Part shown: piece by piece, positions 1 to 64,000 of the stretch
How the letters are laid out: each line of letters begins with the position of its first letter
How positions within the stretch are numbered: position 1 is the first letter of the stretch
NCBI RefSeq assembly: GCF_004054195.1
Contig: NZ_SBIW01000007.1
Coordinates: 248,001-312,000, forward strand
Source: Mucilaginibacter gilvus
GTDB taxonomy: Bacteria > Bacteroidota > Bacteroidia > Sphingobacteriales > Sphingobacteriaceae
Reading direction: 5' to 3'
DNA length: 64,000 nt
Program-made: the position numbers and the translations under genes
The notes under the pieces: model-generated
What the model was told of the DNA's origin: nothing
Seen by the model: the letters and a program-made list of their open reading frames with translations, nothing else
The model's database searches: none

Positions 1-770
1 GCAAAAACTTTTCTACCGAAAAATCTCAAAACGGTCGTGAATACATTGTGAATGAAGCCATGGCCGACGAACTCTTAAAAGATCATCCCGGGGCTACACG
101 CGCTTCGTTGATAGGGCAGCGCTTCGGCTTCGATTCGCTTGGCGTAATTACCGGTGTGTCCAAAAACTTTAATTTTAATTCGATGCATTATAAGGTAGAA
201 AACCTATTCCTCGTAAATCAAAGTGAATGGGGATTCCGCAAGGTTTCGGTAAAAATAAATGCGGGCAAATCAAAAGAGGCCATTGAGTTCATCAAAGCTA
301 CCTGGAAGCAAATTAACCCCGACCACCCGTTTGAATACCAGTTTTTGGACGACCATTTTGCGGAGGTTTACCGAGCCGATAACCAGGTGAGCAAAATTGT
401 GGGGATACTGGCCGGTTTGGCCATTTTGATATCCTGCCTTGGCCTATTTGGCCTCGCATCTTTCTCTGCCGAAAAACGGGTGAAAGAAATAGGGGTGCGC
501 AAAGTACTGGGCGCATCGGTGAAAAATATTGTAATGTTATTATCCGGCCATTTTATAAAATTAGTGATGATATCAAACCTTATAGCCTGGCCGCTAGCAT
601 GGTACGCTATGAATTTGTGGTTGAAAGATTTTGCCTACCATATCAGCATCACCTGGGGCACGTTTCTATTCGTAGCCTTGCTATCGGTAATCATTGCCTT
701 GCTAACCATCAGTTTTCAATCAGTAAAAGCAGCCATAGCCAACCCGGTGAAGAGTTTGCGGAGCGAATAA
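1..770 (+). CDS. FtsX/MacB-type ABC transporter permease, C-terminal part (cut by window edge)
   Basis: The reading frame is open from the first bases of the window, so the start lies outside it; a GTG at 48 is an internal valine codon, not a start. The visible part is the end of a periplasmic MacB_PCD-type domain followed by the final FtsX domain: one transmembrane helix (ILAGLAILISCLGLFGLAS), the cytoplasmic coupling segment around EIGVRKVLGAS, then two more helices, ending in NPVKSLRSE. The family has no pump channel of its own and acts as a mechanotransmission permease with a separate ATPase. The next gene is a full paralogue ending in the same nine residues, so the pair is a tandem duplication. 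The substrate cannot be read from sequence; export or antimicrobial-peptide resistance is typical of the family. Confidence 0.9.
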   Translation, partial: KNFSTEKSQNGREYIVNEAMADELLKDHPGATRASLIGQRFGFDSLGVITGVSKNFNFNSMHYKVENLFLVNQSEWGFRKVSVKINAGKSKEAIEFIKATWKQINPDHPFEYQFLDDHFAEVYRADNQVSKIVGILAGLAILISCLGLFGLASFSAEKRVKEIGVRKVLGASVKNIVMLLSGHFIKLVMISNLIAWPLAWYAMNLWLKDFAYHISITWGTFLFVALLSVIIALLTISFQSVKAAIANPVKSLRSE

Positions 771-774
771 AAGA

Positions 775-807
775 GATTTCGGATTTCGAATGTTCGATTT
801 CGGATTT
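775..807. repeat. Spaced 12-bp direct repeat between permease genes
   Basis: The word gatttcggattt occurs at 775-786 and again exactly at 796-807, followed by a degenerate run of tttag/ttaga words up to the next start codon. It sits just after the stop of the first permease. It has no hairpin potential and looks like one of several text-like intergenic repeat families in this window. Confidence 0.6.
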
Positions 808-836
808 AGTATTTAGAAATTAGAATTTACTGCATA

Positions 837-3242
837 ATGATAAAAAATTATTTAAAAACAGCATGGCGTAATTTGTTGCAAAACAAGGCAACGTCCTTCA
901 TCAGTATAGCGGGGCTGGCAGTAGGAATCTGCTGCTTTTTGCTATTGGCGACTTACCTCATCAACGAGCTTAGGTACGATCGTTTCCACCAGAAAGCGGA
1001 TAGGATAGTGCGCATCATCCAAAACCACAAATCGCCGGATTATAACGAAGTGAATACTATAGCAGTAACGCCAACCGCGCCGGTGCCGGTTTTTAAACAA
1101 CAGCTAACCGATGTTGAAGACGGAGTACGCATTATAGATTATTCGGACATGCGCCCCGCCATCGTTCAGTTTGGCGATAAGCTTTTTAAAGAGAAAAACG
1201 TGCTGATGGCCGACGGATCGTTCTTTAAGATCTTCAGTTTCAAATTCATATCCGGCGATGCGGGCTCTGCTTTGGGCAATTCATCATCTATAGTGATCAC
1301 GGCTTCCACAGCCACTAAATATTTTGGTGCCGATAACCCCATCGGCAAAATTTTAAAGGTAGATGGAACCAACAACATGATGGTTACCGGAGTGGTAGAA
1401 GATGTGGCCGAGTACTCGCAGATAAAGTTTGATATGGTAGGCAGCTACGCTATGATGCCGCGCTCGCTCATCCGCAAATGGGACTCGGCAAACGATTACT
1501 CTTATCTACTGTTAAAACCGAGCGCGGATAGGGTAGCTACCGAGAGGAAAATAAACACCTACCTGGATAGCCTCTACAAAAACGACCTGGCCGCCGGCGA
1601 AAAAATATGGTATAACCTGGAGCCGCTTACCTCTATACACCTGTACTCTACCGCCGGTGGTTTAGAACCTTCGGGCAATATCAAATACGTCTACATCCTG
1701 GGCATTGTAGCCGTTATACTGTTGGTATTGGCCTGCGTAAACTTCCTGAATCTGGTAACCGCCCGCTCGGCCGAACGTTCTAAAGAGATTGGCGTGCGTA
1801 AAGTTATGGGCGCGCAGCGTAAGCAATTGTTCTTCCAGTTTATTACCGAGGCGGGTATCATTACCCTCGTATCGCTCATAGCAGGCGTAGTTTTTGCGTC
1901 GTTTTGCTTCCCGGCGTTTAGCGATTTTAGCGGGCAGGCGCTCAATTTTAATACCTGGAATATTACATGGTTGGTTACAGCAATACTTGGCCTATTTTTT
2001 ATAGTCACCCTGTTAGCAGGTACTTATCCATCGTTGTATCTATCGGCGTTTAAGCCGGTGGTGATACTTAAAACAAAGTCTACCGGGGCGGCAGGCGGTA
2101 ATACGCTGCGCAAATCGCTGGTGGTTTTCCAATTCATCGTATCGGTTTTCTTTATTATCAGTACGCTGATAGCTGGCAACCAGCTAAAATATATGCAAAA
2201 CCTGAACACCGGGATGGACCGCTCGCAGGTGATGGTGCTTGATATTGGCGGTATGCCTTTTAATAACCTGGAGCCCTTTAAAAATGCAATAGCGCAAAAC
2301 CCCGGTATTACGGGCGCAACGGCCTCCTACAATTCGCCGGTGAACGTGCGTGGCGGCTATTCTATCAACAGCGCCGACGGTAAAAACTCCGATTTTAATC
2401 TGCCCGTAACGGCAGCCCCAATTGAGCGCAACTTTATCAAAACCATGGGCATGACGCTGGTTGCCGGCAGGGACCTGGACCTGGGCGATGAGCAGCAGGT
2501 GCGTAAAGATAGCCTGCGCCAATACAGTTTTATTTTAAACGAAACCGCCATTGCCGCCATGGGCTGGAAACCTGAACAAGCCATAGGTAAGCACATTGGG
2601 CTTAACGGGCGAACGGGCACTATTAAAGCCGTTGCTAAAGATTTTAATTTTTCTTCCTTACACCAAAAGATAGAACCGTTGGTAATATTCCCCGAGTACG
2701 ATTGGTTTGGCAAGCTGCTGGTAAAAACCAACGGCAAAAATACCGCCGCTACCATAGCAGTTATGGAGGCGCAATGGCACAAGTTTTATCCCAACTCGCC
2801 ATTCGAGTACCACTTCCTCGACCATGAGTTTGAAGAAATGTTTAAAACCGACCAGCGTACTGGCTCCATTCTGCAAGCCTTTACGCTGGTTACCATATTT
2901 ATCTCCTGCCTGGGCTTATTCGGCTTAGCGGTGTTCAGCACCCGCCAGCGCGTTAAAGAGATAGGAATCCGCAAGGTTTTGGGTGCAAATGTAATGAGCA
3001 TTGTAGGCCTTATCTCGTCCGATTTCCTCAAGTTGGTACTCATAGCAGTTATTATATCTTCACCGCTTGCATGGTACGCCATGAGCGCCTGGCTGCAGGA
3101 TTTTGCCTACCGCATAGATATTTCCTGGTGGGTGTTCCTGTTGGCAGGAGGGATGGCTATTCTCATTGCCTTCGTCACCGTAGGATACCAATCCTTTAAA
3201 GCCGCGCTCAGCAACCCGGTGAAGAGCTTGCGCAGTGAATAG
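837..3242 (+). CDS. FtsX/MacB-type ABC transporter permease
   Basis: This 801-residue protein has the duplicated Bacteroidota MacB layout. An N-terminal helix (about 20-42) is followed by the YDRFH motif, a periplasmic MacB_PCD domain (about 50-245), a first FtsX domain (about 280-410, with EIGVRKVMGAQ), a second helix and periplasmic domain (about 430-660), and a final FtsX domain (about 680-801, with EIGIRKVLGAN). The start ATG at 837 gives MIKNYLKTAWRN, the usual N-terminus of this family. It lies 66 bp after the preceding paralogous permease and upstream of an ATPase and a TolC-type protein, so the four probably form one tripartite export system. A periplasmic adaptor (HlyD/MFP) is not seen here and may lie upstream of the window. 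Confidence 0.95.
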   Translation: MIKNYLKTAWRNLLQNKATSFISIAGLAVGICCFLLLATYLINELRYDRFHQKADRIVRIIQNHKSPDYNEVNTIAVTPTAPVPVFKQQLTDVEDGVRIIDYSDMRPAIVQFGDKLFKEKNVLMADGSFFKIFSFKFISGDAGSALGNSSSIVITASTATKYFGADNPIGKILKVDGTNNMMVTGVVEDVAEYSQIKFDMVGSYAMMPRSLIRKWDSANDYSYLLLKPSADRVATERKINTYLDSLYKNDLAAGEKIWYNLEPLTSIHLYSTAGGLEPSGNIKYVYILGIVAVILLVLACVNFLNLVTARSAERSKEIGVRKVMGAQRKQLFFQFITEAGIITLVSLIAGVVFASFCFPAFSDFSGQALNFNTWNITWLVTAILGLFFIVTLLAGTYPSLYLSAFKPVVILKTKSTGAAGGNTLRKSLVVFQFIVSVFFIISTLIAGNQLKYMQNLNTGMDRSQVMVLDIGGMPFNNLEPFKNAIAQNPGITGATASYNSPVNVRGGYSINSADGKNSDFNLPVTAAPIERNFIKTMGMTLVAGRDLDLGDEQQVRKDSLRQYSFILNETAIAAMGWKPEQAIGKHIGLNGRTGTIKAVAKDFNFSSLHQKIEPLVIFPEYDWFGKLLVKTNGKNTAATIAVMEAQWHKFYPNSPFEYHFLDHEFEEMFKTDQRTGSILQAFTLVTIFISCLGLFGLAVFSTRQRVKEIGIRKVLGANVMSIVGLISSDFLKLVLIAVIISSPLAWYAMSAWLQDFAYRIDISWWVFLLAGGMAILIAFVTVGYQSFKAALSNPVKSLRSE

Positions 3243-3353
3243 TGAATAGTGAGTATGAAAAACAAGTTGTGCGCTGTGGAATATCAGCGCACAACTTGTT
3301 TTTACAAAGCTTAGTAGGTTAAAACCATTCACCACTCTCTATTTACCACTCAC
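3232..3353. repeat. Degenerate GTGAATAGTGAGT-type inverted intergenic repeat
   Basis: Copies of agtgaatagtgagt just after the permease stop (3232-3254) face their complement (attcaccactctc and taccactcac, 3325-3353) on the far side of a terminator hairpin. Related words recur at 49055-49170, so this is a dispersed intergenic family rather than gene-specific sequence. Confidence 0.5.
3258..3303 (+). terminator. Strong intrinsic terminator after the permease pair
   Basis: A perfect 16-bp stem (3261-3276 with 3285-3300) and an 8-base loop are extended by AAA/TTT to 19 bp, and T residues follow the right arm. It should end transcription of the two permease genes and separates them from the ATPase gene. 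Its symmetry means it could also work on the minus strand. Confidence 0.85.
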
Positions 3354-3441
3354 ATTGTATCATTACCGAACGCCCCGCTGTACAGAAGCGTACAGTATTA
3401 TAATTAAATTTAATTATAAATAACTGATAGTTAGTAATTTA

Positions 3442-3449
3442 TAACTTTG
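3442..3449 (+). promoter_or_regulatory. Candidate -7 box of the ATPase-TolC operon
   Basis: TAACTTTG fits the Bacteroidota TAnnTTTG -7 consensus in a very AT-rich 290-bp gap. A convincing TTTG -33 element at the usual spacing is not visible. Transcription would begin near 3455, giving a leader of roughly 80 bases. Confidence 0.4.
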
Positions 3450-3533
3450 GTATGTTATTGATACTTTAATGCCAAAATCAAATTAAGAAATTGCAACCAG
3501 TAAACAATTATCCATTAATCTTAACCAGTTAAA

Positions 3534-4211
3534 ATGTTATCACTACAGCATATTTCGAAGTATTACCAGGTTGGCGGCAACAAAAATTTCGTTATCAACG
3601 ATATTAGTCTTGATGTTGATGAGGGTGAGTTTGTATCTATCATGGGCCCATCCGGTTCGGGTAAATCTACGTTGCTCAATATCATCGGCATGTTGGATGA
3701 TCCATCAACCGGATATCATTACTTTGTAGATCAGCCCGTTCATCAAATGAAAGAAAAGCAGCGCTCTGCTTTATACAAACAATACATCGGCTTCGTTTTC
3801 CAGGCTTACCATTTAATAGATGAGTTAACCGTTTACGAAAACATTGAAACCCCATTAATATACCAGGATGTAAAAGGCAGCGAACGCAAGGCCATGGTGG
3901 CAGATATGCTCGATCGTTTTAACATCGTAGGTAAAAAGGACCTTTTCCCGGCACAATTATCTGGCGGGCAACAACAGCTGGTGGGTATAGCCCGCGCGCT
4001 GATAGCCAAGCCAAAATTGCTTTTGGCCGATGAGCCTACCGGTAACCTTAACTCCAAACAAGGCGAAGAAATTATGGAGCTGTTCCGTAAATTAAACAAA
4101 GAAGATGGCGTTACCATCATCCAGGTAACGCACTCGGAAAAAAACGCGGAATATGGTTCGCGCATCATTAACCTGTTGGATGGAAGGGTTGAATCTTCAA
4201 AAAAATTCTGA
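3534..4211 (+). CDS. ABC transporter ATP-binding protein (MacB/LolD type)
   Basis: This 225-residue ATPase has Walker A GPSGSGKST (38-46), a Q-loop (VFQ, near 90), signature LSGGQQQ (142-148), Walker B LLLADEP (162-168) and a switch histidine in VTHS. The length fits a stand-alone LolD/MacB-class ATPase that powers FtsX-type permeases. After the signature the sequence reads QQQLV, where the usual R is replaced by L; from memory this is common in a Bacteroidota subfamily. The gene is 13 bp upstream of a TolC-family gene and downstream of two FtsX permeases, so it most likely energises that exporter from the cytoplasmic face. Confidence 0.95.
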   Translation: MLSLQHISKYYQVGGNKNFVINDISLDVDEGEFVSIMGPSGSGKSTLLNIIGMLDDPSTGYHYFVDQPVHQMKEKQRSALYKQYIGFVFQAYHLIDELTVYENIETPLIYQDVKGSERKAMVADMLDRFNIVGKKDLFPAQLSGGQQQLVGIARALIAKPKLLLADEPTGNLNSKQGEEIMELFRKLNKEDGVTIIQVTHSEKNAEYGSRIINLLDGRVESSKKF

Positions 4212-4224
4212 ACTATAACACAAA

Positions 4225-5565
4225 ATGCGATACTATAAATACTTACTTTTTAGCTTAGCCCTAACTATCCCGGCACTGGCACATAGCCAAACTGCCGATA
4301 CTACGCTTAACCTGCAGCAATGCATCGATATTGCCATCAAAAACAACCTCGATGTAAAAAAAAGCGAACTGTTGCTGCAAACCGCCAAGGTAAACTCCAA
4401 CCAGGCAAAAGAATACCTTTTGCCGGCCATCAGCGGCCAGGTAGACCACAGTATCAGCAGTGGTCGCGGTATCGATCCATCTACCAATACGTATGTGAAC
4501 CAGTCGTTTAAATCTGGTAACTACAATTTAAACGGCGACCTTACCTTGTTTAGCGGTTTACAAAACCTAAACAACATCAAGCAAACATCATTAGCCTATC
4601 AGGCTGGCAAAATGGATTTTCAGCAGGCTAAAGATCAGGTTACCATCAGCGTTATCACCGCTTATTTATTGGTGCTGAATAACACCGAACTGCTAAACCA
4701 GGTGCGGAATCAATTAGATGTGTCGAAAAAACAGGTGGAGCGTTTAAACATCCTAGAGAAAGAAGGTGCTAACAAGCAACCGTCAGATTTGTATGATCTT
4801 AAAGGTACTTATGGCGACAATCAATTGAACGTAGTGAACACCGTGGCAACCTTAAAAGGTTCCAAGCTGAGTTTATTGCAGATCCTGAATATCCCTTACA
4901 AGGAAAACATTATGCTTGCACCCATCAATGCCGAAGATCTTGCTAAACAAACGTCAAACTCCGCCGACCAGGTGTATGATATCGCTTTAAATCAGCTGGC
5001 TTATGTAAAGGCAGCTACCTTAAGGCGACAAAGCGCCGAAAAGGGCGTGAGCGTTGCAAAAGGCGGGCTATTCCCAACAGTATCGTTGTTCGGTGGCTTA
5101 TCAACCAACATCTCCAGTTCGGGGCAAATTGCCGGGCAGGATGTTAGCTACGTCGATCAGTTTAAAAACAATCGTGGTACAAATGTGGGCATCAGCTTAA
5201 GGGTACCAATATTGGGTTACCTCCAAAAACGCAACAAAGTAGCTTTGGCGAAGATTGATCTGCAGAACAATATTTATGTAGAACAAACTACCAAAGTGCA
5301 GTTAAGGCAAAACGTAGAGCAGGCGTATTTAAACATGACCTCGGCTTATGAAAAGTACGATGTTTTGACGGAGCAGGTTACTGCCTATGCCGAATCTTTC
5401 CGTACCGCGGAGATCCGCTTTAACGCGGGCGTACTTACCTCGGTAGATTTTGTATTGGCCAAAAACAATCTCGACAGGGCAAAATTGAACCTGATCAACG
5501 CCCGATACTCGGTTTATATTTATAACAAAATTTTAGATTATTACCAGGGAAAATTGTCATTATAA
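4225..5565 (+). CDS. TolC-family outer membrane efflux protein
   Basis: This 446-residue protein has a signal peptide (first ~22 residues, ending AHSQ) and two related OEP halves rich in long amphipathic helices, with the family-typical LQQCIDIAIKNNLDVK near the N-terminus and a second repeat beginning around residue 235. TolC-type trimers form the outer-membrane duct of tripartite exporters. It follows the ABC ATPase by 13 bp, so the two are almost certainly co-transcribed, and a strong hairpin follows the stop. The substrate is unknown. Confidence 0.93.
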   Translation: MRYYKYLLFSLALTIPALAHSQTADTTLNLQQCIDIAIKNNLDVKKSELLLQTAKVNSNQAKEYLLPAISGQVDHSISSGRGIDPSTNTYVNQSFKSGNYNLNGDLTLFSGLQNLNNIKQTSLAYQAGKMDFQQAKDQVTISVITAYLLVLNNTELLNQVRNQLDVSKKQVERLNILEKEGANKQPSDLYDLKGTYGDNQLNVVNTVATLKGSKLSLLQILNIPYKENIMLAPINAEDLAKQTSNSADQVYDIALNQLAYVKAATLRRQSAEKGVSVAKGGLFPTVSLFGGLSTNISSSGQIAGQDVSYVDQFKNNRGTNVGISLRVPILGYLQKRNKVALAKIDLQNNIYVEQTTKVQLRQNVEQAYLNMTSAYEKYDVLTEQVTAYAESFRTAEIRFNAGVLTSVDFVLAKNNLDRAKLNLINARYSVYIYNKILDYYQGKLSL

Positions 5566-5620
5566 TAAAATTTGCATCTTATTAGATTATTATATTACAT
5601 TTATTGCAGAATCTACAAGG

Positions 5621-5655
5621 TATCCGGCCCGCCATTTTCAACGGCGCGCCGGATA
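5621..5655 (+). terminator. GC-rich terminator after the TolC gene
   Basis: Arms of 13 bases (5621-5633 and 5643-5655) pair with one mismatch around a 9-base loop, followed by TTTCC. It lies about 55 bases after the TolC-family stop and closes the ATPase-TolC operon. Confidence 0.75.
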
Positions 5656-5710
5656 TTTCCATTAAAGCCCATTCTGTTCCTTCTGAGCAATTTTTAATAA
5701 CACAAAAGCT

Positions 5711-5718
5711 TATTTTTG
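5711..5718 (+). promoter_or_regulatory. Candidate -7 box of the barrel gene
   Basis: TATTTTTG matches TAnnTTTG. It predicts a start of transcription near 5725, about 20 bases before the ATG at 5746. This argues against the upstream in-frame TTG at 5716, which lies inside the box. Confidence 0.45.
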
Positions 5719-5745
5719 TTGTTGACACTAAAAAATTATAACCTT

Positions 5746-6348
5746 ATGAAAAAGTTACTACTCACATTATCCATAGTTTTAACAGGTGCCGTAGCTGCGC
5801 AGGCGCAGGTATTGCCAAGCGTGCAGTTTGGCGTGAAGGGCGGCGTAAATTTAACAAGCCTTTCATCGGGCGGCAGCTCGTTTAGCAGTAATAATCGTGC
5901 GGGTTACCTTGGTGGTTTTTGGGCACGTTTTGGCGCATTAGGATTCAACTTTCAGCCGGAGATTTACCTGACCAGCAAAAACGTAGATATCAACACCAGC
6001 ACCACCACAAAAGGCACTGCAAAATTCACCAGTATTGATGTGCCCTTATTAATAGGTGCTAAAGTAGGTGCGTTAGGCATCGGCGGCCGGTTTTATGGTG
6101 GCCCCTTATTGTCGTTCGCTATTAACAAAGACAACAATTTGGGGAGTGCCGTTGGCGGCGCATCCCGTTTAGATTACAAGGATTCTAATTTCGGGATACA
6201 GGTAGGTGCCGGACTGGATATCCAAAAAATATCCGTCGATCTGCGTTACGAAGCAGGGCTTACGAAACAAAATTACTACGATGGCAGTACCAATTATAAA
6301 ACCCGCGTAAGTTTATTTAATTTAAGCCTGGGTTACCGCTTATATTAA
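5746..6348 (+). CDS. PorT-family outer membrane beta-barrel protein
   Basis: The chosen ATG gives a 200-residue protein with a clean signal peptide (MKKLLLTLSIVLTG, cleavage after AQA). An in-frame TTG 30 bases upstream would add ten residues before the signal peptide and is rejected. The mature part has alternating polar/hydrophobic strands and FGVKGGVNL at its start, typical of the PF13568 (outer membrane protein beta-barrel, PorT-like) family, and ends in an aromatic residue (GYRLY) as barrels do. About eight strands are expected. The role is unknown. It has its own promoter-like box and its own terminator, so it is probably monocistronic. Confidence 0.88.
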   Translation: MKKLLLTLSIVLTGAVAAQAQVLPSVQFGVKGGVNLTSLSSGGSSFSSNNRAGYLGGFWARFGALGFNFQPEIYLTSKNVDINTSTTTKGTAKFTSIDVPLLIGAKVGALGIGGRFYGGPLLSFAINKDNNLGSAVGGASRLDYKDSNFGIQVGAGLDIQKISVDLRYEAGLTKQNYYDGSTNYKTRVSLFNLSLGYRLY

Positions 6349-6368
6349 CAAGGAAAGAATTTGAAGCG

Positions 6369-6402
6369 AAGGCCTGCACATAAACTGTGCAGGCCTTTTT
6401 TG
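6369..6402 (+). terminator. Intrinsic terminator after the barrel gene
   Basis: A perfect 12-bp stem (6369-6380 with 6386-6397), a 5-base loop and a run of T form a textbook terminator 20 bases after the stop codon. Confidence 0.9.
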
Positions 6403-6501
6403 TTGATAATAAAGTATTAGCCTTTTGTAATAAAATAACAATAAAGTATTATTGTACAAAGCGTTGCTTGCCTTACCTTTATCAAAACCAATACCTACTA
6501 T

Positions 6502-8292
6502 ATGATTCACAAACGAGTGCTTGCCATTTTGATGCTACTAACTAACGTATGTTTGCAAATGCCTGTTAAAGCACAGGTGCCCTCGCAGAGCGGTAAAAGC
6601 ATAATTCGCCTTAACCAGATTGGTTTTTATCCCAAAGCCGGTAAAATAGCTGTAATTACTGCACAGCAAACCGGTAATTTCCACATTAAAACACTTAACG
6701 GTAAAACCGTTTTCACCGGCGAGCTAAAGACTTCGAACCAGCCAGCTTTCTCCGGCAATTACACAGCTATAGCTAACTTTTCGGCGTTTAGCCTGCCGGG
6801 CAAATATGTTGTAAACTTACCCGGGAGAGGCGATTCTTATCCTTTTGAAATAAAACCAAACGCACTGAAGTCGGTAGCCGACGGAACCATCAAGGCCTTT
6901 TACTACCAGCGGGCCTCAATACCACTTGAAGAAAAGTACGCCGATAAATGGCACCGGCAAGCCGGGCACCCGGATGATAAGGTACTGATCCACCCGTCTG
7001 CCGCTACCGAAAAACGGCCGGAGGGAACAATGATTTCCTCGCCACGTGGCTGGTACGATGCCGGAGATTATAACAAATACATCGTTAACAGCGGGATCTC
7101 TACGGCGACGCTGCTTTCTTTATATGAAGATTTCCCGGCGTATATGAAAACCGTTAAACTGAATATCCCCGAAAGTACTAACCGGTTGCCCGATGTGCTG
7201 GACGAAGTGCTTTGGAACCTTCGCTGGATGCTCACCATGCAGGATCCCAACGATGGCGGTGTATATCATAAATTAACCAATCCCCGTTTTGATAAAATGG
7301 TAATGCCGGATAAGGCCGATTCGGCGAGGTATGTGGTGCAAAAAAGCACCGCAGCCGCGTTGGACTTTGCCGCGGTAATGGCACAGGCATCAAGAATCTT
7401 TAAAAAGTTCCCGCAGGCTTTGCCCGGGCTGGCAGATTCATGCATAAAAGCATCAGAATATGCCTGGCAATGGGCGGCTAAAAACCCGGCGGCACTATAC
7501 AACCAAGATGCTATGAATCGCCAGTTTAAACCCTCGGTGGTTACCGGTACCTACGGCGATGGCATGGTAAGCGATGAGTTTTTTTGGGCGGCTGCCGAAT
7601 TATACAGCGCCACCGGCAAGGTTGAATATTTTAGCAGGCTGAGCTTCACAGCAAACGATAGAGTGCAGGTGCCTACCTGGAGCAACGTAAAAGTAATGGG
7701 TTATTACGCGCTTACCCGAAACATGGGAGCAGATATCGGCAGTCACCCCGAGCTATCGCAAACAAAGGAGCGATTGTTAAACTTTGCCGATACTTATATA
7801 GCAGGTGCCGACAGTAACGCTTATCAAACCGTGATGACGAAATCTAAAATCAAATTCAACTGGGGCAGCAACAGCAATGCCGCCAACCAGGGAATATTGT
7901 TGATAAAAGCCTATAAGCTAACTAACAATAGAAAATACCTGCAATACGCTCTTGCTAACCTCGATTATATTTTGGGCAGAAACGGCACGGGGTATTGCTA
8001 TGTTACCGGCTTCGGTAGCAAACCGGTAATGCACCCCCATCACCGCCCATCGGTAGCCGATGGGGTAGAGGATCCTATCCCAGGTTTGCTTTCCGGTGGG
8101 CCCAATCCCGGTATGCAGGATGGCGTGCAGGTGCCCTCGCTTTTCCCGGATGAGGCTTTTATAGACAGTGATAAGTCCTACGCAACCAACGAAATAGCGA
8201 TAAACTGGAACTCACCGATGGCCTACCTGGCTAACGCATTACAGGCATTACAAAAAAACCTTTTTAATACCCAAACTAAAAATCATAACTAA
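6502..8292 (+). CDS. Glycoside hydrolase family 9 endoglucanase
   Basis: This 596-residue secreted enzyme has a signal peptide (cleavage near PVKAQ), an N-terminal Ig-like CelD_N domain (about 34-117) and a GH9 (alpha/alpha)6 catalytic domain (about 125-585). GH9 enzymes are inverting beta-1,4-glucanases. Visible active-site features are DAGD (D186 and D189) in WYDAGDYNKY, the HHR substrate motif (H513, H514, R515) and the general acid E564 in NEIAINWNSP. There is no carbohydrate-binding module, dockerin or T9SS C-terminal tail. It sits 8 bp upstream of a GH3 beta-glucosidase gene, so the pair forms a two-step cellulose or beta-glucan degradation operon. No SusC/SusD genes are adjacent. Confidence 0.95.
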   Translation: MIHKRVLAILMLLTNVCLQMPVKAQVPSQSGKSIIRLNQIGFYPKAGKIAVITAQQTGNFHIKTLNGKTVFTGELKTSNQPAFSGNYTAIANFSAFSLPGKYVVNLPGRGDSYPFEIKPNALKSVADGTIKAFYYQRASIPLEEKYADKWHRQAGHPDDKVLIHPSAATEKRPEGTMISSPRGWYDAGDYNKYIVNSGISTATLLSLYEDFPAYMKTVKLNIPESTNRLPDVLDEVLWNLRWMLTMQDPNDGGVYHKLTNPRFDKMVMPDKADSARYVVQKSTAAALDFAAVMAQASRIFKKFPQALPGLADSCIKASEYAWQWAAKNPAALYNQDAMNRQFKPSVVTGTYGDGMVSDEFFWAAAELYSATGKVEYFSRLSFTANDRVQVPTWSNVKVMGYYALTRNMGADIGSHPELSQTKERLLNFADTYIAGADSNAYQTVMTKSKIKFNWGSNSNAANQGILLIKAYKLTNNRKYLQYALANLDYILGRNGTGYCYVTGFGSKPVMHPHHRPSVADGVEDPIPGLLSGGPNPGMQDGVQVPSLFPDEAFIDSDKSYATNEIAINWNSPMAYLANALQALQKNLFNTQTKNHN

Positions 8293-8300
8293 TAAACAGC

Positions 8301-10586
8301 ATGAAAAAACTACTTGTATCCGCTATAGGCCTTAGCCTTTTAATCGGAACTTGCCTAATGGCGCAGCCAAAAAAGCCTGCCGCCGCTAAAAGCAGTATCG
8401 ACCAAAAAGTTGATGCCCTTATTGCAAAAATGACCCTGGAAGAAAAGGTTGGCCAAATGACGGAGGTAACATCCGATGTAGTATCAAAAACCAATTCACC
8501 CATCCACCAGATAGACCCCGAAAAACTAAAAGAAGCCATCATGAAATACCATGTGGGCTCTATTTTAAACGTCACCGGCACCGCCTACACCCGCCAGCAT
8601 TGGTTTGATGTAATTACAGAAATACAAGGTGCCGCTGCTAAAGACCGCCTCAAGATTCCCGTTATATACGGGATAGATGCTATCCACGGCGTAACTTATA
8701 CCACTGGCAGTACCTTGTTTCCGCATGAAATTGCGCTCGCAGCAACTTTTAACCGCAACATCGCTCATACTTTAGGCGAGATAACAGCTTATGAAACACG
8801 CGCAAGCTATATCCCCTGGAATTACTCGCCTGTATTGGATTTGGGCAAATCGGCTTTATGGCCGCGTATTTATGAAACTATGGGAGAGGACCCATACCTG
8901 ATCAAAACGCTCGGTGCCGAAGTAATAAAAGGTTACCAAGGAAACGATATTAGCGATAAATACCACGTAGCCGCCTGTATGAAACATTACCTTGGGTACG
9001 GCTTCCCCATGAACGGGAAAGACCGCACGCCATCGTGGATACCGGACAGGTACATGCGCGAGTATTTTTTACCCCCATTTGCCGAGGCCGTAAAAGCTGG
9101 TGCCCGTACGCTCATGATCAACTCGGGCGAGATAAACGGGGTGCCTATCCACGCCAGCAAATATATGCTGACCGATGTATTGCGCGGCGAGCTGCATTTT
9201 GACGGTATTGCCGTAACCGACTGGAGGGATATACAATACTTAAACACCCGCCACCATGTGGCCGCCACCCAAAAAGACGCTGTAATGATTGCCGTTAATG
9301 CCGGCGTAGATATGAGCATGGTGCCTTATGATTATACCTTTTTTACCTACCTGGTAGAATTGGTTAAGGAGAAGAAAGTAACCATGGCGCGTGTAAACGA
9401 GGCCGTTCACCGCATATTAAAGGTAAAATATGAATTGGGGTTGTTTGAACGCCCTGTGGGCAACCCGGATGATTACCCTAAGTTTGGTTCGGAAGAATTC
9501 AGGATGGCGAGTGTGCAGGCAGCTAACGAAGCTATTACGCTGTTAAAGAATAACAACAAAATCCTGCCACTTAAGAAAGGCCTTAAAGTATTAGTTACCG
9601 GGCCAACCGCAAACACCATGCGGTCGTTAGACGGGGGATGGAGCTACACCTGGCAGGGCGATCAGTCTGATAAGTTTGCTGCCGATAAAAACACCATATT
9701 GGAAGCCATTCAACAGAAAATTGGCAAGGATAACGTAAACTACCAACCCGGTGCAGCATTCGACAGCTTGCTGAACGTGAGCGAGACAGTTAAAGCGGCT
9801 AAAAATTCGGATGTGATTATACTGTGCCTTGGCGAGCTTTCTTATACAGAAAACGTAGGTAATATTGACGACCTGAACCTCCCATTAGCCCAAATACAAC
9901 TGGCAACCGAATTAGCCAAAACCGGCAAACCTGTTATATTGGTATTAGCCGAAGGCAGGCCGAGAATTGTTACTAATGCCGACAAACTGTCAAACGCCAC
10001 AGTAATGGCATACTTACCCGGAAACGAAGGTGGCGATGCTATTGCAAGTGTATTATTTGGTGATGTAAACCCATCGGGCAGGTTGCCAATTACTTACCCG
10101 CGTTATGCCAACGCATTGGTTAACTACAACCGCAAAAACCTGGAGAACGGTAATTCTGATGATAGCCACGGCTATAACCCGCTTTATGAATTTGGGCACG
10201 GCTTAAGCTACACTACATTTGCTTATGATAACCTGCACATCAGCAAGCCAACGTTAAACGCTAATGAAACACTGACTATTACTGTAGATGTGAAAAACAC
10301 CGGGCAGGTAGAAGGTAAAGAATCTGTTTTGCTGTTCATCAGCCAGCTTTATGCCAGCATAGCACCAGACACTAAACGGCTGCGCGCTTTTGATAAGATA
10401 GGCCTTAAACCCGGCGAAACAAAAACAGTTACTTTTAAAATTACCGCTAAAGACCTTGCTTTTGTGAACGATGTAAGCAAAACAGTAACCGAAGCAGGCG
10501 AATTTAAAATACAGTTAGGTAGCCAAACTCAAAGCTTTAACTATGTATCAAACTTAGATGCACCATCCAGAACAGGAAGGTTATAA
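8301..10586 (+). CDS. bglX: Glycoside hydrolase family 3 beta-glucosidase (BglX-like)
   Basis: This 761-residue protein has a signal peptide (first ~21 residues), a GH3 N-terminal TIM barrel (about 35-380) with nucleophile D307 in GIAVTDWRD, a GH3 C-terminal alpha/beta sandwich (about 415-640), and a fibronectin III-like domain (about 670-745). The acid/base glutamate is probably in LGELSYTENVG by analogy with BglX. It would act in the periplasm on oligosaccharides and release glucose from cellobiose-type products. It follows the GH9 gene by 8 bp and is closed by a terminator, so the two are co-expressed. Linkage specificity (beta-1,4 versus beta-1,3 or -1,2) cannot be read from sequence. Confidence 0.95.
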   Translation: MKKLLVSAIGLSLLIGTCLMAQPKKPAAAKSSIDQKVDALIAKMTLEEKVGQMTEVTSDVVSKTNSPIHQIDPEKLKEAIMKYHVGSILNVTGTAYTRQHWFDVITEIQGAAAKDRLKIPVIYGIDAIHGVTYTTGSTLFPHEIALAATFNRNIAHTLGEITAYETRASYIPWNYSPVLDLGKSALWPRIYETMGEDPYLIKTLGAEVIKGYQGNDISDKYHVAACMKHYLGYGFPMNGKDRTPSWIPDRYMREYFLPPFAEAVKAGARTLMINSGEINGVPIHASKYMLTDVLRGELHFDGIAVTDWRDIQYLNTRHHVAATQKDAVMIAVNAGVDMSMVPYDYTFFTYLVELVKEKKVTMARVNEAVHRILKVKYELGLFERPVGNPDDYPKFGSEEFRMASVQAANEAITLLKNNNKILPLKKGLKVLVTGPTANTMRSLDGGWSYTWQGDQSDKFAADKNTILEAIQQKIGKDNVNYQPGAAFDSLLNVSETVKAAKNSDVIILCLGELSYTENVGNIDDLNLPLAQIQLATELAKTGKPVILVLAEGRPRIVTNADKLSNATVMAYLPGNEGGDAIASVLFGDVNPSGRLPITYPRYANALVNYNRKNLENGNSDDSHGYNPLYEFGHGLSYTTFAYDNLHISKPTLNANETLTITVDVKNTGQVEGKESVLLFISQLYASIAPDTKRLRAFDKIGLKPGETKTVTFKITAKDLAFVNDVSKTVTEAGEFKIQLGSQTQSFNYVSNLDAPSRTGRL

Positions 10587-10606
10587 TTTATTAAATAATA
10601 TGTAGG

Positions 10607-10634
10607 AGAGGCGCGAGAAATTGCGCCTCTTTTT
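10607..10634 (+). terminator. Intrinsic terminator of the GH9-GH3 operon
   Basis: An 8-bp GC-rich stem (10607-10614 with 10623-10630) is followed by a T run. It lies between the convergent GH3 and DUF3667 genes. Confidence 0.85.
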
Positions 10635-10660
10635 GTTTACGGGATATGCTTTTTATTTTC

Positions 10661-11785
10661 TTACACCGTTGTGATAGCCGTAATGGCGGCAACAATTAAA
10701 AAACACATACCGAAAACGAAGAAATACGCCAGCGAAACGCCTATCATTTTGCTTACTGTGCGCCACCTACTTCGATTGTAAACAACTCTTAAAGAGCGGT
10801 ATACATAATAAGTGACGCCTAAAAAAGCCACCAGGTCAAGTATCTCAATAACAGATTCCCATGTTGCAGGGATGATTAATTTCAGGACTATTTCGGCGGC
10901 TAAAAACAAAAACAGGAAGCAATGCAGGTGGATGGCATAAATAATATGTTCCACGTAAAATTTACGGTTTTTGCGAAAGGCGATGCTCAAAATAAACGCG
11001 AATAGCGGCAGCAAAAGAAACATCATTTTTGGGGCATTGTGCTGCAGCCCTTCTCTGAACATTTCCAGGCCGTTCTTGCCCTGGCTCTTCCAGCTATAAC
11101 TTTTCTTTTTTATGTAGCCGGTAAAAATACCATCACGCTGCGCTTCAGTCAGTTTATTTTGTTGAGCCAGGTATTCGGGATAGCTATCCGGGTCGTTTTT
11201 ATTATCCATCAACATGATGCCGCCGTTATAATCCTTAGGGTCCGGGTCGGCAAGCTTAGCAGCCGGAGCGGGGCTTTTCGCCTTTGCAATTTGCACTGTG
11301 TCAATAGTTTTAACCGCGCCCGGAACAAATTTATTTATAGTTTGTTTTATTTTGGCTTTATCCGCAGGGGTAAGACTCTTGTCCGAATCAATATCTTTGG
11401 CAAGGTTATGTTTTATGGTATCGGCCAGTACCCTCGTACTTTTGTTTGATGGCACTTCCTTAACTATTTCATGCCCGTTTTGCTTAAAAAACAAAACAAA
11501 AAATATCAAACTGATAAAAATATACATCTTCACCGGATGCAGGTATTGAGCCCGGCGCCCTTCGAGGTAATCAACTGTGAGCTTGCCGGGTTTTGCAAAA
11601 AGCGGTTTCAGCGTATGAAAAAACTGGTAGTCGAAGTGAAAATAATCACTTACGGCATGGTTGATCATGTGCCCAAAGCTTTCCTTCATCTGCAGGTTCT
11701 CCTGCCCACACTTATGGCAGAAATTTCCTTGAAGTTCGGTTCCGCAGTTAAGGCAATCAGTTTCGTGCCGGTAATGCTTTTTCAT
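10661..11785 (-). CDS. DUF3667-family zinc-ribbon membrane protein
   Basis: This 374-residue protein starts with a zinc ribbon (C11xxC14 and C23xxC26), followed by the DUF3667 segment YLEGRRAQYLHPVKMY and a transmembrane helix near residue 85-105. A charged, soluble middle region (about 110-255) precedes four C-terminal helices (about 255-374). The combination is typical of Bacteroidota DUF3667 proteins, whose function is unknown. The cytoplasmic ribbon suggests a metal-dependent or protein-binding sensor, which is inference only. It stands alone, convergent with the GH3 gene. Confidence 0.85.
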   Translation of the reverse strand: MKKHYRHETDCLNCGTELQGNFCHKCGQENLQMKESFGHMINHAVSDYFHFDYQFFHTLKPLFAKPGKLTVDYLEGRRAQYLHPVKMYIFISLIFFVLFFKQNGHEIVKEVPSNKSTRVLADTIKHNLAKDIDSDKSLTPADKAKIKQTINKFVPGAVKTIDTVQIAKAKSPAPAAKLADPDPKDYNGGIMLMDNKNDPDSYPEYLAQQNKLTEAQRDGIFTGYIKKKSYSWKSQGKNGLEMFREGLQHNAPKMMFLLLPLFAFILSIAFRKNRKFYVEHIIYAIHLHCFLFLFLAAEIVLKLIIPATWESVIEILDLVAFLGVTYYVYRSLRVVYNRSRWRTVSKMIGVSLAYFFVFGMCFLIVAAITAITTV

Positions 11786-11862
11786 AGCTTGTTGTAAGTG
11801 AGGTTTTTAGGTAAGCTATTTTAAACTTTTTATTTATTCTTTTCGTTTTGTATGCTTCTGTT

Positions 11863-13122
11863 CTAAGCGTGCTGTATAGCGTGTTTCAAAGCAGCGTTGT
11901 GTTTATACCTGAAAACAAACGGGAATATGATGGCTATTACCAGGGCATAAGCAGCAAAGGTAAGCCAGATGCCGTGCCAGTCTTTACCCTCGTTAGGTAA
12001 GGTAAAGTATTTATCTATTATATAACCGCTTATCCGGCTTCCGAAGAAAGCACCAAAACCATTTACCATCATCATAAACATACCCTGCGCACTTCCTCTT
12101 ATCTCCGGGGAAGCCTGTGTTTCTACAAACAAAGAACCCGAAATATTAAAGAAATCGAAAGCCATACCATAAACGATGCATGATAATACGATCATCCATA
12201 AACCTCCCGCAGGGTCGCCGAAAGCAAACAGGCCAAAGCGCAGTACCCATGCCAACATGCTGAACAACATTACGTATTTGATACCAAATTTGCGGAGGAA
12301 GAAAGGGATAGCCAGGATAAATAAAGTTTCAGACACTTGCGATATAGACATAATAACGGCTGGGTATTTTACCGCCCTTAAGCCCTGATAAGCAGGTACT
12401 TTAGCAAAATCGTGCAGGTAGGTATCGCCGTAGGCATTTGTTAATTGTAATGCTGCGCCTAATAGCAAGGAAAAGATAAAGAATATGGCAAACTTTGGGG
12501 TTTTAAACAGTGCAAACGCATCTAAGCCTAACAGGGTATAGAATGATTTATTGCCCGTGCTCACAGCAAAAGGCCTGCATTTGGGAAGGGTAAAGGAGTA
12601 AAGCCCCAATATTAACGATACAAACGATGCAATATAAAACTGGTTGGAAGTAGTTTCGCTATGCGTTAAACTTACCACCCATAGGGCAACAATAAAACCT
12701 ACAGTACCCCAGGTGCGGATGGGTGGGTATTCTTTTACTACATCAATATTTTGATTTTTAAGGGCCGAATAAGCCACTGTAATAGAAAGAGATAGCGTTG
12801 GCATGTAAAACGCCATGTTAAGCAGTAATACCCAAAAGAATGTGCCGGGGTCTTTAACCATTGGCAGGCAAAACAAAACACATGCGCCGCATATATGCAT
12901 AATGCCATAAAGCTTTTCGGCATTGATTAACCTATCAGCAATAATACCTGTTATGGTGGGCATAAATATGGACGCGATGCCCATGGTAGAAAAGATAGCC
13001 CCAAACTGCGCCCCCGACCAATGTTTATTTTGGAACCAGTATGCGCCGATTGTAAGGAGCCAGGCTCCCCAAATAAAAAATTGCATGAAATTCATCAGTA
13101 TTAAGCGGAACTTAATATTCAT
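11863..13122 (-). CDS. Nucleoside/H+ symporter, MFS (NupG-like)
   Basis: This 419-residue protein has twelve predicted transmembrane helices and the Nuc_H_symport (PF03825) N-terminus with MQFFIWGAWLLTIG. It also has the conserved GIIADRLINAEKLYG loop between helices 2 and 3. NupG and XapB of this family import nucleosides with protons across the inner membrane. Bacteroidota carry several paralogues, and some may move other sugars or nucleosides, so the substrate is only predicted. It is monocistronic, with about 75 bp before the next minus-strand gene downstream. Confidence 0.88.
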   Translation of the reverse strand: MNIKFRLILMNFMQFFIWGAWLLTIGAYWFQNKHWSGAQFGAIFSTMGIASIFMPTITGIIADRLINAEKLYGIMHICGACVLFCLPMVKDPGTFFWVLLLNMAFYMPTLSLSITVAYSALKNQNIDVVKEYPPIRTWGTVGFIVALWVVSLTHSETTSNQFYIASFVSLILGLYSFTLPKCRPFAVSTGNKSFYTLLGLDAFALFKTPKFAIFFIFSLLLGAALQLTNAYGDTYLHDFAKVPAYQGLRAVKYPAVIMSISQVSETLFILAIPFFLRKFGIKYVMLFSMLAWVLRFGLFAFGDPAGGLWMIVLSCIVYGMAFDFFNISGSLFVETQASPEIRGSAQGMFMMMVNGFGAFFGSRISGYIIDKYFTLPNEGKDWHGIWLTFAAYALVIAIIFPFVFRYKHNAALKHAIQHA

Positions 13123-13225
13123 ATAGAACAGTTTAAATCAGTTATAGTAAAATTTAACACCAAAAGCGAAAATTACTGAAATAAGGCGATATAGGAAAGC
13201 GGACTCGCATAGTTTATCCAAAATA

Positions 13226-13257
13226 ATTGAAACGAAAGGCCAAAAACCTTATCTTTA
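13226..13257 (+). promoter_or_regulatory. Candidate promoter of the second barrel gene
   Basis: A TTG (13227-13229) lies 20 bases before TATCTTTA (13250-13257), which is close to TAnnTTTG. This is the spacing expected for the Bacteroidota -33/-7 pair. Transcription would start near 13264, giving a very short leader before the ATG at 13278. Confidence 0.4.
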
Positions 13258-13277
13258 ACCAACTTAAATTGCAAATT

Positions 13278-13883
13278 ATGACAAAGTTTTTCACGCTCCT
13301 GCTGGCTTCAGCAATTCTTTCGCTAACGGCGGTTTCACAAACTAAAAATACCAACCAAATTGGCGTTAATGCGGGTTTGAACTTTGCAACCGTTACCACC
13401 AGCGCTTACACCAACAGTGATTACAGAACGGGGTTTAACCTAGGTATATCGCTTGATCATTTTTTCTCGGAAAGCTGGAGTATTAAGGGTAAATTGGCTT
13501 ACGACCAAAAAGGCTGGAAAGGTTATCTTGCAACTCCTACCGATCAATTTAATACTACTTATAATTTAGACTATTTAACTATCCCGATTATGGCTAACTG
13601 GCACTTTGGCCGTACTAAAAATTGGTACCTTAATTTTGGCCCTTATGTTGGTATTTTATTGAATGCCAAAGAAACCAGCAACGGCAGCGATGTGAAAAAT
13701 ATTTTTAACACAACCGATGCCGGCCTTGACGTCGGCATCGGCATTAAATTCCCTGTATCAGAAAAGGCAAAGTTCTTTATAGAAATTAATGGGCAAGGCG
13801 GTATTGCTGATATTGTGAAGGATAATACTTATTCAGCATTAAGGAATAGTGTAAGCAATTTGAATATTGGCTTAAATTTTTAA
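13278..13883 (+). CDS. PorT-family outer membrane beta-barrel protein
   Basis: The ATG at 13278 gives a 201-residue protein with a signal peptide (MTKFFTLLLASAILSLTAVSQ). An upstream in-frame TTG at 13227 overlaps the promoter-like element and would put 17 polar residues before the signal, so it is rejected. The mature part begins IGVNAGLNFATV, has alternating strands, and ends NIGLNF, as expected for a small barrel of the PF13568 class. It resembles the barrel at 5746 in plan but is not a close copy. The role is unknown. Confidence 0.87.
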   Translation: MTKFFTLLLASAILSLTAVSQTKNTNQIGVNAGLNFATVTTSAYTNSDYRTGFNLGISLDHFFSESWSIKGKLAYDQKGWKGYLATPTDQFNTTYNLDYLTIPIMANWHFGRTKNWYLNFGPYVGILLNAKETSNGSDVKNIFNTTDAGLDVGIGIKFPVSEKAKFFIEINGQGGIADIVKDNTYSALRNSVSNLNIGLNF

Positions 13884-13943
13884 AGATCGGTTGCCTATAA
13901 TGGTAAGGGGGTGCCGGTCCTGGGAATTCCCCTTTAGCATTAA

Positions 13944-14558
13944 TTAGGAAGCTTTCCGCTTATTCAGCTCATCGCGAATTTTGGCAGCCTTCTCATAAGC
14001 TTCTTCGGAAAGAGCCTGCTGCAAGCGTGTTTTTAACTCATCATCACTTAGGGAAGTGAACGAACCCGAAGGCGTGGAAGGTGTTTTCTCTTCCGAGGTT
14101 TCGTTAATGTTCTCTAAATAAACAAAATCGTTGCCTTCTATCACAATACCCGCGGTAGAAAGAATAAACTCATAAGTATAGATAGGGCAATCGAACCTTA
14201 CAGATACAGCAATAGCATCTGAGGTGCGGGCATCTATCTCTACCGTTTTTTTTCCATCAAAACAAACCAGCTTAGCATAAAATATACCATCCACCAGGTT
14301 GTAGATGATGATCTCCTGCACGGTGATGTTAAATGCCTGGCCAAGGCTCTTAAACAGATCGTGTGTAAGGGGACGACTCGGGGTCATTTTCTCTATCTCG
14401 ATAGCAATGGCCTGCGCCTCGAAACTACCGATGATAATAGGTAATCTTCGGCGGCCGCTAACTTCGCCTAAAACCAGTGCGTACGCGCCGGACTGCGTTT
14501 GGCTGTAGGATAGGCCCACAATATCCAGCTTTATCTTTTTCATATCATTACCCATCAC
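13944..14558 (-). CDS. Bifunctional nuclease-family (DUF151) protein with UVR motif
   Basis: This protein of 199-204 residues has the DUF151 (BFN) domain at about 10-135, with LVLGE and LPIIIGSFEAQAIA, and a C-terminal UvrB/UvrC helical motif (about 165-200, EEAYEKAAKIRDEL). The start is uncertain: GTG at 14558 or ATG at 14543 (MKKIKLDIVGLS), and the second fits the family better. Plant and bacterial DUF151 proteins have reported nuclease activity, but the role in Bacteroidota is not established. The gene follows etfA by 12 bp and is probably the third gene of the etfBA operon, a neighbour pairing I believe recurs in this phylum. Confidence 0.88.
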   Translation of the reverse strand: MMGNDMKKIKLDIVGLSYSQTQSGAYALVLGEVSGRRRLPIIIGSFEAQAIAIEIEKMTPSRPLTHDLFKSLGQAFNITVQEIIIYNLVDGIFYAKLVCFDGKKTVEIDARTSDAIAVSVRFDCPIYTYEFILSTAGIVIEGNDFVYLENINETSEEKTPSTPSGSFTSLSDDELKTRLQQALSEEAYEKAAKIRDELNKRKAS

Positions 14559-14570
14559 AACAAAATAGTT

Positions 14571-15548
14571 TTAAGCCGAAGCTTTATATGCTTTTACCGC
14601 ATCAATTAATTTTGGCAGCACTTCAAACGCGTCGCCCACAATACCATAATCTGCCACCTTAAAAAATGGCGCTTCGGCGTCTTTGTTGATTACCACAATA
14701 ACTTTAGACGAACTAACGCCCGCCAGGTGCTGTATGGCACCCGAAATTCCTATTGCAATATACAAATTTGGACTGACAGCTATACCTGTTTGCCCAACGT
14801 GTTCGCTATGTGGGCGCCAACCGGCATCAGATACCGGTTTTGAACATGCAGTAGCCGCACCGAGTAACCCAGCCAGCTCTTCTACCATTCCCCAGTTTTC
14901 GGGGCCTTTTAAGCCACGCCCCGCAGATACAACTATCTCTGCATCAGGCAAAGAAACTTTATCTGTAGAACGCACGATATCTTTTATCATAGCTTTAAAA
15001 TCCGATTCTTTGGTTTCTACCGTAAAATCTTCTACCTGCCCTGCAGCACTGCTCTCTACAACTTTATAGGAGTTTGGCGTAAGCGCGATAACTTTATTAG
15101 CCGATGTTAGCTCAACCGTTGCAAAAGCTTTACCGGAAAACGCCGTTTTCTTCACTGTGAATTTACCACCATCAAGCACCGGCAAGGCAACAGCACCATC
15201 AGCAACACCAGCATGCAACTTTACACCAATGCGAGGCGCAAGGCCACGACCGCTGAAAGAATTAGACAGTACTACAATATCCGCGCCCTTCGCTTTAGCG
15301 GCTTCGGCTATTACCGAGGCGTAGGCCTGGTTTACAAAATTCTTTAATTTATCGTTAGATACATTCAGCACTTTTTCCGCGCCATATTTGCCTAATGCGG
15401 CAAGATCATCGGCAGCTACGTTGCCAATAGATATGGCTATAAGGTTGGTACCGGCCTGGTCGGCTATTGCTTTAGCATAGCTAACGGCTTCGAAAGTTGA
15501 TTTTTTGAACTTGCCTGCGGCATTCTCGGCATATATTAAAACTGACAT
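14571..15548 (-). CDS. etfA: Electron transfer flavoprotein alpha subunit
   Basis: This 325-residue protein has an N-terminal nucleotide-binding ETF domain (about 1-180) and the C-terminal FAD-binding domain (about 200-320), with SAGRGLKGPENW and the FAD signature region VGQTGIAVSPNLYIAIGISG. EtfAB carries electrons from acyl-CoA dehydrogenases to the quinone pool through ETF:quinone oxidoreductase. It follows etfB by 35 bp on the same strand. Neither ETF-QO nor an acyl-CoA dehydrogenase is next to it here. Confidence 0.95.
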   Translation of the reverse strand: MSVLIYAENAAGKFKKSTFEAVSYAKAIADQAGTNLIAISIGNVAADDLAALGKYGAEKVLNVSNDKLKNFVNQAYASVIAEAAKAKGADIVVLSNSFSGRGLAPRIGVKLHAGVADGAVALPVLDGGKFTVKKTAFSGKAFATVELTSANKVIALTPNSYKVVESSAAGQVEDFTVETKESDFKAMIKDIVRSTDKVSLPDAEIVVSAGRGLKGPENWGMVEELAGLLGAATACSKPVSDAGWRPHSEHVGQTGIAVSPNLYIAIGISGAIQHLAGVSSSKVIVVINKDAEAPFFKVADYGIVGDAFEVLPKLIDAVKAYKASA

Positions 15549-15583
15549 ATAAGATAGTTCTTCTTCTCGTAAATTTGAATTGA

Positions 15584-16324
15584 TTAAATAACCCTTGCCT
15601 GTGTGTGCAACAACTCCAATAATTGGGCCGGGTCGCCGGCATCAACCAATGTTACCTGGCCGCGTGGGGCAGGAGTTTCATAACTAATGACCTCCGAAAA
15701 GGTTTTAACATCCACAGCTTCAACTACGTTTAGCGGTTTGGTGCGTGCGCTCATAATGCCGCGCATGTTGGGTATTTTGGGTTCGGCAACGCCTTCCGCA
15801 GTACCGGCAACAAATGGAAGCGGGATAGTTAATACTTCTTTGCCGCCTTCAATCTCGCGCTCAACAGTACCAGTGGTGCCGTCTACATCCAGCTTTTTAA
15901 TGATAGAGACAGATGGAAGGTCGAGCAGTTCGCCCAGCATACCGGCTATTTTAGAGCCGTTGTAATCTATCGATTCTTTGCCGGTGAGGATAAGGTCGAA
16001 AGGATTTGCTTTAACATACTCAGCTATCTGATAGGCTACATACCAGGCATCGTGCGGTTTCGCGTTGATGCGGACTGCATCTGTAGCGCCGATAGCCAAC
16101 GCCTTGCGGATGGTAGCGTCGGTACTGGTTTCGCCAACGTTTATTACGGTAACGGTGCCTTTACCGCCGTCGGTTAATTCAATGGCACGCGCCAGGGCGA
16201 TCTCATCCCATGGGTTTAAGATGAACTGAACGCCGTTTGTATTAAATTGGGTGTTGTTATCTGTAAAGGTTATTTTTGTAGTGGTATCCGGAACATTGCT
16301 GATACATACCAGTATTTTCATCAT
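15584..16324 (-). CDS. etfB: Electron transfer flavoprotein beta subunit
   Basis: This 246-residue ETF beta subunit begins MKILVCISNVPDTTTK (preceded by a second in-frame methionine) and contains the ETF_beta signature region around GKESIDYNGSKIAGML, plus the AMP-binding region. It forms a heterodimer with EtfA, encoded immediately downstream. It is the first gene of the etfB-etfA-DUF151 operon. A TAAATTTG box at 16360-16367 on this strand is its likely promoter. Confidence 0.95.
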   Translation of the reverse strand: MMKILVCISNVPDTTTKITFTDNNTQFNTNGVQFILNPWDEIALARAIELTDGGKGTVTVINVGETSTDATIRKALAIGATDAVRINAKPHDAWYVAYQIAEYVKANPFDLILTGKESIDYNGSKIAGMLGELLDLPSVSIIKKLDVDGTTGTVEREIEGGKEVLTIPLPFVAGTAEGVAEPKIPNMRGIMSARTKPLNVVEAVDVKTFSEVISYETPAPRGQVTLVDAGDPAQLLELLHTQARVI

Positions 16325-16359
16325 AATTGGTTTGTTTTTACGGGTAGTTATTGGTGATG

Positions 16360-16367
16360 CAAATTTA
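16360..16367 (-). promoter_or_regulatory. Candidate -7 box of the etfBA operon
   Basis: Read on the minus strand the box is TAAATTTG, a full TAnnTTTG match, about 36 bases before the etfB start. It lies in the short divergent gap shared with the TPR gene. Confidence 0.45.
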
Positions 16368-16389
16368 GTTAAAAAAGAGAGAGTTTAAA

Positions 16390-16734
16390 ATGGAGATAAG
16401 CAGATTAGATAAGCTGTTGGCTTTTATACAGAACGAACCGGACGACGAGTTTTTAAAATACGCGCTGGCCACAGAGTATCTGCGACTTAACGATACAGAG
16501 AAATCCCTGAGTTACTACGAAGACCTGGTAAACAATTATCCCAACTACACCGGCACTTACTACCACCTTGGTAAACTTTATGAAGCCCTTGGCCGAAAAG
16601 ACGACGCCATACGCACCTACGAAGTTGGTATGAAAATAACCAAGGAGAAACGCGACAACCACGCTTTTAGCGAATTGCAGGGCGTTTATATGGCCGCCAA
16701 AGGTTATGATGACGATGATGACGACGACTATTAA
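16390..16734 (+). CDS. Small TPR-repeat protein
   Basis: This 114-residue soluble protein carries about two tetratricopeptide repeats (roughly 15-95) with the typical YYHLGKLYEALGRKDDAI pattern. Its tail is a run of aspartates ending in tyrosine. It has no signal peptide. TPRs bind proteins; no partner can be named. It is divergent from etfB and lies 10 bp upstream of a ChrA-family gene, so it may be co-transcribed with that transporter. Confidence 0.85.
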   Translation: MEISRLDKLLAFIQNEPDDEFLKYALATEYLRLNDTEKSLSYYEDLVNNYPNYTGTYYHLGKLYEALGRKDDAIRTYEVGMKITKEKRDNHAFSELQGVYMAAKGYDDDDDDDY

Positions 16735-16744
16735 TACATAAACT

Positions 16745-17944
16745 GTGAGGCGCAGGGAGCTTTTATTCATACGGGATGTTACCCTGTACACATTTACCGC
16801 TTTTGGTGGGCCGCAGGCGCATATAGCCGTTTTGCTGCGCCAATTTGTACAGAAACGCGGATACATTACCGAGGAAGAGCTGATGGAGCTCAACGCACTT
16901 TCGCAAATTATGCCCGGCCCGTCGTCTACCCAAACTTTGGTTGGTATAGCCTGGAAGGTAGGAGGCGTAAGGTTAGCACTTATCACTTTTTTAATTTGGA
17001 TCCTGCCATCTGCATCCATTATGTGTATGGCGGCCATCAGTTTTAAGGCCTTTGCCGATAAAGATAAATTTACGGCGATACTTCGTTACATACAACCAAT
17101 GGCAGTGGGTATTGTAGGGTACGCTACTTACACCTTCGCCACAAAATTTCTGCGGACCAAGGTTACCATGATGCTGGCAATAGCTTCGCTAATAGCAACG
17201 CTTATCCTCCAAAACCCTTATGCATTCCCCTTATTGATACTCATGGGGGGAATCATATCTTCGGCATTGGAAACACAGCAACAGGAGAACGAGCTGCGGG
17301 TGAAGCTTTTCAGCAATGTGAATCCGAATAAGGTAGCCTACTTTATTGGGATCTTATTGTTTTTTGCCGCGTTGGGTGCTATTGTGAGCCGCACCTCACC
17401 GTTTAGTTTACCTATTCGCTTATTCGAGAATTTTTACCGCAATGGTATACTCATATTTGGCGGCGGGCAGGTGCTTGTTCCGCTGATGTACACCGAGTTT
17501 GTGGAACTGAAGCACTATCTCACCAATTCAGAATTTTTGAGTGGATACGCATTGCAGCAGGCTTTACCCGGCCCTACATTTAGTTTCACCTCCTTTGTGG
17601 GCGGTATAGCCATGGGTGATAAAGGGTATGGCATAGCCGGGCAAATAGTGGGTAGCGTAGTGGCCGTGATCGGTATCAACCTGCCGGGATTGATCCTGAT
17701 CCTGTTCATTGTTCCTTTTTGGAACGACCTCAAAAAAATAACCCGTATCAAAAACTCCTTAAGCGGCATTAACGCGGTTGCCGTGGGTTTTATGGCAACT
17801 GCCTTTATTATGCTTGTGATGCCCTTTCACCTCAACTTGTTGGCTTATGCATTAATGGCGGCTACTTTTTTGCTATTGCAGTTTACAAAGATAAAAGCGC
17901 CGGTGGTGATATTAATAGGGGTGGTATTGGGGTTAGTGATTTAG
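16745..17944 (+). CDS. chrA: Chromate transporter family protein (ChrA, two-domain)
   Basis: This 399-residue membrane protein is made of two CHR domains (about 8-185 and 205-399). The first shows FGGPQAHIA and QIMPGPSSTQT; the second shows FGGGQVLVPL and QALPGPTFSF, the paired motif copies expected of the long-chain CHR family. Characterised members export chromate, but many act on unknown anions. The start is a GTG at 16745, 10 bases after the TPR gene stop; no in-frame ATG lies early enough to keep the first motif. A bidirectional terminator separates it from dnaB. Confidence 0.9.
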   Translation: MRRRELLFIRDVTLYTFTAFGGPQAHIAVLLRQFVQKRGYITEEELMELNALSQIMPGPSSTQTLVGIAWKVGGVRLALITFLIWILPSASIMCMAAISFKAFADKDKFTAILRYIQPMAVGIVGYATYTFATKFLRTKVTMMLAIASLIATLILQNPYAFPLLILMGGIISSALETQQQENELRVKLFSNVNPNKVAYFIGILLFFAALGAIVSRTSPFSLPIRLFENFYRNGILIFGGGQVLVPLMYTEFVELKHYLTNSEFLSGYALQQALPGPTFSFTSFVGGIAMGDKGYGIAGQIVGSVVAVIGINLPGLILILFIVPFWNDLKKITRIKNSLSGINAVAVGFMATAFIMLVMPFHLNLLAYALMAATFLLLQFTKIKAPVVILIGVVLGLVI

Positions 17945-18110
17945 ATGCCTCTTTTAGGTCTTGTTGAGCCAAAAAGTTTACAAAATTTAACACAATTTCG
18001 CGTGTTAAATTTATAAATAATTAATAATCAATAAGATGTATTTTTACAAGGTTAACATAAAAAGCGACTTTTTACCGGTAATTTTTAAAACAAGCAGGAT
18101 AAGCTGAATG

Positions 18111-18156
18111 GTAAACATAAAGAAGCCCGGCGGTGTCAGTCGGGCTTTATGTTTAC
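18111..18156. terminator. Bidirectional terminator between chrA and dnaB
   Basis: A long two-part stem pairs 18111-18121 with 18146-18156 and 18124-18129 with 18141-18146, broken by a small bulge. Both genes point towards it, so it probably serves both. The remaining bases back to the chrA stop are AT-rich without features. Confidence 0.75.
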
Positions 18157-18190
18157 CAAGTTTCCCCTTCAGGGGGCGGAGGGGGCTCGC

Positions 18191-19750
18191 CTAAAACGGC
18201 GGCTCATCCTCCATATCATCCATACGGGATGGGCGGATGATAAAGTTGCTTTGCTTTTCAAAATCCTGTGATGGGCCCAAACCTGCAAATGCGTTACCGC
18301 CGGCAGGAGGGAAGCCATCCATATTGGTTTCCAGATCGGTAAACTTCACAAATTTACCAACGAATTTCAGCCTCACACGGCCGGTTTCACCGTTACGGTG
18401 TTTGGCTATAATAACCTCGCCTACGCCTTGTGTCGGGTTGTTATCCTCATCCACATCCAATCCATAATACTCGGGACGGTAGAGGAATAATACCATATCC
18501 GCATCCTGCTCAATAGAGCCCGATTCACGCAAATCCGACAGCATTGGCCTTTTAGAACCACCGGGGCGGCTTTCAACCGCACGGCTTAACTGCGAAAGCG
18601 CAATTACGGGTACGTTTAATTCCTTGGCTACCGTTTTTAGGGCGCGGGAGATACTACCAATTTCCTGCTCGCGGTTACCGCCACCACCTTTGCCTTCGGC
18701 CTTACCCTGCATCAATTGCAAGTAATCGATGATGATCAGTTGGATGTCGTGCTGCGATTTTAAACGGCGGCACTTAGCGCGAAACTCGAATATATTTAAT
18801 GATGGGGTATCGTCGATAATTAAAGGGGCGGCCTCTAAGCGGCCAATTTTGGAGTGGATCTGCTGCCATTCCCATTCCTCTAAAGTACCCTTACGGATCT
18901 TTTCCTGCTCAATTTCGGTTTCGCCGGATATTAAACGATTAACCAACTGAACAGACGACATCTCGAGCGAGAACACAACAACGGGTTTGTTAAAGTCTAC
19001 TGCTGCATTGCGTGCACAGGTAAGTACAAAGGCCGTTTTACCCATTGCAGGGCGGGCAGCAATGATAACCAGGTCGGATTTCTGCCAACCGGAGGTCATA
19101 CGGTCAAGGTCGGTAAAGCCGGAAGGAACTCCTGTTAAGCCGTCCTTTTTATCCTTAAGCGCCTCAATATCTTTCAGTGCTTCATGCACAAGATCATCCA
19201 TCATGCGCGAATCGCGGCGAAGGTTATTTTGTGCTATTTCGAAGAGGTTTTTTTCAGCCTTATCTAACAGGTCGAAGACGTCGCTGGTATCTTCAAAAGC
19301 AGAATTGATGATATCAGAAGAGATACGGATCAATTCGCGCTGGATATATTTTTGAATGATGATACGCGAATGGTATTCTATGTTCGCGGCAGATGCCACG
19401 CGGTTGGTAAGTTCGGTAACGTAATAGGCACCGCCAATCATTTCCAGTTCGCCTTGCTTGCGTAGCTGGGCAACCACGGTAAGGATATCTACCGGTTCTG
19501 TTTTCTCGAATAATACCGCAATGGCGTTGAATATTTTTTGATGCCTGGTTTCGTAAAAAACCTCAGGTTTTAATACATCAATAACCGAAGAAAGGGCGTC
19601 TTTCTCCAGCATCAGCGCACCAAGTACAGCTTCTTCTAAGTCGGTAGCCTGGGGCGGCAACTTGCCCGCGCCCGAGTAAGGGCTTGGATTTGTTACGCGA
19701 TTGCGGCGGTCTGAATTAATTTTATTGGTAGAATCGTTCTCGAACATCAT
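18191..19750 (-). CDS. dnaB: Replicative DNA helicase DnaB
   Basis: This protein of about 519 residues has an N-terminal DnaB domain (about 30-135), a linker, and the RecA-like C-terminal ATPase domain (about 190-455) with Walker A ARPAMGKT (232-239), IIIDYLQLM and the arginine-finger region. The C-terminus is a proline/glycine-rich tail. There is no intein. The start is taken at the first of two adjacent ATGs (19750); a TTG three codons upstream overlaps the promoter box and is unlikely. DnaB is the hexameric helicase that unwinds the replication fork. DnaA boxes lie in the gap upstream. Confidence 0.97.
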   Translation of the reverse strand: MMFENDSTNKINSDRRNRVTNPSPYSGAGKLPPQATDLEEAVLGALMLEKDALSSVIDVLKPEVFYETRHQKIFNAIAVLFEKTEPVDILTVVAQLRKQGELEMIGGAYYVTELTNRVASAANIEYHSRIIIQKYIQRELIRISSDIINSAFEDTSDVFDLLDKAEKNLFEIAQNNLRRDSRMMDDLVHEALKDIEALKDKKDGLTGVPSGFTDLDRMTSGWQKSDLVIIAARPAMGKTAFVLTCARNAAVDFNKPVVVFSLEMSSVQLVNRLISGETEIEQEKIRKGTLEEWEWQQIHSKIGRLEAAPLIIDDTPSLNIFEFRAKCRRLKSQHDIQLIIIDYLQLMQGKAEGKGGGGNREQEIGSISRALKTVAKELNVPVIALSQLSRAVESRPGGSKRPMLSDLRESGSIEQDADMVLFLYRPEYYGLDVDEDNNPTQGVGEVIIAKHRNGETGRVRLKFVGKFVKFTDLETNMDGFPPAGGNAFAGLGPSQDFEKQSNFIIRPSRMDDMEDEPPF

Positions 19751-19756
19751 AGCCCA

Positions 19757-19764
19757 CAAAAATA
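19757..19764 (-). promoter_or_regulatory. Candidate -7 box of dnaB, close to the start codon
   Basis: On the minus strand the sequence reads TATTTTTG, a full TAnnTTTG match, ending only six bases before the dnaB ATG. If used, the mRNA would have almost no leader. Confidence 0.4.
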
Positions 19765-19871
19765 TATAAATAATATCCGCAATAGCTTCCTAAATCCTCA
19801 ACATATCAATTTAAAACTTAATGAAAACGTTATCAGCGATATAAATTTAAGGCATTGTTATTAACGCCCGA

Positions 19872-19880
19872 TGTTGATAA
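19872..19880 (-). promoter_or_regulatory. Near-consensus DnaA box
   Basis: Read on the minus strand this is TTATCAACA, one base from the TTATCCACA DnaA box. It lies 48 bases from the exact box at 19928 in the dnaB-rlmB gap. Confidence 0.35.
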
Positions 19881-19927
19881 CTTGTTAGTTATTTCATAAT
19901 CAACTCATCAGTAACTAAATAGAACAA

Positions 19928-19936
19928 TGTGGATAA
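19928..19936 (-). promoter_or_regulatory. Exact consensus DnaA box upstream of dnaB
   Basis: Read on the minus strand this is TTATCCACA, the classical DnaA-binding 9-mer. It lies in the roughly 300-bp AT-rich gap between divergent dnaB and rlmB, which otherwise holds only the two promoter boxes and short AT-rich stretches. DnaA could regulate dnaB here. One exact site is not enough to call an origin. Confidence 0.45.
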
Positions 19937-20026
19937 AACCTGCCAGATGTTAAGTATCGAAAAAAGATATTTTGATATAGCAAAGTGGCACATCAGTTCA
20001 ATAACCGTTAAATCAGTTAATATAGC

Positions 20027-20034
20027 TACTTTTG
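20027..20034 (+). promoter_or_regulatory. Candidate -7 box of rlmB
   Basis: TACTTTTG followed by CA is a full TAnnTTTG match, 21 bases before the rlmB ATG, predicting a leader of about 15 bases. No clear TTTG -33 element is visible. Confidence 0.5.
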
Positions 20035-20055
20035 CACCAGACACAATAAGGAAAA

Positions 20056-20826
20056 ATGACATATAATTCTAAGCCGGTACGCGAGGGTAACCAAATGGTT
20101 TTTGGTATCCGCGCAGTTATCGAGGCCATACTTGCCGGAAAAGAAATTGAAGCTTTATACACCCAGCGCGGCCTTGGCGGCGGCTTGCTGAACGAATTGC
20201 GGGATGTGATGAACGAGTACCAGATAACCGCGCAGCAAGTGCCGGTAGAAAAGCTCAACCGCATTACCATGAAAAACCACCAGGGGGTTATAGCGTTCAT
20301 ATCGCCGATAACTTACCAAAAGGTAGAAAATATAGTACAGGATGTATTTGAAAGGGGAGAAGTGCCTTTAATTTTGGTACTGGATAGCATTACCGATGTG
20401 CGCAATATGGGCGCCATTGCCCGTACGGCGGAATGTGCGGGTGTACATGCCATTGTTATCCCGGCAAAGGGCTCGGCACAGATCAACCCTGATGCCATTA
20501 AAACATCAGCGGGTGCCCTGTATAAGATTCCCGTTTGCCGCCACGATAACTTTATGCAAACTGTGCGGTTTCTACAGGAATCGGGCTTACAACTGGTTTG
20601 CTGCACCGAAAAAACGAACGAGAACATCTATACGCCCGATTATACCGCGCCAACGGCTATCATCATGGGTTCTGAAGAAGACGGCATCCGTAACGACATC
20701 ATCCGCATATCCGACCATCTGGCCAAGATCCCAATGTTCGGCGAAATAGAATCGTTAAACGTGTCTGTATCTACCGCGGTTATTTTATACGAGGCGATAA
20801 GACAACGTGGAGGGGGTAAAGCGTAA
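20056..20826 (+). CDS. rlmB: 23S rRNA (guanosine-2'-O-)-methyltransferase RlmB-like
   Basis: This 256-residue SpoU/TrmH-family enzyme has an N-terminal SpoU substrate-binding domain (about 12-85, starting VFGIRAVIEAI) and a SPOUT methyltransferase domain (about 103-250). The knot motifs are visible: DVRNMGAIART with N117, IIMGSEEDGI, and SLNVSVSTAVILYE. E. coli RlmB methylates G2251 of 23S rRNA; TrmH-family paralogues can act on other positions, so the exact site is an inference. It is divergent from dnaB and followed by a small disrupted gene. Confidence 0.93.
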   Translation: MTYNSKPVREGNQMVFGIRAVIEAILAGKEIEALYTQRGLGGGLLNELRDVMNEYQITAQQVPVEKLNRITMKNHQGVIAFISPITYQKVENIVQDVFERGEVPLILVLDSITDVRNMGAIARTAECAGVHAIVIPAKGSAQINPDAIKTSAGALYKIPVCRHDNFMQTVRFLQESGLQLVCCTEKTNENIYTPDYTAPTAIIMGSEEDGIRNDIIRISDHLAKIPMFGEIESLNVSVSTAVILYEAIRQRGGGKA

Positions 20827-20853
20827 ACAAGCATCTCAACAGCTTATTTAGTT

Positions 20854-21107
20854 ATGATTTCAGAAGAAGAGTTAAAAGAGATAGAGCTTAGATGTAACAA
20901 GGCGCAAGATGGACCCTGGAAATCTTATATAGAAAATAGAGACCACGAAAGTGGTGGCGACTTTATCATGACAGCGAACAAAAAACCAGAGGAGAAGACA
21001 TCGAGATGTCAGGTGCCACACATGCCGATTATGATTTTATTGCAGGCGCAAAGCAGGACATCCCGCTACTGATTACCGAAATTCGTCGGCTAAAAGCTTT
21101 AATTTAA
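20854..21107 (+). pseudogene. Small gene split by a frameshift in a run of six A
   Basis: The first frame begins MISEEELKEIELRCNKAQDG and stops at 21072. After the A run at about 20979-20984, however, the -1 frame carries the sensible continuation: an acidic segment, then ADYDFIAGAKQDIPLLITE and IRRLKALI, ending at 21107. Restoring one A gives an intact protein of 84 residues with an amphipathic, charged helix at its end, a pattern seen in small phage-like or plasmid-like proteins of unknown function. The tail read in the first frame (SRCQVPHMPIM) has no such character. The gene is therefore either inactivated, mis-sequenced in a homopolymer, or read by slippage at the A run. A terminator follows. 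Confidence 0.65.
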
Positions 21108-21130
21108 ACTTTCGGAAGAGCCGTTCATAA

Positions 21131-21159
21131 AAAAGCCCGATATCATCAACCGGGCTTTT
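21131..21159 (+). terminator. Intrinsic terminator after the frameshifted gene
   Basis: AAAAGCCCG (21131-21139) pairs perfectly with CGGGCTTTT (21151-21159) around an 11-base loop. A/T flanks on both sides make it usable by the convergent mannose-1-phosphate guanylyltransferase gene too. Confidence 0.85.
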
Positions 21160-21166
21160 CTTATTC

Positions 21167-21200
21167 ATCTGCACATTTTCACATCTGAAATCTGCACATT
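21167..21200. repeat. Spaced 11-bp direct repeat (atctgcacatt)
   Basis: The word atctgcacatt occurs at 21167-21177 and 21190-21200 with related words between. It lies just outside the 3' end of the guanylyltransferase gene and belongs to the text-like intergenic repeats of this window. Confidence 0.55.
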
Positions 21201-21206
21201 CGAAGC

Positions 21207-22292
21207 CTATATATACTTTGTCCCAAATTTCCCTTTCACATCAGCAACTACTTGCTTTATGTTTTGCTCGTCTTCGCGTGGGCATATCAGCAGTGTGTTA
21301 TTAGATTCTACCACAATAAAATCATGCAAGCCTTTTAATATCACCAGCTTTTCGCCGGGTACGTTTACCATGCAATTGCTGCTGTCGTACATAATTACCT
21401 TCTCTGAGGGTATAACTGCGTTACCAACATAGTCCTTATCGGCCAATTGATAAATAGACGCCCAGGTGCCAAGATCGCTCCAGCCAAATTCAGAAGGCAA
21501 TACGTACACATTTGACGCTTTCTCCATGATGCCGTAATCTATAGAGATATTAATACAGCGCTGGTATATTTTGTGTACAAAGGTTTTCTCTTCTTCGGTA
21601 TTATAAACGGACCGCGCTTCTGCAAATATCTCGTGCATCTCGGGCAGGTAGCTGTTAAACGCACTTACTATAGCTTTTGCCGACCATACAAATATCCCGG
21701 CATTCCATAAAAAGTCTCCGCTTTGAATAAAGGTTTTAGCAATATCCACCGTAGGTTTTTCTGTAAAAGTTTTCACTTTATGAAAATCATCGTTTATCAC
21801 CTGGTCGGTGTATTGGATGTACCCATAGCCGGTATCCGGGCGGGATGGTTTAATGCCAAGGGTAACCAGGCATTGCTTTTCGGTAGCTGTTTGTAACGAT
21901 TTTTCTATTGCGGTAACAAAGGCAGCCTCATCAAGTATCAGGTGGTCAGACGGGGCAACCACAATGGCCGCATCCGGGTTAATACTTTCAATTTTAAAAC
22001 AGCCATAGGCCACGCAAGGCGCGGTATTACGCATAACAGGCTCAGTTAGTATCTGATCATCTGCCATATCCGGCAGCTGTTTTTTTACAAGCCCGGTGTA
22101 ACTTTCGTTAGTAACAACATAAATATTTTCTTTTGGGCAAACCTTCAGGAAGCGGTCGTAGGTGTTTTGGATCAATGTTTTACCGGTGCCCAGTATGTCG
22201 ATAAATTGTTTAGGATGCGATGCTCTGCTAATTGGCCAAAAACGGCTGCCAATTCCGCCTGCCATTATGATGGCATAGTAGTTTTTATTCAT
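21207..22292 (-). CDS. manC: Mannose-1-phosphate guanylyltransferase
   Basis: This 361-residue nucleotidyltransferase begins with the pyrophosphorylase signature MAGGIGSRFWPISR and PKQF. It continues with LTEPVMRNTAPCVAYG, the metal-binding APSDH and EKP, and SIDYGIMEKA, all typical of GDP-mannose pyrophosphorylases. The C-terminal part is a short left-handed helix domain; there is no fused phosphomannose isomerase. It makes GDP-mannose from GTP and mannose-1-phosphate for polysaccharide or glycan synthesis. It stands alone. The 241-bp AT-rich gap to recQ contains a 7-bp inverted repeat (22353-22359 with 22370-22376) and otherwise nothing I can support. Confidence 0.93.
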   Translation of the reverse strand: MNKNYYAIIMAGGIGSRFWPISRASHPKQFIDILGTGKTLIQNTYDRFLKVCPKENIYVVTNESYTGLVKKQLPDMADDQILTEPVMRNTAPCVAYGCFKIESINPDAAIVVAPSDHLILDEAAFVTAIEKSLQTATEKQCLVTLGIKPSRPDTGYGYIQYTDQVINDDFHKVKTFTEKPTVDIAKTFIQSGDFLWNAGIFVWSAKAIVSAFNSYLPEMHEIFAEARSVYNTEEEKTFVHKIYQRCINISIDYGIMEKASNVYVLPSEFGWSDLGTWASIYQLADKDYVGNAVIPSEKVIMYDSSNCMVNVPGEKLVILKGLHDFIVVESNNTLLICPREDEQNIKQVVADVKGKFGTKYI

Positions 22293-22533
22293 GCTTTGGT
22301 TAAAGAATTTTTATTTGGTAAACGTTGGTTAAATGTGTGCATTAATTTGTAAATTTAGTATTAAATAAAACTAAATATTACTGCACAAAAATTACCCTAT
22401 TTTAAATGCATAAATAAACAAATTGTTTTTGGAAGAATAATCATTTTTTTATAAAATTTTACATTAAACCCAGCGTTTATTTATAAATTTTTGTTATTTT
22501 GAACCATATTTTTAAAACGTATATAAGTACATA

Positions 22534-24732
22534 ATGATAGAAGCTAAAAAATCGCTTTTTGATAACCTGCAGAATTTCTTCGGGTTTGATAACTTTAAGG
22601 GGGAGCAGGAAGCGATAATTACGAACATTTTAGCAGGCAACGATACATTTGTGATAATGCCCACCGGGGGCGGAAAATCCATGTGTTATCAACTCCCTGC
22701 ATTAATGAGTGAAGGCACAGCGATTGTGATCTCTCCGCTCATCGCGCTCATGAAAAACCAGGTAGACCAGTTAAGGGCCTTCGGAGGCTCGGACAGTATA
22801 GCTCATTTTTTAAATTCCTCATTAACTAAAGCAGATATTTTAAGGGTAAAGGACGATGTTTTAAGCGGCAAAACCAAATTGCTTTACGTTGCACCCGAAT
22901 CTTTGACCAAGCAGGAGAACGTTGATTTTTTAAGATTGAACAAGGTATCGTTTGTAGCGGTTGATGAAGCCCACTGTATATCTGAGTGGGGGCACGATTT
23001 TAGGCCAGAGTATCGTAAGATACGCCAGGTGATCAGCAATATTGGTGACGATATTCCAATTATAGCGCTTACCGCTACCGCAACGCCAAAAGTACAGCAG
23101 GATATCCAAAAGAACCTGCAGATGAATAATGCTACGGTTTATAAATCGTCATTTAACAGGTCTAACCTGTTTTATGAAGTTAGGGCCAAACGTACCGCTA
23201 TAAAAGAAATTGTAAAATTTGTAAAGCAAAACCAGGGCAAATCTGGCATCATCTATTGCCTCAGCCGTAAAAAGGTGGAGGAAGTTGCAGAAGCGCTTAG
23301 CCTTAACGGTGTAAAGGCACTGCCATACCATGCTGGTTTAGACCCTAAGGTACGTGCCGATACGCAGGATAAATTCCTGATGGAGGATGTGGATGTTATT
23401 GTGGCAACCATAGCCTTCGGGATGGGTATTGATAAACCTGATGTGCGTTACGTAATACACCACGACATGCCTAAAAGCATGGAAGGATATTACCAGGAAA
23501 CTGGCCGGGCAGGCCGTGATGGCGGCGAAGGAGTTTGTGTGGCATTTTACTCGGGCAAGGATATTGATAAACTACAGAAGTTTATGAAAGACAAGCCTGT
23601 TGCCGAACGCGAAATAGGCACACAGATATTAAAAGAAGTTATTGATTACGCCGAATCTTCCGTGTGCCGCCGTAAGCAATTATTGCATTACTTTGGCGAG
23701 AATTTTAACGAAGCCGGTTGTAACTGCATGTGCGATAACTGCAGCGCGCCAAAAACTCATTTTGATGGCGAGGCACAATTGCATAAAGCATTAAGCCTCA
23801 TCAAGCTTATCGGCGAAAAATTCGACGATTGCCACATCATCAATATTTTAATGGGCAAGGATGATGCACAGGTTAAAAACTATGAACACGATAAACTAAC
23901 AGATTATTTTGGCACCGGCATAGATGATGGCGAAGTTCTCTGGAACTCGCTGATGCGCCAGGCGTTGTTGAATAACTTCCTGTCTAAAGATATTGACCAA
24001 TATGGTCTACTGCATTTAACAAAATCGGGTAACGCCTTTATTGATAATCCATACAGCATTCGTTTCATTCTGAACAGGGAAATGGGCCCTACCGATGAGG
24101 ATGAGGCAGAAGATGGCCCTAAACAGGGTGGTGGCGCTTTGGATGCCGAGTTACTACAAATGCTTAAGGACCTGCGTAAAAAACTGGCCAAGCAAAAAGG
24201 ATTACCTCCGTTTGTTATCTTCCAGGATCCATCCTTAGAGGAAATGTGTACACATTACCCGGTTAACGCCGAGGAGTTGAAGCAAATATCGGGTGTGGGA
24301 GCGGGCAAAGCGCTGAAATTTGGCAAGCCGTTTACCGATCTGATCCAAAAATATGTGGATGATAACGATATCGACCGCCCGGTTGATATGGTGATAAAAA
24401 GTGCGGCTAATAAATCGGCGCTTAAAGTATTTATCATTCAAAATATCGACCGCCATTTAAACTTAGATGATATAGCGGCTTCTAAAGGGCTTACCTACGA
24501 GGAGATCTTGAAGGAGGTGGAAACTATAGTAAACTCTGGCACCAAACTGAATCTGAACTATTACATAGACGAGGTAATTGATGAGGATAAACAGGAAGAA
24601 GTGTATGATTACTTTAAAACCGCCGAAATTGATTCTATTGACGATGCCCTGATAGACCTTGGCCCGGATGATTACACCCGCGAGGAACTGCAGTTAATGC
24701 GCATCAAGTTCATGTCGGAAGTGGGGAATTAA
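22534..24732 (+). CDS. recQ: ATP-dependent DNA helicase RecQ
   Basis: This 732-residue protein has superfamily 2 motifs: Walker A PTGGGKS (43-49), DEAH box (144-147) and motif VI QETGRAGRDG. A RecQ zinc-binding site follows, with the first cysteine at 378 and three more in CNCMCDNC. An RQC winged-helix domain (about 405-510) and an HRDC domain (about 545-620) precede a C-terminal helix-turn-helix region found in many Bacteroidota RecQ proteins. It unwinds DNA 3'-5' in recombination and fork repair. An acidic linker (DEDEAEDG) separates RQC and HRDC. It is monocistronic, with a terminator downstream. Confidence 0.96.
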   Translation: MIEAKKSLFDNLQNFFGFDNFKGEQEAIITNILAGNDTFVIMPTGGGKSMCYQLPALMSEGTAIVISPLIALMKNQVDQLRAFGGSDSIAHFLNSSLTKADILRVKDDVLSGKTKLLYVAPESLTKQENVDFLRLNKVSFVAVDEAHCISEWGHDFRPEYRKIRQVISNIGDDIPIIALTATATPKVQQDIQKNLQMNNATVYKSSFNRSNLFYEVRAKRTAIKEIVKFVKQNQGKSGIIYCLSRKKVEEVAEALSLNGVKALPYHAGLDPKVRADTQDKFLMEDVDVIVATIAFGMGIDKPDVRYVIHHDMPKSMEGYYQETGRAGRDGGEGVCVAFYSGKDIDKLQKFMKDKPVAEREIGTQILKEVIDYAESSVCRRKQLLHYFGENFNEAGCNCMCDNCSAPKTHFDGEAQLHKALSLIKLIGEKFDDCHIINILMGKDDAQVKNYEHDKLTDYFGTGIDDGEVLWNSLMRQALLNNFLSKDIDQYGLLHLTKSGNAFIDNPYSIRFILNREMGPTDEDEAEDGPKQGGGALDAELLQMLKDLRKKLAKQKGLPPFVIFQDPSLEEMCTHYPVNAEELKQISGVGAGKALKFGKPFTDLIQKYVDDNDIDRPVDMVIKSAANKSALKVFIIQNIDRHLNLDDIAASKGLTYEEILKEVETIVNSGTKLNLNYYIDEVIDEDKQEEVYDYFKTAEIDSIDDALIDLGPDDYTREELQLMRIKFMSEVGN

Positions 24733-24735
24733 TTT

Positions 24736-24845
24736 AAGTTAAAAGTATAAAGTTAAAAGTCCAAAGTAGGAGCTTTCGATAGCTTCGACTTTGGACTTTT
24801 TATGTTTGCATATTCAGGTGGGAGCGGGGAACTCAAGTTAAAAGT
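24736..24845. repeat. Three copies of an aagttaaaagt intergenic word
   Basis: The 11-base word aagttaaaagt occurs at 24736-24746, 24750-24760 and 24835-24845, with degenerate complementary versions near 24870-24905. The second copy is built into a terminator stem. The gap otherwise carries no gene. Confidence 0.6.
24755..24800. terminator. Terminator after recQ
   Basis: A perfect 13-bp stem (24755-24767 with 24788-24800) encloses a 20-base loop that can itself fold (agct and tcgat words). T and A runs flank it, so it can serve recQ and the convergent OmpA-family gene. Confidence 0.8.
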
Positions 24846-24903
24846 AGAAGGCCCCCAAGAGTAGTTTTTATAAACTTTAACGTTATACTTTTCACTTTCA
24901 ACT

Positions 24904-26808
24904 CTATTTAGCTATTATCTTAAACTCAGTCCTTCGGTTTTTTGCCCGGTTGTCATCAGAAGTATTTGGGGCAATAGGCTCTGTTTTGCCGTAGCCTTTG
25001 TAAACCATGCGGGCCGGATTAATATTGCTGGAGGAAAGATAGGTATATACCGATTTTGCCCTGTTTTCGGATAATAGTTGGTTAGCCTGGTCGTTACCAA
25101 TATCATCTGTATAGCCCGATATTTCGATCCGCACGGTTGGGTTCAACGTTAAAAACTCAATCAATTTCTGCAGTTCTGCCTTCGATTCACTTTTGATATC
25201 GAATTTATTGGTATCAAAAAATATATTCTTCAAAATAACTTTTCCACCAACTTCGATAGGAGAAAGCAGCACCGATATATTGTAAGCAATTTTTGGAGTA
25301 TGGCCAATAAGGGAGAAATTGTCCGAATAAAAAAGATACCCCTGTCGCGAGATATTCAACCCGTAATTTTTGCCGGTTGCCAGTGTAGCTAAAAACTCGC
25401 CAAGGTCTTCACTGCTGTAATCCTGGTACACCGGCATGTTTTTCTCCAGGTCTATGATCTCTATAATAGCTTCTAAGGGCTCCTTCGTTTTAATGTCTTT
25501 AATATCCCCCTTTACATAAGTTACAATGTTGGGGCGCAGGTTTAACGGAAGCTCAAAGGTGTAAATATCATAACCACCAAAGCCTTTTAAATTATCTGAC
25601 GCAAAGAAAGCATACGCACCATTAGCCGTAAGTGTAAGCCCGTTCTCATCGCCGCTGGAGTTAATTGGCGAACCGAGGTTAACCGGTCTTTGCCATTTGC
25701 CGTCTTTTGCCAGGCGGCTTATAAACAAATCTTTATTACCCATGCCCGGCCAGCCATTGCTGCAAAAGTAAAAGGTGCTATCGTCCGGGTGGATAAATGG
25801 TGATTGCTCGTCGTAAATGGTATTAATATTGGGGCCCATATTTACCGGGTCACCCCAGCCTTTATCCGTAAGGGTAGATTTCCATATATCATAGCCACCG
25901 TAGCCGCCCTTCCGGTTACTTACAAAGTAAATAGTACGCCCATCGGCACTTATAGACGGCTGCGCTTCCCAACCCGGTGTATTCAGCGGCGAACTCAGGC
26001 TAAAGGGTTTGCCCCAGTCTTCACCTTTTTTCTGAGCAATGTAAATATCGCAGCGCCCCTGGCCATCGGGCCTGTTACAGCCTGTAAAAAACAGGTATTT
26101 ACCATCTTGCGATATAGATTGCGCGCCTTCATTAAAAGTAGGCGTATTGATAGCATCACTCAGGTATACCGATTTTTTCCATTTACCGGCCAGCTTATCA
26201 CTTTTATAAAAATCTTCATTGTTATTTATCTTACGAGTGAATATCAAAGTAGATTCGTCTGCTGTGGCTACGGGCAAATATTCATCAAATTGAGTGTTGA
26301 TCTCCGGCCCCATGTTAATAGGGATAAAGGGTACAGGATGCTGTAGGGCTTCTATACTAAAATCACAATCGCGCAGCAACTTGCGAGCAAAGGCTTCATT
26401 TGGGGCTGTGAGATTTGGGTACGTAATATACTTTTCTAAATGCTGCTTGGCAGGGATATATTGCCCGTCGGTTATTTCGGCTTCGCCAACTCTTAAATAA
26501 ATAGCCCGGTTGTGTTCGGGCTCCAGGGCTATCACCTTTAGGTAGTGTTCTATAGCGGCCTTATTTTGCCGTCTTAACCTCAGTACATCTGCCAGTAAGG
26601 CGTGGGCTTCAACAAACTTACTGTCATCGCTTATCGCTTTTTCCAGTTGCGCTATAGCATCTTCATACAAATGCTCGTCGATACTTTCGCCGGCAAGTAC
26701 ATAATTTTTAATAGCACTTTTATCCGTAGTGGAATATCGACTTTGCTGGCCAAATACACCTACAGGTAAAAACAATAAAACTAAAACAGCAAGGTAAATA
26801 ATGCGCAT
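24904..26808 (-). CDS. OmpA-family protein with TPR and PD40 repeats (PorE-like)
   Basis: This 634-residue secreted protein has a signal peptide (about 1-20, ending VFGQ; no lipobox cysteine), TPR repeats (about 30-150) and PD40/WD40-like propeller blades (about 160-430, with DGRTIYFVSNRKGGYGGYD and related copies). A carboxypeptidase-regulatory-like domain (about 435-515) and a C-terminal OmpA peptidoglycan-binding domain (about 520-634, with NRAKNRRTEF) follow. This order matches the architecture described for PorE of the type IX secretion system, but that protein is a lipoprotein and Bacteroidota encode several such proteins, so the link is tentative. It should tie the outer membrane to peptidoglycan. 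Confidence 0.85.
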   Translation of the reverse strand: MRIIYLAVLVLLFLPVGVFGQQSRYSTTDKSAIKNYVLAGESIDEHLYEDAIAQLEKAISDDSKFVEAHALLADVLRLRRQNKAAIEHYLKVIALEPEHNRAIYLRVGEAEITDGQYIPAKQHLEKYITYPNLTAPNEAFARKLLRDCDFSIEALQHPVPFIPINMGPEINTQFDEYLPVATADESTLIFTRKINNNEDFYKSDKLAGKWKKSVYLSDAINTPTFNEGAQSISQDGKYLFFTGCNRPDGQGRCDIYIAQKKGEDWGKPFSLSSPLNTPGWEAQPSISADGRTIYFVSNRKGGYGGYDIWKSTLTDKGWGDPVNMGPNINTIYDEQSPFIHPDDSTFYFCSNGWPGMGNKDLFISRLAKDGKWQRPVNLGSPINSSGDENGLTLTANGAYAFFASDNLKGFGGYDIYTFELPLNLRPNIVTYVKGDIKDIKTKEPLEAIIEIIDLEKNMPVYQDYSSEDLGEFLATLATGKNYGLNISRQGYLFYSDNFSLIGHTPKIAYNISVLLSPIEVGGKVILKNIFFDTNKFDIKSESKAELQKLIEFLTLNPTVRIEISGYTDDIGNDQANQLLSENRAKSVYTYLSSSNINPARMVYKGYGKTEPIAPNTSDDNRAKNRRTEFKIIAK

Positions 26809-26848
26809 CGGCGTACTGATACGTTAATCAATATGCTAAGTTACACAT

Positions 26849-27472
26849 TTAAGGTATATTTAAATACTTATGCGTTTGCAGTGAAATTTCCCATTGAGGG
26901 TTATTCATCACATACTCAACAATAAGCGGGGCCATCTCTTTATTCTTGCTCCATTCGGGCTGTAGATATAGCTTACAATCGGGCGAAACCCGTGTGGCGT
27001 TGTGTTCAGCAAACTCAAAGTCGGATTTATTGAAGATGATCACCTTCAGCTCGTGCGCCTTATCGGCAACGTTTTGCATAGGTGCTTTAAACTTTTTTGG
27101 GGAGAGGCAGATCCAGTCCCAATCACCAGAGAGGGGATAGGCACCGGATGTTTCTATAAAGGTTTTGATGCCTTCTTCGTGCAGTTTGGCGGTAAGATAA
27201 TCCAAGTTATATATCAACGGCTCGCCGCCGGTTACCACTACAGCCTTTGATGGATGCACTTTGGCATTAGCAACAATAGTATCAGCAGCCGTAAGGGGGT
27301 GCAATTCTGCATCCCAGCTCTCTTTTACGTCGCACCAATGGCAGCCCACATCGCAGCCTCCGAGGCGAATAAAGTAAGCGGCTTTGCCGGTATTATATCC
27401 TTCGCCTTGTATCGTATAAAATTCTTCCATTAAAGGAAGTAATGTGCCGTCTTCCGGAACCTGATGTGCCAT
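26849..27472 (-). CDS. queE: 7-carboxy-7-deazaguanine synthase QueE
   Basis: This 207-residue radical-SAM enzyme has the cluster motif C40xxxC44xxC47 within GGCDVGCHWCD, preceded by the EEFYTIQGEG substrate/cofactor motif of QueE. It converts 6-carboxytetrahydropterin to 7-carboxy-7-deazaguanine in queuosine (preQ0) synthesis. A second ATG at residue 15 is possible, but the upstream ATG sits at the right distance from a -7 box. Other queuosine genes (queD, queC, queF) are not in this window. Confidence 0.95.
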   Translation of the reverse strand: MAHQVPEDGTLLPLMEEFYTIQGEGYNTGKAAYFIRLGGCDVGCHWCDVKESWDAELHPLTAADTIVANAKVHPSKAVVVTGGEPLIYNLDYLTAKLHEEGIKTFIETSGAYPLSGDWDWICLSPKKFKAPMQNVADKAHELKVIIFNKSDFEFAEHNATRVSPDCKLYLQPEWSKNKEMAPLIVEYVMNNPQWEISLQTHKYLNIP

Positions 27473-27482
27473 AATAAGGGTG

Positions 27483-27490
27483 CAAAGGTA
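27483..27490 (-). promoter_or_regulatory. Candidate -7 box of queE
   Basis: On the minus strand the sequence is TACCTTTG followed by CA, a full TAnnTTTG match. It ends about 10 bases before the queE ATG, implying a leader of only a few bases. Confidence 0.45.
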
Positions 27491-27643
27491 GGTTTTTGTG
27501 GCGAAAGGTTAAAGGCCAAAGGTAAAAGGTGAGATTGAAGTGATGCGGATTTTTAAAACAAGAAACATAATTACCTATTACTCTTTCATATTTCATAATT
27601 TGCAGGTAGCTTTATGCTGTAAACTTTACCCCGGTTTAAACCT

Positions 27644-28405
27644 ATGAAGAAACTATACCTCTCGTTTATCTTCTTCTTTTTCTTGTGCTTAACATCGTGC
27701 GTAGACATTGAAGAGCGTTACGATTTTAAACCCGATGGCGCCTGCAACGTGGTTTATGGCTTCGACATGAGTAGAGCGGTTTCGGTTTTAATGAACCTGA
27801 TGACGGACTCAGTTCGTGAAACACCACAGTTCAATTTGGCAAAGGATACCACCCTGAATTTTTATAACGCTCTGCCGGATAGCATCGCCAATAAAATGAA
27901 TGCCGAAGAAATAAAAATGGCGCAGGGCAGCGACCTCGCTGTGAAAATGGACCTGAAAAATAATATTATGAAGGTAAGCATAAAGCATGAGGCTAAGAAC
28001 GCCGCCGACCTGCAATATTACCTGCAACACCTGAGCAACATCTCCATGAACAGTGAGTTGAGCAACGTAACGCAAAGCAAACAAGTAGGCGGTTTTGATG
28101 CGCAGCCACTCATAACCAGCCAAAGCTATTATAACTACGAGGTAACTCCGCATAAATTTTACCGGATAATAGATAAAGTAAAATTCGCCGCGTTTTTAAA
28201 GAAGGCAGGTGCCAAATTTGCCATGGCCAAAGCCATGCTGATAGATATGCCGTACAAGGTTGTACTTAATTTTGCCAAACCTGTTAAAAAGATAAATAAC
28301 TCAAAGGCCCTGTTATCTGCCGACAGGAAACGCGTAACGCTGGTTACCAGTATGGATGAGGTGATGAAAAACCCGGCTTTAATGAATTTGAAGATAGATT
28401 TTTAG
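27644..28405 (+). CDS. Uncharacterised lipoprotein
   Basis: This 253-residue protein has a lipoprotein signal peptide with lipobox LTSC (C19) directly followed by VDIEERYDF. The mature part is mixed alpha/beta with no motif I recognise. It is rich in lysine and shows repeated MDLKNNIMKVSIKHEA-like amphipathic strands in the middle. Location is probably the periplasmic face of a membrane. It lies 6 bp upstream of a Rieske-type ferredoxin gene, so the two are almost certainly co-transcribed, but a shared job cannot be named. Confidence 0.8.
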   Translation: MKKLYLSFIFFFFLCLTSCVDIEERYDFKPDGACNVVYGFDMSRAVSVLMNLMTDSVRETPQFNLAKDTTLNFYNALPDSIANKMNAEEIKMAQGSDLAVKMDLKNNIMKVSIKHEAKNAADLQYYLQHLSNISMNSELSNVTQSKQVGGFDAQPLITSQSYYNYEVTPHKFYRIIDKVKFAAFLKKAGAKFAMAKAMLIDMPYKVVLNFAKPVKKINNSKALLSADRKRVTLVTSMDEVMKNPALMNLKIDF

Positions 28406-28411
28406 CGACAG

Positions 28412-28747
28412 ATGAAGTGGTACAAAGTAAATGGCATTGAACCCAACGATAAGCCATTTATAACAAAAGTTAAAGTAGCCGGTAAAAGTATTTGTTTGAT
28501 AGGATACGAAAGCAAGCTGTTTGCTTTAGGGGCTACCTGCCCTCATGCCCGCGAAGATTTGAGCCGCGGCTGGTGTAAAGAGGGTAAACTGGTTTGCCCG
28601 GTGCATCGTTTTTCTTACGACCTGGAAACCGGCAAAGGCAGCCCCGGCCAAAACGATTATATAGATAATTACCCGGTTAAAATAAAAGCCGGGGACGTTT
28701 ATGTTGGGATTATATCATTTTGGGATAAGCTGTTAGGCAGAGGTTAA
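28412..28747 (+). CDS. Rieske [2Fe-2S] ferredoxin-like protein
   Basis: This 111-residue single-domain protein carries the Rieske ligands C43-x-H45 and C62-x-x-H65. It has no signal peptide, so it is a soluble cytoplasmic electron carrier of the NirD/biphenyl-dioxygenase ferredoxin type. It normally passes electrons to an oxygenase or reductase. No such partner gene is adjacent; the only close neighbour is the lipoprotein gene 6 bp upstream. Confidence 0.9.
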   Translation: MKWYKVNGIEPNDKPFITKVKVAGKSICLIGYESKLFALGATCPHAREDLSRGWCKEGKLVCPVHRFSYDLETGKGSPGQNDYIDNYPVKIKAGDVYVGIISFWDKLLGRG

Positions 28748-28776
28748 CAAATAACCACCTAACAAGCCAAAAATCT

Positions 28777-29658
28777 CTATTGATAAACCTCTTTATTTGC
28801 CGATGACAAGGTGTTTTTCAACAAACCAATAATCGTCATCAAACCCACGCCACCGGGTACCGGGGTTATCCAGGAAGATTTTGGCGCAACGTTCTCAAAA
28901 TCAACATCACCGAAAAGCTTGTAGCCTGACTTGGTTACCGTTGAGGTTTCGCGGTTCATACCAACGTCAACCACTACTACGCCATCTTTCACCATATCGG
29001 CAGTGATGAAATTCTTTTTACCTATGGCTACGATCAGAATATCCGCATCAAGCGTAAACTTTTTAATATCGGGTGTTTTGCTATGGCAAATGGTAACCGT
29101 GCAATTACCCGGGTAGGTATTACGCGCCATTAAAATACTCATTGGCGAGCCAACAATATTGCTGCGGCCAACAACAACGCAATGCTTACCGGCGGTTTCT
29201 ATGCCGTATTCTTTCAGCATCAGTGTAATACCGTAAGGGGTAGCAGGAATAAAAGAAGGCAGGTTACGCTGCATACGGCCAAGGTTTACAGGATGGAAAC
29301 CATCCACATCTTTGCGATGATCTATCCGTTCGGTTACTTTCTCCGGGTCGATATGTTTGGGGAGGGGGAGCTGTACAATGATACCGTCGATATCGGCGTC
29401 AGCATTTAATTCCGCTACTTTGGCAAGCAGTTCTTCTTCGGTAACCTCACCTTCGTAACGTACCAGGGTAGATTTAAAACCAACCTTTTCGCAGTTCTTC
29501 ATTTTGCTGGCCACGTAGGTTTCGCTGCCACCATCGTGCCCAACCAAAACAGCCACCAAATGCGGCTTACGCCCGATGCGTTCTAATATTTTAGCCGCTT
29601 CTTCGGCTATTTCTACCTTAAGTTTTTCTGATACGTATTTTCCGTCGAGTAATTGCAT
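28777..29658 (-). CDS. folD: Bifunctional methylenetetrahydrofolate dehydrogenase/cyclohydrolase FolD
   Basis: This 293-residue protein has the full FolD layout: catalytic domain with [13 protein letters not shown] (active-site lysine), [10 protein letters not shown], then the NADP-binding domain with [11 protein letters not shown] and the C-terminal [11 protein letters not shown]. It interconverts 5,10-methylene-THF and 10-formyl-THF in one-carbon metabolism. It is the last gene of a lepA-unknown-folD run on the minus strand, 6 bp after the small unknown gene. Confidence 0.96.
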
Positions 29659-29664
29659 GCCTCT

Positions 29665-30000
29665 TTATAAATTTTTTAGCCAACCAACAGGTAGTGGTGG
29701 CAAGTCTAATTCTACATATTCCTCTTTTTTTACAAACCGAAAGAGCGGCATGTTGGCCAAATGTAGCTTGTTGCCCTGTTTGATATTTATTTTAGAAATG
29801 ATGCTATCAAAAGTTTCAATTCCTTTGTTTATCATCGAATTGATGATCCTGTCCGATTCGTTTTCTGTATGCACATCAACGATATACCGTGGTGCACTAT
29901 CGTTGTAAACTATCCATTCTCCGTATGAAAAGTCACCCAGGTCAATAACCTTTATTATTCCTCGCCACGTATAAAAACTCACTTGCAAGTATTTGGCCAT
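29665..30000 (-). CDS. Uncharacterised small protein between lepA and folD
   Basis: From the ATG at 30000 this is a 111-residue soluble protein starting MAKYLQVSFYTWRGIIKV. A longer in-frame start at 30033 would overlap the end of lepA by 8 bases and is less likely. The sequence shows a beta-rich N-terminal half (GEWIVYNDSAPRYIVDVHT), a helical middle, and a proline-rich end (LPPLPVGWL). I recognise no family. Gene-like composition, tight packing (25 bp after lepA, 6 bp before folD) and the same strand support a real, co-transcribed gene. Confidence 0.65.
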   Translation of the reverse strand: MAKYLQVSFYTWRGIIKVIDLGDFSYGEWIVYNDSAPRYIVDVHTENESDRIINSMINKGIETFDSIISKINIKQGNKLHLANMPLFRFVKKEEYVELDLPPLPVGWLKNL

Positions 30001-30025
30001 AAAGCGATCTTTCTTAGCGCGCCGA

Positions 30026-31813
30026 TCAATCAAGTTTCAAAACCGCCATAAACGCGCTTTGTGGTATCTCTACGTTACCAACCTGGCGCATGCGTTTTTT
30101 ACCCGCTTTTTGTTTTTCCAACAATTTACGTTTACGGGATATATCACCACCATAACATTTGGCGGTAACATCCTTACGCATCGCTTTAACGGTTTCGCGG
30201 GCTATAATTTTAGCACCGATGGATGCCTGGATAATAATTTCGAACTGCTGGCGCGGCAATAATTCTTTCAGTTTCTCGCAGATCTTTTTACCAAAATCGT
30301 AAGAGTTTCCGCGGAATATCAATGAAGATAGCGCATCCACCGGTTCTGCATTTAGTTTAATATCTAAACGAACCAGGTCTGATCTGCGGTAGCCTATCTG
30401 ATGATAATCGAATGAGGCGTAGCCTTTGGAAATGGTTTTCAGCTTATCATAAAAATCAAAAACGATCTCGCCCATTGGCATCTCGAACGTAAGTTCAACC
30501 CTGTCTGACGTTAAATACGACTGATTTTTAATAAATCCGCGTTTTTGAATACAAAGCGACATTACCGGGCCAACGAAATCAGATTTGGTGATGATGGTAG
30601 CCTTAATATACGGTTCCTCCACAAAATCTATCTTGCTTGGGTCTGGCAAATCGGACGGATTGTTTACAATGATAGGTTCGTTGCGGGTTGTGTAGGCTAT
30701 GTATGACACGTTGGGCACGGTAGTGATCACCGTCATATTAAACTCGCGCTCTAAACGTTCCTGGATGATCTCCATGTGAAGCATACCAAGGAAACCGCAT
30801 CGGAAACCAAAGCCTAAAGCCGCAGAAGACTCGGGTTCGAAAACCAAAGAAGCGTCATTCAACTGCAGCTTGGCCATCGATTCGCGCAGTTCTTCATAAT
30901 CATCGGTATCAACCGGGTAGATGCCCGCAAATACCATTGGTTTTACTTCTTCAAAGCCTTGTATACCTCCTTCGCAGGGGCGGGCTATGGTAGTGATGGT
31001 ATCCCCAACTTTTACCTCGCGCGATTCTTTGATACCCGAGATGATATAGCCTACATCACCGGTTTTTATCACATCTTTTGGTGCTTGTTTTAACTTAAGC
31101 GTACCAACTTCTTCTGCAATGTACTGCTTTTCGGTAGCGAAGAATTTTACCTTATCGCCCTTACGGATCTCGCCGTTAACTACTTTAAAGTAAGCTACGA
31201 TACCGCGGAAAGAGTTGTAAACTGAATCAAAGATCAAGGCTTGCAGGGGTGCGTCCGGGTCGCCAACAGGGGCGGGGACACGCTCTATAATGGCACGCAA
31301 AATATCAAATACGCCCATGCCGGTTTTACCCGATGCGGCTAAAATCTCTTCGCGTTTACAGCCGATGAGTTCAACTATCTGGTCTTTCACTTCCTCGGGC
31401 ATAGCGCCGGGGAGGTCCATTTTATTCAACACCGGGATGATCTCCAGATCATTTTCCAGCGCTAAATACAGGTTGGATATAGTTTGCGCCTGGATACCCT
31501 GCGCGGCATCTACAATTAACAACGCACCTTCGCAGGCTGCTATAGAGCGTGAAACTTCGTAAGAAAAATCTACGTGACCGGGGGTGTCTATCAGGTTAAG
31601 GACATACTTCTGTCCGTCGAGCTCATATTCCATCTGTATGGCGTGGCTCTTGATGGTGATACCGCGTTCGCGCTCCAGGTCCATATCGTCAAGCAATTGT
31701 GCCTGCGATTCGCGCTGGGTGATAGTGCCGGTATACTCTAATAACCTATCGGCAAGGGTGCTCTTACCGTGGTCGATATGTGCTATGATACAAAAATTGC
31801 GTATGTGCTTCAT
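30026..31813 (-). CDS. lepA: Elongation factor 4 (LepA)
   Basis: This 595-residue translational GTPase has G1 AHIDHGKST (11-19), G3 DTPGH and G4 NKMD, followed by domains II, III and V and the LepA-specific C-terminal domain ending in [11 protein letters not shown]. LepA acts on ribosomes, with roles in back-translocation or 30S biogenesis. It is the first gene of the minus-strand run with the small unknown gene and folD. A TATTTTTG box at 31821-31828 lies just before its start codon. Confidence 0.97.
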
Positions 31814-31820
31814 TCAGCCG

Positions 31821-31828
31821 CAAAAATA
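31821..31828 (-). promoter_or_regulatory. Candidate -7 box of lepA, close to the start codon
   Basis: On the minus strand this reads TATTTTTG, a full match to TAnnTTTG, ending seven bases before the lepA ATG (31813). If used, lepA mRNA would be nearly leaderless. Confidence 0.4.
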
Positions 31829-31974
31829 ACTTTTTAGGCGGATAAATTGGCATAGTAGCGTTTGGTTTATGTATTTTACATTCGAACGTACAAAAGTTCG
31901 AACAGACAGGCAGTGAGATTAAAACAAAAATGAAAGAAATGCCGTACCAACGGGTAATTACGTACCTGTTGTGA

Positions 31975-33621
31975 TCACTTCGTTTCTACCTGTAAAAAGG
32001 AAGGTGTTTCCGTAAGCTGCAAAGTTACCTTTCCCTTAATTGCTTTTAAAGACGTTTGCGTCATCTCGTTTGCCGATGCCCTGGGTTTGTAAAGTATTGC
32101 CGACACCGCTCTACCCAAATCAAGTGTATAACTACCTGTTCGTCCTGTTTGATCGGGAATGGTTAATGCGTAAATGATCTTATTGCCACTTTTATATTTA
32201 TCTATCAGAGGATCCCTGCTTATCGTGCCAACATAGTTGTAGTTGCCCATCAGTTTTGTTGCCTGTAAAATATAGTCCGCAGCGGGGCGGCGTTTTTTAT
32301 TTCCGGCAAGGCCGGAGGTTGCGTATTGTTCTGCCTTATTGGGGAATGCATCAAACAACTGGTAAAAGAACAGCCTTTTTACTCCATGGCGGATGTAGAG
32401 CAGGGAGCTTCTTAAGATCCAATCGGCCTGGGTTTCCAGCACCGTTTTATTGCCGATGGCAGGCGCGCGCTGGTAGCTGCCGGGGTTGACATCATAACCC
32501 ACCTCGGTAACCCAAACTTCGGGCTTATTAGGCAAACTATTGGCATATTTAACAAAACCATCGGCCACGCTGCCCGATTCTGATAGCTCCGGCGCTACGC
32601 CTGTTGTAGCTTTTTTATGTGTAAACACACTGCCGTCGTTGGCGTACAGATGGTAGTTGATGATGTCGAAGCAAAGATCTATACGGCCATCAGGTTTTAC
32701 ACCACGGTTGATCTTACACCATTCTACCATTCGTTTTACATATTCCACGTCGGCAGTGGCCAGCCCGGTCATCACTACCTGCATACTGGGGTCGGCGGTT
32801 TTTACGCCTGCGTTGTTGCCCAGTGTACCTTTATGCCCGTCGTAAAAAGCGGAAAGGTTGGCTGCGTACTGCTCGGGCGTTTGGGTGGCTTTATCACCTT
32901 TCCACCAGCGGTCGTTCTCGTTGCCGCATTCGATGTATTTGATAAGCCCCATGCCAATTTTCACCTGGTTTGGGTTACCATTCGCAGAGCGGGCATCAAC
33001 CTTTACCAGCGTAGGATTTACAGCTTTATTATACCCATAACGCGCCGCAAACTGGAATGCAGTGCGAGCTTGTGCCGCGTATGATTCGGGTTTGCTTAAG
33101 TCCGATCCGTAAGGTGCGGGTACGTTTTCGTCGTCGCGCTCATCGGCGGGGTAGGTATCCATCATCCGGGCAGGCAGGTTTTTCAGACATGCTAATACCA
33201 AAATGCTGTCTTGCTTGCAGCGGGTGTACATCAGGTCGTAGTTCCAGTTGCCCTTATTGGTGGGGTTATAAGTATAATTGCCTTCGGTGTTTTCCAGTTT
33301 ATTCCAGTTCATGTAATGACGTATGGCGCTGAATGATTTGATCAGTGCCATATTGGGCTCATAGATCGCCCTTTCGTTCATGGCCGCCGGATTTTCCTCA
33401 AAATTCCATTCGTAACTATTTACACCGAACATATTCTTTAGCGGCACAGGGTATGAAGCTGGCTGAATCTTGTTGCCGGCGCCTATGTTTATGGTATCAC
33501 CATCCGGTATTACCGCGACCTGTGGAGTTGCTTGCTTAGCGGATCTTTCGCCACATCGCGAAAGCACCATTACAACTACAAAAAGCGGGATAATCGTTTT
33601 GGCTAAAACAAGTATTTTCAT
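31975..33621 (-). CDS. Secreted glycoside hydrolase-like protein (TIM-barrel, clan GH-A type)
   Basis: This 548-residue protein has a signal peptide ending near C23, but the lipobox LSRC has an unusual arginine at -1, so lipidation is doubtful. The central region (about 60-450) looks like a (beta/alpha)8 glycosidase: E235 in ECGNEND fits the acid/base after strand 4, and E373 in VTEVGYD fits the nucleophile after strand 7. A beta-sandwich tail (about 470-548) follows, as in GH39/GH30-like enzymes. I cannot assign a family. It is a single gene, so substrate clues are absent. Confidence 0.75.
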   Translation of the reverse strand: MKILVLAKTIIPLFVVVMVLSRCGERSAKQATPQVAVIPDGDTINIGAGNKIQPASYPVPLKNMFGVNSYEWNFEENPAAMNERAIYEPNMALIKSFSAIRHYMNWNKLENTEGNYTYNPTNKGNWNYDLMYTRCKQDSILVLACLKNLPARMMDTYPADERDDENVPAPYGSDLSKPESYAAQARTAFQFAARYGYNKAVNPTLVKVDARSANGNPNQVKIGMGLIKYIECGNENDRWWKGDKATQTPEQYAANLSAFYDGHKGTLGNNAGVKTADPSMQVVMTGLATADVEYVKRMVEWCKINRGVKPDGRIDLCFDIINYHLYANDGSVFTHKKATTGVAPELSESGSVADGFVKYANSLPNKPEVWVTEVGYDVNPGSYQRAPAIGNKTVLETQADWILRSSLLYIRHGVKRLFFYQLFDAFPNKAEQYATSGLAGNKKRRPAADYILQATKLMGNYNYVGTISRDPLIDKYKSGNKIIYALTIPDQTGRTGSYTLDLGRAVSAILYKPRASANEMTQTSLKAIKGKVTLQLTETPSFLQVETK

Positions 33622-33663
33622 TGCAACAGCGGGTGGTAAATAAAGGTAATAATAAATTTCATC

Positions 33664-33710
33664 CTACAAAAAATGCCGCCCCGGTTTGTAACGGAGCGGC
33701 ATTTTTGTAG
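33664..33710. terminator. Bidirectional terminator at the 3' end of the DinB gene
   Basis: Arms of 15-16 bases (33664-33679 and 33696-33710) pair with one extra A, with GC-rich tops and A/T-run bases. It lies 14 bases beyond the minus-strand DinB-family stop and should end that transcript. The glycosidase gene starts on its far side. Confidence 0.8.
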
Positions 33711-33723
33711 CGGGAGAAATCTC

Positions 33724-34251
33724 TTAGAACAGCATTTCCTGAGGAGGGGTTACACCTTTTAAACGCAGGTAAACGGTAGTTTGGCCACGGTGATGTGTTT
33801 GGTGTTCAAATGTCTTGGCCAAAATCAACCCACGGGTGGATTTACGTGTAGGACCCATAGCAACTTCTTCCTGCATCTGCGCGTCGGTCATACCTTGTAT
33901 GGTAGCGATCACAAAATCGTAGCTATCCAAAACAGCTTTTGAAGTTGCCTCTTTGGTTTGGGCTATGGTTTTCTCAGCAGATACACCCTTTCCAAGCGGG
34001 CTATCCTTGCCGCTTGCGGTTGTAACTAAACCGTAATTACCGTCGGCTAAATGCAGCATTTGCTGTGCAAAATTACGCATTTCGGGGGTTGGTTTTAAGG
34101 CGTAGCCATCAGCAGGCATAGCATCCAAATAAGCTTTTGTGTACGCTTTTGCGCGTGTCCATTCGGCAACAGACTGCTCGCGGGTTATTTGCGCAAACGC
34201 AGCTGTACAGGTTAATACAATTACCGTAAGTAAAAGTGATATTTTTTTCAT
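33724..34251 (-). CDS. DinB-family protein with signal peptide
   Basis: This 175-residue protein has a signal peptide (MKKISLLLTVIVLTC..AFAQ) followed by a four-helix DinB-like domain. The putative metal-ligand histidines are in MLHLADGNYG and EHQTHHRGQTTVYLR. DinB/YfiT-fold proteins are often metal-dependent thiol transferases or of unknown function; export of such a domain is common in Bacteroidota. It is a single gene followed by a terminator. The 278-bp AT-rich gap upstream holds A-rich runs (near 34370) but no gene I can support. Confidence 0.85.
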   Translation of the reverse strand: MKKISLLLTVIVLTCTAAFAQITREQSVAEWTRAKAYTKAYLDAMPADGYALKPTPEMRNFAQQMLHLADGNYGLVTTASGKDSPLGKGVSAEKTIAQTKEATSKAVLDSYDFVIATIQGMTDAQMQEEVAMGPTRKSTRGLILAKTFEHQTHHRGQTTVYLRLKGVTPPQEMLF

Positions 34252-34529
34252 AATGGTTTATTTAGTGCTGCTAAGATACTTTTATTTACGCAAAAGCAGC
34301 CCAGCCAATCTGTTAAGGAATAATTATTTTATCCTGAAGCTTTTTTTAAAGATCGATTTCCCCCGCCGCAAAAAAAAATAAAAATAATTTATGGAATTGC
34401 TGTGAAGGCTGCATCTTACAGGTAAATATTGCGATGCAAAACCTAAACCTTATCACAATATATAATAGCCTAAAGTTTGTAGCGGTGAGTTCCTGCGCGA
34501 GAAATTTAAAGGATTCAGCTAAATGCTTA

Positions 34530-35060
34530 TCAGGGAGTTTGAAGCACATCCAGGCATTCCTTGGAAACCTTTTTATTAATATCCTTTGGTAAGGGTAACA
34601 AAACCGAGTCCGGGTAAATTTTCTTTAGTTTTCCAATAACACAATCGCAAAATTTATTCACGGTAGCCGGATATTTCGGTCCTAAAATGGCAACGTAATT
34701 TTGGCGAAATGCTTTCTCGGTGTAGGGCGACCATTTTTCATAAAAGGGCACTAAATCGGCGTTGCCGGTATTATGTTCCTGTATGGCGTATTCACGCTCC
34801 ACTCTAATATGTAAGGATTGAAGGCTATCTTTAGAAACAGAATTTATACCATTCGGGATTCCTTCTTTAATCCTGCGCACCAGAAATACAACATATTTTT
34901 TTCGCTTTACCGGGTCGGGCATTACCGATTTAGAGGTAGAGTCTAAGTAATTATACAAACCCACCTCATATTTTGGCGTCCAGACTTTGGGATTAGGCTG
35001 TGCTTTATCAGTCTGAGCAATAAAAACAATCCCTATAAAAATCAGAAAAAACTTACCCAT
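34530..35060 (-). CDS. Uncharacterised secreted protein
   Basis: This 176-residue protein has a signal peptide (MGKFFLIFIGIVFIAQ) and a mainly helical, charged mature region. Near the C-terminus are the cysteines FCDCVIGKLKKIYP and KECLDVL, a pattern I associate with small secreted Bacteroidota proteins that may form disulfides. No enzyme motif is visible. It sits 38 bp downstream of the DbpA-like helicase gene on the same strand, so co-transcription is possible. Confidence 0.72.
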   Translation of the reverse strand: MGKFFLIFIGIVFIAQTDKAQPNPKVWTPKYEVGLYNYLDSTSKSVMPDPVKRKKYVVFLVRRIKEGIPNGINSVSKDSLQSLHIRVEREYAIQEHNTGNADLVPFYEKWSPYTEKAFRQNYVAILGPKYPATVNKFCDCVIGKLKKIYPDSVLLPLPKDINKKVSKECLDVLQTP

Positions 35061-35098
35061 CAGATACCTTTTTAGCGTTATTTATTTAATAAGGGTTA

Positions 35099-36400
35099 TT
35101 ACTTCGAAACCTCTATCTTAACCTTCTTACCCTTTATTTTCTCATTTTTAACAAGCGTTACCACGCGGTCGGCATGTTTACGTTTTACCGCGGCGTATGA
35201 TGAGAAGTCGAGTACCTCAATCAAACCCAGGTCTTCTTTATCTAAATCACCTTTTTTTAAGAGTAGACCGACAATATCCACTTTGTTCACTTTGTCTTTT
35301 TTACCTGCGGCGAGGTATAGCGTGGTCCATTGTGACGGTTGCGGGATAACAATATCGCCGCTTAGATCTTCCACCTCCGGCAGTTCTTTTAAGTACGCGG
35401 GCTTTTCTCCGGGGCCAAGCATTAAGTAGGAGGTACCCGTAGCGTGCATACGGGCGGTACGGCCATTGCGGTGGGTGAAAGCCTCTTCATTATGCGGTAA
35501 TTGGTAGTGTATCACGTGTTCTATCTCGGGAATATCCAGTCCGCGCGAAGCCAGATCAGTAGTGATCAGGATGCGGTGACTGCCGTTGCGGAATTTGATC
35601 AGGGCACGTTCACGGTCGTCCTGTTCCATGCCACCATGGAAAATATCATTTGGTAATCCATTATCCCAAAGGGTATCGCTGATGCGCTCTACGGCTTCGC
35701 GGTGGTTACAAAAAACAAGTGTTGCTTTATCGCCAATTTTGCAGATCAACGCAAACAAAGCTTCCAGTTTATCGGCTGCCTCGGCCACCACTACTTTTTG
35801 GGTAAGTTTAGATATGGTCGGAGTATTATCAAGGTAATTTAGAGTAACCGGTTTATGGATCCCGGTAAAGCGCGGGATCTCGTCCATTTGCGTGGCAGAA
35901 GTAAGGATGCGCCTACGCACGCTCCGCAATTGTCCAATAATGTAAGCCATGTCTTCCTGAAAACCATACTCCAGGGCTTTATCAAACTCATCCAGTATCA
36001 GCGTAACAATGGTATCGGTATCAAAAGTTTCGCGGCGCAGGTGGTGGCCTATGCGGCCAGGTGTACCGATCAGTACCGCAGGTGGCTGCGACAGGTTTTT
36101 TATCTCTGTCCTAACCGGGTGCCCACCGTAGCAACAGTTTACTTTAAAACCGCTGCCTATCGAACGGAAAACCTGCTCTATCTGCAAAGCAAGTTCCCGC
36201 GAGGGGACTAATATCAAAACCTGTACAGTAGATACCTCAGGATCCAGCAGGCTAAGTAAGGGCAATAAAAAACCAAGTGTTTTACCCGATCCGGTCGGCG
36301 AAAGCAGTATCACATCGCCTTTTTTGGCGGCGTCGATAGCAGCTTCCTGCATCGGGTTTAATTTTTCAATATTAAGTTTTTGGAGCGCTTGCTTTATCAT
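35099..36400 (-). CDS. dbpA: DEAD-box family ATP-dependent RNA helicase, DbpA-like
   Basis: This 433-residue protein has a Q-motif region (LNPMQEAAI), Walker A SPTGSGKT, motif Ib TPGR, SAT motif III and a C-terminal DbpA RNA-binding domain (about 345-430, with VDIVGLLL). Two core motifs differ from consensus: motif II is LDEFD instead of DEAD, and motif VI is HRNGRTAR instead of HRxGRxGR. The catalytic D-E pair and the arginines remain, so activity is likely. E. coli DbpA acts on 23S rRNA helix 92 in 50S assembly. Confidence 0.93.
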   Translation of the reverse strand: MIKQALQKLNIEKLNPMQEAAIDAAKKGDVILLSPTGSGKTLGFLLPLLSLLDPEVSTVQVLILVPSRELALQIEQVFRSIGSGFKVNCCYGGHPVRTEIKNLSQPPAVLIGTPGRIGHHLRRETFDTDTIVTLILDEFDKALEYGFQEDMAYIIGQLRSVRRRILTSATQMDEIPRFTGIHKPVTLNYLDNTPTISKLTQKVVVAEAADKLEALFALICKIGDKATLVFCNHREAVERISDTLWDNGLPNDIFHGGMEQDDRERALIKFRNGSHRILITTDLASRGLDIPEIEHVIHYQLPHNEEAFTHRNGRTARMHATGTSYLMLGPGEKPAYLKELPEVEDLSGDIVIPQPSQWTTLYLAAGKKDKVNKVDIVGLLLKKGDLDKEDLGLIEVLDFSSYAAVKRKHADRVVTLVKNEKIKGKKVKIEVSK

Positions 36401-36420
36401 AGATTTTTGATCAGGAGCCG

Positions 36421-36428
36421 CAAAGATA
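36421..36428 (-). promoter_or_regulatory. Candidate -7 box of the DbpA-like gene
   Basis: On the minus strand the box reads TATCTTTG, a full TAnnTTTG match, about 20 bases before the start codon at 36400. This predicts a leader of about 15 bases. Confidence 0.45.
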
Positions 36429-36465
36429 CGCCAAAACGCCGGGTAAGGCTAATTTGCTGATAAAC

Positions 36466-36849
36466 CTACCCTTCGGAAAAGAAATCTGCCAGGCTGCCAA
36501 AATAAGCGTCGTTCCAACCATCAAGGATATCGTTATAATCACCATCGGGGATATTCGTGTGCTTCAGTTCAACCGAAGTGCCTTGCTTATCGGTATGCAG
36601 TTTTATGGTGACAATGGATTCCTCGGGCTGCCCGTCGAAATACCATTGCTGTACTATTTTCTTGTTCTCTTCAAATTCCAGGTTCTTACCCACAATGCTG
36701 CCTTCCCACATAGAAAATTCCGAACCGGCAACGGTGGACATTTCGGCTTCCTCGCCCGTCCATAATTGTATGGTTATAGGGTTGGTGAGCGCCATGTAAA
36801 GCTCCTCGGGCGTGGCCGGTATGATGTAGTATTTTTTGAGATCTTTCAC
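36466..36849 (-). CDS. SRPBCC/START-like (AHSA1-type) protein
   Basis: This 127-residue protein fits the AHSA1 (Aha1 C-terminal-like) branch of the SRPBCC fold: an N-terminal strand (YYIIPATPEELYMALT), the WEGSIVGKNLEFEENKKIVQQW strands split here by turns, and a long C-terminal helix (ILDGWNDAYFGSLADFF). The fold binds hydrophobic ligands. No function is known for this subgroup. It lies about 65 bp upstream of the helicase gene on the same strand. Confidence 0.87.
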   Translation of the reverse strand: MKDLKKYYIIPATPEELYMALTNPITIQLWTGEEAEMSTVAGSEFSMWEGSIVGKNLEFEENKKIVQQWYFDGQPEESIVTIKLHTDKQGTSVELKHTNIPDGDYNDILDGWNDAYFGSLADFFSEG

Positions 36850-36909
36850 GGCTGCAATTTAGCGGAAAAAATTTGGTCTGTCACCAAAGGCCTACAAACA
36901 ACAAAGGCA

Positions 36910-36936
36910 AGCTGCCTTCCCGAAGGAAGCGCAGCT
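36910..36936 (-). terminator. Stable hairpin with C(UUCG)G loop on the minus strand
   Basis: AGCTGC and CTTCC (36910-36920) pair with GGAAG and GCAGCT (36925-36929 and 36931-36936), giving 11 bp with one bulged base. As minus-strand RNA the loop is UUCG closed by C-G, an exceptionally stable tetraloop, and a T-rich stretch follows. It lies about 170 bases beyond the acetate-transporter stop, so it could be that gene's terminator or a processing-end stabiliser. The rest of the 255-bp gap is AT-rich without features. Confidence 0.45.
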
Positions 36937-37104
36937 CAGAAAAGGTTTACAAAAGTTTACACAATTCAATGTTAAAATTGTTTAAATATCTGATAATCAA
37001 TTAATTATTAAATATGGTGGGTTTACACTTTTTTAGCTTTTTTATTCGAAATATGAATATGTCCTATCGGCTTCAAATCGTTGGTATAAACCGTATGGGT
37101 ATCA

Positions 37105-37698
37105 TTATTTACCTTCCACAGGCCCGATTGGCATAACTACCCGGCCGTAAACCTCGTTCATTACACCGGCAATGCCTGTGTAGATAGCCGACAAACCGCA
37201 GATGATACCTTCATACCCCGCTAAAGTAGTAATGCTTTTATTACCCGTTGCATCGCCAATGGCCAGCAGGGCAAATAATACGGTTAACGATGCAAAAATA
37301 AATTGCAGTGCACGGTTTAGTTTTAACGTGCCAAAAAACAGGCAAAAGGTGAAAAATCCCCAAATGCTGAGGTACGCCACCATAGCGCCTTCGGCTGGTT
37401 TGGTTCCCCAACCTAATTTTGGCATAACGATCAGCCCAACCAGCGATAACCAGAAGAATCCATAAGAAGTGAACGCAGTCAGCCCGAAGGTGTTATTCTT
37501 TTTTGCTTCTATTACACCTGCTATAACCTGGGCCAGTCCGCCATAGAAGATCCCCATACCCAGGATCATGGTATTCATTTCGTAAAAGCCGGCGTTATGA
37601 ATGTTCAGTAAAACGGTGGTCATACCGAAGGCGCAAAGGCCGAGTGGTGCAGGGTTGGCTATGCCATCCTTCACAACAACAGGAGTAGTTGGGATCAT
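37105..37698 (-). CDS. Acetate uptake transporter family protein (GPR1/FUN34/YaaH)
   Basis: This 197-residue protein has six predicted transmembrane helices and the family signature NPAPLGLCAFG near the N-terminus, with GGLAQVIAG and FTSYGFFW in the core. E. coli SatP (YaaH) of this family carries acetate and succinate with protons. It is divergent from gpmA across a 107-bp AT-rich gap and has no operon partner. Confidence 0.92.
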   Translation of the reverse strand: MIPTTPVVVKDGIANPAPLGLCAFGMTTVLLNIHNAGFYEMNTMILGMGIFYGGLAQVIAGVIEAKKNNTFGLTAFTSYGFFWLSLVGLIVMPKLGWGTKPAEGAMVAYLSIWGFFTFCLFFGTLKLNRALQFIFASLTVLFALLAIGDATGNKSITTLAGYEGIICGLSAIYTGIAGVMNEVYGRVVMPIGPVEGK

Positions 37699-37805
37699 GG
37701 ATAAAAGGTTTTTAATTTGGTTTATGCTTGCAATCTAATTTAATTACCGTTAATTAACAATTAAATTTAAACTGAATTGCTGCGCGGGCGTTAACCTTAT
37801 CATAT

Positions 37806-38495
37806 ATGCAGAAACTCGTTTTAATTCGCCACGGCGAAAGTGTTTGGAATAAAGAGAACCGTTTTACCGGCTGGGCGGACGTAGACTTATCAGAAGAGGG
37901 GTTTAACCAGGCGCGCCGGGCAGGGAAGCTACTGGCCGATAACGGCTATACCTTTGACATGGGGTTTACCTCTGTACTTAAACGATCCATCAAAACGATG
38001 CATTTTGTGCTGGAAGAACTGGAACACTTGTGGATCCCCGTGCATAAATCATGGCGGCTGAACGAGCGTTTTTACGGCGCCCTGCAAGGCCTGAACAAGG
38101 AAGAAACCGTTGCCCGATACGGCGAAGAGCAGGTACACAAATGGCGTCGCGATCCGCACGAACAGCCGCCCGCCATCACCGAGCAGGACGAACGCTTCCC
38201 TGGGCATTACCTCAGGTATAACGATCTGACGTATCGCGAACTCCCGCTAACGGAGAACCTAAGCCAAACGATGGACCGCGTGCTCCCGTTTTGGCATGAG
38301 CATATTGTACCCGCTATAAAAGATAATAAGAAAGTGATTATCTGCGCCCATGGCAACAGCCTACGCGCCCTTATCCAATACATCGAAAACCTAAGCGACG
38401 AGGACGTAACCAAACTGGATATCCCAACCGCTACACCATGGGTGTATGAACTGGATGACAGGTTAAATTCTATCAGGCATTATTATTTGGAATAG
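37806..38495 (+). CDS. gpmA: 2,3-bisphosphoglycerate-dependent phosphoglycerate mutase
   Basis: This 229-residue enzyme has the phosphohistidine motif RHGES (H9), NRFTGWADVDL, the substrate loop RLNERFYGALQG, and the second histidine in CAHGNSLR. Its length matches dPGM. It interconverts 3- and 2-phosphoglycerate in glycolysis and gluconeogenesis. A palindrome overlapping its stop separates it from the convergent S9 peptidase gene. Confidence 0.96.
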   Translation: MQKLVLIRHGESVWNKENRFTGWADVDLSEEGFNQARRAGKLLADNGYTFDMGFTSVLKRSIKTMHFVLEELEHLWIPVHKSWRLNERFYGALQGLNKEETVARYGEEQVHKWRRDPHEQPPAITEQDERFPGHYLRYNDLTYRELPLTENLSQTMDRVLPFWHEHIVPAIKDNKKVIICAHGNSLRALIQYIENLSDEDVTKLDIPTATPWVYELDDRLNSIRHYYLE

Positions 38496-38538
38496 TTTTA
38501 AGTGATAAGTTCCCAACTCAAAACCCATCACTAAAACT
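38494..38538. terminator. Possible bidirectional terminator between gpmA and the S9 peptidase gene
   Basis: AGTTTTAAGTGAT (38494-38506) pairs with ATCACTAAAACT (38527-38538) except for one extra A, around a 20-base loop. It overlaps the last two bases of gpmA. The AT-rich stem makes it weak, but it is placed between convergent genes and resembles other intergenic repeat words in this window. Confidence 0.4.
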
Positions 38539-38543
38539 GATAA

Positions 38544-41354
38544 CTACTTCTCCAACTCCAATCCCCAATCTTTACCCTTATTCACTGCAGGGACCCCTTT
38601 ATCCATCCAAACTGGCATTGGCTCGCCTTTTAAATAGTGCCCGAAGAATTGCGCTTCGCGGATGCTGATGTCTTTGCGGTTCTGGCGTTTTACCAGGTTG
38701 TGGGCCTCGTCGTTATATTGCAGCAGCCAAACGGGTTTACCTAAACGGCGCAGCGCGGTGAACATTTCAATACCCTGGTACCATGGCACGGCGCCATCGG
38801 CATCGTTACTCATAACCACAACAGGTGTTTTTACCTTAGGGAACTGAAATAATGGCGAGTTCTCTATATATAGTTCCGGCTTCTCCCAAAGGGTAGCACC
38901 TATGCGGCTTTGTGTTTTTTCGTACTGAAACTGGCGGTTCACGCCACTTTCCCAACGAATACCACCATAGGCGGAGGTCATGTTAGCCACCGGCGCACCG
39001 GCCCATGCGGCAGCGTACATATTGGTTTGGGTGATGAGGTAAGCAACCTGGTAACCTCCCCAGCTTTGGCCCTGTATGCCAATGTGCGCTGCATCAACCC
39101 ACGCATTTTTCTTTAAAGCTTCCACGCCGGAGTTTACAAACTCTACAGCTGATGCACCCGGGTGCCCGTTAATGTAGCTGATATCCGGCGCGAAAACTAA
39201 GTAACCGTTGCTCACAAACCAGGAGATAGGCAGACGGGATGGCGTAGGAGCGGGCGGGACATAACCATATAACCCATCGCTTAGCTTTTCATAAAAATAG
39301 GCTATCATCGGGTATTTCTTAGCCGGGTCGAAGTCTTCGGGTTTATAGAGGATGCCTTTCGACTTGTAACCTTTTGGTGTTGTCCATTGCACCAGTTCCG
39401 CGGTTCCCCAATTATATTCGGCTTGCTGCAGGTTTATGGCGCTCAATTTTAATTCCTTTTTTAAATCGGCAGATACATATAGGTTTGGCGATTGCGTATA
39501 GCTCGATTTGGTGTAGATAAATACATCAGCATTTTTGGCTTTTTGCAAACTGCTGTAAGTTAACGGCGCTACAATAATCTTAGCCGGATCGGCCTCGGTA
39601 CCAAGTGTTTTTGTATAATAACCCCACTGCTTATTTTCTTCGTTTTGCGCGAGGAGCCAAAGCGTTTTTTTTGAGGGGATAAATTTCTCCTCACTGTCGG
39701 TTGGGCTGTAGCGGAACTTGATCTTATTTTGCCGACCGATGTGGTTGGTGAGGTTAACCGTATGACCTGTTGCCGGGTCTATACTCCAGATGTCATATCT
39801 ATCGTAGATCAGTACATTTTTATCGCCCTTTTCCCAACCGGCAATGCCGTAAGGGCCGGGGTCATCGGGTACGTCATTTTCTTCGTCGCCCATTTTTACG
39901 CCTGTCGCCGCGGTTAAATTCAACTTCTTGCGTGTAGCAATAGTATAAGAGTGCCAGTTTTGGCCTTTGGAATCGAACCAGATCACATAATTACCACCCG
40001 GTGAAATGCGATAACTGGCTTTCGCGCTATTGTTGATACGGGTACGTTCGCCAGTTTTTGTATTGACCAAAAATGCCTCCTGGTTACTGCCGCCTTCCCA
40101 TTGCGATTGCACACGTGAACCTGTATCAACCAACCCTAAAACATAACCGCCATCGTTATTATCAGGTACAGCAATATCCCTGATATTTTCGTCGCCCAAT
40201 TGAATTAATTTTCGATTACCTTCATTGGGTTGGATTACCGCGAGGTAACTTCTTTTTAATTCTTTTTGCAGGTTCTTTAGTTGGTAAGGTTGCAGGTAGT
40301 CGTCCTTATAATTCCAGATGTCCAGCCTTGCCAGTTCAAAATCCACCAGGGTAGTGTCAGCTGGCTTTGGTATTGGTGCTGTTCCGAAAAACAGGTTTGT
40401 GCCGTTTTTGCTAAAGTATACCTTACCATCGCCGCTGGCCGTCCAGTTTGCAGGCATACCCGCGCTTCCCTGTGCGGCAACTACATCGGCACTATCTTTT
40501 GTGGTGTTATAATAATAAAGCTTAAAGGGTTTTACCAGCGCTTTTTCCGGGTTTTTCTCGGCAGTAAAAGCAAGCTGTTTACCTGCTTCATCAAAAGCGA
40601 GGTTGCGGTAATTACCACGCCCTGTGCTGATGGCTTTCAGACTGTCTTTTTCTATATCGTAAACAAACAAACCCGACTTCACGTCTTTTGATTTCTTGGG
40701 TGCGGTAACCGAATAGGCCAGCAGTTTGCCATTCTTGCTTAATATATAGTCACTCACGTATTTAAACGCACGAGACCTTCCGCTGATTAACTGCCTCAGC
40801 GTAAGTTCCGCACCCTCTTTAACCGGCGGTGCAATGGTAGTAGCAATTGCTTTTTTTGATGTATCGCCAGCTTCTGGTTTCTTCACCGTGTCGGCTGGAG
40901 AAAGGTAGGCTATTATTGATGCCTTTTCAGCTATTTTAAAGGAGCGGATCGCCGGTATTTTTTCTACTGACCCGCTTCCCAACGCCAAAATACCCAGCGT
41001 ATCATTCGGAAATTCATTTTGCTTTTTCTTCTTGATCTTTGCCTGCCTTAAATCTTTATAAAACGGACGGATCATAAACACGGCGTATTTGGAGTCGGCG
41101 GTAATCCTTGCGGTATCGGCCCGGGCCACCCTGAAAGGGTTTTTGTTTTTTGTATCGGTTATCACCAGGTCCGCATCGCCTTCCTGTGGTTTTATCACAA
41201 AGAATATTGATTTTCCGTCGTTGCTAATGAATTGGTTACTGATGTTTTGCCAGCCATCATATACAGATTGATCGAGTGGTTTTTTGGATGTTTTTTGTGC
41301 AGAGGCACCCAAACAAGCAATAAATAAGATTGCCGGTAACAGTGTTTTTTTCAT
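38544..41354 (-). CDS. S9-family prolyl oligopeptidase-like peptidase, secreted
   Basis: This 936-residue protein has a signal peptide ([20 protein letters not shown]), a long beta-propeller-like region (about 30-650) and a C-terminal alpha/beta-hydrolase peptidase domain (about 680-930). The triad is visible: S764 in GQSWGG, D853 in DGAVPW and H885 in DEAHNL. It is longer than DPP-IV, as is usual for the large Bacteroidota S9 group. It probably cleaves peptides in the periplasm. It is a single gene, convergent with gpmA. Confidence 0.93.
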
Positions 41355-41499
41355 AGAAGGCAGATAAACCTTAAAGATGCTAAAATTTAAACCCCGGTAG
41401 TAATTGAAATGAAAAAGTTACAGGCTAAACGTACTGCCTTGTAAAATTGAATAGCTATTTACATATATTTATCCCTTCCTTAATTTATAATTAAGTTTT

Positions 41500-43065
41500 A
41501 TGACAAGTGTTTTACCGCCAGCCAATTATCAGATGTATTTACAAGGTGGCGGCGAATTGGGTGAGTTAACCCGTTCGTTCGATTGGGAATCCACCGTACT
41601 GGGCAGCCCTGATAAATGGTCGCAAAGTTTGCTAACCACCATCAGTATTATTCTTAAATCCAGGTTCCCGATGTTTTTGTGGTGGGGGAATGATCTTATT
41701 CAGTTTTATAATGATGCTTACCGCCCCAGCCTCGGAGCAACCGGCAAGCATCCTAAGGCACTCGGGCAAAAAGGAGAAAAATGCTGGCCCGAAATATGGC
41801 CCATTATAAAACCCCTAATAGACCAGGTGATGGCCGGCGGTGATGCAACCTGGAGCGAAGATCAACTGATACCTATTTATCGCAATAATAAAGTAGAAGA
41901 TGTGTACTGGACGTTTGGTTACAGCCCCGTGATAGATGAAAGCGGCCAACCCGGTGGCGTTTTGGTTATTTGTAATGAAACTACCGATAAGGTAAAAACC
42001 TACAATGCAATAAACGAAGCGAAAAAAGAATTGGAGTTTGCCGTTGAAGCCGGAGAGCTGGCTACCTGGGACTTAAACCCCTTCACCAATAGGTTTGTGG
42101 GAAATAAGCGCCTAAAAGATTGGTTTGGCGTTTCCACCTCAAATGAGATAGACCTGCAGCGCGCCATAGATGTGATGGCGGAGGGGGACCGGGAAAGAGT
42201 TACCGCGGCCATTGCGCGAGCGTTAGAAAAAGGGTCGGATGGGAATTATAATATAGAATATTCCATAATAAAGCCGGGGGCCAAAGGCCGACGGGTTGTG
42301 AAAGCAGTAGGCAAGGCAATTTTTAATTCCGAAGGTGTTGCTTATCGTTTTAGCGGAACGTTACAGGATGTTACCGAAGATCATAACATACAGTTGCGCA
42401 AAGATGAGTTTATAAGCGTTGCCAGCCATGAACTGAAAACGCCGATAACATCGCTGAACGCGTCTATGCAGATATTGCAGAAGTTGATAAAAACCGAAAA
42501 CGTAAGCGACAAAATCCGTTTGTTTGTAGGTAAAGCCGGCAATAACCTAAATAAGCTGGTGCATTTGTTAGACGACCTACTGAACGTAACCAAATTACAG
42601 CAGGGGCAACTGGCTTTAAATAAAACACGTTTTAACCTGGGCGACCTGGTAAGAGATAGCTGCGAACACTTAAGCCAGGACGATAGCCACCTGATAACCG
42701 TTACAGGCCCCGATGACGTAATGGTTTATGCCGATTACCGGCGCATAGACCAGGTACTGGTAAACCTGGTAAATAACGCCATCAAATATTCTCCTCAAGC
42801 GAAGATGGTAGATATCACGTTCGGCAGCGAAAACGGGGTGGCTATTGTATATGTGCAGGATTATGGCATAGGTATAAACCCCGAAAAACTCCCGCATTTA
42901 TTCGACCGATATTACCGGGTAGATGGCCTAGGGCATCAATTCTCCGGCCTCGGCCTTGGGCTTTACATCAGTGCCGAGATCATTAAACGGCACGATGGCA
43001 ACATCAGCGTAGATAGTGTATGGGGAAATGGCAGTACATTTTCTTTTACCTTGCCATTGGACTAA
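41500..43065 (+). CDS. PAS-domain sensor histidine kinase
   Basis: This 521-residue protein has no transmembrane segment. A GAF/PAS-like N-terminal region (about 20-165, with LQGGGELGELTRSFDW) and a second PAS domain (about 170-300) precede HisKA with H310 in SVASHELKTPI and HATPase_c (about 410-521, with NNAIKYSP, DYGIGI and GLGLGLYI). It is a cytoplasmic hybrid-less kinase. No response regulator is adjacent, so it is an orphan and its signal and partner are unknown. Confidence 0.94.
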   Translation: MTSVLPPANYQMYLQGGGELGELTRSFDWESTVLGSPDKWSQSLLTTISIILKSRFPMFLWWGNDLIQFYNDAYRPSLGATGKHPKALGQKGEKCWPEIWPIIKPLIDQVMAGGDATWSEDQLIPIYRNNKVEDVYWTFGYSPVIDESGQPGGVLVICNETTDKVKTYNAINEAKKELEFAVEAGELATWDLNPFTNRFVGNKRLKDWFGVSTSNEIDLQRAIDVMAEGDRERVTAAIARALEKGSDGNYNIEYSIIKPGAKGRRVVKAVGKAIFNSEGVAYRFSGTLQDVTEDHNIQLRKDEFISVASHELKTPITSLNASMQILQKLIKTENVSDKIRLFVGKAGNNLNKLVHLLDDLLNVTKLQQGQLALNKTRFNLGDLVRDSCEHLSQDDSHLITVTGPDDVMVYADYRRIDQVLVNLVNNAIKYSPQAKMVDITFGSENGVAIVYVQDYGIGINPEKLPHLFDRYYRVDGLGHQFSGLGLGLYISAEIIKRHDGNISVDSVWGNGSTFSFTLPLD

Positions 43066-43086
43066 TTTGCCGCGTGTTTTTTACTT

Positions 43087-43437
43087 TTATAAAGACCTGA
43101 CATCTCCCACAATTGCCAGTATAAATATTAATAACAGCGCCAGTATAATTATCAACACAATGAGGTAAAACATCCGATATTTGTTGAAAGGCTCTTTATG
43201 ACGATAACTTTTTAAGATGTTTGCTATCGCCAATGGCACTAATGCAAATTCTGCCAGCACCGGTACAACCACCAACAGCGCACTGATAATAGACACGATT
43301 GGATGTTGCGGCAGTACCTTCGCGAGCTGGGTATACAAGATTGTCCACAAGAAAAGATAAAACCCAATTTTATAATAGCGCTTGCCTTTATTGAAATAGG
43401 GCGCGCTCGGGTTTGGACCGGTATTAATTATTTGCAC
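43087..43437 (-). CDS. Small membrane protein of unknown function
   Basis: This 116-residue protein has a polar N-terminus and three predicted transmembrane helices (about 24-42, 47-74 and 88-110). It carries no motif that I recognise. It lies convergent to the histidine kinase with 21 bp between stops and divergent from the CDF transporter gene. Good hydrophobic segmentation and gene-like spacing support a real gene. Confidence 0.7.
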   Translation of the reverse strand: MQIINTGPNPSAPYFNKGKRYYKIGFYLFLWTILYTQLAKVLPQHPIVSIISALLVVVPVLAEFALVPLAIANILKSYRHKEPFNKYRMFYLIVLIIILALLLIFILAIVGDVRSL

Positions 43438-43505
43438 GCCTAAATATATAAATTTCCATCACCGTAGCAAACAATCGACCGCTTAGCTGATTTATACAGC
43501 TAAAC

Positions 43506-44438
43506 ATGGCCTCATCCAAAACATCTATATACGCGGCGCTTATTGCCAACCTGCTTATCGCGGTAACTAAGTTTATCGCTGGCGGCATCAGTAACAGCGC
43601 GGCAATGATCGCTGAGGGCGTACACTCGGTGGTAGATACGGTTAACGAATTGTTTTTGCTACTTGGCATCCATCGCAGCAAAAAACTGGCCGATGCTACA
43701 CACCCTTTTGGCTATGGTAAGGAGCTGTATTTTTGGTCGTTCATCGTATCCATCATGATCTTTGGCCTGGGTGGCGGCATTTCCATTTACCAGGGGATCG
43801 CCCACATTATCAAACCCGAAGAACTTGGCGACCCAACCATCAACTACATCGTATTAAGCTTATCTATTGTATTTGAAGGGGCTTCGCTGATCATCGCCAT
43901 AAAACAATTTAACCAGATCCGCGGCACCACACCGTTTTGGCATGCTGTTATTAAAAGTAAAGATCCATCCAGTTTCCTGGTTTTATTTGAAGATGCCGCA
44001 GCGGTTGCCGGGTTGTTCATCGTGATGATTTGCGTTTATATCAGTCACAGGTTCAATAAGCCTTACGTCGATGGAGTGGCATCGCTTTTGGTTGGGTTAA
44101 TACTGGTTGTGGTCTCAGCAATTTTAGCAAGAGAGAGCCGCAGCCTGTTAATGGGCGAAGGGGTATCTACCCAAACGCGCGATAAAATTTGCCAGATGGT
44201 TGAGGGCGACGGCCATGTGGTAAAAGTGCAACACATATTGTCTACCTATCAGTCGCCAACTGAGGTGTTGCTAATGCTTATTGTCGCCTTCAAGGCCGAT
44301 ATGGATACTGAAGAAATAAATAAGGCGATAGACCGAATAAGAGACCTGGTGAAAGCGGAGTTTGACCTGGTGCGTTTTGTTATTATTCAGCCGGAAAGTT
44401 TAGAACATCATGTGCTGTGGAACGACGATAAGCATTGA
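43506..44438 (+). CDS. Cation diffusion facilitator transporter
   Basis: This 310-residue protein has six predicted helices and CDF metal-site motifs. The helix-2 site has H40 and D44 (EGVHSVVDTVNEL); the helix-5 site reads LFEDAAAVAGL, with E-D replacing the usual H-x-x-x-D, a variant that in CDF proteins such as the ZnT9 branch alters metal selectivity. A short C-terminal cytoplasmic domain follows (about 215-300). It exports divalent cations (Zn, Mn, Co or Fe) in exchange for protons; the metal is not predictable. Confidence 0.92.
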   Translation: MASSKTSIYAALIANLLIAVTKFIAGGISNSAAMIAEGVHSVVDTVNELFLLLGIHRSKKLADATHPFGYGKELYFWSFIVSIMIFGLGGGISIYQGIAHIIKPEELGDPTINYIVLSLSIVFEGASLIIAIKQFNQIRGTTPFWHAVIKSKDPSSFLVLFEDAAAVAGLFIVMICVYISHRFNKPYVDGVASLLVGLILVVVSAILARESRSLLMGEGVSTQTRDKICQMVEGDGHVVKVQHILSTYQSPTEVLLMLIVAFKADMDTEEINKAIDRIRDLVKAEFDLVRFVIIQPESLEHHVLWNDDKH

Positions 44439-44539
44439 TAGTTTATTACCCTTGTTCATCTTTTTTTTACCAAATTATTACCACCCGAATTTCCCGCAAC
44501 CATGCAATTGTTGTTCCTTAGCTGACACAATCCGTCACC

Positions 44540-45400
44540 ATGAAAAAATTCAAACAAATAGTAGCCCAGGTAAAAGCCACGGCAGATACCGCCCCGGAGT
44601 ATAACGATCTCCTTTGGCAACTCATTTGCTACTCGCCAAAGATGCCGGCACGCCTGCAGCAACAGCAATTATTGGACGAGGCTGAGAAATTTTCGCTTAC
44701 TGCTTACGATAGGATATTTACCCAAGCTAACTTAACGTTTAATGGTTTTAAATGGGGAAGCGGCTCGCGGCTCATTACCATCACCCATGGCTGGGGCTCC
44801 AAAGCTGCCGATTTTAGCGAACTGATATCATTGCTTCGCGAAATACCCGATACCACAATAATAGCCTTTGACGTGCCCGGGAACGGCAGTTCGGAAGGCG
44901 AACTATCTAACGGCGATCTGTTTGCAAGGGCCATGGCCGCGGTAAGTGAAAAGTATGGCACACCCGATGTGATGATAGGCCATTCGCTTGGCGGCATGGC
45001 TAATGTGCTGGCTTTAAATTTAACAGGGATTAAACCAAAGTTGTTATTCAGCATTACGCCGCTCATCAGGCTGAAGGAAAACTTCGAGGGTAGCATGAAT
45101 GCCGTTGGCATTGCCGAAGACAGGCAGGCAACCTACCTGCAAAGCTTTAACGAGAAGGTAGGCGTGCCTGCATCGCATTACGATGTAGAGCAGCTTTACC
45201 AGTTTGGACCCGAACTAAACCACGTATTGCTCTACGACGATGCCGATCTGATTTCGCCGTACATCCACATCCGGGAATTTCTAAGCAATCGCCCGTTTAT
45301 CCGCAGCAAAAATTACACGGGTGCGGGTCATGCCGGAATGATCAGATCGCCGCAAGCTATAGCCGATATTGTTGCCGAAATAAAGGCAATTTTGGAATAG
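44540..45400 (+). CDS. Alpha/beta hydrolase
   Basis: This 286-residue protein has an alpha/beta-hydrolase core (about 75-285): oxyanion-hole HGW near 83-85, nucleophile S149 in GHSLGG, and a likely catalytic histidine in GAGHAGM near the C-terminus. An N-terminal helical extension of about 70 residues precedes it. There is no signal peptide. The substrate is unknown. It is followed 31 bp later by an AraC-type regulator and a VOC protein, suggesting a small cluster under one control. Confidence 0.9.
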   Translation: MKKFKQIVAQVKATADTAPEYNDLLWQLICYSPKMPARLQQQQLLDEAEKFSLTAYDRIFTQANLTFNGFKWGSGSRLITITHGWGSKAADFSELISLLREIPDTTIIAFDVPGNGSSEGELSNGDLFARAMAAVSEKYGTPDVMIGHSLGGMANVLALNLTGIKPKLLFSITPLIRLKENFEGSMNAVGIAEDRQATYLQSFNEKVGVPASHYDVEQLYQFGPELNHVLLYDDADLISPYIHIREFLSNRPFIRSKNYTGAGHAGMIRSPQAIADIVAEIKAILE

Positions 45401-45420
45401 CCGGTGCTGTTTTAATTAGC

Positions 45421-45428
45421 TAAATTTG
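45421..45428 (+). promoter_or_regulatory. Candidate -7 box of the araC-type gene
   Basis: TAAATTTG is a full TAnnTTTG match ending three bases before the ATG at 45432. It predicts an almost leaderless transcript independent of the upstream hydrolase gene. Confidence 0.35.
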
Positions 45429-45431
45429 TTG

Positions 45432-45911
45432 ATGCCCCAATCAGCATCAACAGTTTTTCCAAAAATATATCTCTACCGACGCGTTGTACAGGCTAAACTT
45501 TTTATTGATACTCATTACCATCAGCCCATCAATTTAGATGCTATTGCCGACGAGGCCTATTTCTCCAAGTTTCATTTTATCCGCCTGTTTAAAGCCACTT
45601 ATGGCAAAACACCTCACCAGTATTTAACGGCTGTGCGGATAAATAACGCGCAACTGTTACTAAAAACAGGCATGCCCGTTACCGATGTCTGCTACGCCAT
45701 TGGGTTCGATAGTGTTAGTTCTTTCTCCGCGCTATTTAAACGGATAACCAAAAAATCTCCCTCTTCCTGGCAGCAAGCGGAACTAAAACGTGCCGCTGTG
45801 ATGAAAAAGTCGCCATTGAATTTTATTCCAAATTGTTTTGCTCAACAAAATGGCTGGACGCAAAATCGCAATTTTCAACAACAGGAAGAGCCCGTGGTTG
45901 CCGACCTTTAG
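45432..45911 (+). CDS. AraC-family transcriptional regulator (DNA-binding domain only)
   Basis: The ATG at 45432 gives 159 residues; two TTG codons just upstream lie inside the promoter-like box. The protein is essentially the AraC helix-turn-helix pair (about 15-118, with AIADEAYFSKFHFIRLFK and VTDVCYAIGFDSVSSFSALFK) plus a short C-terminal extension. It lacks a cupin or other sensor domain, so its ligand, if any, must be sensed otherwise. It sits 16 bp upstream of a VOC gene, a pairing often seen in Bacteroidota. Confidence 0.9.
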   Translation: MPQSASTVFPKIYLYRRVVQAKLFIDTHYHQPINLDAIADEAYFSKFHFIRLFKATYGKTPHQYLTAVRINNAQLLLKTGMPVTDVCYAIGFDSVSSFSALFKRITKKSPSSWQQAELKRAAVMKKSPLNFIPNCFAQQNGWTQNRNFQQQEEPVVADL

Positions 45912-45927
45912 CCCATAAACAAATACG

Positions 45928-46341
45928 ATGATCACAAAAATGAACCACGTTAGCATCTTCGTCCTTAACCAGGAGAGTGCTTATGATTTTTATGTAAACA
46001 GGCTTGGCTTTAAAGTGCATACCGATGCCAGCATGGGCCCGGGAATGCGCTGGTTAACCGTTTGCCCACCCGAACAACCCGGCCTGGAGATAAGCCTGAT
46101 GGCGATTAACGAAGGCATGATGTTTAAAGAAGATGCAGCGGAACAAATGCGCGCGCTGGTGAGCAAAAGCACCTTTGGTTTCGGCGTTTTTGAATGTAAC
46201 GACCTGCTTGCCACTTATGAAGAATTAAAGGCAAAAGGAGTGGAGTTTACCAAAAAGCCCACTAAAGAATTTTACGGTTTTGAAGCGCTGTTTAAAGATG
46301 ATTCCGGCAATTGGTTCTCACTGGGCGAGAAGGCAAAATAG
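45928..46341 (+). CDS. VOC-superfamily (glyoxalase/bleomycin-resistance-like) protein
   Basis: This 137-residue protein has two beta-alpha-beta-beta-beta modules (about 4-60 and 75-135), with MNHVSIFVLNQESAYDFY and the C-terminal DDSGNWFSLGE. Metal-ligand candidates are H7 and glutamates near 53 and 134. Members act as glyoxalases, isomerases or antibiotic-binding proteins; the specific role is unknown. It follows the AraC-type gene by 16 bp. Between it and the convergent nucleotidase gene lies a 9-bp direct repeat (cgaatttca, 46351 and 46370). Confidence 0.88.
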   Translation: MITKMNHVSIFVLNQESAYDFYVNRLGFKVHTDASMGPGMRWLTVCPPEQPGLEISLMAINEGMMFKEDAAEQMRALVSKSTFGFGVFECNDLLATYEELKAKGVEFTKKPTKEFYGFEALFKDDSGNWFSLGEKAK

Positions 46342-46401
46342 AAATAAGCACGAATTTCACGAACGGGTTCGAATTTCATTAATTTTAGCTGCATACTAAA
46401 C

Positions 46402-46944
46402 TCAATTAGTGAAATTAGTATCACTTAATATCGCCAGCACCTCGTCCCAGTTATTGGCCCGTACGTGGTGGTTATAACTAACGTTGTGAAAAGCATGGAA
46501 CATGATAGGCTTACCTTTAAAATTATCAAGGTTTTTCAGGTGATCGTCTATCATGAAATCGGTATTGATAATGCTTTTATCACCACAGAAAATAACGTTA
46601 CGCCAATGAATAAAAGGAAAGTTCAGTTTTAACCATTCCAGTTTTTCGGGCAGGCTCAGCGGGAATTCCATGGCGGCCGATACAATGTACACTTCGTAGG
46701 TCTCCATTAGTTTTTTAACGGCTTCTACAGCCCCGTCCATCACCGGAAGGGTTAAAAAGAAACCGGGTGTAAAAGCAAATTTGCGCGCTGCGCCTTCTTC
46801 GGGGAAAGCGTTGGCTTCCTGTTTACCTGTTAAATATTCCTTGGTGAAAAGTACACCGTAATCGCGGTGGTACCAGTTCAAAAATTGTTGTTCCACATCG
46901 GCTATTACGCCGTCCATATCTATTGCTATCGATTTTTTAATCAT
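46402..46944 (-). CDS. 5'(3')-deoxyribonucleotidase (NT5C-type HAD phosphatase)
   Basis: This 180-residue HAD enzyme carries motif I DMDGVIAD (D9 nucleophile, D11), motif II VSAAMEFP, and motif III/IV around GDKSIINTDFMIDDHL. The size and motif spacing fit the PF06941 NT5C family of 5'(3')-deoxyribonucleotidases, which dephosphorylate dNMPs. It is a single gene, convergent with the VOC gene. Confidence 0.9.
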   Translation of the reverse strand: MIKKSIAIDMDGVIADVEQQFLNWYHRDYGVLFTKEYLTGKQEANAFPEEGAARKFAFTPGFFLTLPVMDGAVEAVKKLMETYEVYIVSAAMEFPLSLPEKLEWLKLNFPFIHWRNVIFCGDKSIINTDFMIDDHLKNLDNFKGKPIMFHAFHNVSYNHHVRANNWDEVLAILSDTNFTN

Positions 46945-47039
46945 ATCAGAAGTTCATGAAATCCGACAATTGAAATTGCCCGATTCCTTTAAATACTTTC
47001 AATTTGAGATGCGTTATAGGCTAATCACTGCCTGCAGAC

Positions 47040-47741
47040 TTACTTATGTGAAGCCTTAACTTTATTAAAGTAATCTACCAGCTTATCAATATTGCCTATG
47101 CCGAACCTACCCGCGCGGATCTGCTCTACTGCTTCGGGTTCATCGCCCATGGCTTCGCTCATTACATCAACAAAATTATTTTCGGTAAGATGTTGCATGG
47201 ATGCGGTATTGCTGCCGTAATAATACGTTAGTTTTGATTTATCTACGCTGCCGCCACCGCCGCCGCCCAGGTTTATGCCTAAACCACCGCCCAATCCGCC
47301 ACCGTAACCACCGCCACCCGTGCTAAGTCCCACACTTGGGGAAAAGCGCACTTTTTTGCCTGTTCCACTGCCACTGCCCGCGCCACGTGTAGCGTAGATC
47401 TTGGTTTCCTCATTGACCACTACGCGTACAAAATCAAGTTCTTTTTTTGCCCAGGTCTCGTTGCCGGGGGCGTGTGCCACTACAAAACTATCTTTCCCCA
47501 CCACATACGATTGCAGATCGCTTGTGCTCAATTTATACGGCTCGGTTTTTTCGCCATCCTTAAACTCAATAAAGCCTTCGTTTTTAATTGGGCCGTTACC
47601 GCCCGGGTTAGCAATAATAAACCCATCAGAGCGGACGCCTTTAACATCAATAAAATGACCGGGCTGCCATTTTTGGGCATTGGCTGCACTACTTGCCGAA
47701 AGTAGGATTGCCGCAAGAAAAGTATATTTTATAAAATGCAT
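47040..47741 (-). CDS. Secreted glycine-rich protein of unknown function
   Basis: This 233-residue protein has a signal peptide (ending SAANAQ), a beta-rich N-terminal domain (about 24-115), a low-complexity glycine/serine linker (about 120-168), and a helical C-terminal domain (about 170-233). The last domain ends in GIGNIDKLVDYFNKVK. No family is recognised. A remnant of a paralogue of the C-terminal domain lies immediately upstream (47777-47920), so the locus once held at least two copies. Confidence 0.8.
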   Translation of the reverse strand: MHFIKYTFLAAILLSASSAANAQKWQPGHFIDVKGVRSDGFIIANPGGNGPIKNEGFIEFKDGEKTEPYKLSTSDLQSYVVGKDSFVVAHAPGNETWAKKELDFVRVVVNEETKIYATRGAGSGSGTGKKVRFSPSVGLSTGGGGYGGGLGGGLGINLGGGGGGSVDKSKLTYYYGSNTASMQHLTENNFVDVMSEAMGDEPEAVEQIRAGRFGIGNIDKLVDYFNKVKASHK

Positions 47742-47776
47742 TGTTAAATTATTGTATTAATAAAAGCAGGCCGTTA

Positions 47777-47920
47777 TTATTTAATCGGCTCCTTTAGTTT
47801 GTTAAAATACGCAATAAGCTCTTCTATATTATCCAACCCAAACGGAATTGCTTTAATATATTCCACAACTTTCGGTTGGGCTTTCATTACAGCAGCAATT
47901 ATGTTTATAATCAGTGTGCT
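47777..47920 (-). pseudogene. Remnant of a paralogue of the downstream glycine-rich gene
   Basis: Reading the minus strand from 47920 to the stop at 47777-47779 gives about 47 codons ending in NIEELIAYFNKLKEPIK. This aligns without gaps to the C-terminus of the neighbouring protein (NIDKLVDYFNKVKASHK); over the last 37 residues 17 are identical by my count. A stop codon lies just upstream and no signal peptide or N-terminal domain remains, so this is the eroded 3' end of a tandem copy. The only ATG inside it (47887) would give 36 residues. The rest of the 308-bp gap up to the threonine aldolase gene shows nothing else. Confidence 0.75.
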
Positions 47921-48049
47921 TTAGGCCGTATATAACCCCACTGCCATATTTGTGATTATGCTGATACAATCATCATCATAAAAAATAAAATGATTAGAAT
48001 TGGGGGCACACTAACCGAATACAAATAAAGCATTTTTTAGCAAAATAAT

Positions 48050-49054
48050 ATGATGACTGTTGATCTGCGCAGCGATACCGTAACAAAACCTACTGACGGC
48101 ATGCTGGAAGCCATGTGGAGCGCCGAAGTTGGTGATGATGTTTTTGGCGAGGACGAAACCGTGAACGCGCTGGAGGAAAAAGCTGCGGCAATGTTCGGGA
48201 TGGAAGCTGCTATTTACTGCCCATCGGGCACCATGACAAATCAAATAGCCATCAAATGTTTTACTCAGCCGCTTGATGAATTAATTGCCGACCAAACCGC
48301 GCATGTGTACCGTTACGAGGGTGGGGGCATTGCCTTCAATTCGGGGGTGTCTACACGTTTGCTTAACGGTTACCGGGGCATCATCACGCCGGAAATGATT
48401 GCGCCAGAGATCAACGACGACAATATCCATTATCCGCATACCAGTTTGGTGGTGCTGGAAAATACCGTAAATAAAGGTGGCGGCAGCTGCTACACCTTAG
48501 AGCATATTAAGCCCATTGCAGCATTATGTAAAGCAAAAGGCCTAAAATTGCATTTAGACGGGGCACGCATTTTTAACGCGCTTGCCCATACAGGTGATAA
48601 ACCTACCGACTATGGAACTTACTTCGACGGGATTTCGGTTTGCCTGTCAAAAGGCTTAGGCGCGCCAGTAGGTTCGATTTTACTGGCTGATAAGGCTACC
48701 ATTAAATATGCGCGCCGCCTGCGCAAGGTTTTGGGCGGAGGAATGCGCCAGGCTGGATTTTTAGCCGCTGCGGGGATCTATGCGCTCGATCATCATGTTG
48801 AACGACTTAAAATAGACCATAAGCACGCCCAAATTTTGGCGGAAGAACTCGGCAAGCAAAGTTGGGTAACCAACGTGGTACCGGTAGAAACTAATATTAT
48901 TCTTTTTGATACTGTGGAACCTGCAGAAAAGGTTTTAGCTCGATTAGAGGCAAAAGGTATAAAAGCCAACAGTACCGATACACACCGCATCCGCTTTGTA
49001 ACTCATTTGGACGTGCATGCCGAGCAGGTGGAATATGTTATAACTTCATTGTAA
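48050..49054 (+). CDS. Low-specificity L-threonine aldolase
   Basis: This 334-residue PLP enzyme of the beta-eliminating lyase/threonine aldolase family starts VDLRSDTVTKPT, has CPSGTMTNQIA for cofactor phosphate binding, HLDGARIFNA (PLP-contact aspartate), and the Schiff-base lysine K201 in CLSKGLGAPVGS. It cleaves L-threonine or L-allo-threonine to glycine and acetaldehyde. Two adjacent ATGs start it; either is possible. It is a single gene. Confidence 0.94.
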   Translation: MMTVDLRSDTVTKPTDGMLEAMWSAEVGDDVFGEDETVNALEEKAAAMFGMEAAIYCPSGTMTNQIAIKCFTQPLDELIADQTAHVYRYEGGGIAFNSGVSTRLLNGYRGIITPEMIAPEINDDNIHYPHTSLVVLENTVNKGGGSCYTLEHIKPIAALCKAKGLKLHLDGARIFNALAHTGDKPTDYGTYFDGISVCLSKGLGAPVGSILLADKATIKYARRLRKVLGGGMRQAGFLAAAGIYALDHHVERLKIDHKHAQILAEELGKQSWVTNVVPVETNIILFDTVEPAEKVLARLEAKGIKANSTDTHRIRFVTHLDVHAEQVEYVITSL

Positions 49055-49190
49055 ATGGTGATGAGTATTGGTGAGTGGATAATAGTGAGTAGTAAGTGAT
49101 AGATAGAGAGTGGTTTTCCCAAACAAAAGAGTTTTACTAACCATTCTCAACTGGCACTCTCCACCCACTGGTTACCAGCTAATGATTGGT
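49055..49190. repeat. Degenerate GTGAGTA/GTGAGTGG intergenic repeat
   Basis: After the aldolase stop comes a run of gtgag/agtgag words (49057-49120), then facing complementary words (cactctccacccact near 49155-49170). The family matches the one at 3232-3353. The whole 333-bp gap to the topoisomerase gene contains only this repeat and an unremarkable AT-rich remainder; I see no gene or clear terminator in it. Confidence 0.5.
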
Positions 49191-49387
49191 AGACATTTCA
49201 CCATCTCCATGCAATCGGGAAATGCAGCTAACCCCTTGTTCTGTTCTACAAATTGTTTAACCGGGATCACTTCCATTTGAGGCAGGGTTGGGACGGATAA
49301 ATATAATTAAAAACCTGTAAATCAGTACACTCTTGACTCTGCTCTCTGCCTTCAAAACTTATAAGTCCGCAGCGTGTTATATCTCGC

Positions 49388-50473
49388 ATGAACCGCCTCC
49401 TTAAAAAACTCGAAAAAATTGGCCGCGACCCCAAAATTACTGCAAAAGCGGTTGGTCTGCGTTATATAGCAGATTCGGCACCTGGGTATACCCGCAAAAA
49501 ATCGGGCAAAGGCTGGAGTTTTTATAATTCTGATGGCGAGCTTGTTAAGGACAAAGAGTTAATTGCCCGCTTTACTAAACTGGTGATACCACCGGCGTAC
49601 ACCCATGTTTGGATATCGCCGTATGATAACGGGCATTTGCAGTTTACCGGCACCGATGCAGCTGGGCGTAAGCAGTACCGTTATCACCCTTATTGGAACA
49701 AGATCCGCAACCAGTCTAAATACCACCGTATGCAAATGTTCGCGGCACATTTGCCCGCAATTCGCGAACGGGTTGACCACGACCTTGCCCGCCATAACCT
49801 CGACCACGAAAAAGTGGTGGCATTGGTGGTACGGCTGATGGAACTAACCAGCATTAGGGTAGGCAATGAATCGTATAAGAAACTGTACGGATCCTTTGGC
49901 TTAACTACGCTGATGAACAAGCACGTAAAGATTGAGGGCACCCGGATAAACTTTGAATTTAAGGGCAAAAAGGGCGTGTTCCATAAGGTGGCTTTGCAAA
50001 GCCGTAAACTGGCCAACCTGGTTAAGCAATGCCGTGATATTCCAGGTAAAGACCTCTTTCAATATTATAATGCACAAGGAGAGCGTTGCTCCATTGGATC
50101 GGGTGATATCAACAACTATCTTAAAGAGATCACCAGCGAAGATTTTACCGCTAAGGACTTCCGTACCTGGGCAGGCAGTGTAAGCGCCTTATACGCATTT
50201 AAAGAGGCCGGTGAGTTTGATAACATTACCGAGTGTCGTAAAAAAATAGTAAGCGTGCTGGATATGGTGGCCATAAACCTGGGCAACACCCGCACGGTTT
50301 GCAAAAAATATTACGTGCATCCAACAGTTATTAAAAGCTACGAGGAAGGCACTATATTTAAGTACATCAGCGAACTGGATGAAAAGCAGGATATAAAATC
50401 TGTGGAATTGAACATTGCCGAAAAGGCGTTGATAAAATTATTGGAGAACGAAAAACTTGCGGAGGCAAGTTAA
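49388..50473 (+). CDS. DNA topoisomerase IB (poxvirus-like)
   Basis: This 361-residue enzyme has the N-terminal Topo IB domain (about 15-90) and the catalytic domain (about 90-335). Active-site residues visible are R157 in SIRVGNESY, R259 in FRTWAGS, and the nucleophile tyrosine, probably Y309 in CKKYYVHP. It relaxes supercoils through a 3'-phosphotyrosyl intermediate. Bacterial IB enzymes have a patchy distribution and were probably spread by transfer, but composition here does not differ visibly from its neighbours. It is a single gene. Confidence 0.95.
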   Translation: MNRLLKKLEKIGRDPKITAKAVGLRYIADSAPGYTRKKSGKGWSFYNSDGELVKDKELIARFTKLVIPPAYTHVWISPYDNGHLQFTGTDAAGRKQYRYHPYWNKIRNQSKYHRMQMFAAHLPAIRERVDHDLARHNLDHEKVVALVVRLMELTSIRVGNESYKKLYGSFGLTTLMNKHVKIEGTRINFEFKGKKGVFHKVALQSRKLANLVKQCRDIPGKDLFQYYNAQGERCSIGSGDINNYLKEITSEDFTAKDFRTWAGSVSALYAFKEAGEFDNITECRKKIVSVLDMVAINLGNTRTVCKKYYVHPTVIKSYEEGTIFKYISELDEKQDIKSVELNIAEKALIKLLENEKLAEAS

Positions 50474-50529
50474 CGAGACTACTACAATCGCCTAAAAATC
50501 TGTATGTTTAGTGCCTAACACAAAACATA

Positions 50530-51051
50530 ATGGATAGAGAAATAAGTGTTACTAAAGAGGGGTTGCTTTTTGCCGAACTAAAGTTTTCTTATGAAACCCA
50601 GGTATCGGGCTATGCAGAGGGCGTTTATTACAATTCTTATTGGGTAATACCGCCTTCGATAGATCCGCCAGGCCCGGGCTTGCAAGCTTCGGTACCCTTG
50701 TTTGTTTTAGCGAAAAGCGCGGTGAAACATGATGTAATTTCATCAATGCAAGTATTAAAAGAGTACGATGTTTTGTTTATAAAACAACTGGAGGCATACC
50801 CGCCACCCGGGGACGATGCCGTATTTGAATATAAGGATTTTCATCACCGATACCCTGTGAATGAACCATTAAATGGCATTGTGGATGTGCAGGCTAATTT
50901 TGGTGAGGATATAAAAATGATAAAATTCACTTCTGCCCATAACTGGGGTGGCGATAAGGAACACTCTGCAAGTTGCCTGAAGGCGGATGCTACGATGATA
51001 GTGCAAATGGCAGAGCATCAGCAAGCCGCACAAAAAAATAAAAAATTTTAG
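50530..51051 (+). CDS. Uncharacterised cytosolic protein
   Basis: This 173-residue protein has no signal peptide or membrane segment. It has a proline-rich stretch (WVIPPSIDPPGPG), a mixed alpha/beta pattern, and a lysine-rich end. I recognise no family. It lies 56 bp after the topoisomerase gene; a TATGTTTA box at 50503-50510 may give it its own promoter. It ends about 65 bp before the YCII/DGPF gene and might form part of the sigma-factor neighbourhood. Confidence 0.7.
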   Translation: MDREISVTKEGLLFAELKFSYETQVSGYAEGVYYNSYWVIPPSIDPPGPGLQASVPLFVLAKSAVKHDVISSMQVLKEYDVLFIKQLEAYPPPGDDAVFEYKDFHHRYPVNEPLNGIVDVQANFGEDIKMIKFTSAHNWGGDKEHSASCLKADATMIVQMAEHQQAAQKNKKF

Positions 51052-51115
51052 ATGCTTTGTCCAATCCCTGCTTTGCTGATCGTCATTCGGTTTTAACAAT
51101 TAAACTCAAAACATC

Positions 51116-51457
51116 ATGAAAGATTTTTTATTGATCTACAGAAGCAACCCTTCTCCCGTAACAACAGCATCACCCGAAGAAATGCAGGCCCTTACCAAAA
51201 AGTGGATGGATTGGGTTGGAAGCATTGCAGCCCAAAACAAGCTTACCGATAGAGGCAATCGCCTAAACCCGGAGGCAAAAGTAGTGAGACCTAACGACGT
51301 GGTTACCGATGGCCCTTATATGGAAATAAAAGAAGCAATTGCCGGCTACAGCATTGTAAAAGCCGAAACGCTTGACGAAGCCGTAGAAATTGCCAAAGGT
51401 TGCCCTGTATTTTTAGTTGGCGGCAACGTAGAGGTTCGCCAAATTGATGTGATGTAA
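51116..51457 (+). CDS. YCII-related (DGPF-domain) protein
   Basis: This 113-residue YCII-fold protein carries the family motif as DGPYMEIKEAIAGY. DGPF proteins are typically encoded beside ECF42-group sigma factors, and the gene directly downstream is such a sigma factor. Its biochemical activity is unknown; a link to oxidative or drug stress has been reported for some systems. It has no signal peptide. The gap to the sigma gene is filled by an inverted repeat. Confidence 0.92.
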   Translation: MKDFLLIYRSNPSPVTTASPEEMQALTKKWMDWVGSIAAQNKLTDRGNRLNPEAKVVRPNDVVTDGPYMEIKEAIAGYSIVKAETLDEAVEIAKGCPVFLVGGNVEVRQIDVM

Positions 51458-51464
51458 TTAAAAC

Positions 51465-51589
51465 TGTCTGAATCAGGGTTTACAGAATGACAGAATTTTC
51501 AGGATACATAGGACGGGCTATCAATTTATACCGTGCTGGCTATTTAATATTCTGTTCATTCTAACATTCTGTAAATTCAGATTCTGACA
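51465..51589. repeat. Inverted repeat filling the gap before the ECF42-like gene
   Basis: tttacagaatg (51479-51489) has a perfect reverse complement at 51565-51575, and tgtctgaatc (51465-51474) matches gattctgaca (51580-51589) at nine of ten bases. The two arms are symmetric about the gap, and the right arm ends immediately before the sigma-factor ATG. It may be a regulatory palindrome or another dispersed intergenic repeat. Confidence 0.65.
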
Positions 51590-52828
51590 ATGCAGCAGCA
51601 AGAACTCATACCGCATTTATTCCGAAATGAATACCGCAAGATAACGGCGGTATTGTGTAAGCTCTTTGGCATCGAAAACATGGAGATAGCCGAAGATATT
51701 GCCAGCGATACATTTTTACATGCATCAGAATTGTGGGGCATCAGGGGATTGCCGGATAACCCAACCGCCTGGTTATACACAGTGGCCAAAAACAAAGCTA
51801 AAGACCACCTAAAACGGAATAAGCTTTTCAACCAAAAAGTTGTCCCGATGGTGCAGAACGCAGCATCGGAGCTGCACGAGCTGGAGATCGACCTATCCGA
51901 CCAGAACATTAAAGATAGCCAGTTGCAAATGATGTTCGCTATTTGCCATCCCGTTATCCCGGCTGAAGCGCAGATAGGCTTGTCGCTGCGCATCCTTTGC
52001 GGTTTCGGGATAGAAGAAATTGCCGCAGCGTTTTTGAGCAATAAAGAAACCATCAATAAACGGCTCTTCAGGGCCAAAGAGAAACTAAGGCAACTCAATG
52101 TAAAAATAGAAATGCCCAACGAAGCCGAAATAAACCACCGGCTGGAATCTGTTTTAGCAACGCTTTACCTGCTGTTTAACGAAGGCTATTATTCGCAGGC
52201 GCGGGATGTTACCTTACGCAAAGAAGTATCGCTGGAGGCTTTACGACTCACCCATTTACTTACCGAAAACCAGGCAACTAACAAGTCTGCAGTGTATGCT
52301 TTGCTAGCGCTGATGAGTTTCCACGCTTCGCGATTTGAAGCAAGGCTGAACCAGAACGGCGAAACCGTTCTCTACCAGGATCAGGACGAAAGCCTTTGGA
52401 ACGCGGAATTGATAAACCAAGGCGAGCATTTTCTCCGGATCTCGTGGGAGGGGAGCACAATTACCAAATACCACCTCGAAGCCGGCATTGCCTATTGGCA
52501 TACCATCAAAGCTGATACACCTTTAAAATGGGAAACTATCCTGCAGTTTTATAACCAATTATTATTTTTGCAATACTCGCCCATTGTGGCGCTTAACCGT
52601 ACTTACGCGCTTTCAAAAGCGAATGGCAAGGCGGAAGCAATCATTGAAGCAGAAAAGCTGAACCTGAGCCGTAATCATTTATACCACTCGCTGCTGGGGG
52701 AATTATATACCGATATAGATAATGGAAAGGCCGTGGTGCATTTTAAAACAGCGCTTGGCCTGACCAAATCAAAAGGGGATAGGGAGGTGTTGAAGCGGAA
52801 GATCGCGGCCTTAGACCTTAGGAAATAA
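51590..52828 (+). CDS. ECF RNA polymerase sigma factor, ECF42-like
   Basis: This 412-residue protein has sigma region 2 (about 12-85, with AEDIASDTFLHASELW) and region 4 (about 110-175, with FGIEEIAAAFLSNKETINKRLFRAKEKLR). A long C-terminal extension (about 180-412) with a TPR-like helical region follows. ECF sigma factors of group 42 have this architecture, lack an anti-sigma gene, and sit next to DGPF/YCII genes, as here. The C-terminal domain is thought to control activity. Target promoters are not known; the upstream DGPF gene is the obvious candidate. Confidence 0.9.
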   Translation: MQQQELIPHLFRNEYRKITAVLCKLFGIENMEIAEDIASDTFLHASELWGIRGLPDNPTAWLYTVAKNKAKDHLKRNKLFNQKVVPMVQNAASELHELEIDLSDQNIKDSQLQMMFAICHPVIPAEAQIGLSLRILCGFGIEEIAAAFLSNKETINKRLFRAKEKLRQLNVKIEMPNEAEINHRLESVLATLYLLFNEGYYSQARDVTLRKEVSLEALRLTHLLTENQATNKSAVYALLALMSFHASRFEARLNQNGETVLYQDQDESLWNAELINQGEHFLRISWEGSTITKYHLEAGIAYWHTIKADTPLKWETILQFYNQLLFLQYSPIVALNRTYALSKANGKAEAIIEAEKLNLSRNHLYHSLLGELYTDIDNGKAVVHFKTALGLTKSKGDREVLKRKIAALDLRK

Positions 52829-52918
52829 GCCCTTAATTATCCCACGATAACTAAATACAATAATTATGGGACGGACTGATTTTTTTATTGAAATTAGCAG
52901 CGATCAATTACTACATGG

Positions 52919-53482
52919 ATGACCGAACTCAAAAACTTTATCAGCAGTTATGCCAGCTTTAATGAGGCCGAACTGGACGATATTGTAGGCCGGTTTAAAC
53001 AACGCAGCATCGCCAAAAATGACTTTCTTTTACTGGAAGGTACCGTATGCCAGGACCTGGTTTTTGTGGAGGAAGGCTGTTTACGTTTGTATTACCTGGA
53101 CGATGACGTAGAGATCTCGGTTTGGTTTGCTTTCCCAAACTCATCGGCCATTGATATTTACAGCTTTATAAGTGATAAACCGTCCAAATACTTTTTACAG
53201 GTGATAGAGGATAGTACGATACTTTACCTGCCCAAAGCAGAGCTGACGAGACTTTATGCTGAGTACCCCACCATGCAGGAAATGATGCGTAAGTTTTGGG
53301 AGGATGCCGTGCTGAATTTGATTGATCGCTTTACCGCGCTCCAGCGCGATTCCGCCGAAAAACGCTACCTCGATTTGATGTCGAAGCCGCCATATTTACA
53401 GAAGATCCCGCAAAAATATCTTGCTTCGTTCATCGGTGTTACACCTACTTCGTTAAGCCGAATCCGCAAAGGAATTCGCTAA
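52919..53482 (+). CDS. Crp/Fnr-family regulator with cNMP-binding domain
   Basis: This 187-residue protein has a cNMP-binding beta-roll (about 10-115) and a C-terminal DNA-binding helix-turn-helix (about 150-187, with YLASFIGVTPTSLSRIRKGI). The usual cAMP contact arginine and serine are not evident, so it may not bind cAMP, as in many Bacteroidota Crp-like proteins. Its stop codon overlaps the stop of the convergent membrane-protein gene by 4 bases. It may respond to the sigma-factor neighbourhood, but no site shows this. Confidence 0.9.
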   Translation: MTELKNFISSYASFNEAELDDIVGRFKQRSIAKNDFLLLEGTVCQDLVFVEEGCLRLYYLDDDVEISVWFAFPNSSAIDIYSFISDKPSKYFLQVIEDSTILYLPKAELTRLYAEYPTMQEMMRKFWEDAVLNLIDRFTALQRDSAEKRYLDLMSKPPYLQKIPQKYLASFIGVTPTSLSRIRKGIR

Positions 53483-54744
53483 ACCACCTTACTTTGCTTG
53501 TACTTCCGCGCAAAGTAAATGGCAGAGAACGCCGTTAGCACTAACCCGATAGCTGATAAACCCATCACACTGTTTGAGAAAAAGGAAACCCAGTTGAGTT
53601 TTACCTTAAAGATCTCTTTAGAAAGTAATACACCCACGCTGCCTATATAGCCAAAGGAGTCGGCGAGGTAAATCAGAAAACCAACATTCCCCGCATACTT
53701 AAATGTAGCGATAAGTCGCTCGAAAAAGACAGCGTTAAAAGGGATATAAACCATATAAAGCCCCAAACCCACAGTCGCCATCCACCAAATAGGGGCGATA
53801 TATCCGCCGGCGAATGCCAGTGTGGATAGGCCGGCTAACAAAAAGCCCATGCCAATAAATACATGCGCGGTGATCAACGCTTTGTAGCTGTCGCGGATCA
53901 TCACCATACTGCCAATGAGGATAAGAATAATAAGCGTGATGGGTGTTTCAGTTTTGGAGAAGATGGAGGGTTGGTTAAAAAAGCCCATTTCCTTCCACAT
54001 GTCGGCACCAAAATTATCGCGGATATCGCGGAAGATCGTCGCAAAGGTATAAATGAGGATACAGGCTGCCAATCCGGGTAAAAACGCGCGTACAAAAGTC
54101 TGGCGCTGGGCTTTACTCATGGGTGTGCGTTCCATCCGTTCGGCAATATCCCCGGCATCGGGCGGGGGTATTTTCTCCATCAGGAACACAAACAGCAGAA
54201 GCGGCCCGGCAAATAAAAGCCCGGTAAAGAACGGTACCCAATACTCGGTAACGCCAAATTCCAGCATCAGCCAGCCACCGGCCGACCGTACAAAACCCGA
54301 CGCGAAAATAAAGCTCACAGCGAGTGTAGCGCCAATAAAATCGGTACCGCGCCGCCCTTCCACATAAGAAAACACTACGCCCCAAAGCATCCCCAGCGGG
54401 AAACCATTGATGAACAGGAAAATGATATTGTAAGGTACCGGTACCAATGCGAAGCAAAGCCAGCTCAACCAGGAAATGCCGGTAAGTACCAATATGGTGA
54501 CCCAGCGCCCGTGCCGTTTTAATTCGGCAATATACTTTACACCATAAAATTTGGCCAGCATATAACCCAACACCTGGCTAATTACCAACAGGGTTTTGTA
54601 GCTGTACCCCCAAACGGTGATCCCATCAAAGGTAGCGACCGTAAATGATTTGCGGAACCCGAAGATCATGGTGTAGGCCAAAAACACCACCACGGCAGCG
54701 TAAATGCTGGTTTGTATTTTATTGCGGGATGCAATGGTTGACAT
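53479..54744 (-). CDS. MFS-like membrane protein (DUF5690 type)
   Basis: This 421-residue protein has about twelve predicted transmembrane helices. The N-terminus (YAAVVVFLAYTMIFGFRKSF) and the middle loop GRRGTDFIG with the helix FIFASGFVRSAGGWLML are characteristic of a DUF5690-like group of MFS-related proteins; I recognise the group from memory only. The substrate is unknown. It is convergent with the Crp-family gene and divergent from the PVC-type dehydrogenase gene. Confidence 0.8.
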   Translation of the reverse strand: MSTIASRNKIQTSIYAAVVVFLAYTMIFGFRKSFTVATFDGITVWGYSYKTLLVISQVLGYMLAKFYGVKYIAELKRHGRWVTILVLTGISWLSWLCFALVPVPYNIIFLFINGFPLGMLWGVVFSYVEGRRGTDFIGATLAVSFIFASGFVRSAGGWLMLEFGVTEYWVPFFTGLLFAGPLLLFVFLMEKIPPPDAGDIAERMERTPMSKAQRQTFVRAFLPGLAACILIYTFATIFRDIRDNFGADMWKEMGFFNQPSIFSKTETPITLIILILIGSMVMIRDSYKALITAHVFIGMGFLLAGLSTLAFAGGYIAPIWWMATVGLGLYMVYIPFNAVFFERLIATFKYAGNVGFLIYLADSFGYIGSVGVLLSKEIFKVKLNWVSFFSNSVMGLSAIGLVLTAFSAIYFARKYKQSKVV

Positions 54745-54871
54745 AGGCGAATTATTTTGGCGGAAGATAGCAAGATATTAGCCGTATAAAACCATATCGT
54801 AACATCTTTACAACAAATGGGCTAAATAGGCCGATAAAATTTTATATTGCCGCTTTAAAGCACCTGTTACA

Positions 54872-57532
54872 ATGTTAAAATTCTCCTTCACCTTGTTTTT
54901 CTCGCTGATACTTTTAGGCTTAATAAAATATTATAGCGCACCGTCCGTAAATGCTGCTGCCGATTCAACCCTCGTGCATAAACAATCAGCAGATATAAGG
55001 CAAACCAGGCAGCAAACCTGGCCCGATGGTTTAACGGTTACGCCCTTTGCCGGCCCGGAACTTACTCCAAGCCCCGCCTGCCTTGCAGCAGCGCCCACCG
55101 GTGAAATATTTGTTGGTGTAGATATGATGGGCTCATTGGGCAAAGCGCCCGGAAAAGGCAGGATATTGAGACTGGTTGACGCAGATAACGACGGCAAGAT
55201 AGATCAGCATACCGAATTTGCGCGGGTGGATAATCCGCGCGGGATATTTGTTTTAGGCGATAAGGTATACGTGTTGCATACCATATTCTCAAAAGAAACA
55301 CAAAAAGCAACGGGCATGGACCTGGTTGTATTTGAAGATAAAGACCATGACGGCGTTGCCGACGGCCCATCACAACCGGTTATTGAACATTTGAGTAACC
55401 CTAATATGCTTGCCGATAGAGGAACAGACCACGCCACCAACGGTATCCGTATGGGTATTGATGGCTGGATCTACATCGCCGTGGGCGATTTTGGCTTTCA
55501 CGACGCTATAGACCGTTCGGGTAAAAAACTAACCATGCTTGGTGGCGGCATCGTACGGGTGCGGCCTGATGGTACCGAAATGGAGATCTTCTCTCACGGC
55601 ACACGCAATATTTATGACGTAGCGATAGACCCGTATATGAACATTTTCACCCGGGATAATACCAACGACGGCGGTGGCTGGAATATCCGGTTCTCGCATC
55701 ATATCCAGTCTGGCGAATATGGCTATCCGGTGTTGTTTCAACATTTTACCGACGAGATATTGCCTGCACTGGCCGATTTAGGCGGCGGATCGGGCACCGG
55801 TGCCTTATTTATGGATGAGCCTACCTGGCCCGAAAAATACAACCATGTACCCATGATGGCCGACTGGGGCAGAAACGAACTGTACATCCATCGTATAACA
55901 CCAAACGGTGCCAGCTTCACCCAAAAACAAGAGGAATTTATCCAGCTACCCCAAATTACTGACCTTGACGTAGACGGTTCGGGAAGGCTTTATCTCTCTG
56001 CCTGGGATGGTGCAGGTTATTCGGGCGACCCTTCCAAAGGGTATGTTGTACGTGCAGTACCAACAGGATGGACATATAAAGCATTCCCAAACCTGAAAAC
56101 CGCTTCGGTTAAAGAATTGGGCAATTTACTTGCATCAGGTAGTGCGGTTACCCGTTTATATGCATCGCAGGAACTCCTTGCGCGTCCGGCTGATGAGGCA
56201 GCGAAAGCGGCACTCGTCATTGCAGCCGATAAAGGCCAGCCGTTGTACGCGCGCGTTGCCGGGGTGTATACCTACGCCCAAATTGCTGGAGAAATCGGCA
56301 TACCCGCCCTTGTGCAGCTCTCTGCAGACAAAGAGTTGAAAGAGTTTGCCTTAAAGGCGCTAACCGACAGGAAAGGCCGCTTGCAGAATGTACCGATGGA
56401 ACCTTTTATAAATGGCCTTAAAGATCCATCAGCAAGGGTACAAGCGGCAGCTATAGTAGGCCTTGGTCGCCTTGGCAGGGTAGAGGCCGCTAACGCACTT
56501 TTAGCAACCCGCGTGCCGGCGTCTTTCGGAGCGCCCGCAAAAGGAACGGAAGGACAGCACGCTAAACCGAATGCAGATATTGTAACCCCTCACCTGGCTG
56601 TGCGCACTTTGGTAAATTTAAACGCGGTAAGCGCTTGTTTAAGCGCCATCGGAACAGAACATTCAACCCTGGCGCTTTGGGCACTGCGATACATGCATGA
56701 TGCCAAAGCTGTAGACGGGGTGATAGCTGCTTATGCGAAGGCCAAAACCCCGAAACTAAAAGAGCAAATATTGGCTACCCTGGGCAGGCTTTACAAAACC
56801 GAGGCGCCCTATGACGGTTCCTGGTGGTGGAGTACCCGGCCAGATTCGCACGGGCCATATTACAAAGCTATCATCTGGGAATCTTCGCCTAAGATAAAGG
56901 CATTCCTTAGCACCTTGCGAAGCAAAGCAAGCCCAACAGGTAAAGTATTTTTTGCTGATTTAAATGCACGCAACCAAATGGAGATTTTAGCTTTTGGTGG
57001 CGAAGAAAAGGTGCCGGTAGTTAAGGAAGCAAAGATAGACCTGGAGAAGATACGGAATAAAAAAGGGCAGATCGGTAAATCATCCATCGAAGATATCATG
57101 CTTGCGCTTGCCAAGATCAAAGGCGACCCGCTTAAGGGGAAAGCGCTTTTCGCTCAACAGGGTTGCATAGCCTGCCATAGTATTAAAAAAGGCGAAAAAT
57201 TGAAAGGGCCGTTTATGGGGCAAATAGGCTCTATCATGACCCGCCAGCAAATTGCCGAATCGGTACTTAAACCAAGCGCATCCATTTCCCAGGGATTTGC
57301 TACGGTAACCATCACAGCAAAAGGAAACAAAACTTACATGGGTTTTATCACCGAAGAATCTGCCCAGAAAGTTGTAATGCGCGATATTGGCGGGAATGTT
57401 TACACCGTAAAAGCGGCTGACATCCTTTCCCGCAAGGAAATGAAAACCTCTATGATGCCTACAGGCCTGGCCAACGCGCTATCGTACGAGGAGTTTGCTT
57501 CGCTGGTGACCTTTTTATCACTACAGAAATAG
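54872..57532 (+). CDS. PVC-type secreted dehydrogenase with HEAT repeats and cytochrome c domain
   Basis: This 886-residue protein has a signal anchor (about 1-30) and a beta-propeller dehydrogenase domain (about 50-390, related to the TIGR02604 putative membrane-bound dehydrogenase and PQQ-type sugar dehydrogenases). Two DxDxDG-type loops (DADNDGKID and DKDHDGVAD) may bind calcium. HEAT-like repeats (about 400-640) lead to a C-terminal heme domain of the TIGR02603 class with CxxCH at C765 to H769. Such proteins probably oxidise sugars or alcohols in the periplasm and pass electrons to cytochrome c. The substrate is unknown. It is a single gene. Confidence 0.9.
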   Translation: MLKFSFTLFFSLILLGLIKYYSAPSVNAAADSTLVHKQSADIRQTRQQTWPDGLTVTPFAGPELTPSPACLAAAPTGEIFVGVDMMGSLGKAPGKGRILRLVDADNDGKIDQHTEFARVDNPRGIFVLGDKVYVLHTIFSKETQKATGMDLVVFEDKDHDGVADGPSQPVIEHLSNPNMLADRGTDHATNGIRMGIDGWIYIAVGDFGFHDAIDRSGKKLTMLGGGIVRVRPDGTEMEIFSHGTRNIYDVAIDPYMNIFTRDNTNDGGGWNIRFSHHIQSGEYGYPVLFQHFTDEILPALADLGGGSGTGALFMDEPTWPEKYNHVPMMADWGRNELYIHRITPNGASFTQKQEEFIQLPQITDLDVDGSGRLYLSAWDGAGYSGDPSKGYVVRAVPTGWTYKAFPNLKTASVKELGNLLASGSAVTRLYASQELLARPADEAAKAALVIAADKGQPLYARVAGVYTYAQIAGEIGIPALVQLSADKELKEFALKALTDRKGRLQNVPMEPFINGLKDPSARVQAAAIVGLGRLGRVEAANALLATRVPASFGAPAKGTEGQHAKPNADIVTPHLAVRTLVNLNAVSACLSAIGTEHSTLALWALRYMHDAKAVDGVIAAYAKAKTPKLKEQILATLGRLYKTEAPYDGSWWWSTRPDSHGPYYKAIIWESSPKIKAFLSTLRSKASPTGKVFFADLNARNQMEILAFGGEEKVPVVKEAKIDLEKIRNKKGQIGKSSIEDIMLALAKIKGDPLKGKALFAQQGCIACHSIKKGEKLKGPFMGQIGSIMTRQQIAESVLKPSASISQGFATVTITAKGNKTYMGFITEESAQKVVMRDIGGNVYTVKAADILSRKEMKTSMMPTGLANALSYEEFASLVTFLSLQK

Positions 57533-57815
57533 GTCAGACCTCGTTGCTATAGTTTTTTGTGGAATTGTAAAATGGCGTTTAGTTTTGGAGATCGCCATTG
57601 TTATACTTCGGTTGGTCATACACCGGGAAAAATGGTATGGAGATTATTTATTTCTGAACTCAAGCTTACAATTTTCGTAGTAGTAAGCCGGGGAAGGATA
57701 ATACATTGGGTGACGAATTTCTTGGAGGTAAATTAACTTTATCATCAACTTATCTTAACACCAAATAGCGTAGAGAATAAATTACGGGGCTTATATTTAC
57801 GCGCTATTATTCGCT
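57533..57815. other. Intergenic gap with possible eroded coding tail
   Basis: The 283-bp gap holds no gene I can support. One plus-strand frame (about 57660-57770) reads NFRSSKPGKDNTLGDEFLGG and ends in STYLNTK at a stop, which looks protein-like but is preceded by a stop with no start. An ATG frame at 57572-57736 (54 codons) has no recognisable features. TATATTTA at 57792-57799 may be the -7 box of the phosphatase gene. Confidence 0.3.
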
Positions 57816-59651
57816 ATGAAAAAACTAAGTATTTTGATCCTGGCATTGCCTGTTACAATAGCAGTAAGCCAAACCGCAAACAGCCAGATAAAACCTTATA
57901 CAGTTGCCAACGCCCATTCGCACAACGATTATAAAAACGGTATTCCCTTTTACCGGGCTTATGAAAAAGGTTTTGGCTCAATTGAGGCCGATGTTTATGC
58001 TGTTAGCGGCAGGTTGCTGGTCGCTCACGATAAAAGGGACACCGCCGCGAGCCGGTCGCTACGAAACCTGTATCTGACCCCGCTTGCCGAAAAACTAAAA
58101 CACGACCCGCACAGGCAATTGCGTTTGCTGATAGAAATAAAGCAGGATCACAAAGCGGTGCTATCGTTAGTGATGCAGGAGCTTAAGCCCTTTGCAGAAT
58201 ATATCTCGTCGCCGGGGCACCCGGGTAATTTATCTATTGTGATGACAGGCGCTGTACCGCCAGCCGTAGAAATGGTAAACTACCCGGATTGGATAACTTT
58301 TGATGTTGACCATCTGAATGGTTTTACACCACAGCAATGGCAAAAAATAGGGTTGGTAAGTTTCCCTTTGAGTAAATATGTGCGTTGGAATGGCAAAGGA
58401 GTATTGAACAGCAAGGAGATAGCGAGGCTAAAAGGGGCGATAGACAGTGTTCATCAGGCCGGTAAAATGATCCGTTTTTGGGAAAGCCCCGATACAAAGA
58501 GCAGCTGGCTTGCACTAATGCGCCTGGGCGTTGATGTTATAGGTACCGATAAGATAGAAGAGCTTGGCGACTTTTTAAATAAGAAGGCTAAAAATGAATA
58601 TTCAGCAAAGCAGGCATATCCGGTATATCACCCAACCCACAGCGCAGATGGAACTGTAAAAAAAGTAAAGAACATTATTTTATGCATCGGCGACGGCATG
58701 GGGTTGGCACAACTATACGCTACTTATACAGCCAATCATGGGCAACTCAATATTTTTCAAATGAAGAATATTGGTTTCTCTATTACCAATTCGGCGGACG
58801 CTTACATTACAGATTCGGCGGCTGGTGCCACTGCCTTTGCATCCGGGCAGAAAACAAACGACAGGGCTATTGGGGTGGATGCAACCGGCAAGCGTTTAAG
58901 GTCTTTAGCGGTGTACAGCGCCGAAGCTGGCAAAAAAACAGCCGATATAGCGGTATGCCAGTTAACTGACGCTACTCCGGACGCGTTTTACGCGCACCAA
59001 TCAGAAAGGAGCGACAGCCTTGCTATCGCCGCGGAGATACTTAATTCCAATATCGATATTTTCGTGGGAACTGCCTTTACGGATTTTACGACAAAGGTAA
59101 ACGGCGTACCAATAATAGATAAAATGAAACAAAGAGGTTATACCGTTATCCGCAAGTTTGATGATTTTCTGAAATCGCCCGCAAAAAAAATACTGGCGCT
59201 GATGGACGACAGCGCTACAAGGCCTAAAATAGCGGGCAGGGGCGAGTATTTATCTCTGGCCCTGAAAAAGGTAACCGGCGCTTTCAAAAACCACCCGAAA
59301 GGCTTTTTTATAATGGCAGAAGGCTCGCAGATAGACTACGGTGGCCACAACAATAATTTAACGCAGGTAATTACCGAAAATGCCGATTTCGACAGAATGG
59401 TAGGAGAGGCCTTGCGTTTTGCAGATGAAGATGGCGAAACGCTTGTTATTGTAACAGCTGACCACGAAACCGGCGGACTAACCCTGCTAGACGGTGATAT
59501 TAACAAAGGCTACGTTTTGGGAGATTTTAGTACGAATGACCATACAGGTACCCCGGTGCCTGTGTTCGCCTATGGCCCGCATTCGGGAGATTTTAGGGGT
59601 GTTTACAACAATACCGAAATTTTCAATAAGATATTAAAGCTGATAAGATAA
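57816..59651 (+). CDS. Fusion of a PI-PLC/GDPD-like phosphodiesterase and an alkaline phosphatase
   Basis: This 611-residue secreted protein has a signal peptide (about 1-24) and two enzyme domains. The N-terminal domain (about 28-265) is a phosphodiesterase TIM barrel with NAHSHNDY (H34, H36), E57/D59 and H71, matching the uncharacterised PI-PLC/GDPD superfamily group. The C-terminal domain (about 285-611) is an alkaline phosphatase with metal ligand D293 in IGDGMG, nucleophile S334 in DSAAGATAF, and the ADHETGG metal motif. Together they could cut a phosphodiester and then release phosphate from the product, a complete phosphorus-scavenging step in one protein. Confidence 0.93.
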   Translation: MKKLSILILALPVTIAVSQTANSQIKPYTVANAHSHNDYKNGIPFYRAYEKGFGSIEADVYAVSGRLLVAHDKRDTAASRSLRNLYLTPLAEKLKHDPHRQLRLLIEIKQDHKAVLSLVMQELKPFAEYISSPGHPGNLSIVMTGAVPPAVEMVNYPDWITFDVDHLNGFTPQQWQKIGLVSFPLSKYVRWNGKGVLNSKEIARLKGAIDSVHQAGKMIRFWESPDTKSSWLALMRLGVDVIGTDKIEELGDFLNKKAKNEYSAKQAYPVYHPTHSADGTVKKVKNIILCIGDGMGLAQLYATYTANHGQLNIFQMKNIGFSITNSADAYITDSAAGATAFASGQKTNDRAIGVDATGKRLRSLAVYSAEAGKKTADIAVCQLTDATPDAFYAHQSERSDSLAIAAEILNSNIDIFVGTAFTDFTTKVNGVPIIDKMKQRGYTVIRKFDDFLKSPAKKILALMDDSATRPKIAGRGEYLSLALKKVTGAFKNHPKGFFIMAEGSQIDYGGHNNNLTQVITENADFDRMVGEALRFADEDGETLVIVTADHETGGLTLLDGDINKGYVLGDFSTNDHTGTPVPVFAYGPHSGDFRGVYNNTEIFNKILKLIR

Positions 59652-59685
59652 GATAATTAAATCCTTCGCCGGAGCTATCACACAA

Positions 59686-59717
59686 CAAAGCCCTTCTGAT
59701 TTTTCAGAAAGGCTTTG
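59686..59717 (-). terminator. Terminator downstream of tRNA-Leu (bidirectional)
   Basis: A 14-bp stem with one mismatch (59686-59699 against 59704-59717) has a 4-base loop of T. On the minus strand it follows the tRNA 3' end immediately, and on the plus strand it lies 34 bases after the phosphatase gene, so it probably serves both. Confidence 0.8.
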
Positions 59718-59797
59718 TACCCAGCGCCGGAGTCGAACCGGCACGGTTTCCCACAGGTGTTTGAGACCAGCGCGTCTACCAATTCCGCCAGCTGGGC
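59718..59797 (-). tRNA. tRNA-Leu (CAA)
   Basis: The minus strand folds into a class II tRNA: acceptor stem GCCCAGC/GCTGGGT (one G-U), D-arm with GGTAGA, anticodon loop CTCAAAC with anticodon CAA at 59761-59763 (stem with one T-T mismatch), a long variable arm, and T-arm GTTCGACTC. CCA is not encoded; the 3' end is followed by CAAAG. It reads UUG leucine codons. It lies 28 bp downstream of hscB on the same strand. Confidence 0.93.
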
Positions 59798-59825
59798 TTG
59801 CTTAGTCTGAGGCCGCGTTAGCTGC

Positions 59826-60350
59826 TCAGAAGCGGGATGCAAATGTATTTAAACTCTCCTTAATCCGCAACAGATATTTTTGTCTGTAGTAAATATTTGC
59901 AATTGCGTTAAGCCTGCTTTCCTTCGCGGTATCGCTCAATTCTTCGTATCCGGAGGTTAAAACGGCCAGTTCTTCGTTTATATCGCCCTCAATGGCAAGC
60001 ACTTCAGCGGTAACGTCGGCAAGTTGCCCGGCGTTTTCAATTTCCATCAGGCGTTCATTTATATCCATCATTTCCATTAAAAAATCTGCCGGAAGCTGCG
60101 GTTTTGTGCCTTCATTTACCAATTCATGTAGCTTTAAAATGTATTTCGACAGCTTATTTGGGTCGGAAAGGGTTTGGTAAGCCTTATTATTCAGGGTAGA
60201 TAACTCCAGTATTTCCTGTTGCTTTGCCTCATCCTCATTAGCAAAAAAATCGGGGTGGTATTTTTTACTCAACGCGTAAAATTGCTTTTTTGTCGCGGCT
60301 GCGTCCGGGTGGAACGTTTCAGTGATGTTGTAAAATTCAAAATAATTCAT
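59826..60350 (-). CDS. hscB: Fe-S cluster assembly co-chaperone HscB
   Basis: This 174-residue J-protein has a J domain (about 1-72) with HPD in KKYHPDFF, and a C-terminal three-helix HscB oligomerisation/IscU-binding domain (about 85-174). HscB recruits IscU to the HscA chaperone for Fe-S transfer. In Bacteroidota a free-standing hscB is common; no isc genes are adjacent. It is transcribed towards the tRNA-Leu gene. Confidence 0.92.
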   Translation of the reverse strand: MNYFEFYNITETFHPDAAATKKQFYALSKKYHPDFFANEDEAKQQEILELSTLNNKAYQTLSDPNKLSKYILKLHELVNEGTKPQLPADFLMEMMDINERLMEIENAGQLADVTAEVLAIEGDINEELAVLTSGYEELSDTAKESRLNAIANIYYRQKYLLRIKESLNTFASRF

Positions 60351-60494
60351 CGTTCAAAATTAATGTTTTTACTTGCGTACCGCTGCATTTGTTATTTTAT
60401 TATAATAATTTAAGGCTGTCTGCAAAACATTTTAACGGGCTTGTGGTTAACACAGGCATCATTAACTTTTGTATTTAAGCTTCGGAATTTAGTA

Positions 60495-60502
60495 TATATT
60501 TG
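60495..60502 (+). promoter_or_regulatory. Candidate -7 box of the polysaccharide export locus
   Basis: TATATTTG followed by CA is a full TAnnTTTG match, with TTTG at 60468-60471, 23 bases upstream, as a possible -33 element. A second box, TATGTTTG, lies at 60527-60534. Either predicts a long 5' leader (100-130 bases) before the ATG at 60634; no gene is supported in the 283-bp gap. Confidence 0.5.
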
Positions 60503-60633
60503 CACACTTAAACACGCTGCCGTTACTATGTTTGATCATCGCCCAAATCAAATAATCAAGTATATTTACTGCATAACTGGTGCTTATTTAGTTAAAAATA
60601 TAACTGAGTGCGGCGCTATTTAGTAACCTACAT

Positions 60634-63114
60634 ATGAATCGTTTGAAACCTTACTTAATACTTCTTTTTACCGCACTATGCCTATCGGCTTTTAGCCCTG
60701 CCCAGGCCCAAGGGATCCCGCAAAACCTATCCGGCGTAAATGTTAACGATCTGTCTGACGCGCAACTGCGCCAGGTATTACAGCAGGCGCAAGCTACCGG
60801 TATGACAGATACGCAACTATTGCAAACGCTGCAGGCACGTGGTTTATCTGCCGAGCAATCACAGATATTACAGAACCGGGTGACTGCAATTCGCAAAGCC
60901 GGTAACACTACATCTGACCCGCAGTCATCCACAACCTCTCCTTCTACAGCGCGTAGCTTAAATTACAGGCCAGACAGTAGCAACGGCGCATCAAGGGATA
61001 ACCTGTACGGTGCGTTTACGCCAAAAATATTCGGAGCAAACTTGTTTCGCAACAGCAACATCACCTTCGAGCCAAACTTAAAAATAGCCACGCCCGTAAA
61101 TTATATTTTAGGCCCTGAGGATCAGTTGAACATCAGCGTATACGGTGCCTCCCTGGTTAACTGGAAGCTTGATGTGTCACCGGAAGGAAATATCAACATC
61201 CCCGGCGTAGGCGTCTTAAACGTATCGGGTAAAACTATCGAGCAGGCAACCGCGTCTATTAAAAGTAAGCTTGCTGCTAATAATTACGCCGTTGGCCGCG
61301 GCACTAATGTGCAGGTAAGCCTGGGTAATATCCGCAGTATAAAGGTGATTTTGGTAGGCGAGGTGGTAAAACCCGGTACCTACACGTTGCCATCACTGGC
61401 CACCGTTTTTAATGCCCTGTACTCGGCAGGCGGGCCAAACGATAACGGCTCCTTTCGCCAGATAGAGATCATCCGCAATAACCGCATCGTCAGGCGGTTG
61501 GATGTTTACGATTTCCTAGTAAAAGGTGATCAAAAAGATAATATAGCACTGCAAGACCAGGATATCATCAGGGTACCCACTTATCGTACCCGTGTGCAGT
61601 TGGTTGGTGAAGTGAAAAACCCAGCCTTGTTTGAAGTACTGGCAGGTGAAAGCCTGCAGGATGTGTTACGCTTTGCCGGTAGCTTTACCGATCAGGCTTT
61701 TACAGCACGCATCAAGGTATCGCAAATAAACGATCAGCAACGCCGCATTGGCGACGTGGTTGAGGCCGATTACAAGAACTACATCCCGCTGCGGGGCGAC
61801 AAATTTACCGTAGAGAAAATCCTTGATCGGTATGAAAACCGCGTGGTGATAAATGGCGCAGTTTTCCGCCCCGGAGAATATGAGCTACAGAAAGGGCTAA
61901 CCTTATCGCAGTTGATAAAGAACGCGGCCGGCTTAAAAGAAGACGCTTTTACGGCCCGCGGTAGTATCACCAGGCTTAAACCCGATAATACTACAGAGCT
62001 GATTTCTTTTGATGTAAACGCCATACTGAATAACACCACACCGGATATTTTATTGCAGCGCGAAGACGTGGTAAGCATATCATCCATCTTCGACCTTAGG
62101 GACCAATACCGGGTTACCATTAAGGGTGAGGTGCGCAGCCAGGGTGAATTTGCCTTTGCCGAAAACATGAGTGTGGAAGACCTGATTGTGAAAGCGGGCG
62201 GTTTTACCGAAGGTGCGAGCGCTAAACGCATTGAGGTTGCAAGGCGGGTTAACGATAGCGACCCCAACTTAACAACGAGTAGCCTGGCTCAGGTTTTTAA
62301 TGTAGATGTTGATGGACAATTGAAAAACGGCGATGCGGGTTTTAAGCTAAAACCATTTGATATCGTATCTATATATAGCCTGCCGGGTTACGAAAAACAG
62401 AGCACCATCAAAATAGAAGGAGAGGTGCTTTACCCCGGCTATTATACCATTAAACAGAAAAATGAAAAAATATCAGATGTAATTGCGCGCGCTGGTGGCT
62501 TAACTGTATTTGCCGATGCAGACGGCGGTACCCTCAAACGTGATAATTTTGCTATTTTAGGTATTGACAAAAACAGTATAGATACCAATGCTGTAGAAAA
62601 AGAGCGCCTGCAAAGGCTGAACCACTTAAAACAATCTAACAAAGATTCTACCATAAACGATACACCGCAGTTTCGCAATAATTTTGTGGGCATCGACTTG
62701 AAAAAGATCATGGAAAAACCCGGCTCCAGTATAGATCTGCGATTGGAGGATAACGATGTCATCAGGGTACCCAAACAGCAGCAACTGGTACGTGTAAACG
62801 GCGAGGTGCTTTACCCAAGCGCTATAGTTTACAGTAAGGGGAAGTCTTTTAAAGATTATATCTTGAATGCCGGTGGGTATTCTGCGAGTGCTTCAAGAAG
62901 AGGGTCGTATGTGGTATACCCTAACGGTACGGTACGCGGAACAGGTAAATTCCTGTTTTTTAACGTGCATCCCAGCATCAAACCAGGGAGCGAGATATAC
63001 GTTACCAGGAAACCAGAACATAAAGGGTTATCAGCACCGGAGGTAATAGGCATTTCAACCGGCCTGGCATCCTTAGGCGCTATTATTTTAGGGATAATAA
63101 ACTTAAGCAAGTAA
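60634..63114 (+). CDS. SLBB-domain polysaccharide export protein (Wza-like)
   Basis: This 826-residue secreted protein has a signal peptide (ending PAQAQ), a glutamine-rich helical region with repeated LQQ/LQA words (about 35-95), a Poly_export domain (about 145-230, starting NYILGPEDQLNISVYG), and about six SLBB domains. Each SLBB domain has the V-x-G-E-V/R start (for example ILVGEVVKPGTYTLPS and IKIEGEVLYPGYY). One transmembrane helix is at the C-terminus (IGISTGLASLGAIILGI). It forms the outer-membrane/periplasmic duct for exopolysaccharide or O-antigen export. It overlaps the next gene by one base (TAATG). Confidence 0.95.
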   Translation: MNRLKPYLILLFTALCLSAFSPAQAQGIPQNLSGVNVNDLSDAQLRQVLQQAQATGMTDTQLLQTLQARGLSAEQSQILQNRVTAIRKAGNTTSDPQSSTTSPSTARSLNYRPDSSNGASRDNLYGAFTPKIFGANLFRNSNITFEPNLKIATPVNYILGPEDQLNISVYGASLVNWKLDVSPEGNINIPGVGVLNVSGKTIEQATASIKSKLAANNYAVGRGTNVQVSLGNIRSIKVILVGEVVKPGTYTLPSLATVFNALYSAGGPNDNGSFRQIEIIRNNRIVRRLDVYDFLVKGDQKDNIALQDQDIIRVPTYRTRVQLVGEVKNPALFEVLAGESLQDVLRFAGSFTDQAFTARIKVSQINDQQRRIGDVVEADYKNYIPLRGDKFTVEKILDRYENRVVINGAVFRPGEYELQKGLTLSQLIKNAAGLKEDAFTARGSITRLKPDNTTELISFDVNAILNNTTPDILLQREDVVSISSIFDLRDQYRVTIKGEVRSQGEFAFAENMSVEDLIVKAGGFTEGASAKRIEVARRVNDSDPNLTTSSLAQVFNVDVDGQLKNGDAGFKLKPFDIVSIYSLPGYEKQSTIKIEGEVLYPGYYTIKQKNEKISDVIARAGGLTVFADADGGTLKRDNFAILGIDKNSIDTNAVEKERLQRLNHLKQSNKDSTINDTPQFRNNFVGIDLKKIMEKPGSSIDLRLEDNDVIRVPKQQQLVRVNGEVLYPSAIVYSKGKSFKDYILNAGGYSASASRRGSYVVYPNGTVRGTGKFLFFNVHPSIKPGSEIYVTRKPEHKGLSAPEVIGISTGLASLGAIILGIINLSK

Positions 63115-64000
63115 TGCAGGAACAACCTTTGATTTTGACTGATAATACTGGCGAAGACGAAATATCTTTAAAAGCACTTATAAATAAAGGTAACGCTGGT
63201 TTAAAGCATCTGCGCAGCAAATGGCCCATTATTTTGCTGTTTGGTTTGTTTGGTGCTTTATTAGGTGGTGCCTATGCCCATTTTAAAAAACCTGTTTATA
63301 CCGCTACCAGTACATTTGTATTGGAAGAACCGGGGAAAGGGGGCGGTTTAGCGCAACTTTCGGGACTTGCATCGCTAGCTGGCATCGATGTTGGTGGCGG
63401 TGGCGGTGGAATTTTCCAGGGCGATAACATTTTAGAGCTTTACAAATCCCGTGTGATGATAGAGAAAACGCTACTATCGCCAGTGGAACTAAATGGTAAA
63501 ATGCAGCTGCTTATCGATAGATATATTGCTTCAAATAAATTAGAAGAACGTTGGAAGGAAAAGGATGGCATAACAAATTTTTCGTTTAATCAGGATCCAG
63601 CCAAATTCAGCCGCTGGCAGGATAGTATCATCTCCGATATTGTAATGAACTTTAATAAAAAGGTCTTGGTTGTTGATAAAATAGATAAGAAACTAAGCAT
63701 TCTAAAGGTAGATATTATTACAAATGATGAACTTTTTGCCAAGGCATTTAACAGCAAACTTGTAGAAACAGTAAACGATTTTTACACTCAAACAAAAACA
63801 AAAAAAAGTGTGCAAAACGTAAATGTGTTACAACATCAGGCAGACAGTGTAAAACGAGTTTTGGGTTATTCAATAAGTGGAGTAGCATCGGCATTAGATG
63901 CTGCGCCAAACGCTAATCCGGCTTTGTTATCTTTGAGGGTTCCTTCTCAAAAGAAACAGGTGGATGTTCAGGCAAGCGGAGCTATATATAGCGAGATTGT
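63114..64000 (+). CDS. Wzz-type polysaccharide chain-length/tyrosine-kinase-adaptor protein, N-terminal part
   Basis: Starting at the ATG that overlaps the export gene stop, the frame stays open to the window edge, giving at least 295 residues. A cytoplasmic N-terminus (about 1-37) leads to a transmembrane helix (IILLFGLFGALLGGAYA), the Wzz domain with YTATSTFVLEE, a glycine-rich loop (LAGIDVGGGGGG), and a periplasmic coiled-coil region. Wzz/PCP proteins set polymer length and pair with the outer-membrane export protein encoded just upstream. A kinase domain may lie beyond the edge. Confidence 0.9.
   Translation, partial: MQEQPLILTDNTGEDEISLKALINKGNAGLKHLRSKWPIILLFGLFGALLGGAYAHFKKPVYTATSTFVLEEPGKGGGLAQLSGLASLAGIDVGGGGGGIFQGDNILELYKSRVMIEKTLLSPVELNGKMQLLIDRYIASNKLEERWKEKDGITNFSFNQDPAKFSRWQDSIISDIVMNFNKKVLVVDKIDKKLSILKVDIITNDELFAKAFNSKLVETVNDFYTQTKTKKSVQNVNVLQHQADSVKRVLGYSISGVASALDAAPNANPALLSLRVPSQKKQVDVQASGAIYSEI

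Follow-up and report, generated by a model that had tools for sequence, protein, structure and literature searches.

A single open reading frame of Mucilaginibacter gilvus encodes a protein in which a PLC-like phosphodiesterase domain is followed by a PhoA-type alkaline phosphatase domain. We propose that this is probably a periplasmic two-step enzyme of organic-phosphorus use, the N-terminal domain converting a diester to a monoester and the C-terminal domain releasing phosphate from the monoester, and that in most of the relatives examined it is fed by a SusCD pair. Soil Bacteroidota are thought to be important for the step from phosphodiester to phosphate and, given an active diesterase half, a single periplasmic protein would carry out the full conversion of phosphodiesters to phosphate.

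The stretch of DNA analysed, which we call the window, comprises 64,000 nucleotides of the M. gilvus genome; other loci are designated by an L and a number. An earlier note, made from the letters of the window, had described a fusion of two domains at this place, and that observation is real: one intact frame of 611 amino acids holds both domains and the residues that the note had named.

The fusion gene and its product

According to the ORF list and translation, the gene runs on the forward strand from an ATG at 57816 to a stop codon ending at 59651. The list holds no ORF of 90 or more amino acids on the reverse strand over the gene, and the single reverse frame that was translated is full of stops. 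A chance ORF or an assembly artefact is ruled out by the existence of full-length relatives in many genomes. The main features, all on the forward strand, are listed below with their conservation, which is counted over 55 distinct fusions (from 64 fusion frames) or over 77 aligned N-terminal domains.

54872..57532, + strand: upstream neighbour, a heme-binding protein of PVC type containing HEAT and cytochrome c parts; ends 283 bases before the fusion gene and lies outside the system
57816..59651, + strand: whole fusion gene, a single uninterrupted ORF of 611 amino acids plus stop, with full-length relatives
57816..57887, + strand: signal-peptide-like N-terminus, residues 1-24 (KK, hydrophobic core, ANS-Q; by inspection)
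57891..58586, + strand: N domain, a PLC-like (GDPD/PI-PLC superfamily) barrel, about residues 26-257 (AF2 model, Foldseek and VIA matches, hhalign)
57915..57923, + strand: H34-S35-H36; H36 kept in 77/77 N domains, H34 in 73/77
57984..57992, + strand: E57-A58-D59, putative metal-ligand pair (ExD); 77/77, aligned with E-L-D of 2pz0 (match E 0.53)
58026..58028, + strand: H71, putative second catalytic histidine; 77/77
58134..58136, + strand: E107, a likely third acidic ligand; 30 of the 55 fusions have E and the other 25 D, and all 77/77 N domains have E or D
58659..59648, + strand: alkaline phosphatase domain, PhoA family, about residues 282-611 (PF00245 and 2w5v alignment)
58692..58694, + strand: D293, predicted metal ligand; 55/55 fusions
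58815..58817, + strand: S334, predicted nucleophile; 55/55 fusions and 13/13 stand-alone phosphatases, opposite DSA-GATAF in the 2w5v alignment
59460..59465, + strand: D549-H550, predicted metal ligands of ADHETGG; 55/55 fusions

The protein begins like one with a signal peptide, has, on inspection, no lipobox cysteine and carries nothing further on the C-terminal side of the phosphatase, which is its last domain; these features suggest that it is exported and probably periplasmic. The earlier description of a secreted protein holds as far as export is concerned, on the strength of the signal-peptide-like start seen by inspection, while the word 'secreted' is better replaced by 'exported, probably periplasmic'. 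The fusion is the sole PF00245 gene of the genome, which also contains one single-domain relative of the N domain, at 32% identity. Upstream, over 53479-57532, a gene for a DUF5690 protein is divergent from that for the PVC-type heme-binding protein; the fusions of L060, L079 and L083 likewise have a relative of this heme-binding protein close by.

The N-terminal domain: fold and family

The N domain belongs to the PLC-like phosphodiesterase superfamily, with the barrel fold, two histidines and acidic metal ligands. Structure prediction, which the earlier note had proposed, gave a good AlphaFold model of this domain (mean pLDDT 89.5, pTM 0.87), the fold of which matches those of glycerophosphodiester phosphodiesterases (GDPDs): the top rows of a Foldseek search are GDPDs (best E 2.1e-8), and the model superposes on 3no3 with Z 16.6 (rmsd 2.7, 198 residues aligned) and on the GDPDs 2pz0 and 3ch0 with Z 16.4 and 15.8. 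The Ca-dependent PI-PLC 5fyp reaches Z 16.2, about equal to the best GDPD, and the SMaseD/PLD-type structures 9yd8, 3rlg and 1xx1 follow at 14.7, 13.5 and 12.9. An unrelated glucanase barrel, 7wwc, also scores 15.9, so that Z alone cannot name the family, and the assignment uses Foldseek rank, residues and profiles together.

At the level of sequence the domain has no significant match among the solved structures, the best profile match being that to 2pz0 (E 0.53). GDPD_2 (PF13653) is found at residues 219-246 with 24.3 bits in the full protein and 26.6 when the domain is scored by itself, its cut-off being 27; PF03009 scores 15.8 against 23.6, and PF00388 is not among the families listed for the domain. 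By these Pfam cut-offs the N domain lies outside the classical GDPD family (PF03009 / PF13653). The 'PI-PLC/GDPD-type active-site arrangement' proposed previously is borne out in its superfamily and its residues, while the Pfam cut-offs for GDPD are not reached. Since the GDPD and PI-PLC fold matches are about equal and the GDPD cut-offs are missed, glycerophosphodiester as the substrate is a guess.

The same comparisons bear on a different reading, under which the first domain would be a lipase of PI-PLC or SMaseD-like type, acting on a membrane lipid and releasing a phosphorylated head group or cyclic phosphate that the phosphatase goes on to dephosphorylate. The stretch S35-H36-N37-D38-Y39 resembles S-H-N-T-Y, the motif of eukaryotic-type PI-PLC, and a PI-PLC-X protein from the same class (L129) reads THNSYNYKKG; the tie between 5fyp and the GDPDs in Z, and the PI-PLC-C1 gene in the L097 cluster of a relative, are likewise in keeping with a lipase. 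Against this, hhalign pairs the N domain with an alignment of 18 PF03009 proteins from relatives at a probability of 98-99 and with two single PI-PLC-X proteins at 0.5 and 0.1, an uneven comparison of single sequences with an alignment of 18 GDPDs, and among 21 N domains Pfam most often reports GDPD_2 (14), DUF4996 (7) and GDPD (6), with PI-PLC-X absent from these. We consider the lipase quite unlikely and prefer a diesterase that feeds the phosphatase, as set out at the beginning.

Conserved residues of the two putative active sites

The motifs of the N domain are HSHND at residue 34, IEADV at 56, AHDK at 70 and LIEIK at 105, the last containing E107 and K109. H34, H36, N37, D38, E57, D59, H71 and K109 are each present in 55/55 distinct fusions, and the catalytic set that the earlier note had picked out in this domain (the histidine of HSHNDY, E57/D59 and H71) is therefore kept throughout. 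Among single-domain relatives, H36, E57, D59, H71 and K109 occur in 20/20, as does an E or D at position 107. H34 is found in 16/20, with F in its place in L126, L120, L031 and L030; one of these four is the single-domain relative in the M. gilvus genome itself (L126:9572, contig C28), which retains H36. The L126 group, with F at 34 and H36 kept, is a useful natural variant. The aligners disagree on which residue corresponds to the GDPD histidine, HMMER placing H34 on it and global hhalign placing H36 on the histidine of HRG; going by conservation, H36 is the likelier catalytic histidine.

The C-terminal domain is a PhoA-type alkaline phosphatase which, judged from its sequence, has a full catalytic set. 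Pfam places PF00245 (Alk_phosphatase) at residues 285-557 with E 7.2e-56 and 190.3 bits against a cut-off of 24.4, and the nearest solved relative, the TAB5 alkaline phosphatase 2w5v, aligns end to end over residues 281-610 (E 2.1e-67). Its motifs are IGDGMG at 291 (D293), TDSAAG at 332 (S334) and TADHETGG at 547; D293, S334, T387, R398, E502, D507, H511, D549, H550 and H576 are each found in 55/55 fusions, while position 385 has D in 48 of the 55 and G in the other 7. The roles of these residues (serine nucleophile, arginine, metal ligands) are presumed from homology. The 'complete alkaline phosphatase set' of D293, S334 and ADHETGG described before is accordingly present in all 55 distinct fusions. 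Loss of key residues from one domain in close homologues, an outcome that the note had named as contrary to its reading, was looked for and not found, both sets being intact in 55/55.

This conservation also speaks to the proposal that the phosphatase alone is catalytically important and that the N domain serves to bind substrate or as a structural element. In favour of it, the published test of a homologue concerns monoesterase activity only (PMC8812569, in its available part); yet a binding module could lose H36, H71, E57, D59, K109 and the acidic residue at 107, all of which are retained in 55/55 fusions and 20/20 single-domain proteins, and the N domain also persists by itself. We regard a non-catalytic N domain as very unlikely, and a catalytic one remains our preferred reading.

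Distribution and history

The earlier note had suggested that the frequency of the fusion be determined across the Bacteroidota, and this search, run over 395 sampled genomes of the phylum, found the fusion in at least 25 (that of M. gilvus included), from 8 families of one class; the figure is a lower bound, with up to three candidates scored per genome. Some match was found in 210/395, mostly to one domain. A set of 60 relative genomes gave a both-domain match in 16, M. gilvus included, all of them within the 37 genomes of its own genus, and Mucilaginibacter is the source of every one of the 25 named fusion loci, L060-L084 (L080 being M. phyllosphaerae). No single place in any of 200 matching plasmid records covered 80% of the query.

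Trees were built after exclusion of N hits shorter than 180 residues, phosphatase hits shorter than 250 residues and identical domains. In the tree of 68 phosphatase domains the 55 fused ones form one side of a branch, with support 96/98, opposite the 13 stand-alone ones; such a grouping is as expected from one fusion event. The stand-alone phosphatase of L097 sits on a very long branch. The fused members of the 77-domain N tree do not form a single clade (AU p 7.9e-48, a test that long branches may affect), and two groups of single-domain proteins, nearly all from the same genus, adjoin and sit among the fusions. Our reading is that the phosphatase was lost at least twice; loss followed by regain is a possible alternative history. 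Fusion L047 is joined, on long branches, by one row from the Elusimicrobia.

In the single-domain group nearest to the fusion a lipobox-like cysteine ends the signal peptide in 7/7 rows (L085-L089, L091, L096), a feature that the fusion lacks. Single N-domain proteins of L085-L091 and L096 have a member of one protein cluster as neighbour in several cases; Pfam shows the member in L089 to be cyanophycin-synthetase-like. Two further proteins, of 1117 and 1089 amino acids, join the N domain to a PF04185 phosphoesterase through a middle part resembling a beta-propeller (L124:6631-9984 and L125:9820-13089); both keep H34, H36, E57, D59 and H71, and a SusC/SusD pair adjoins that of L124 on the opposite strand.

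Gene neighbourhood

The survey took in the window, L060-L084 and L097-L121, together 51 fusion loci. Flanks measured roughly 6 kb at the named loci and reached 9 kb elsewhere, and contig ends shortened some of them; the SusC/SusD names were confirmed by Pfam on examples. A SusC or SusD gene lies within five genes of the fusion on the same strand at 37/51 loci, SusD being directly upstream at 28; one locus (L108) has SusC or SusD on the opposite strand only and 13 have none near. By a rough estimate, from 24 SusD matches in a genome of 5.4 Mb (some of them pieces of genes), about 5% of random genes would have a SusD that near. FecR and ECF sigma genes often accompany SusC/SusD at these loci, and sigma and FecR genes also stand beside the fusion of L067, which was scored as being without SusC/SusD. 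Some clusters include further genes, for Metallophos, PI-PLC-C1, PHP or Phosphodiest proteins or a second alkaline phosphatase; of these, the report counts Metallophos, PI-PLC-C1 and Phosphodiest as other phosphoesterases. That of L097, around 8671-14314, has SusC, SusD, PI-PLC-C1, a stand-alone alkaline phosphatase and a PHP-domain protein beside the fusion, a rich phosphoester-degrading set.

Around the fusion in the window none of these genes is present, and the window is one of 9 among 26 Mucilaginibacter loci with no SusC/SusD near. With the SusD of L080 as query, the best match in the M. gilvus genome was 32% and those in the genomes of L060, L079 and L083 were 33-36%, against 85% in that of L061. 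Because these low matches occur in M. gilvus and in three sister genomes whose fusions form one clade with the window gene (100/88), we infer that the SusD-bearing importer, searched for by its SusD alone, was lost in this sub-clade.

Upstream of the fusion in L066, L067 and L073, and more loosely in L075-L078, TTAAC/TTTAA repeats stand about 11 bases apart, a Pho-box-like spacing, and an imperfect form occurs at 57533-57815 of the window. A fixed Pho-box-like pattern had 3 matches genome-wide and its backwards control 2, which is no enrichment, and a search of the literature for a Bacteroidetes Pho box yielded nothing useful.

Proposed mechanism

We suggest that the two-step reaction takes place in the periplasm at low phosphate. 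The N domain would be metal-dependent, with H36 and H71 as an acid-base pair and E57, D59 and E107 as the metal site, and would cut a phosphodiester to a phosphomonoester; the PhoA-type domain, with Ser334 as nucleophile and its own metal sites, would then strip the phosphate from the monoester. In most of the relatives examined the SusC/SusD pair probably carries the substrate across the outer membrane, and in the sub-clade of the window, which is without the pair, the enzyme presumably acts on whatever reaches the periplasm. The diesterase activity, the substrate, the order of the steps and the transport role of SusCD are all inferred.

A role in phosphate scavenging, as the earlier note had it, is supported by the SusC/SusD genes near 37/51 loci, by the further phosphoesterases at some of them and by the induction of a homologue, Fjoh_3249, at phosphate depletion, as reported in the available part of PMC8115612. 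Several points count against the main reading: the SusD partner is missing here, 13/51 loci have no SusC/SusD near, the Pho-box pattern is not enriched, PhoA1 and PhoA2 of the published system are not abundant in the proteomes, and the N domain also occurs by itself.

The two domains might instead act on different substrates and be fused for co-export and co-regulation only, with no product passed between them. The linker of about 25 residues, the existence of single-domain relatives and a full-length model that has no usable interface, poor as that model is, would all suit such an arrangement; the products of the first chemistry are, on the other hand, substrates of the second, and the fusion has been retained in 8 families. 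Co-export alone is in our judgement somewhat unlikely, and we continue to favour sequential action. Hand-over of the monoester between the domains, without release, as the earlier note had suggested, is an attractive but speculative idea. The full-length model (mean pLDDT 70.1, pTM 0.58, weak in the phosphatase) is too poor for the geometry of the domains or such a hand-over to be read from it and, since some relatives have the N domain and no attached phosphatase, coupling is not obligatory.

A bolder proposal, and an unlikely one, is that of a channelling machine from diester to phosphate, with a dedicated SusCD importer for oligomers that bear phosphodiesters, phosphoglycans or deacylated phospholipid head groups being examples. 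On this view a distinct PLC-like family marked by SHNDY would start from the N domain, which is fused also to a beta-propeller and PF04185 (L124, L125), and lineages would adjust the system by dropping the importer or the phosphatase.

The fusion is a clean case for asking whether the joining of sequential hydrolases speeds the release of phosphate. The conservation data point to H36, H71 and S334 as ready mutants, and the fusion with an importer, the fusion without one and the N domain alone make up a natural comparison set.

Comparison with known systems

A fusion of this kind is already in print and the protein of the window is another member; that it might be novel is ruled out, because in Lidbury et al. 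2020 (PMC8115612) Fjoh_3249, the PhoA1 of Flavobacterium johnsoniae and predicted there to be periplasmic, already carries this Pfam pair, pf00245 and pf13653. The window protein is likened to it through these annotations, PF13653 being below its cut-off here. From the available parts of that paper, PhoA1 belongs to the PUSII cluster with PusD2, PusC2 and a FecR-like gene, its transcript has a fold change of 7.40 (apparently log2) under phosphate depletion, neither PhoA1 nor PhoA2 is abundant in the proteomes, and its authors suggest that the extra domain may widen the range to phosphodiesters. In a later study (Lidbury et al. 2022, PMC8812569, likewise in its available part), PhoA1 restored pNPP hydrolysis to a phoX mutant of P. 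putida and is thus a phosphomonoesterase; removal of both phoA1 and phoA2 abolished part of the inducible activity, and its authors saw no essential role of either protein in scavenging from phosphomonoesters. We found no published assay of the diesterase half of a PhoA1-type fusion in the available parts of the literature on it. Table 1 of PMC8812569 places PF13653 on fjoh_3187 and not on fjoh_3249, the reverse of Table 1 of PMC8115612, and the gene order around the present fusions favours the latter assignment. The layout of PUSII matches the surroundings of the fusion in many relatives; PUSII has PusCD2 beside PhoA1, whereas the window gene has no SusC/SusD adjacent and its genome no close SusD, a difference of cluster and not of protein.

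Solved structures allow a comparison for each of the two parts. TAB5 alkaline phosphatase (2w5v) has the serine and metal ligands of the window phosphatase in common with it, while its aligned chain of 375 residues lacks the N-terminal barrel. The GDPDs 3no3, 2pz0 and 3ch0 share with the N domain the barrel and the H / ExD / H arrangement, although they carry an HRG motif where the window protein has HSHNDY, and there is no significant sequence match between them. PI-PLC 5fyp and the SMaseD/PLD-type structures 9yd8, 3rlg and 1xx1 share the superfamily fold, with no support at profile level for PI-PLC-X in two hhalign comparisons. To these known systems the present analysis adds the grouping of the fused phosphatases, the invariant sites of both domains, the strong link to SusCD and its absence at the fusion of the window, the single-domain sisters and a second type of N-domain fusion.
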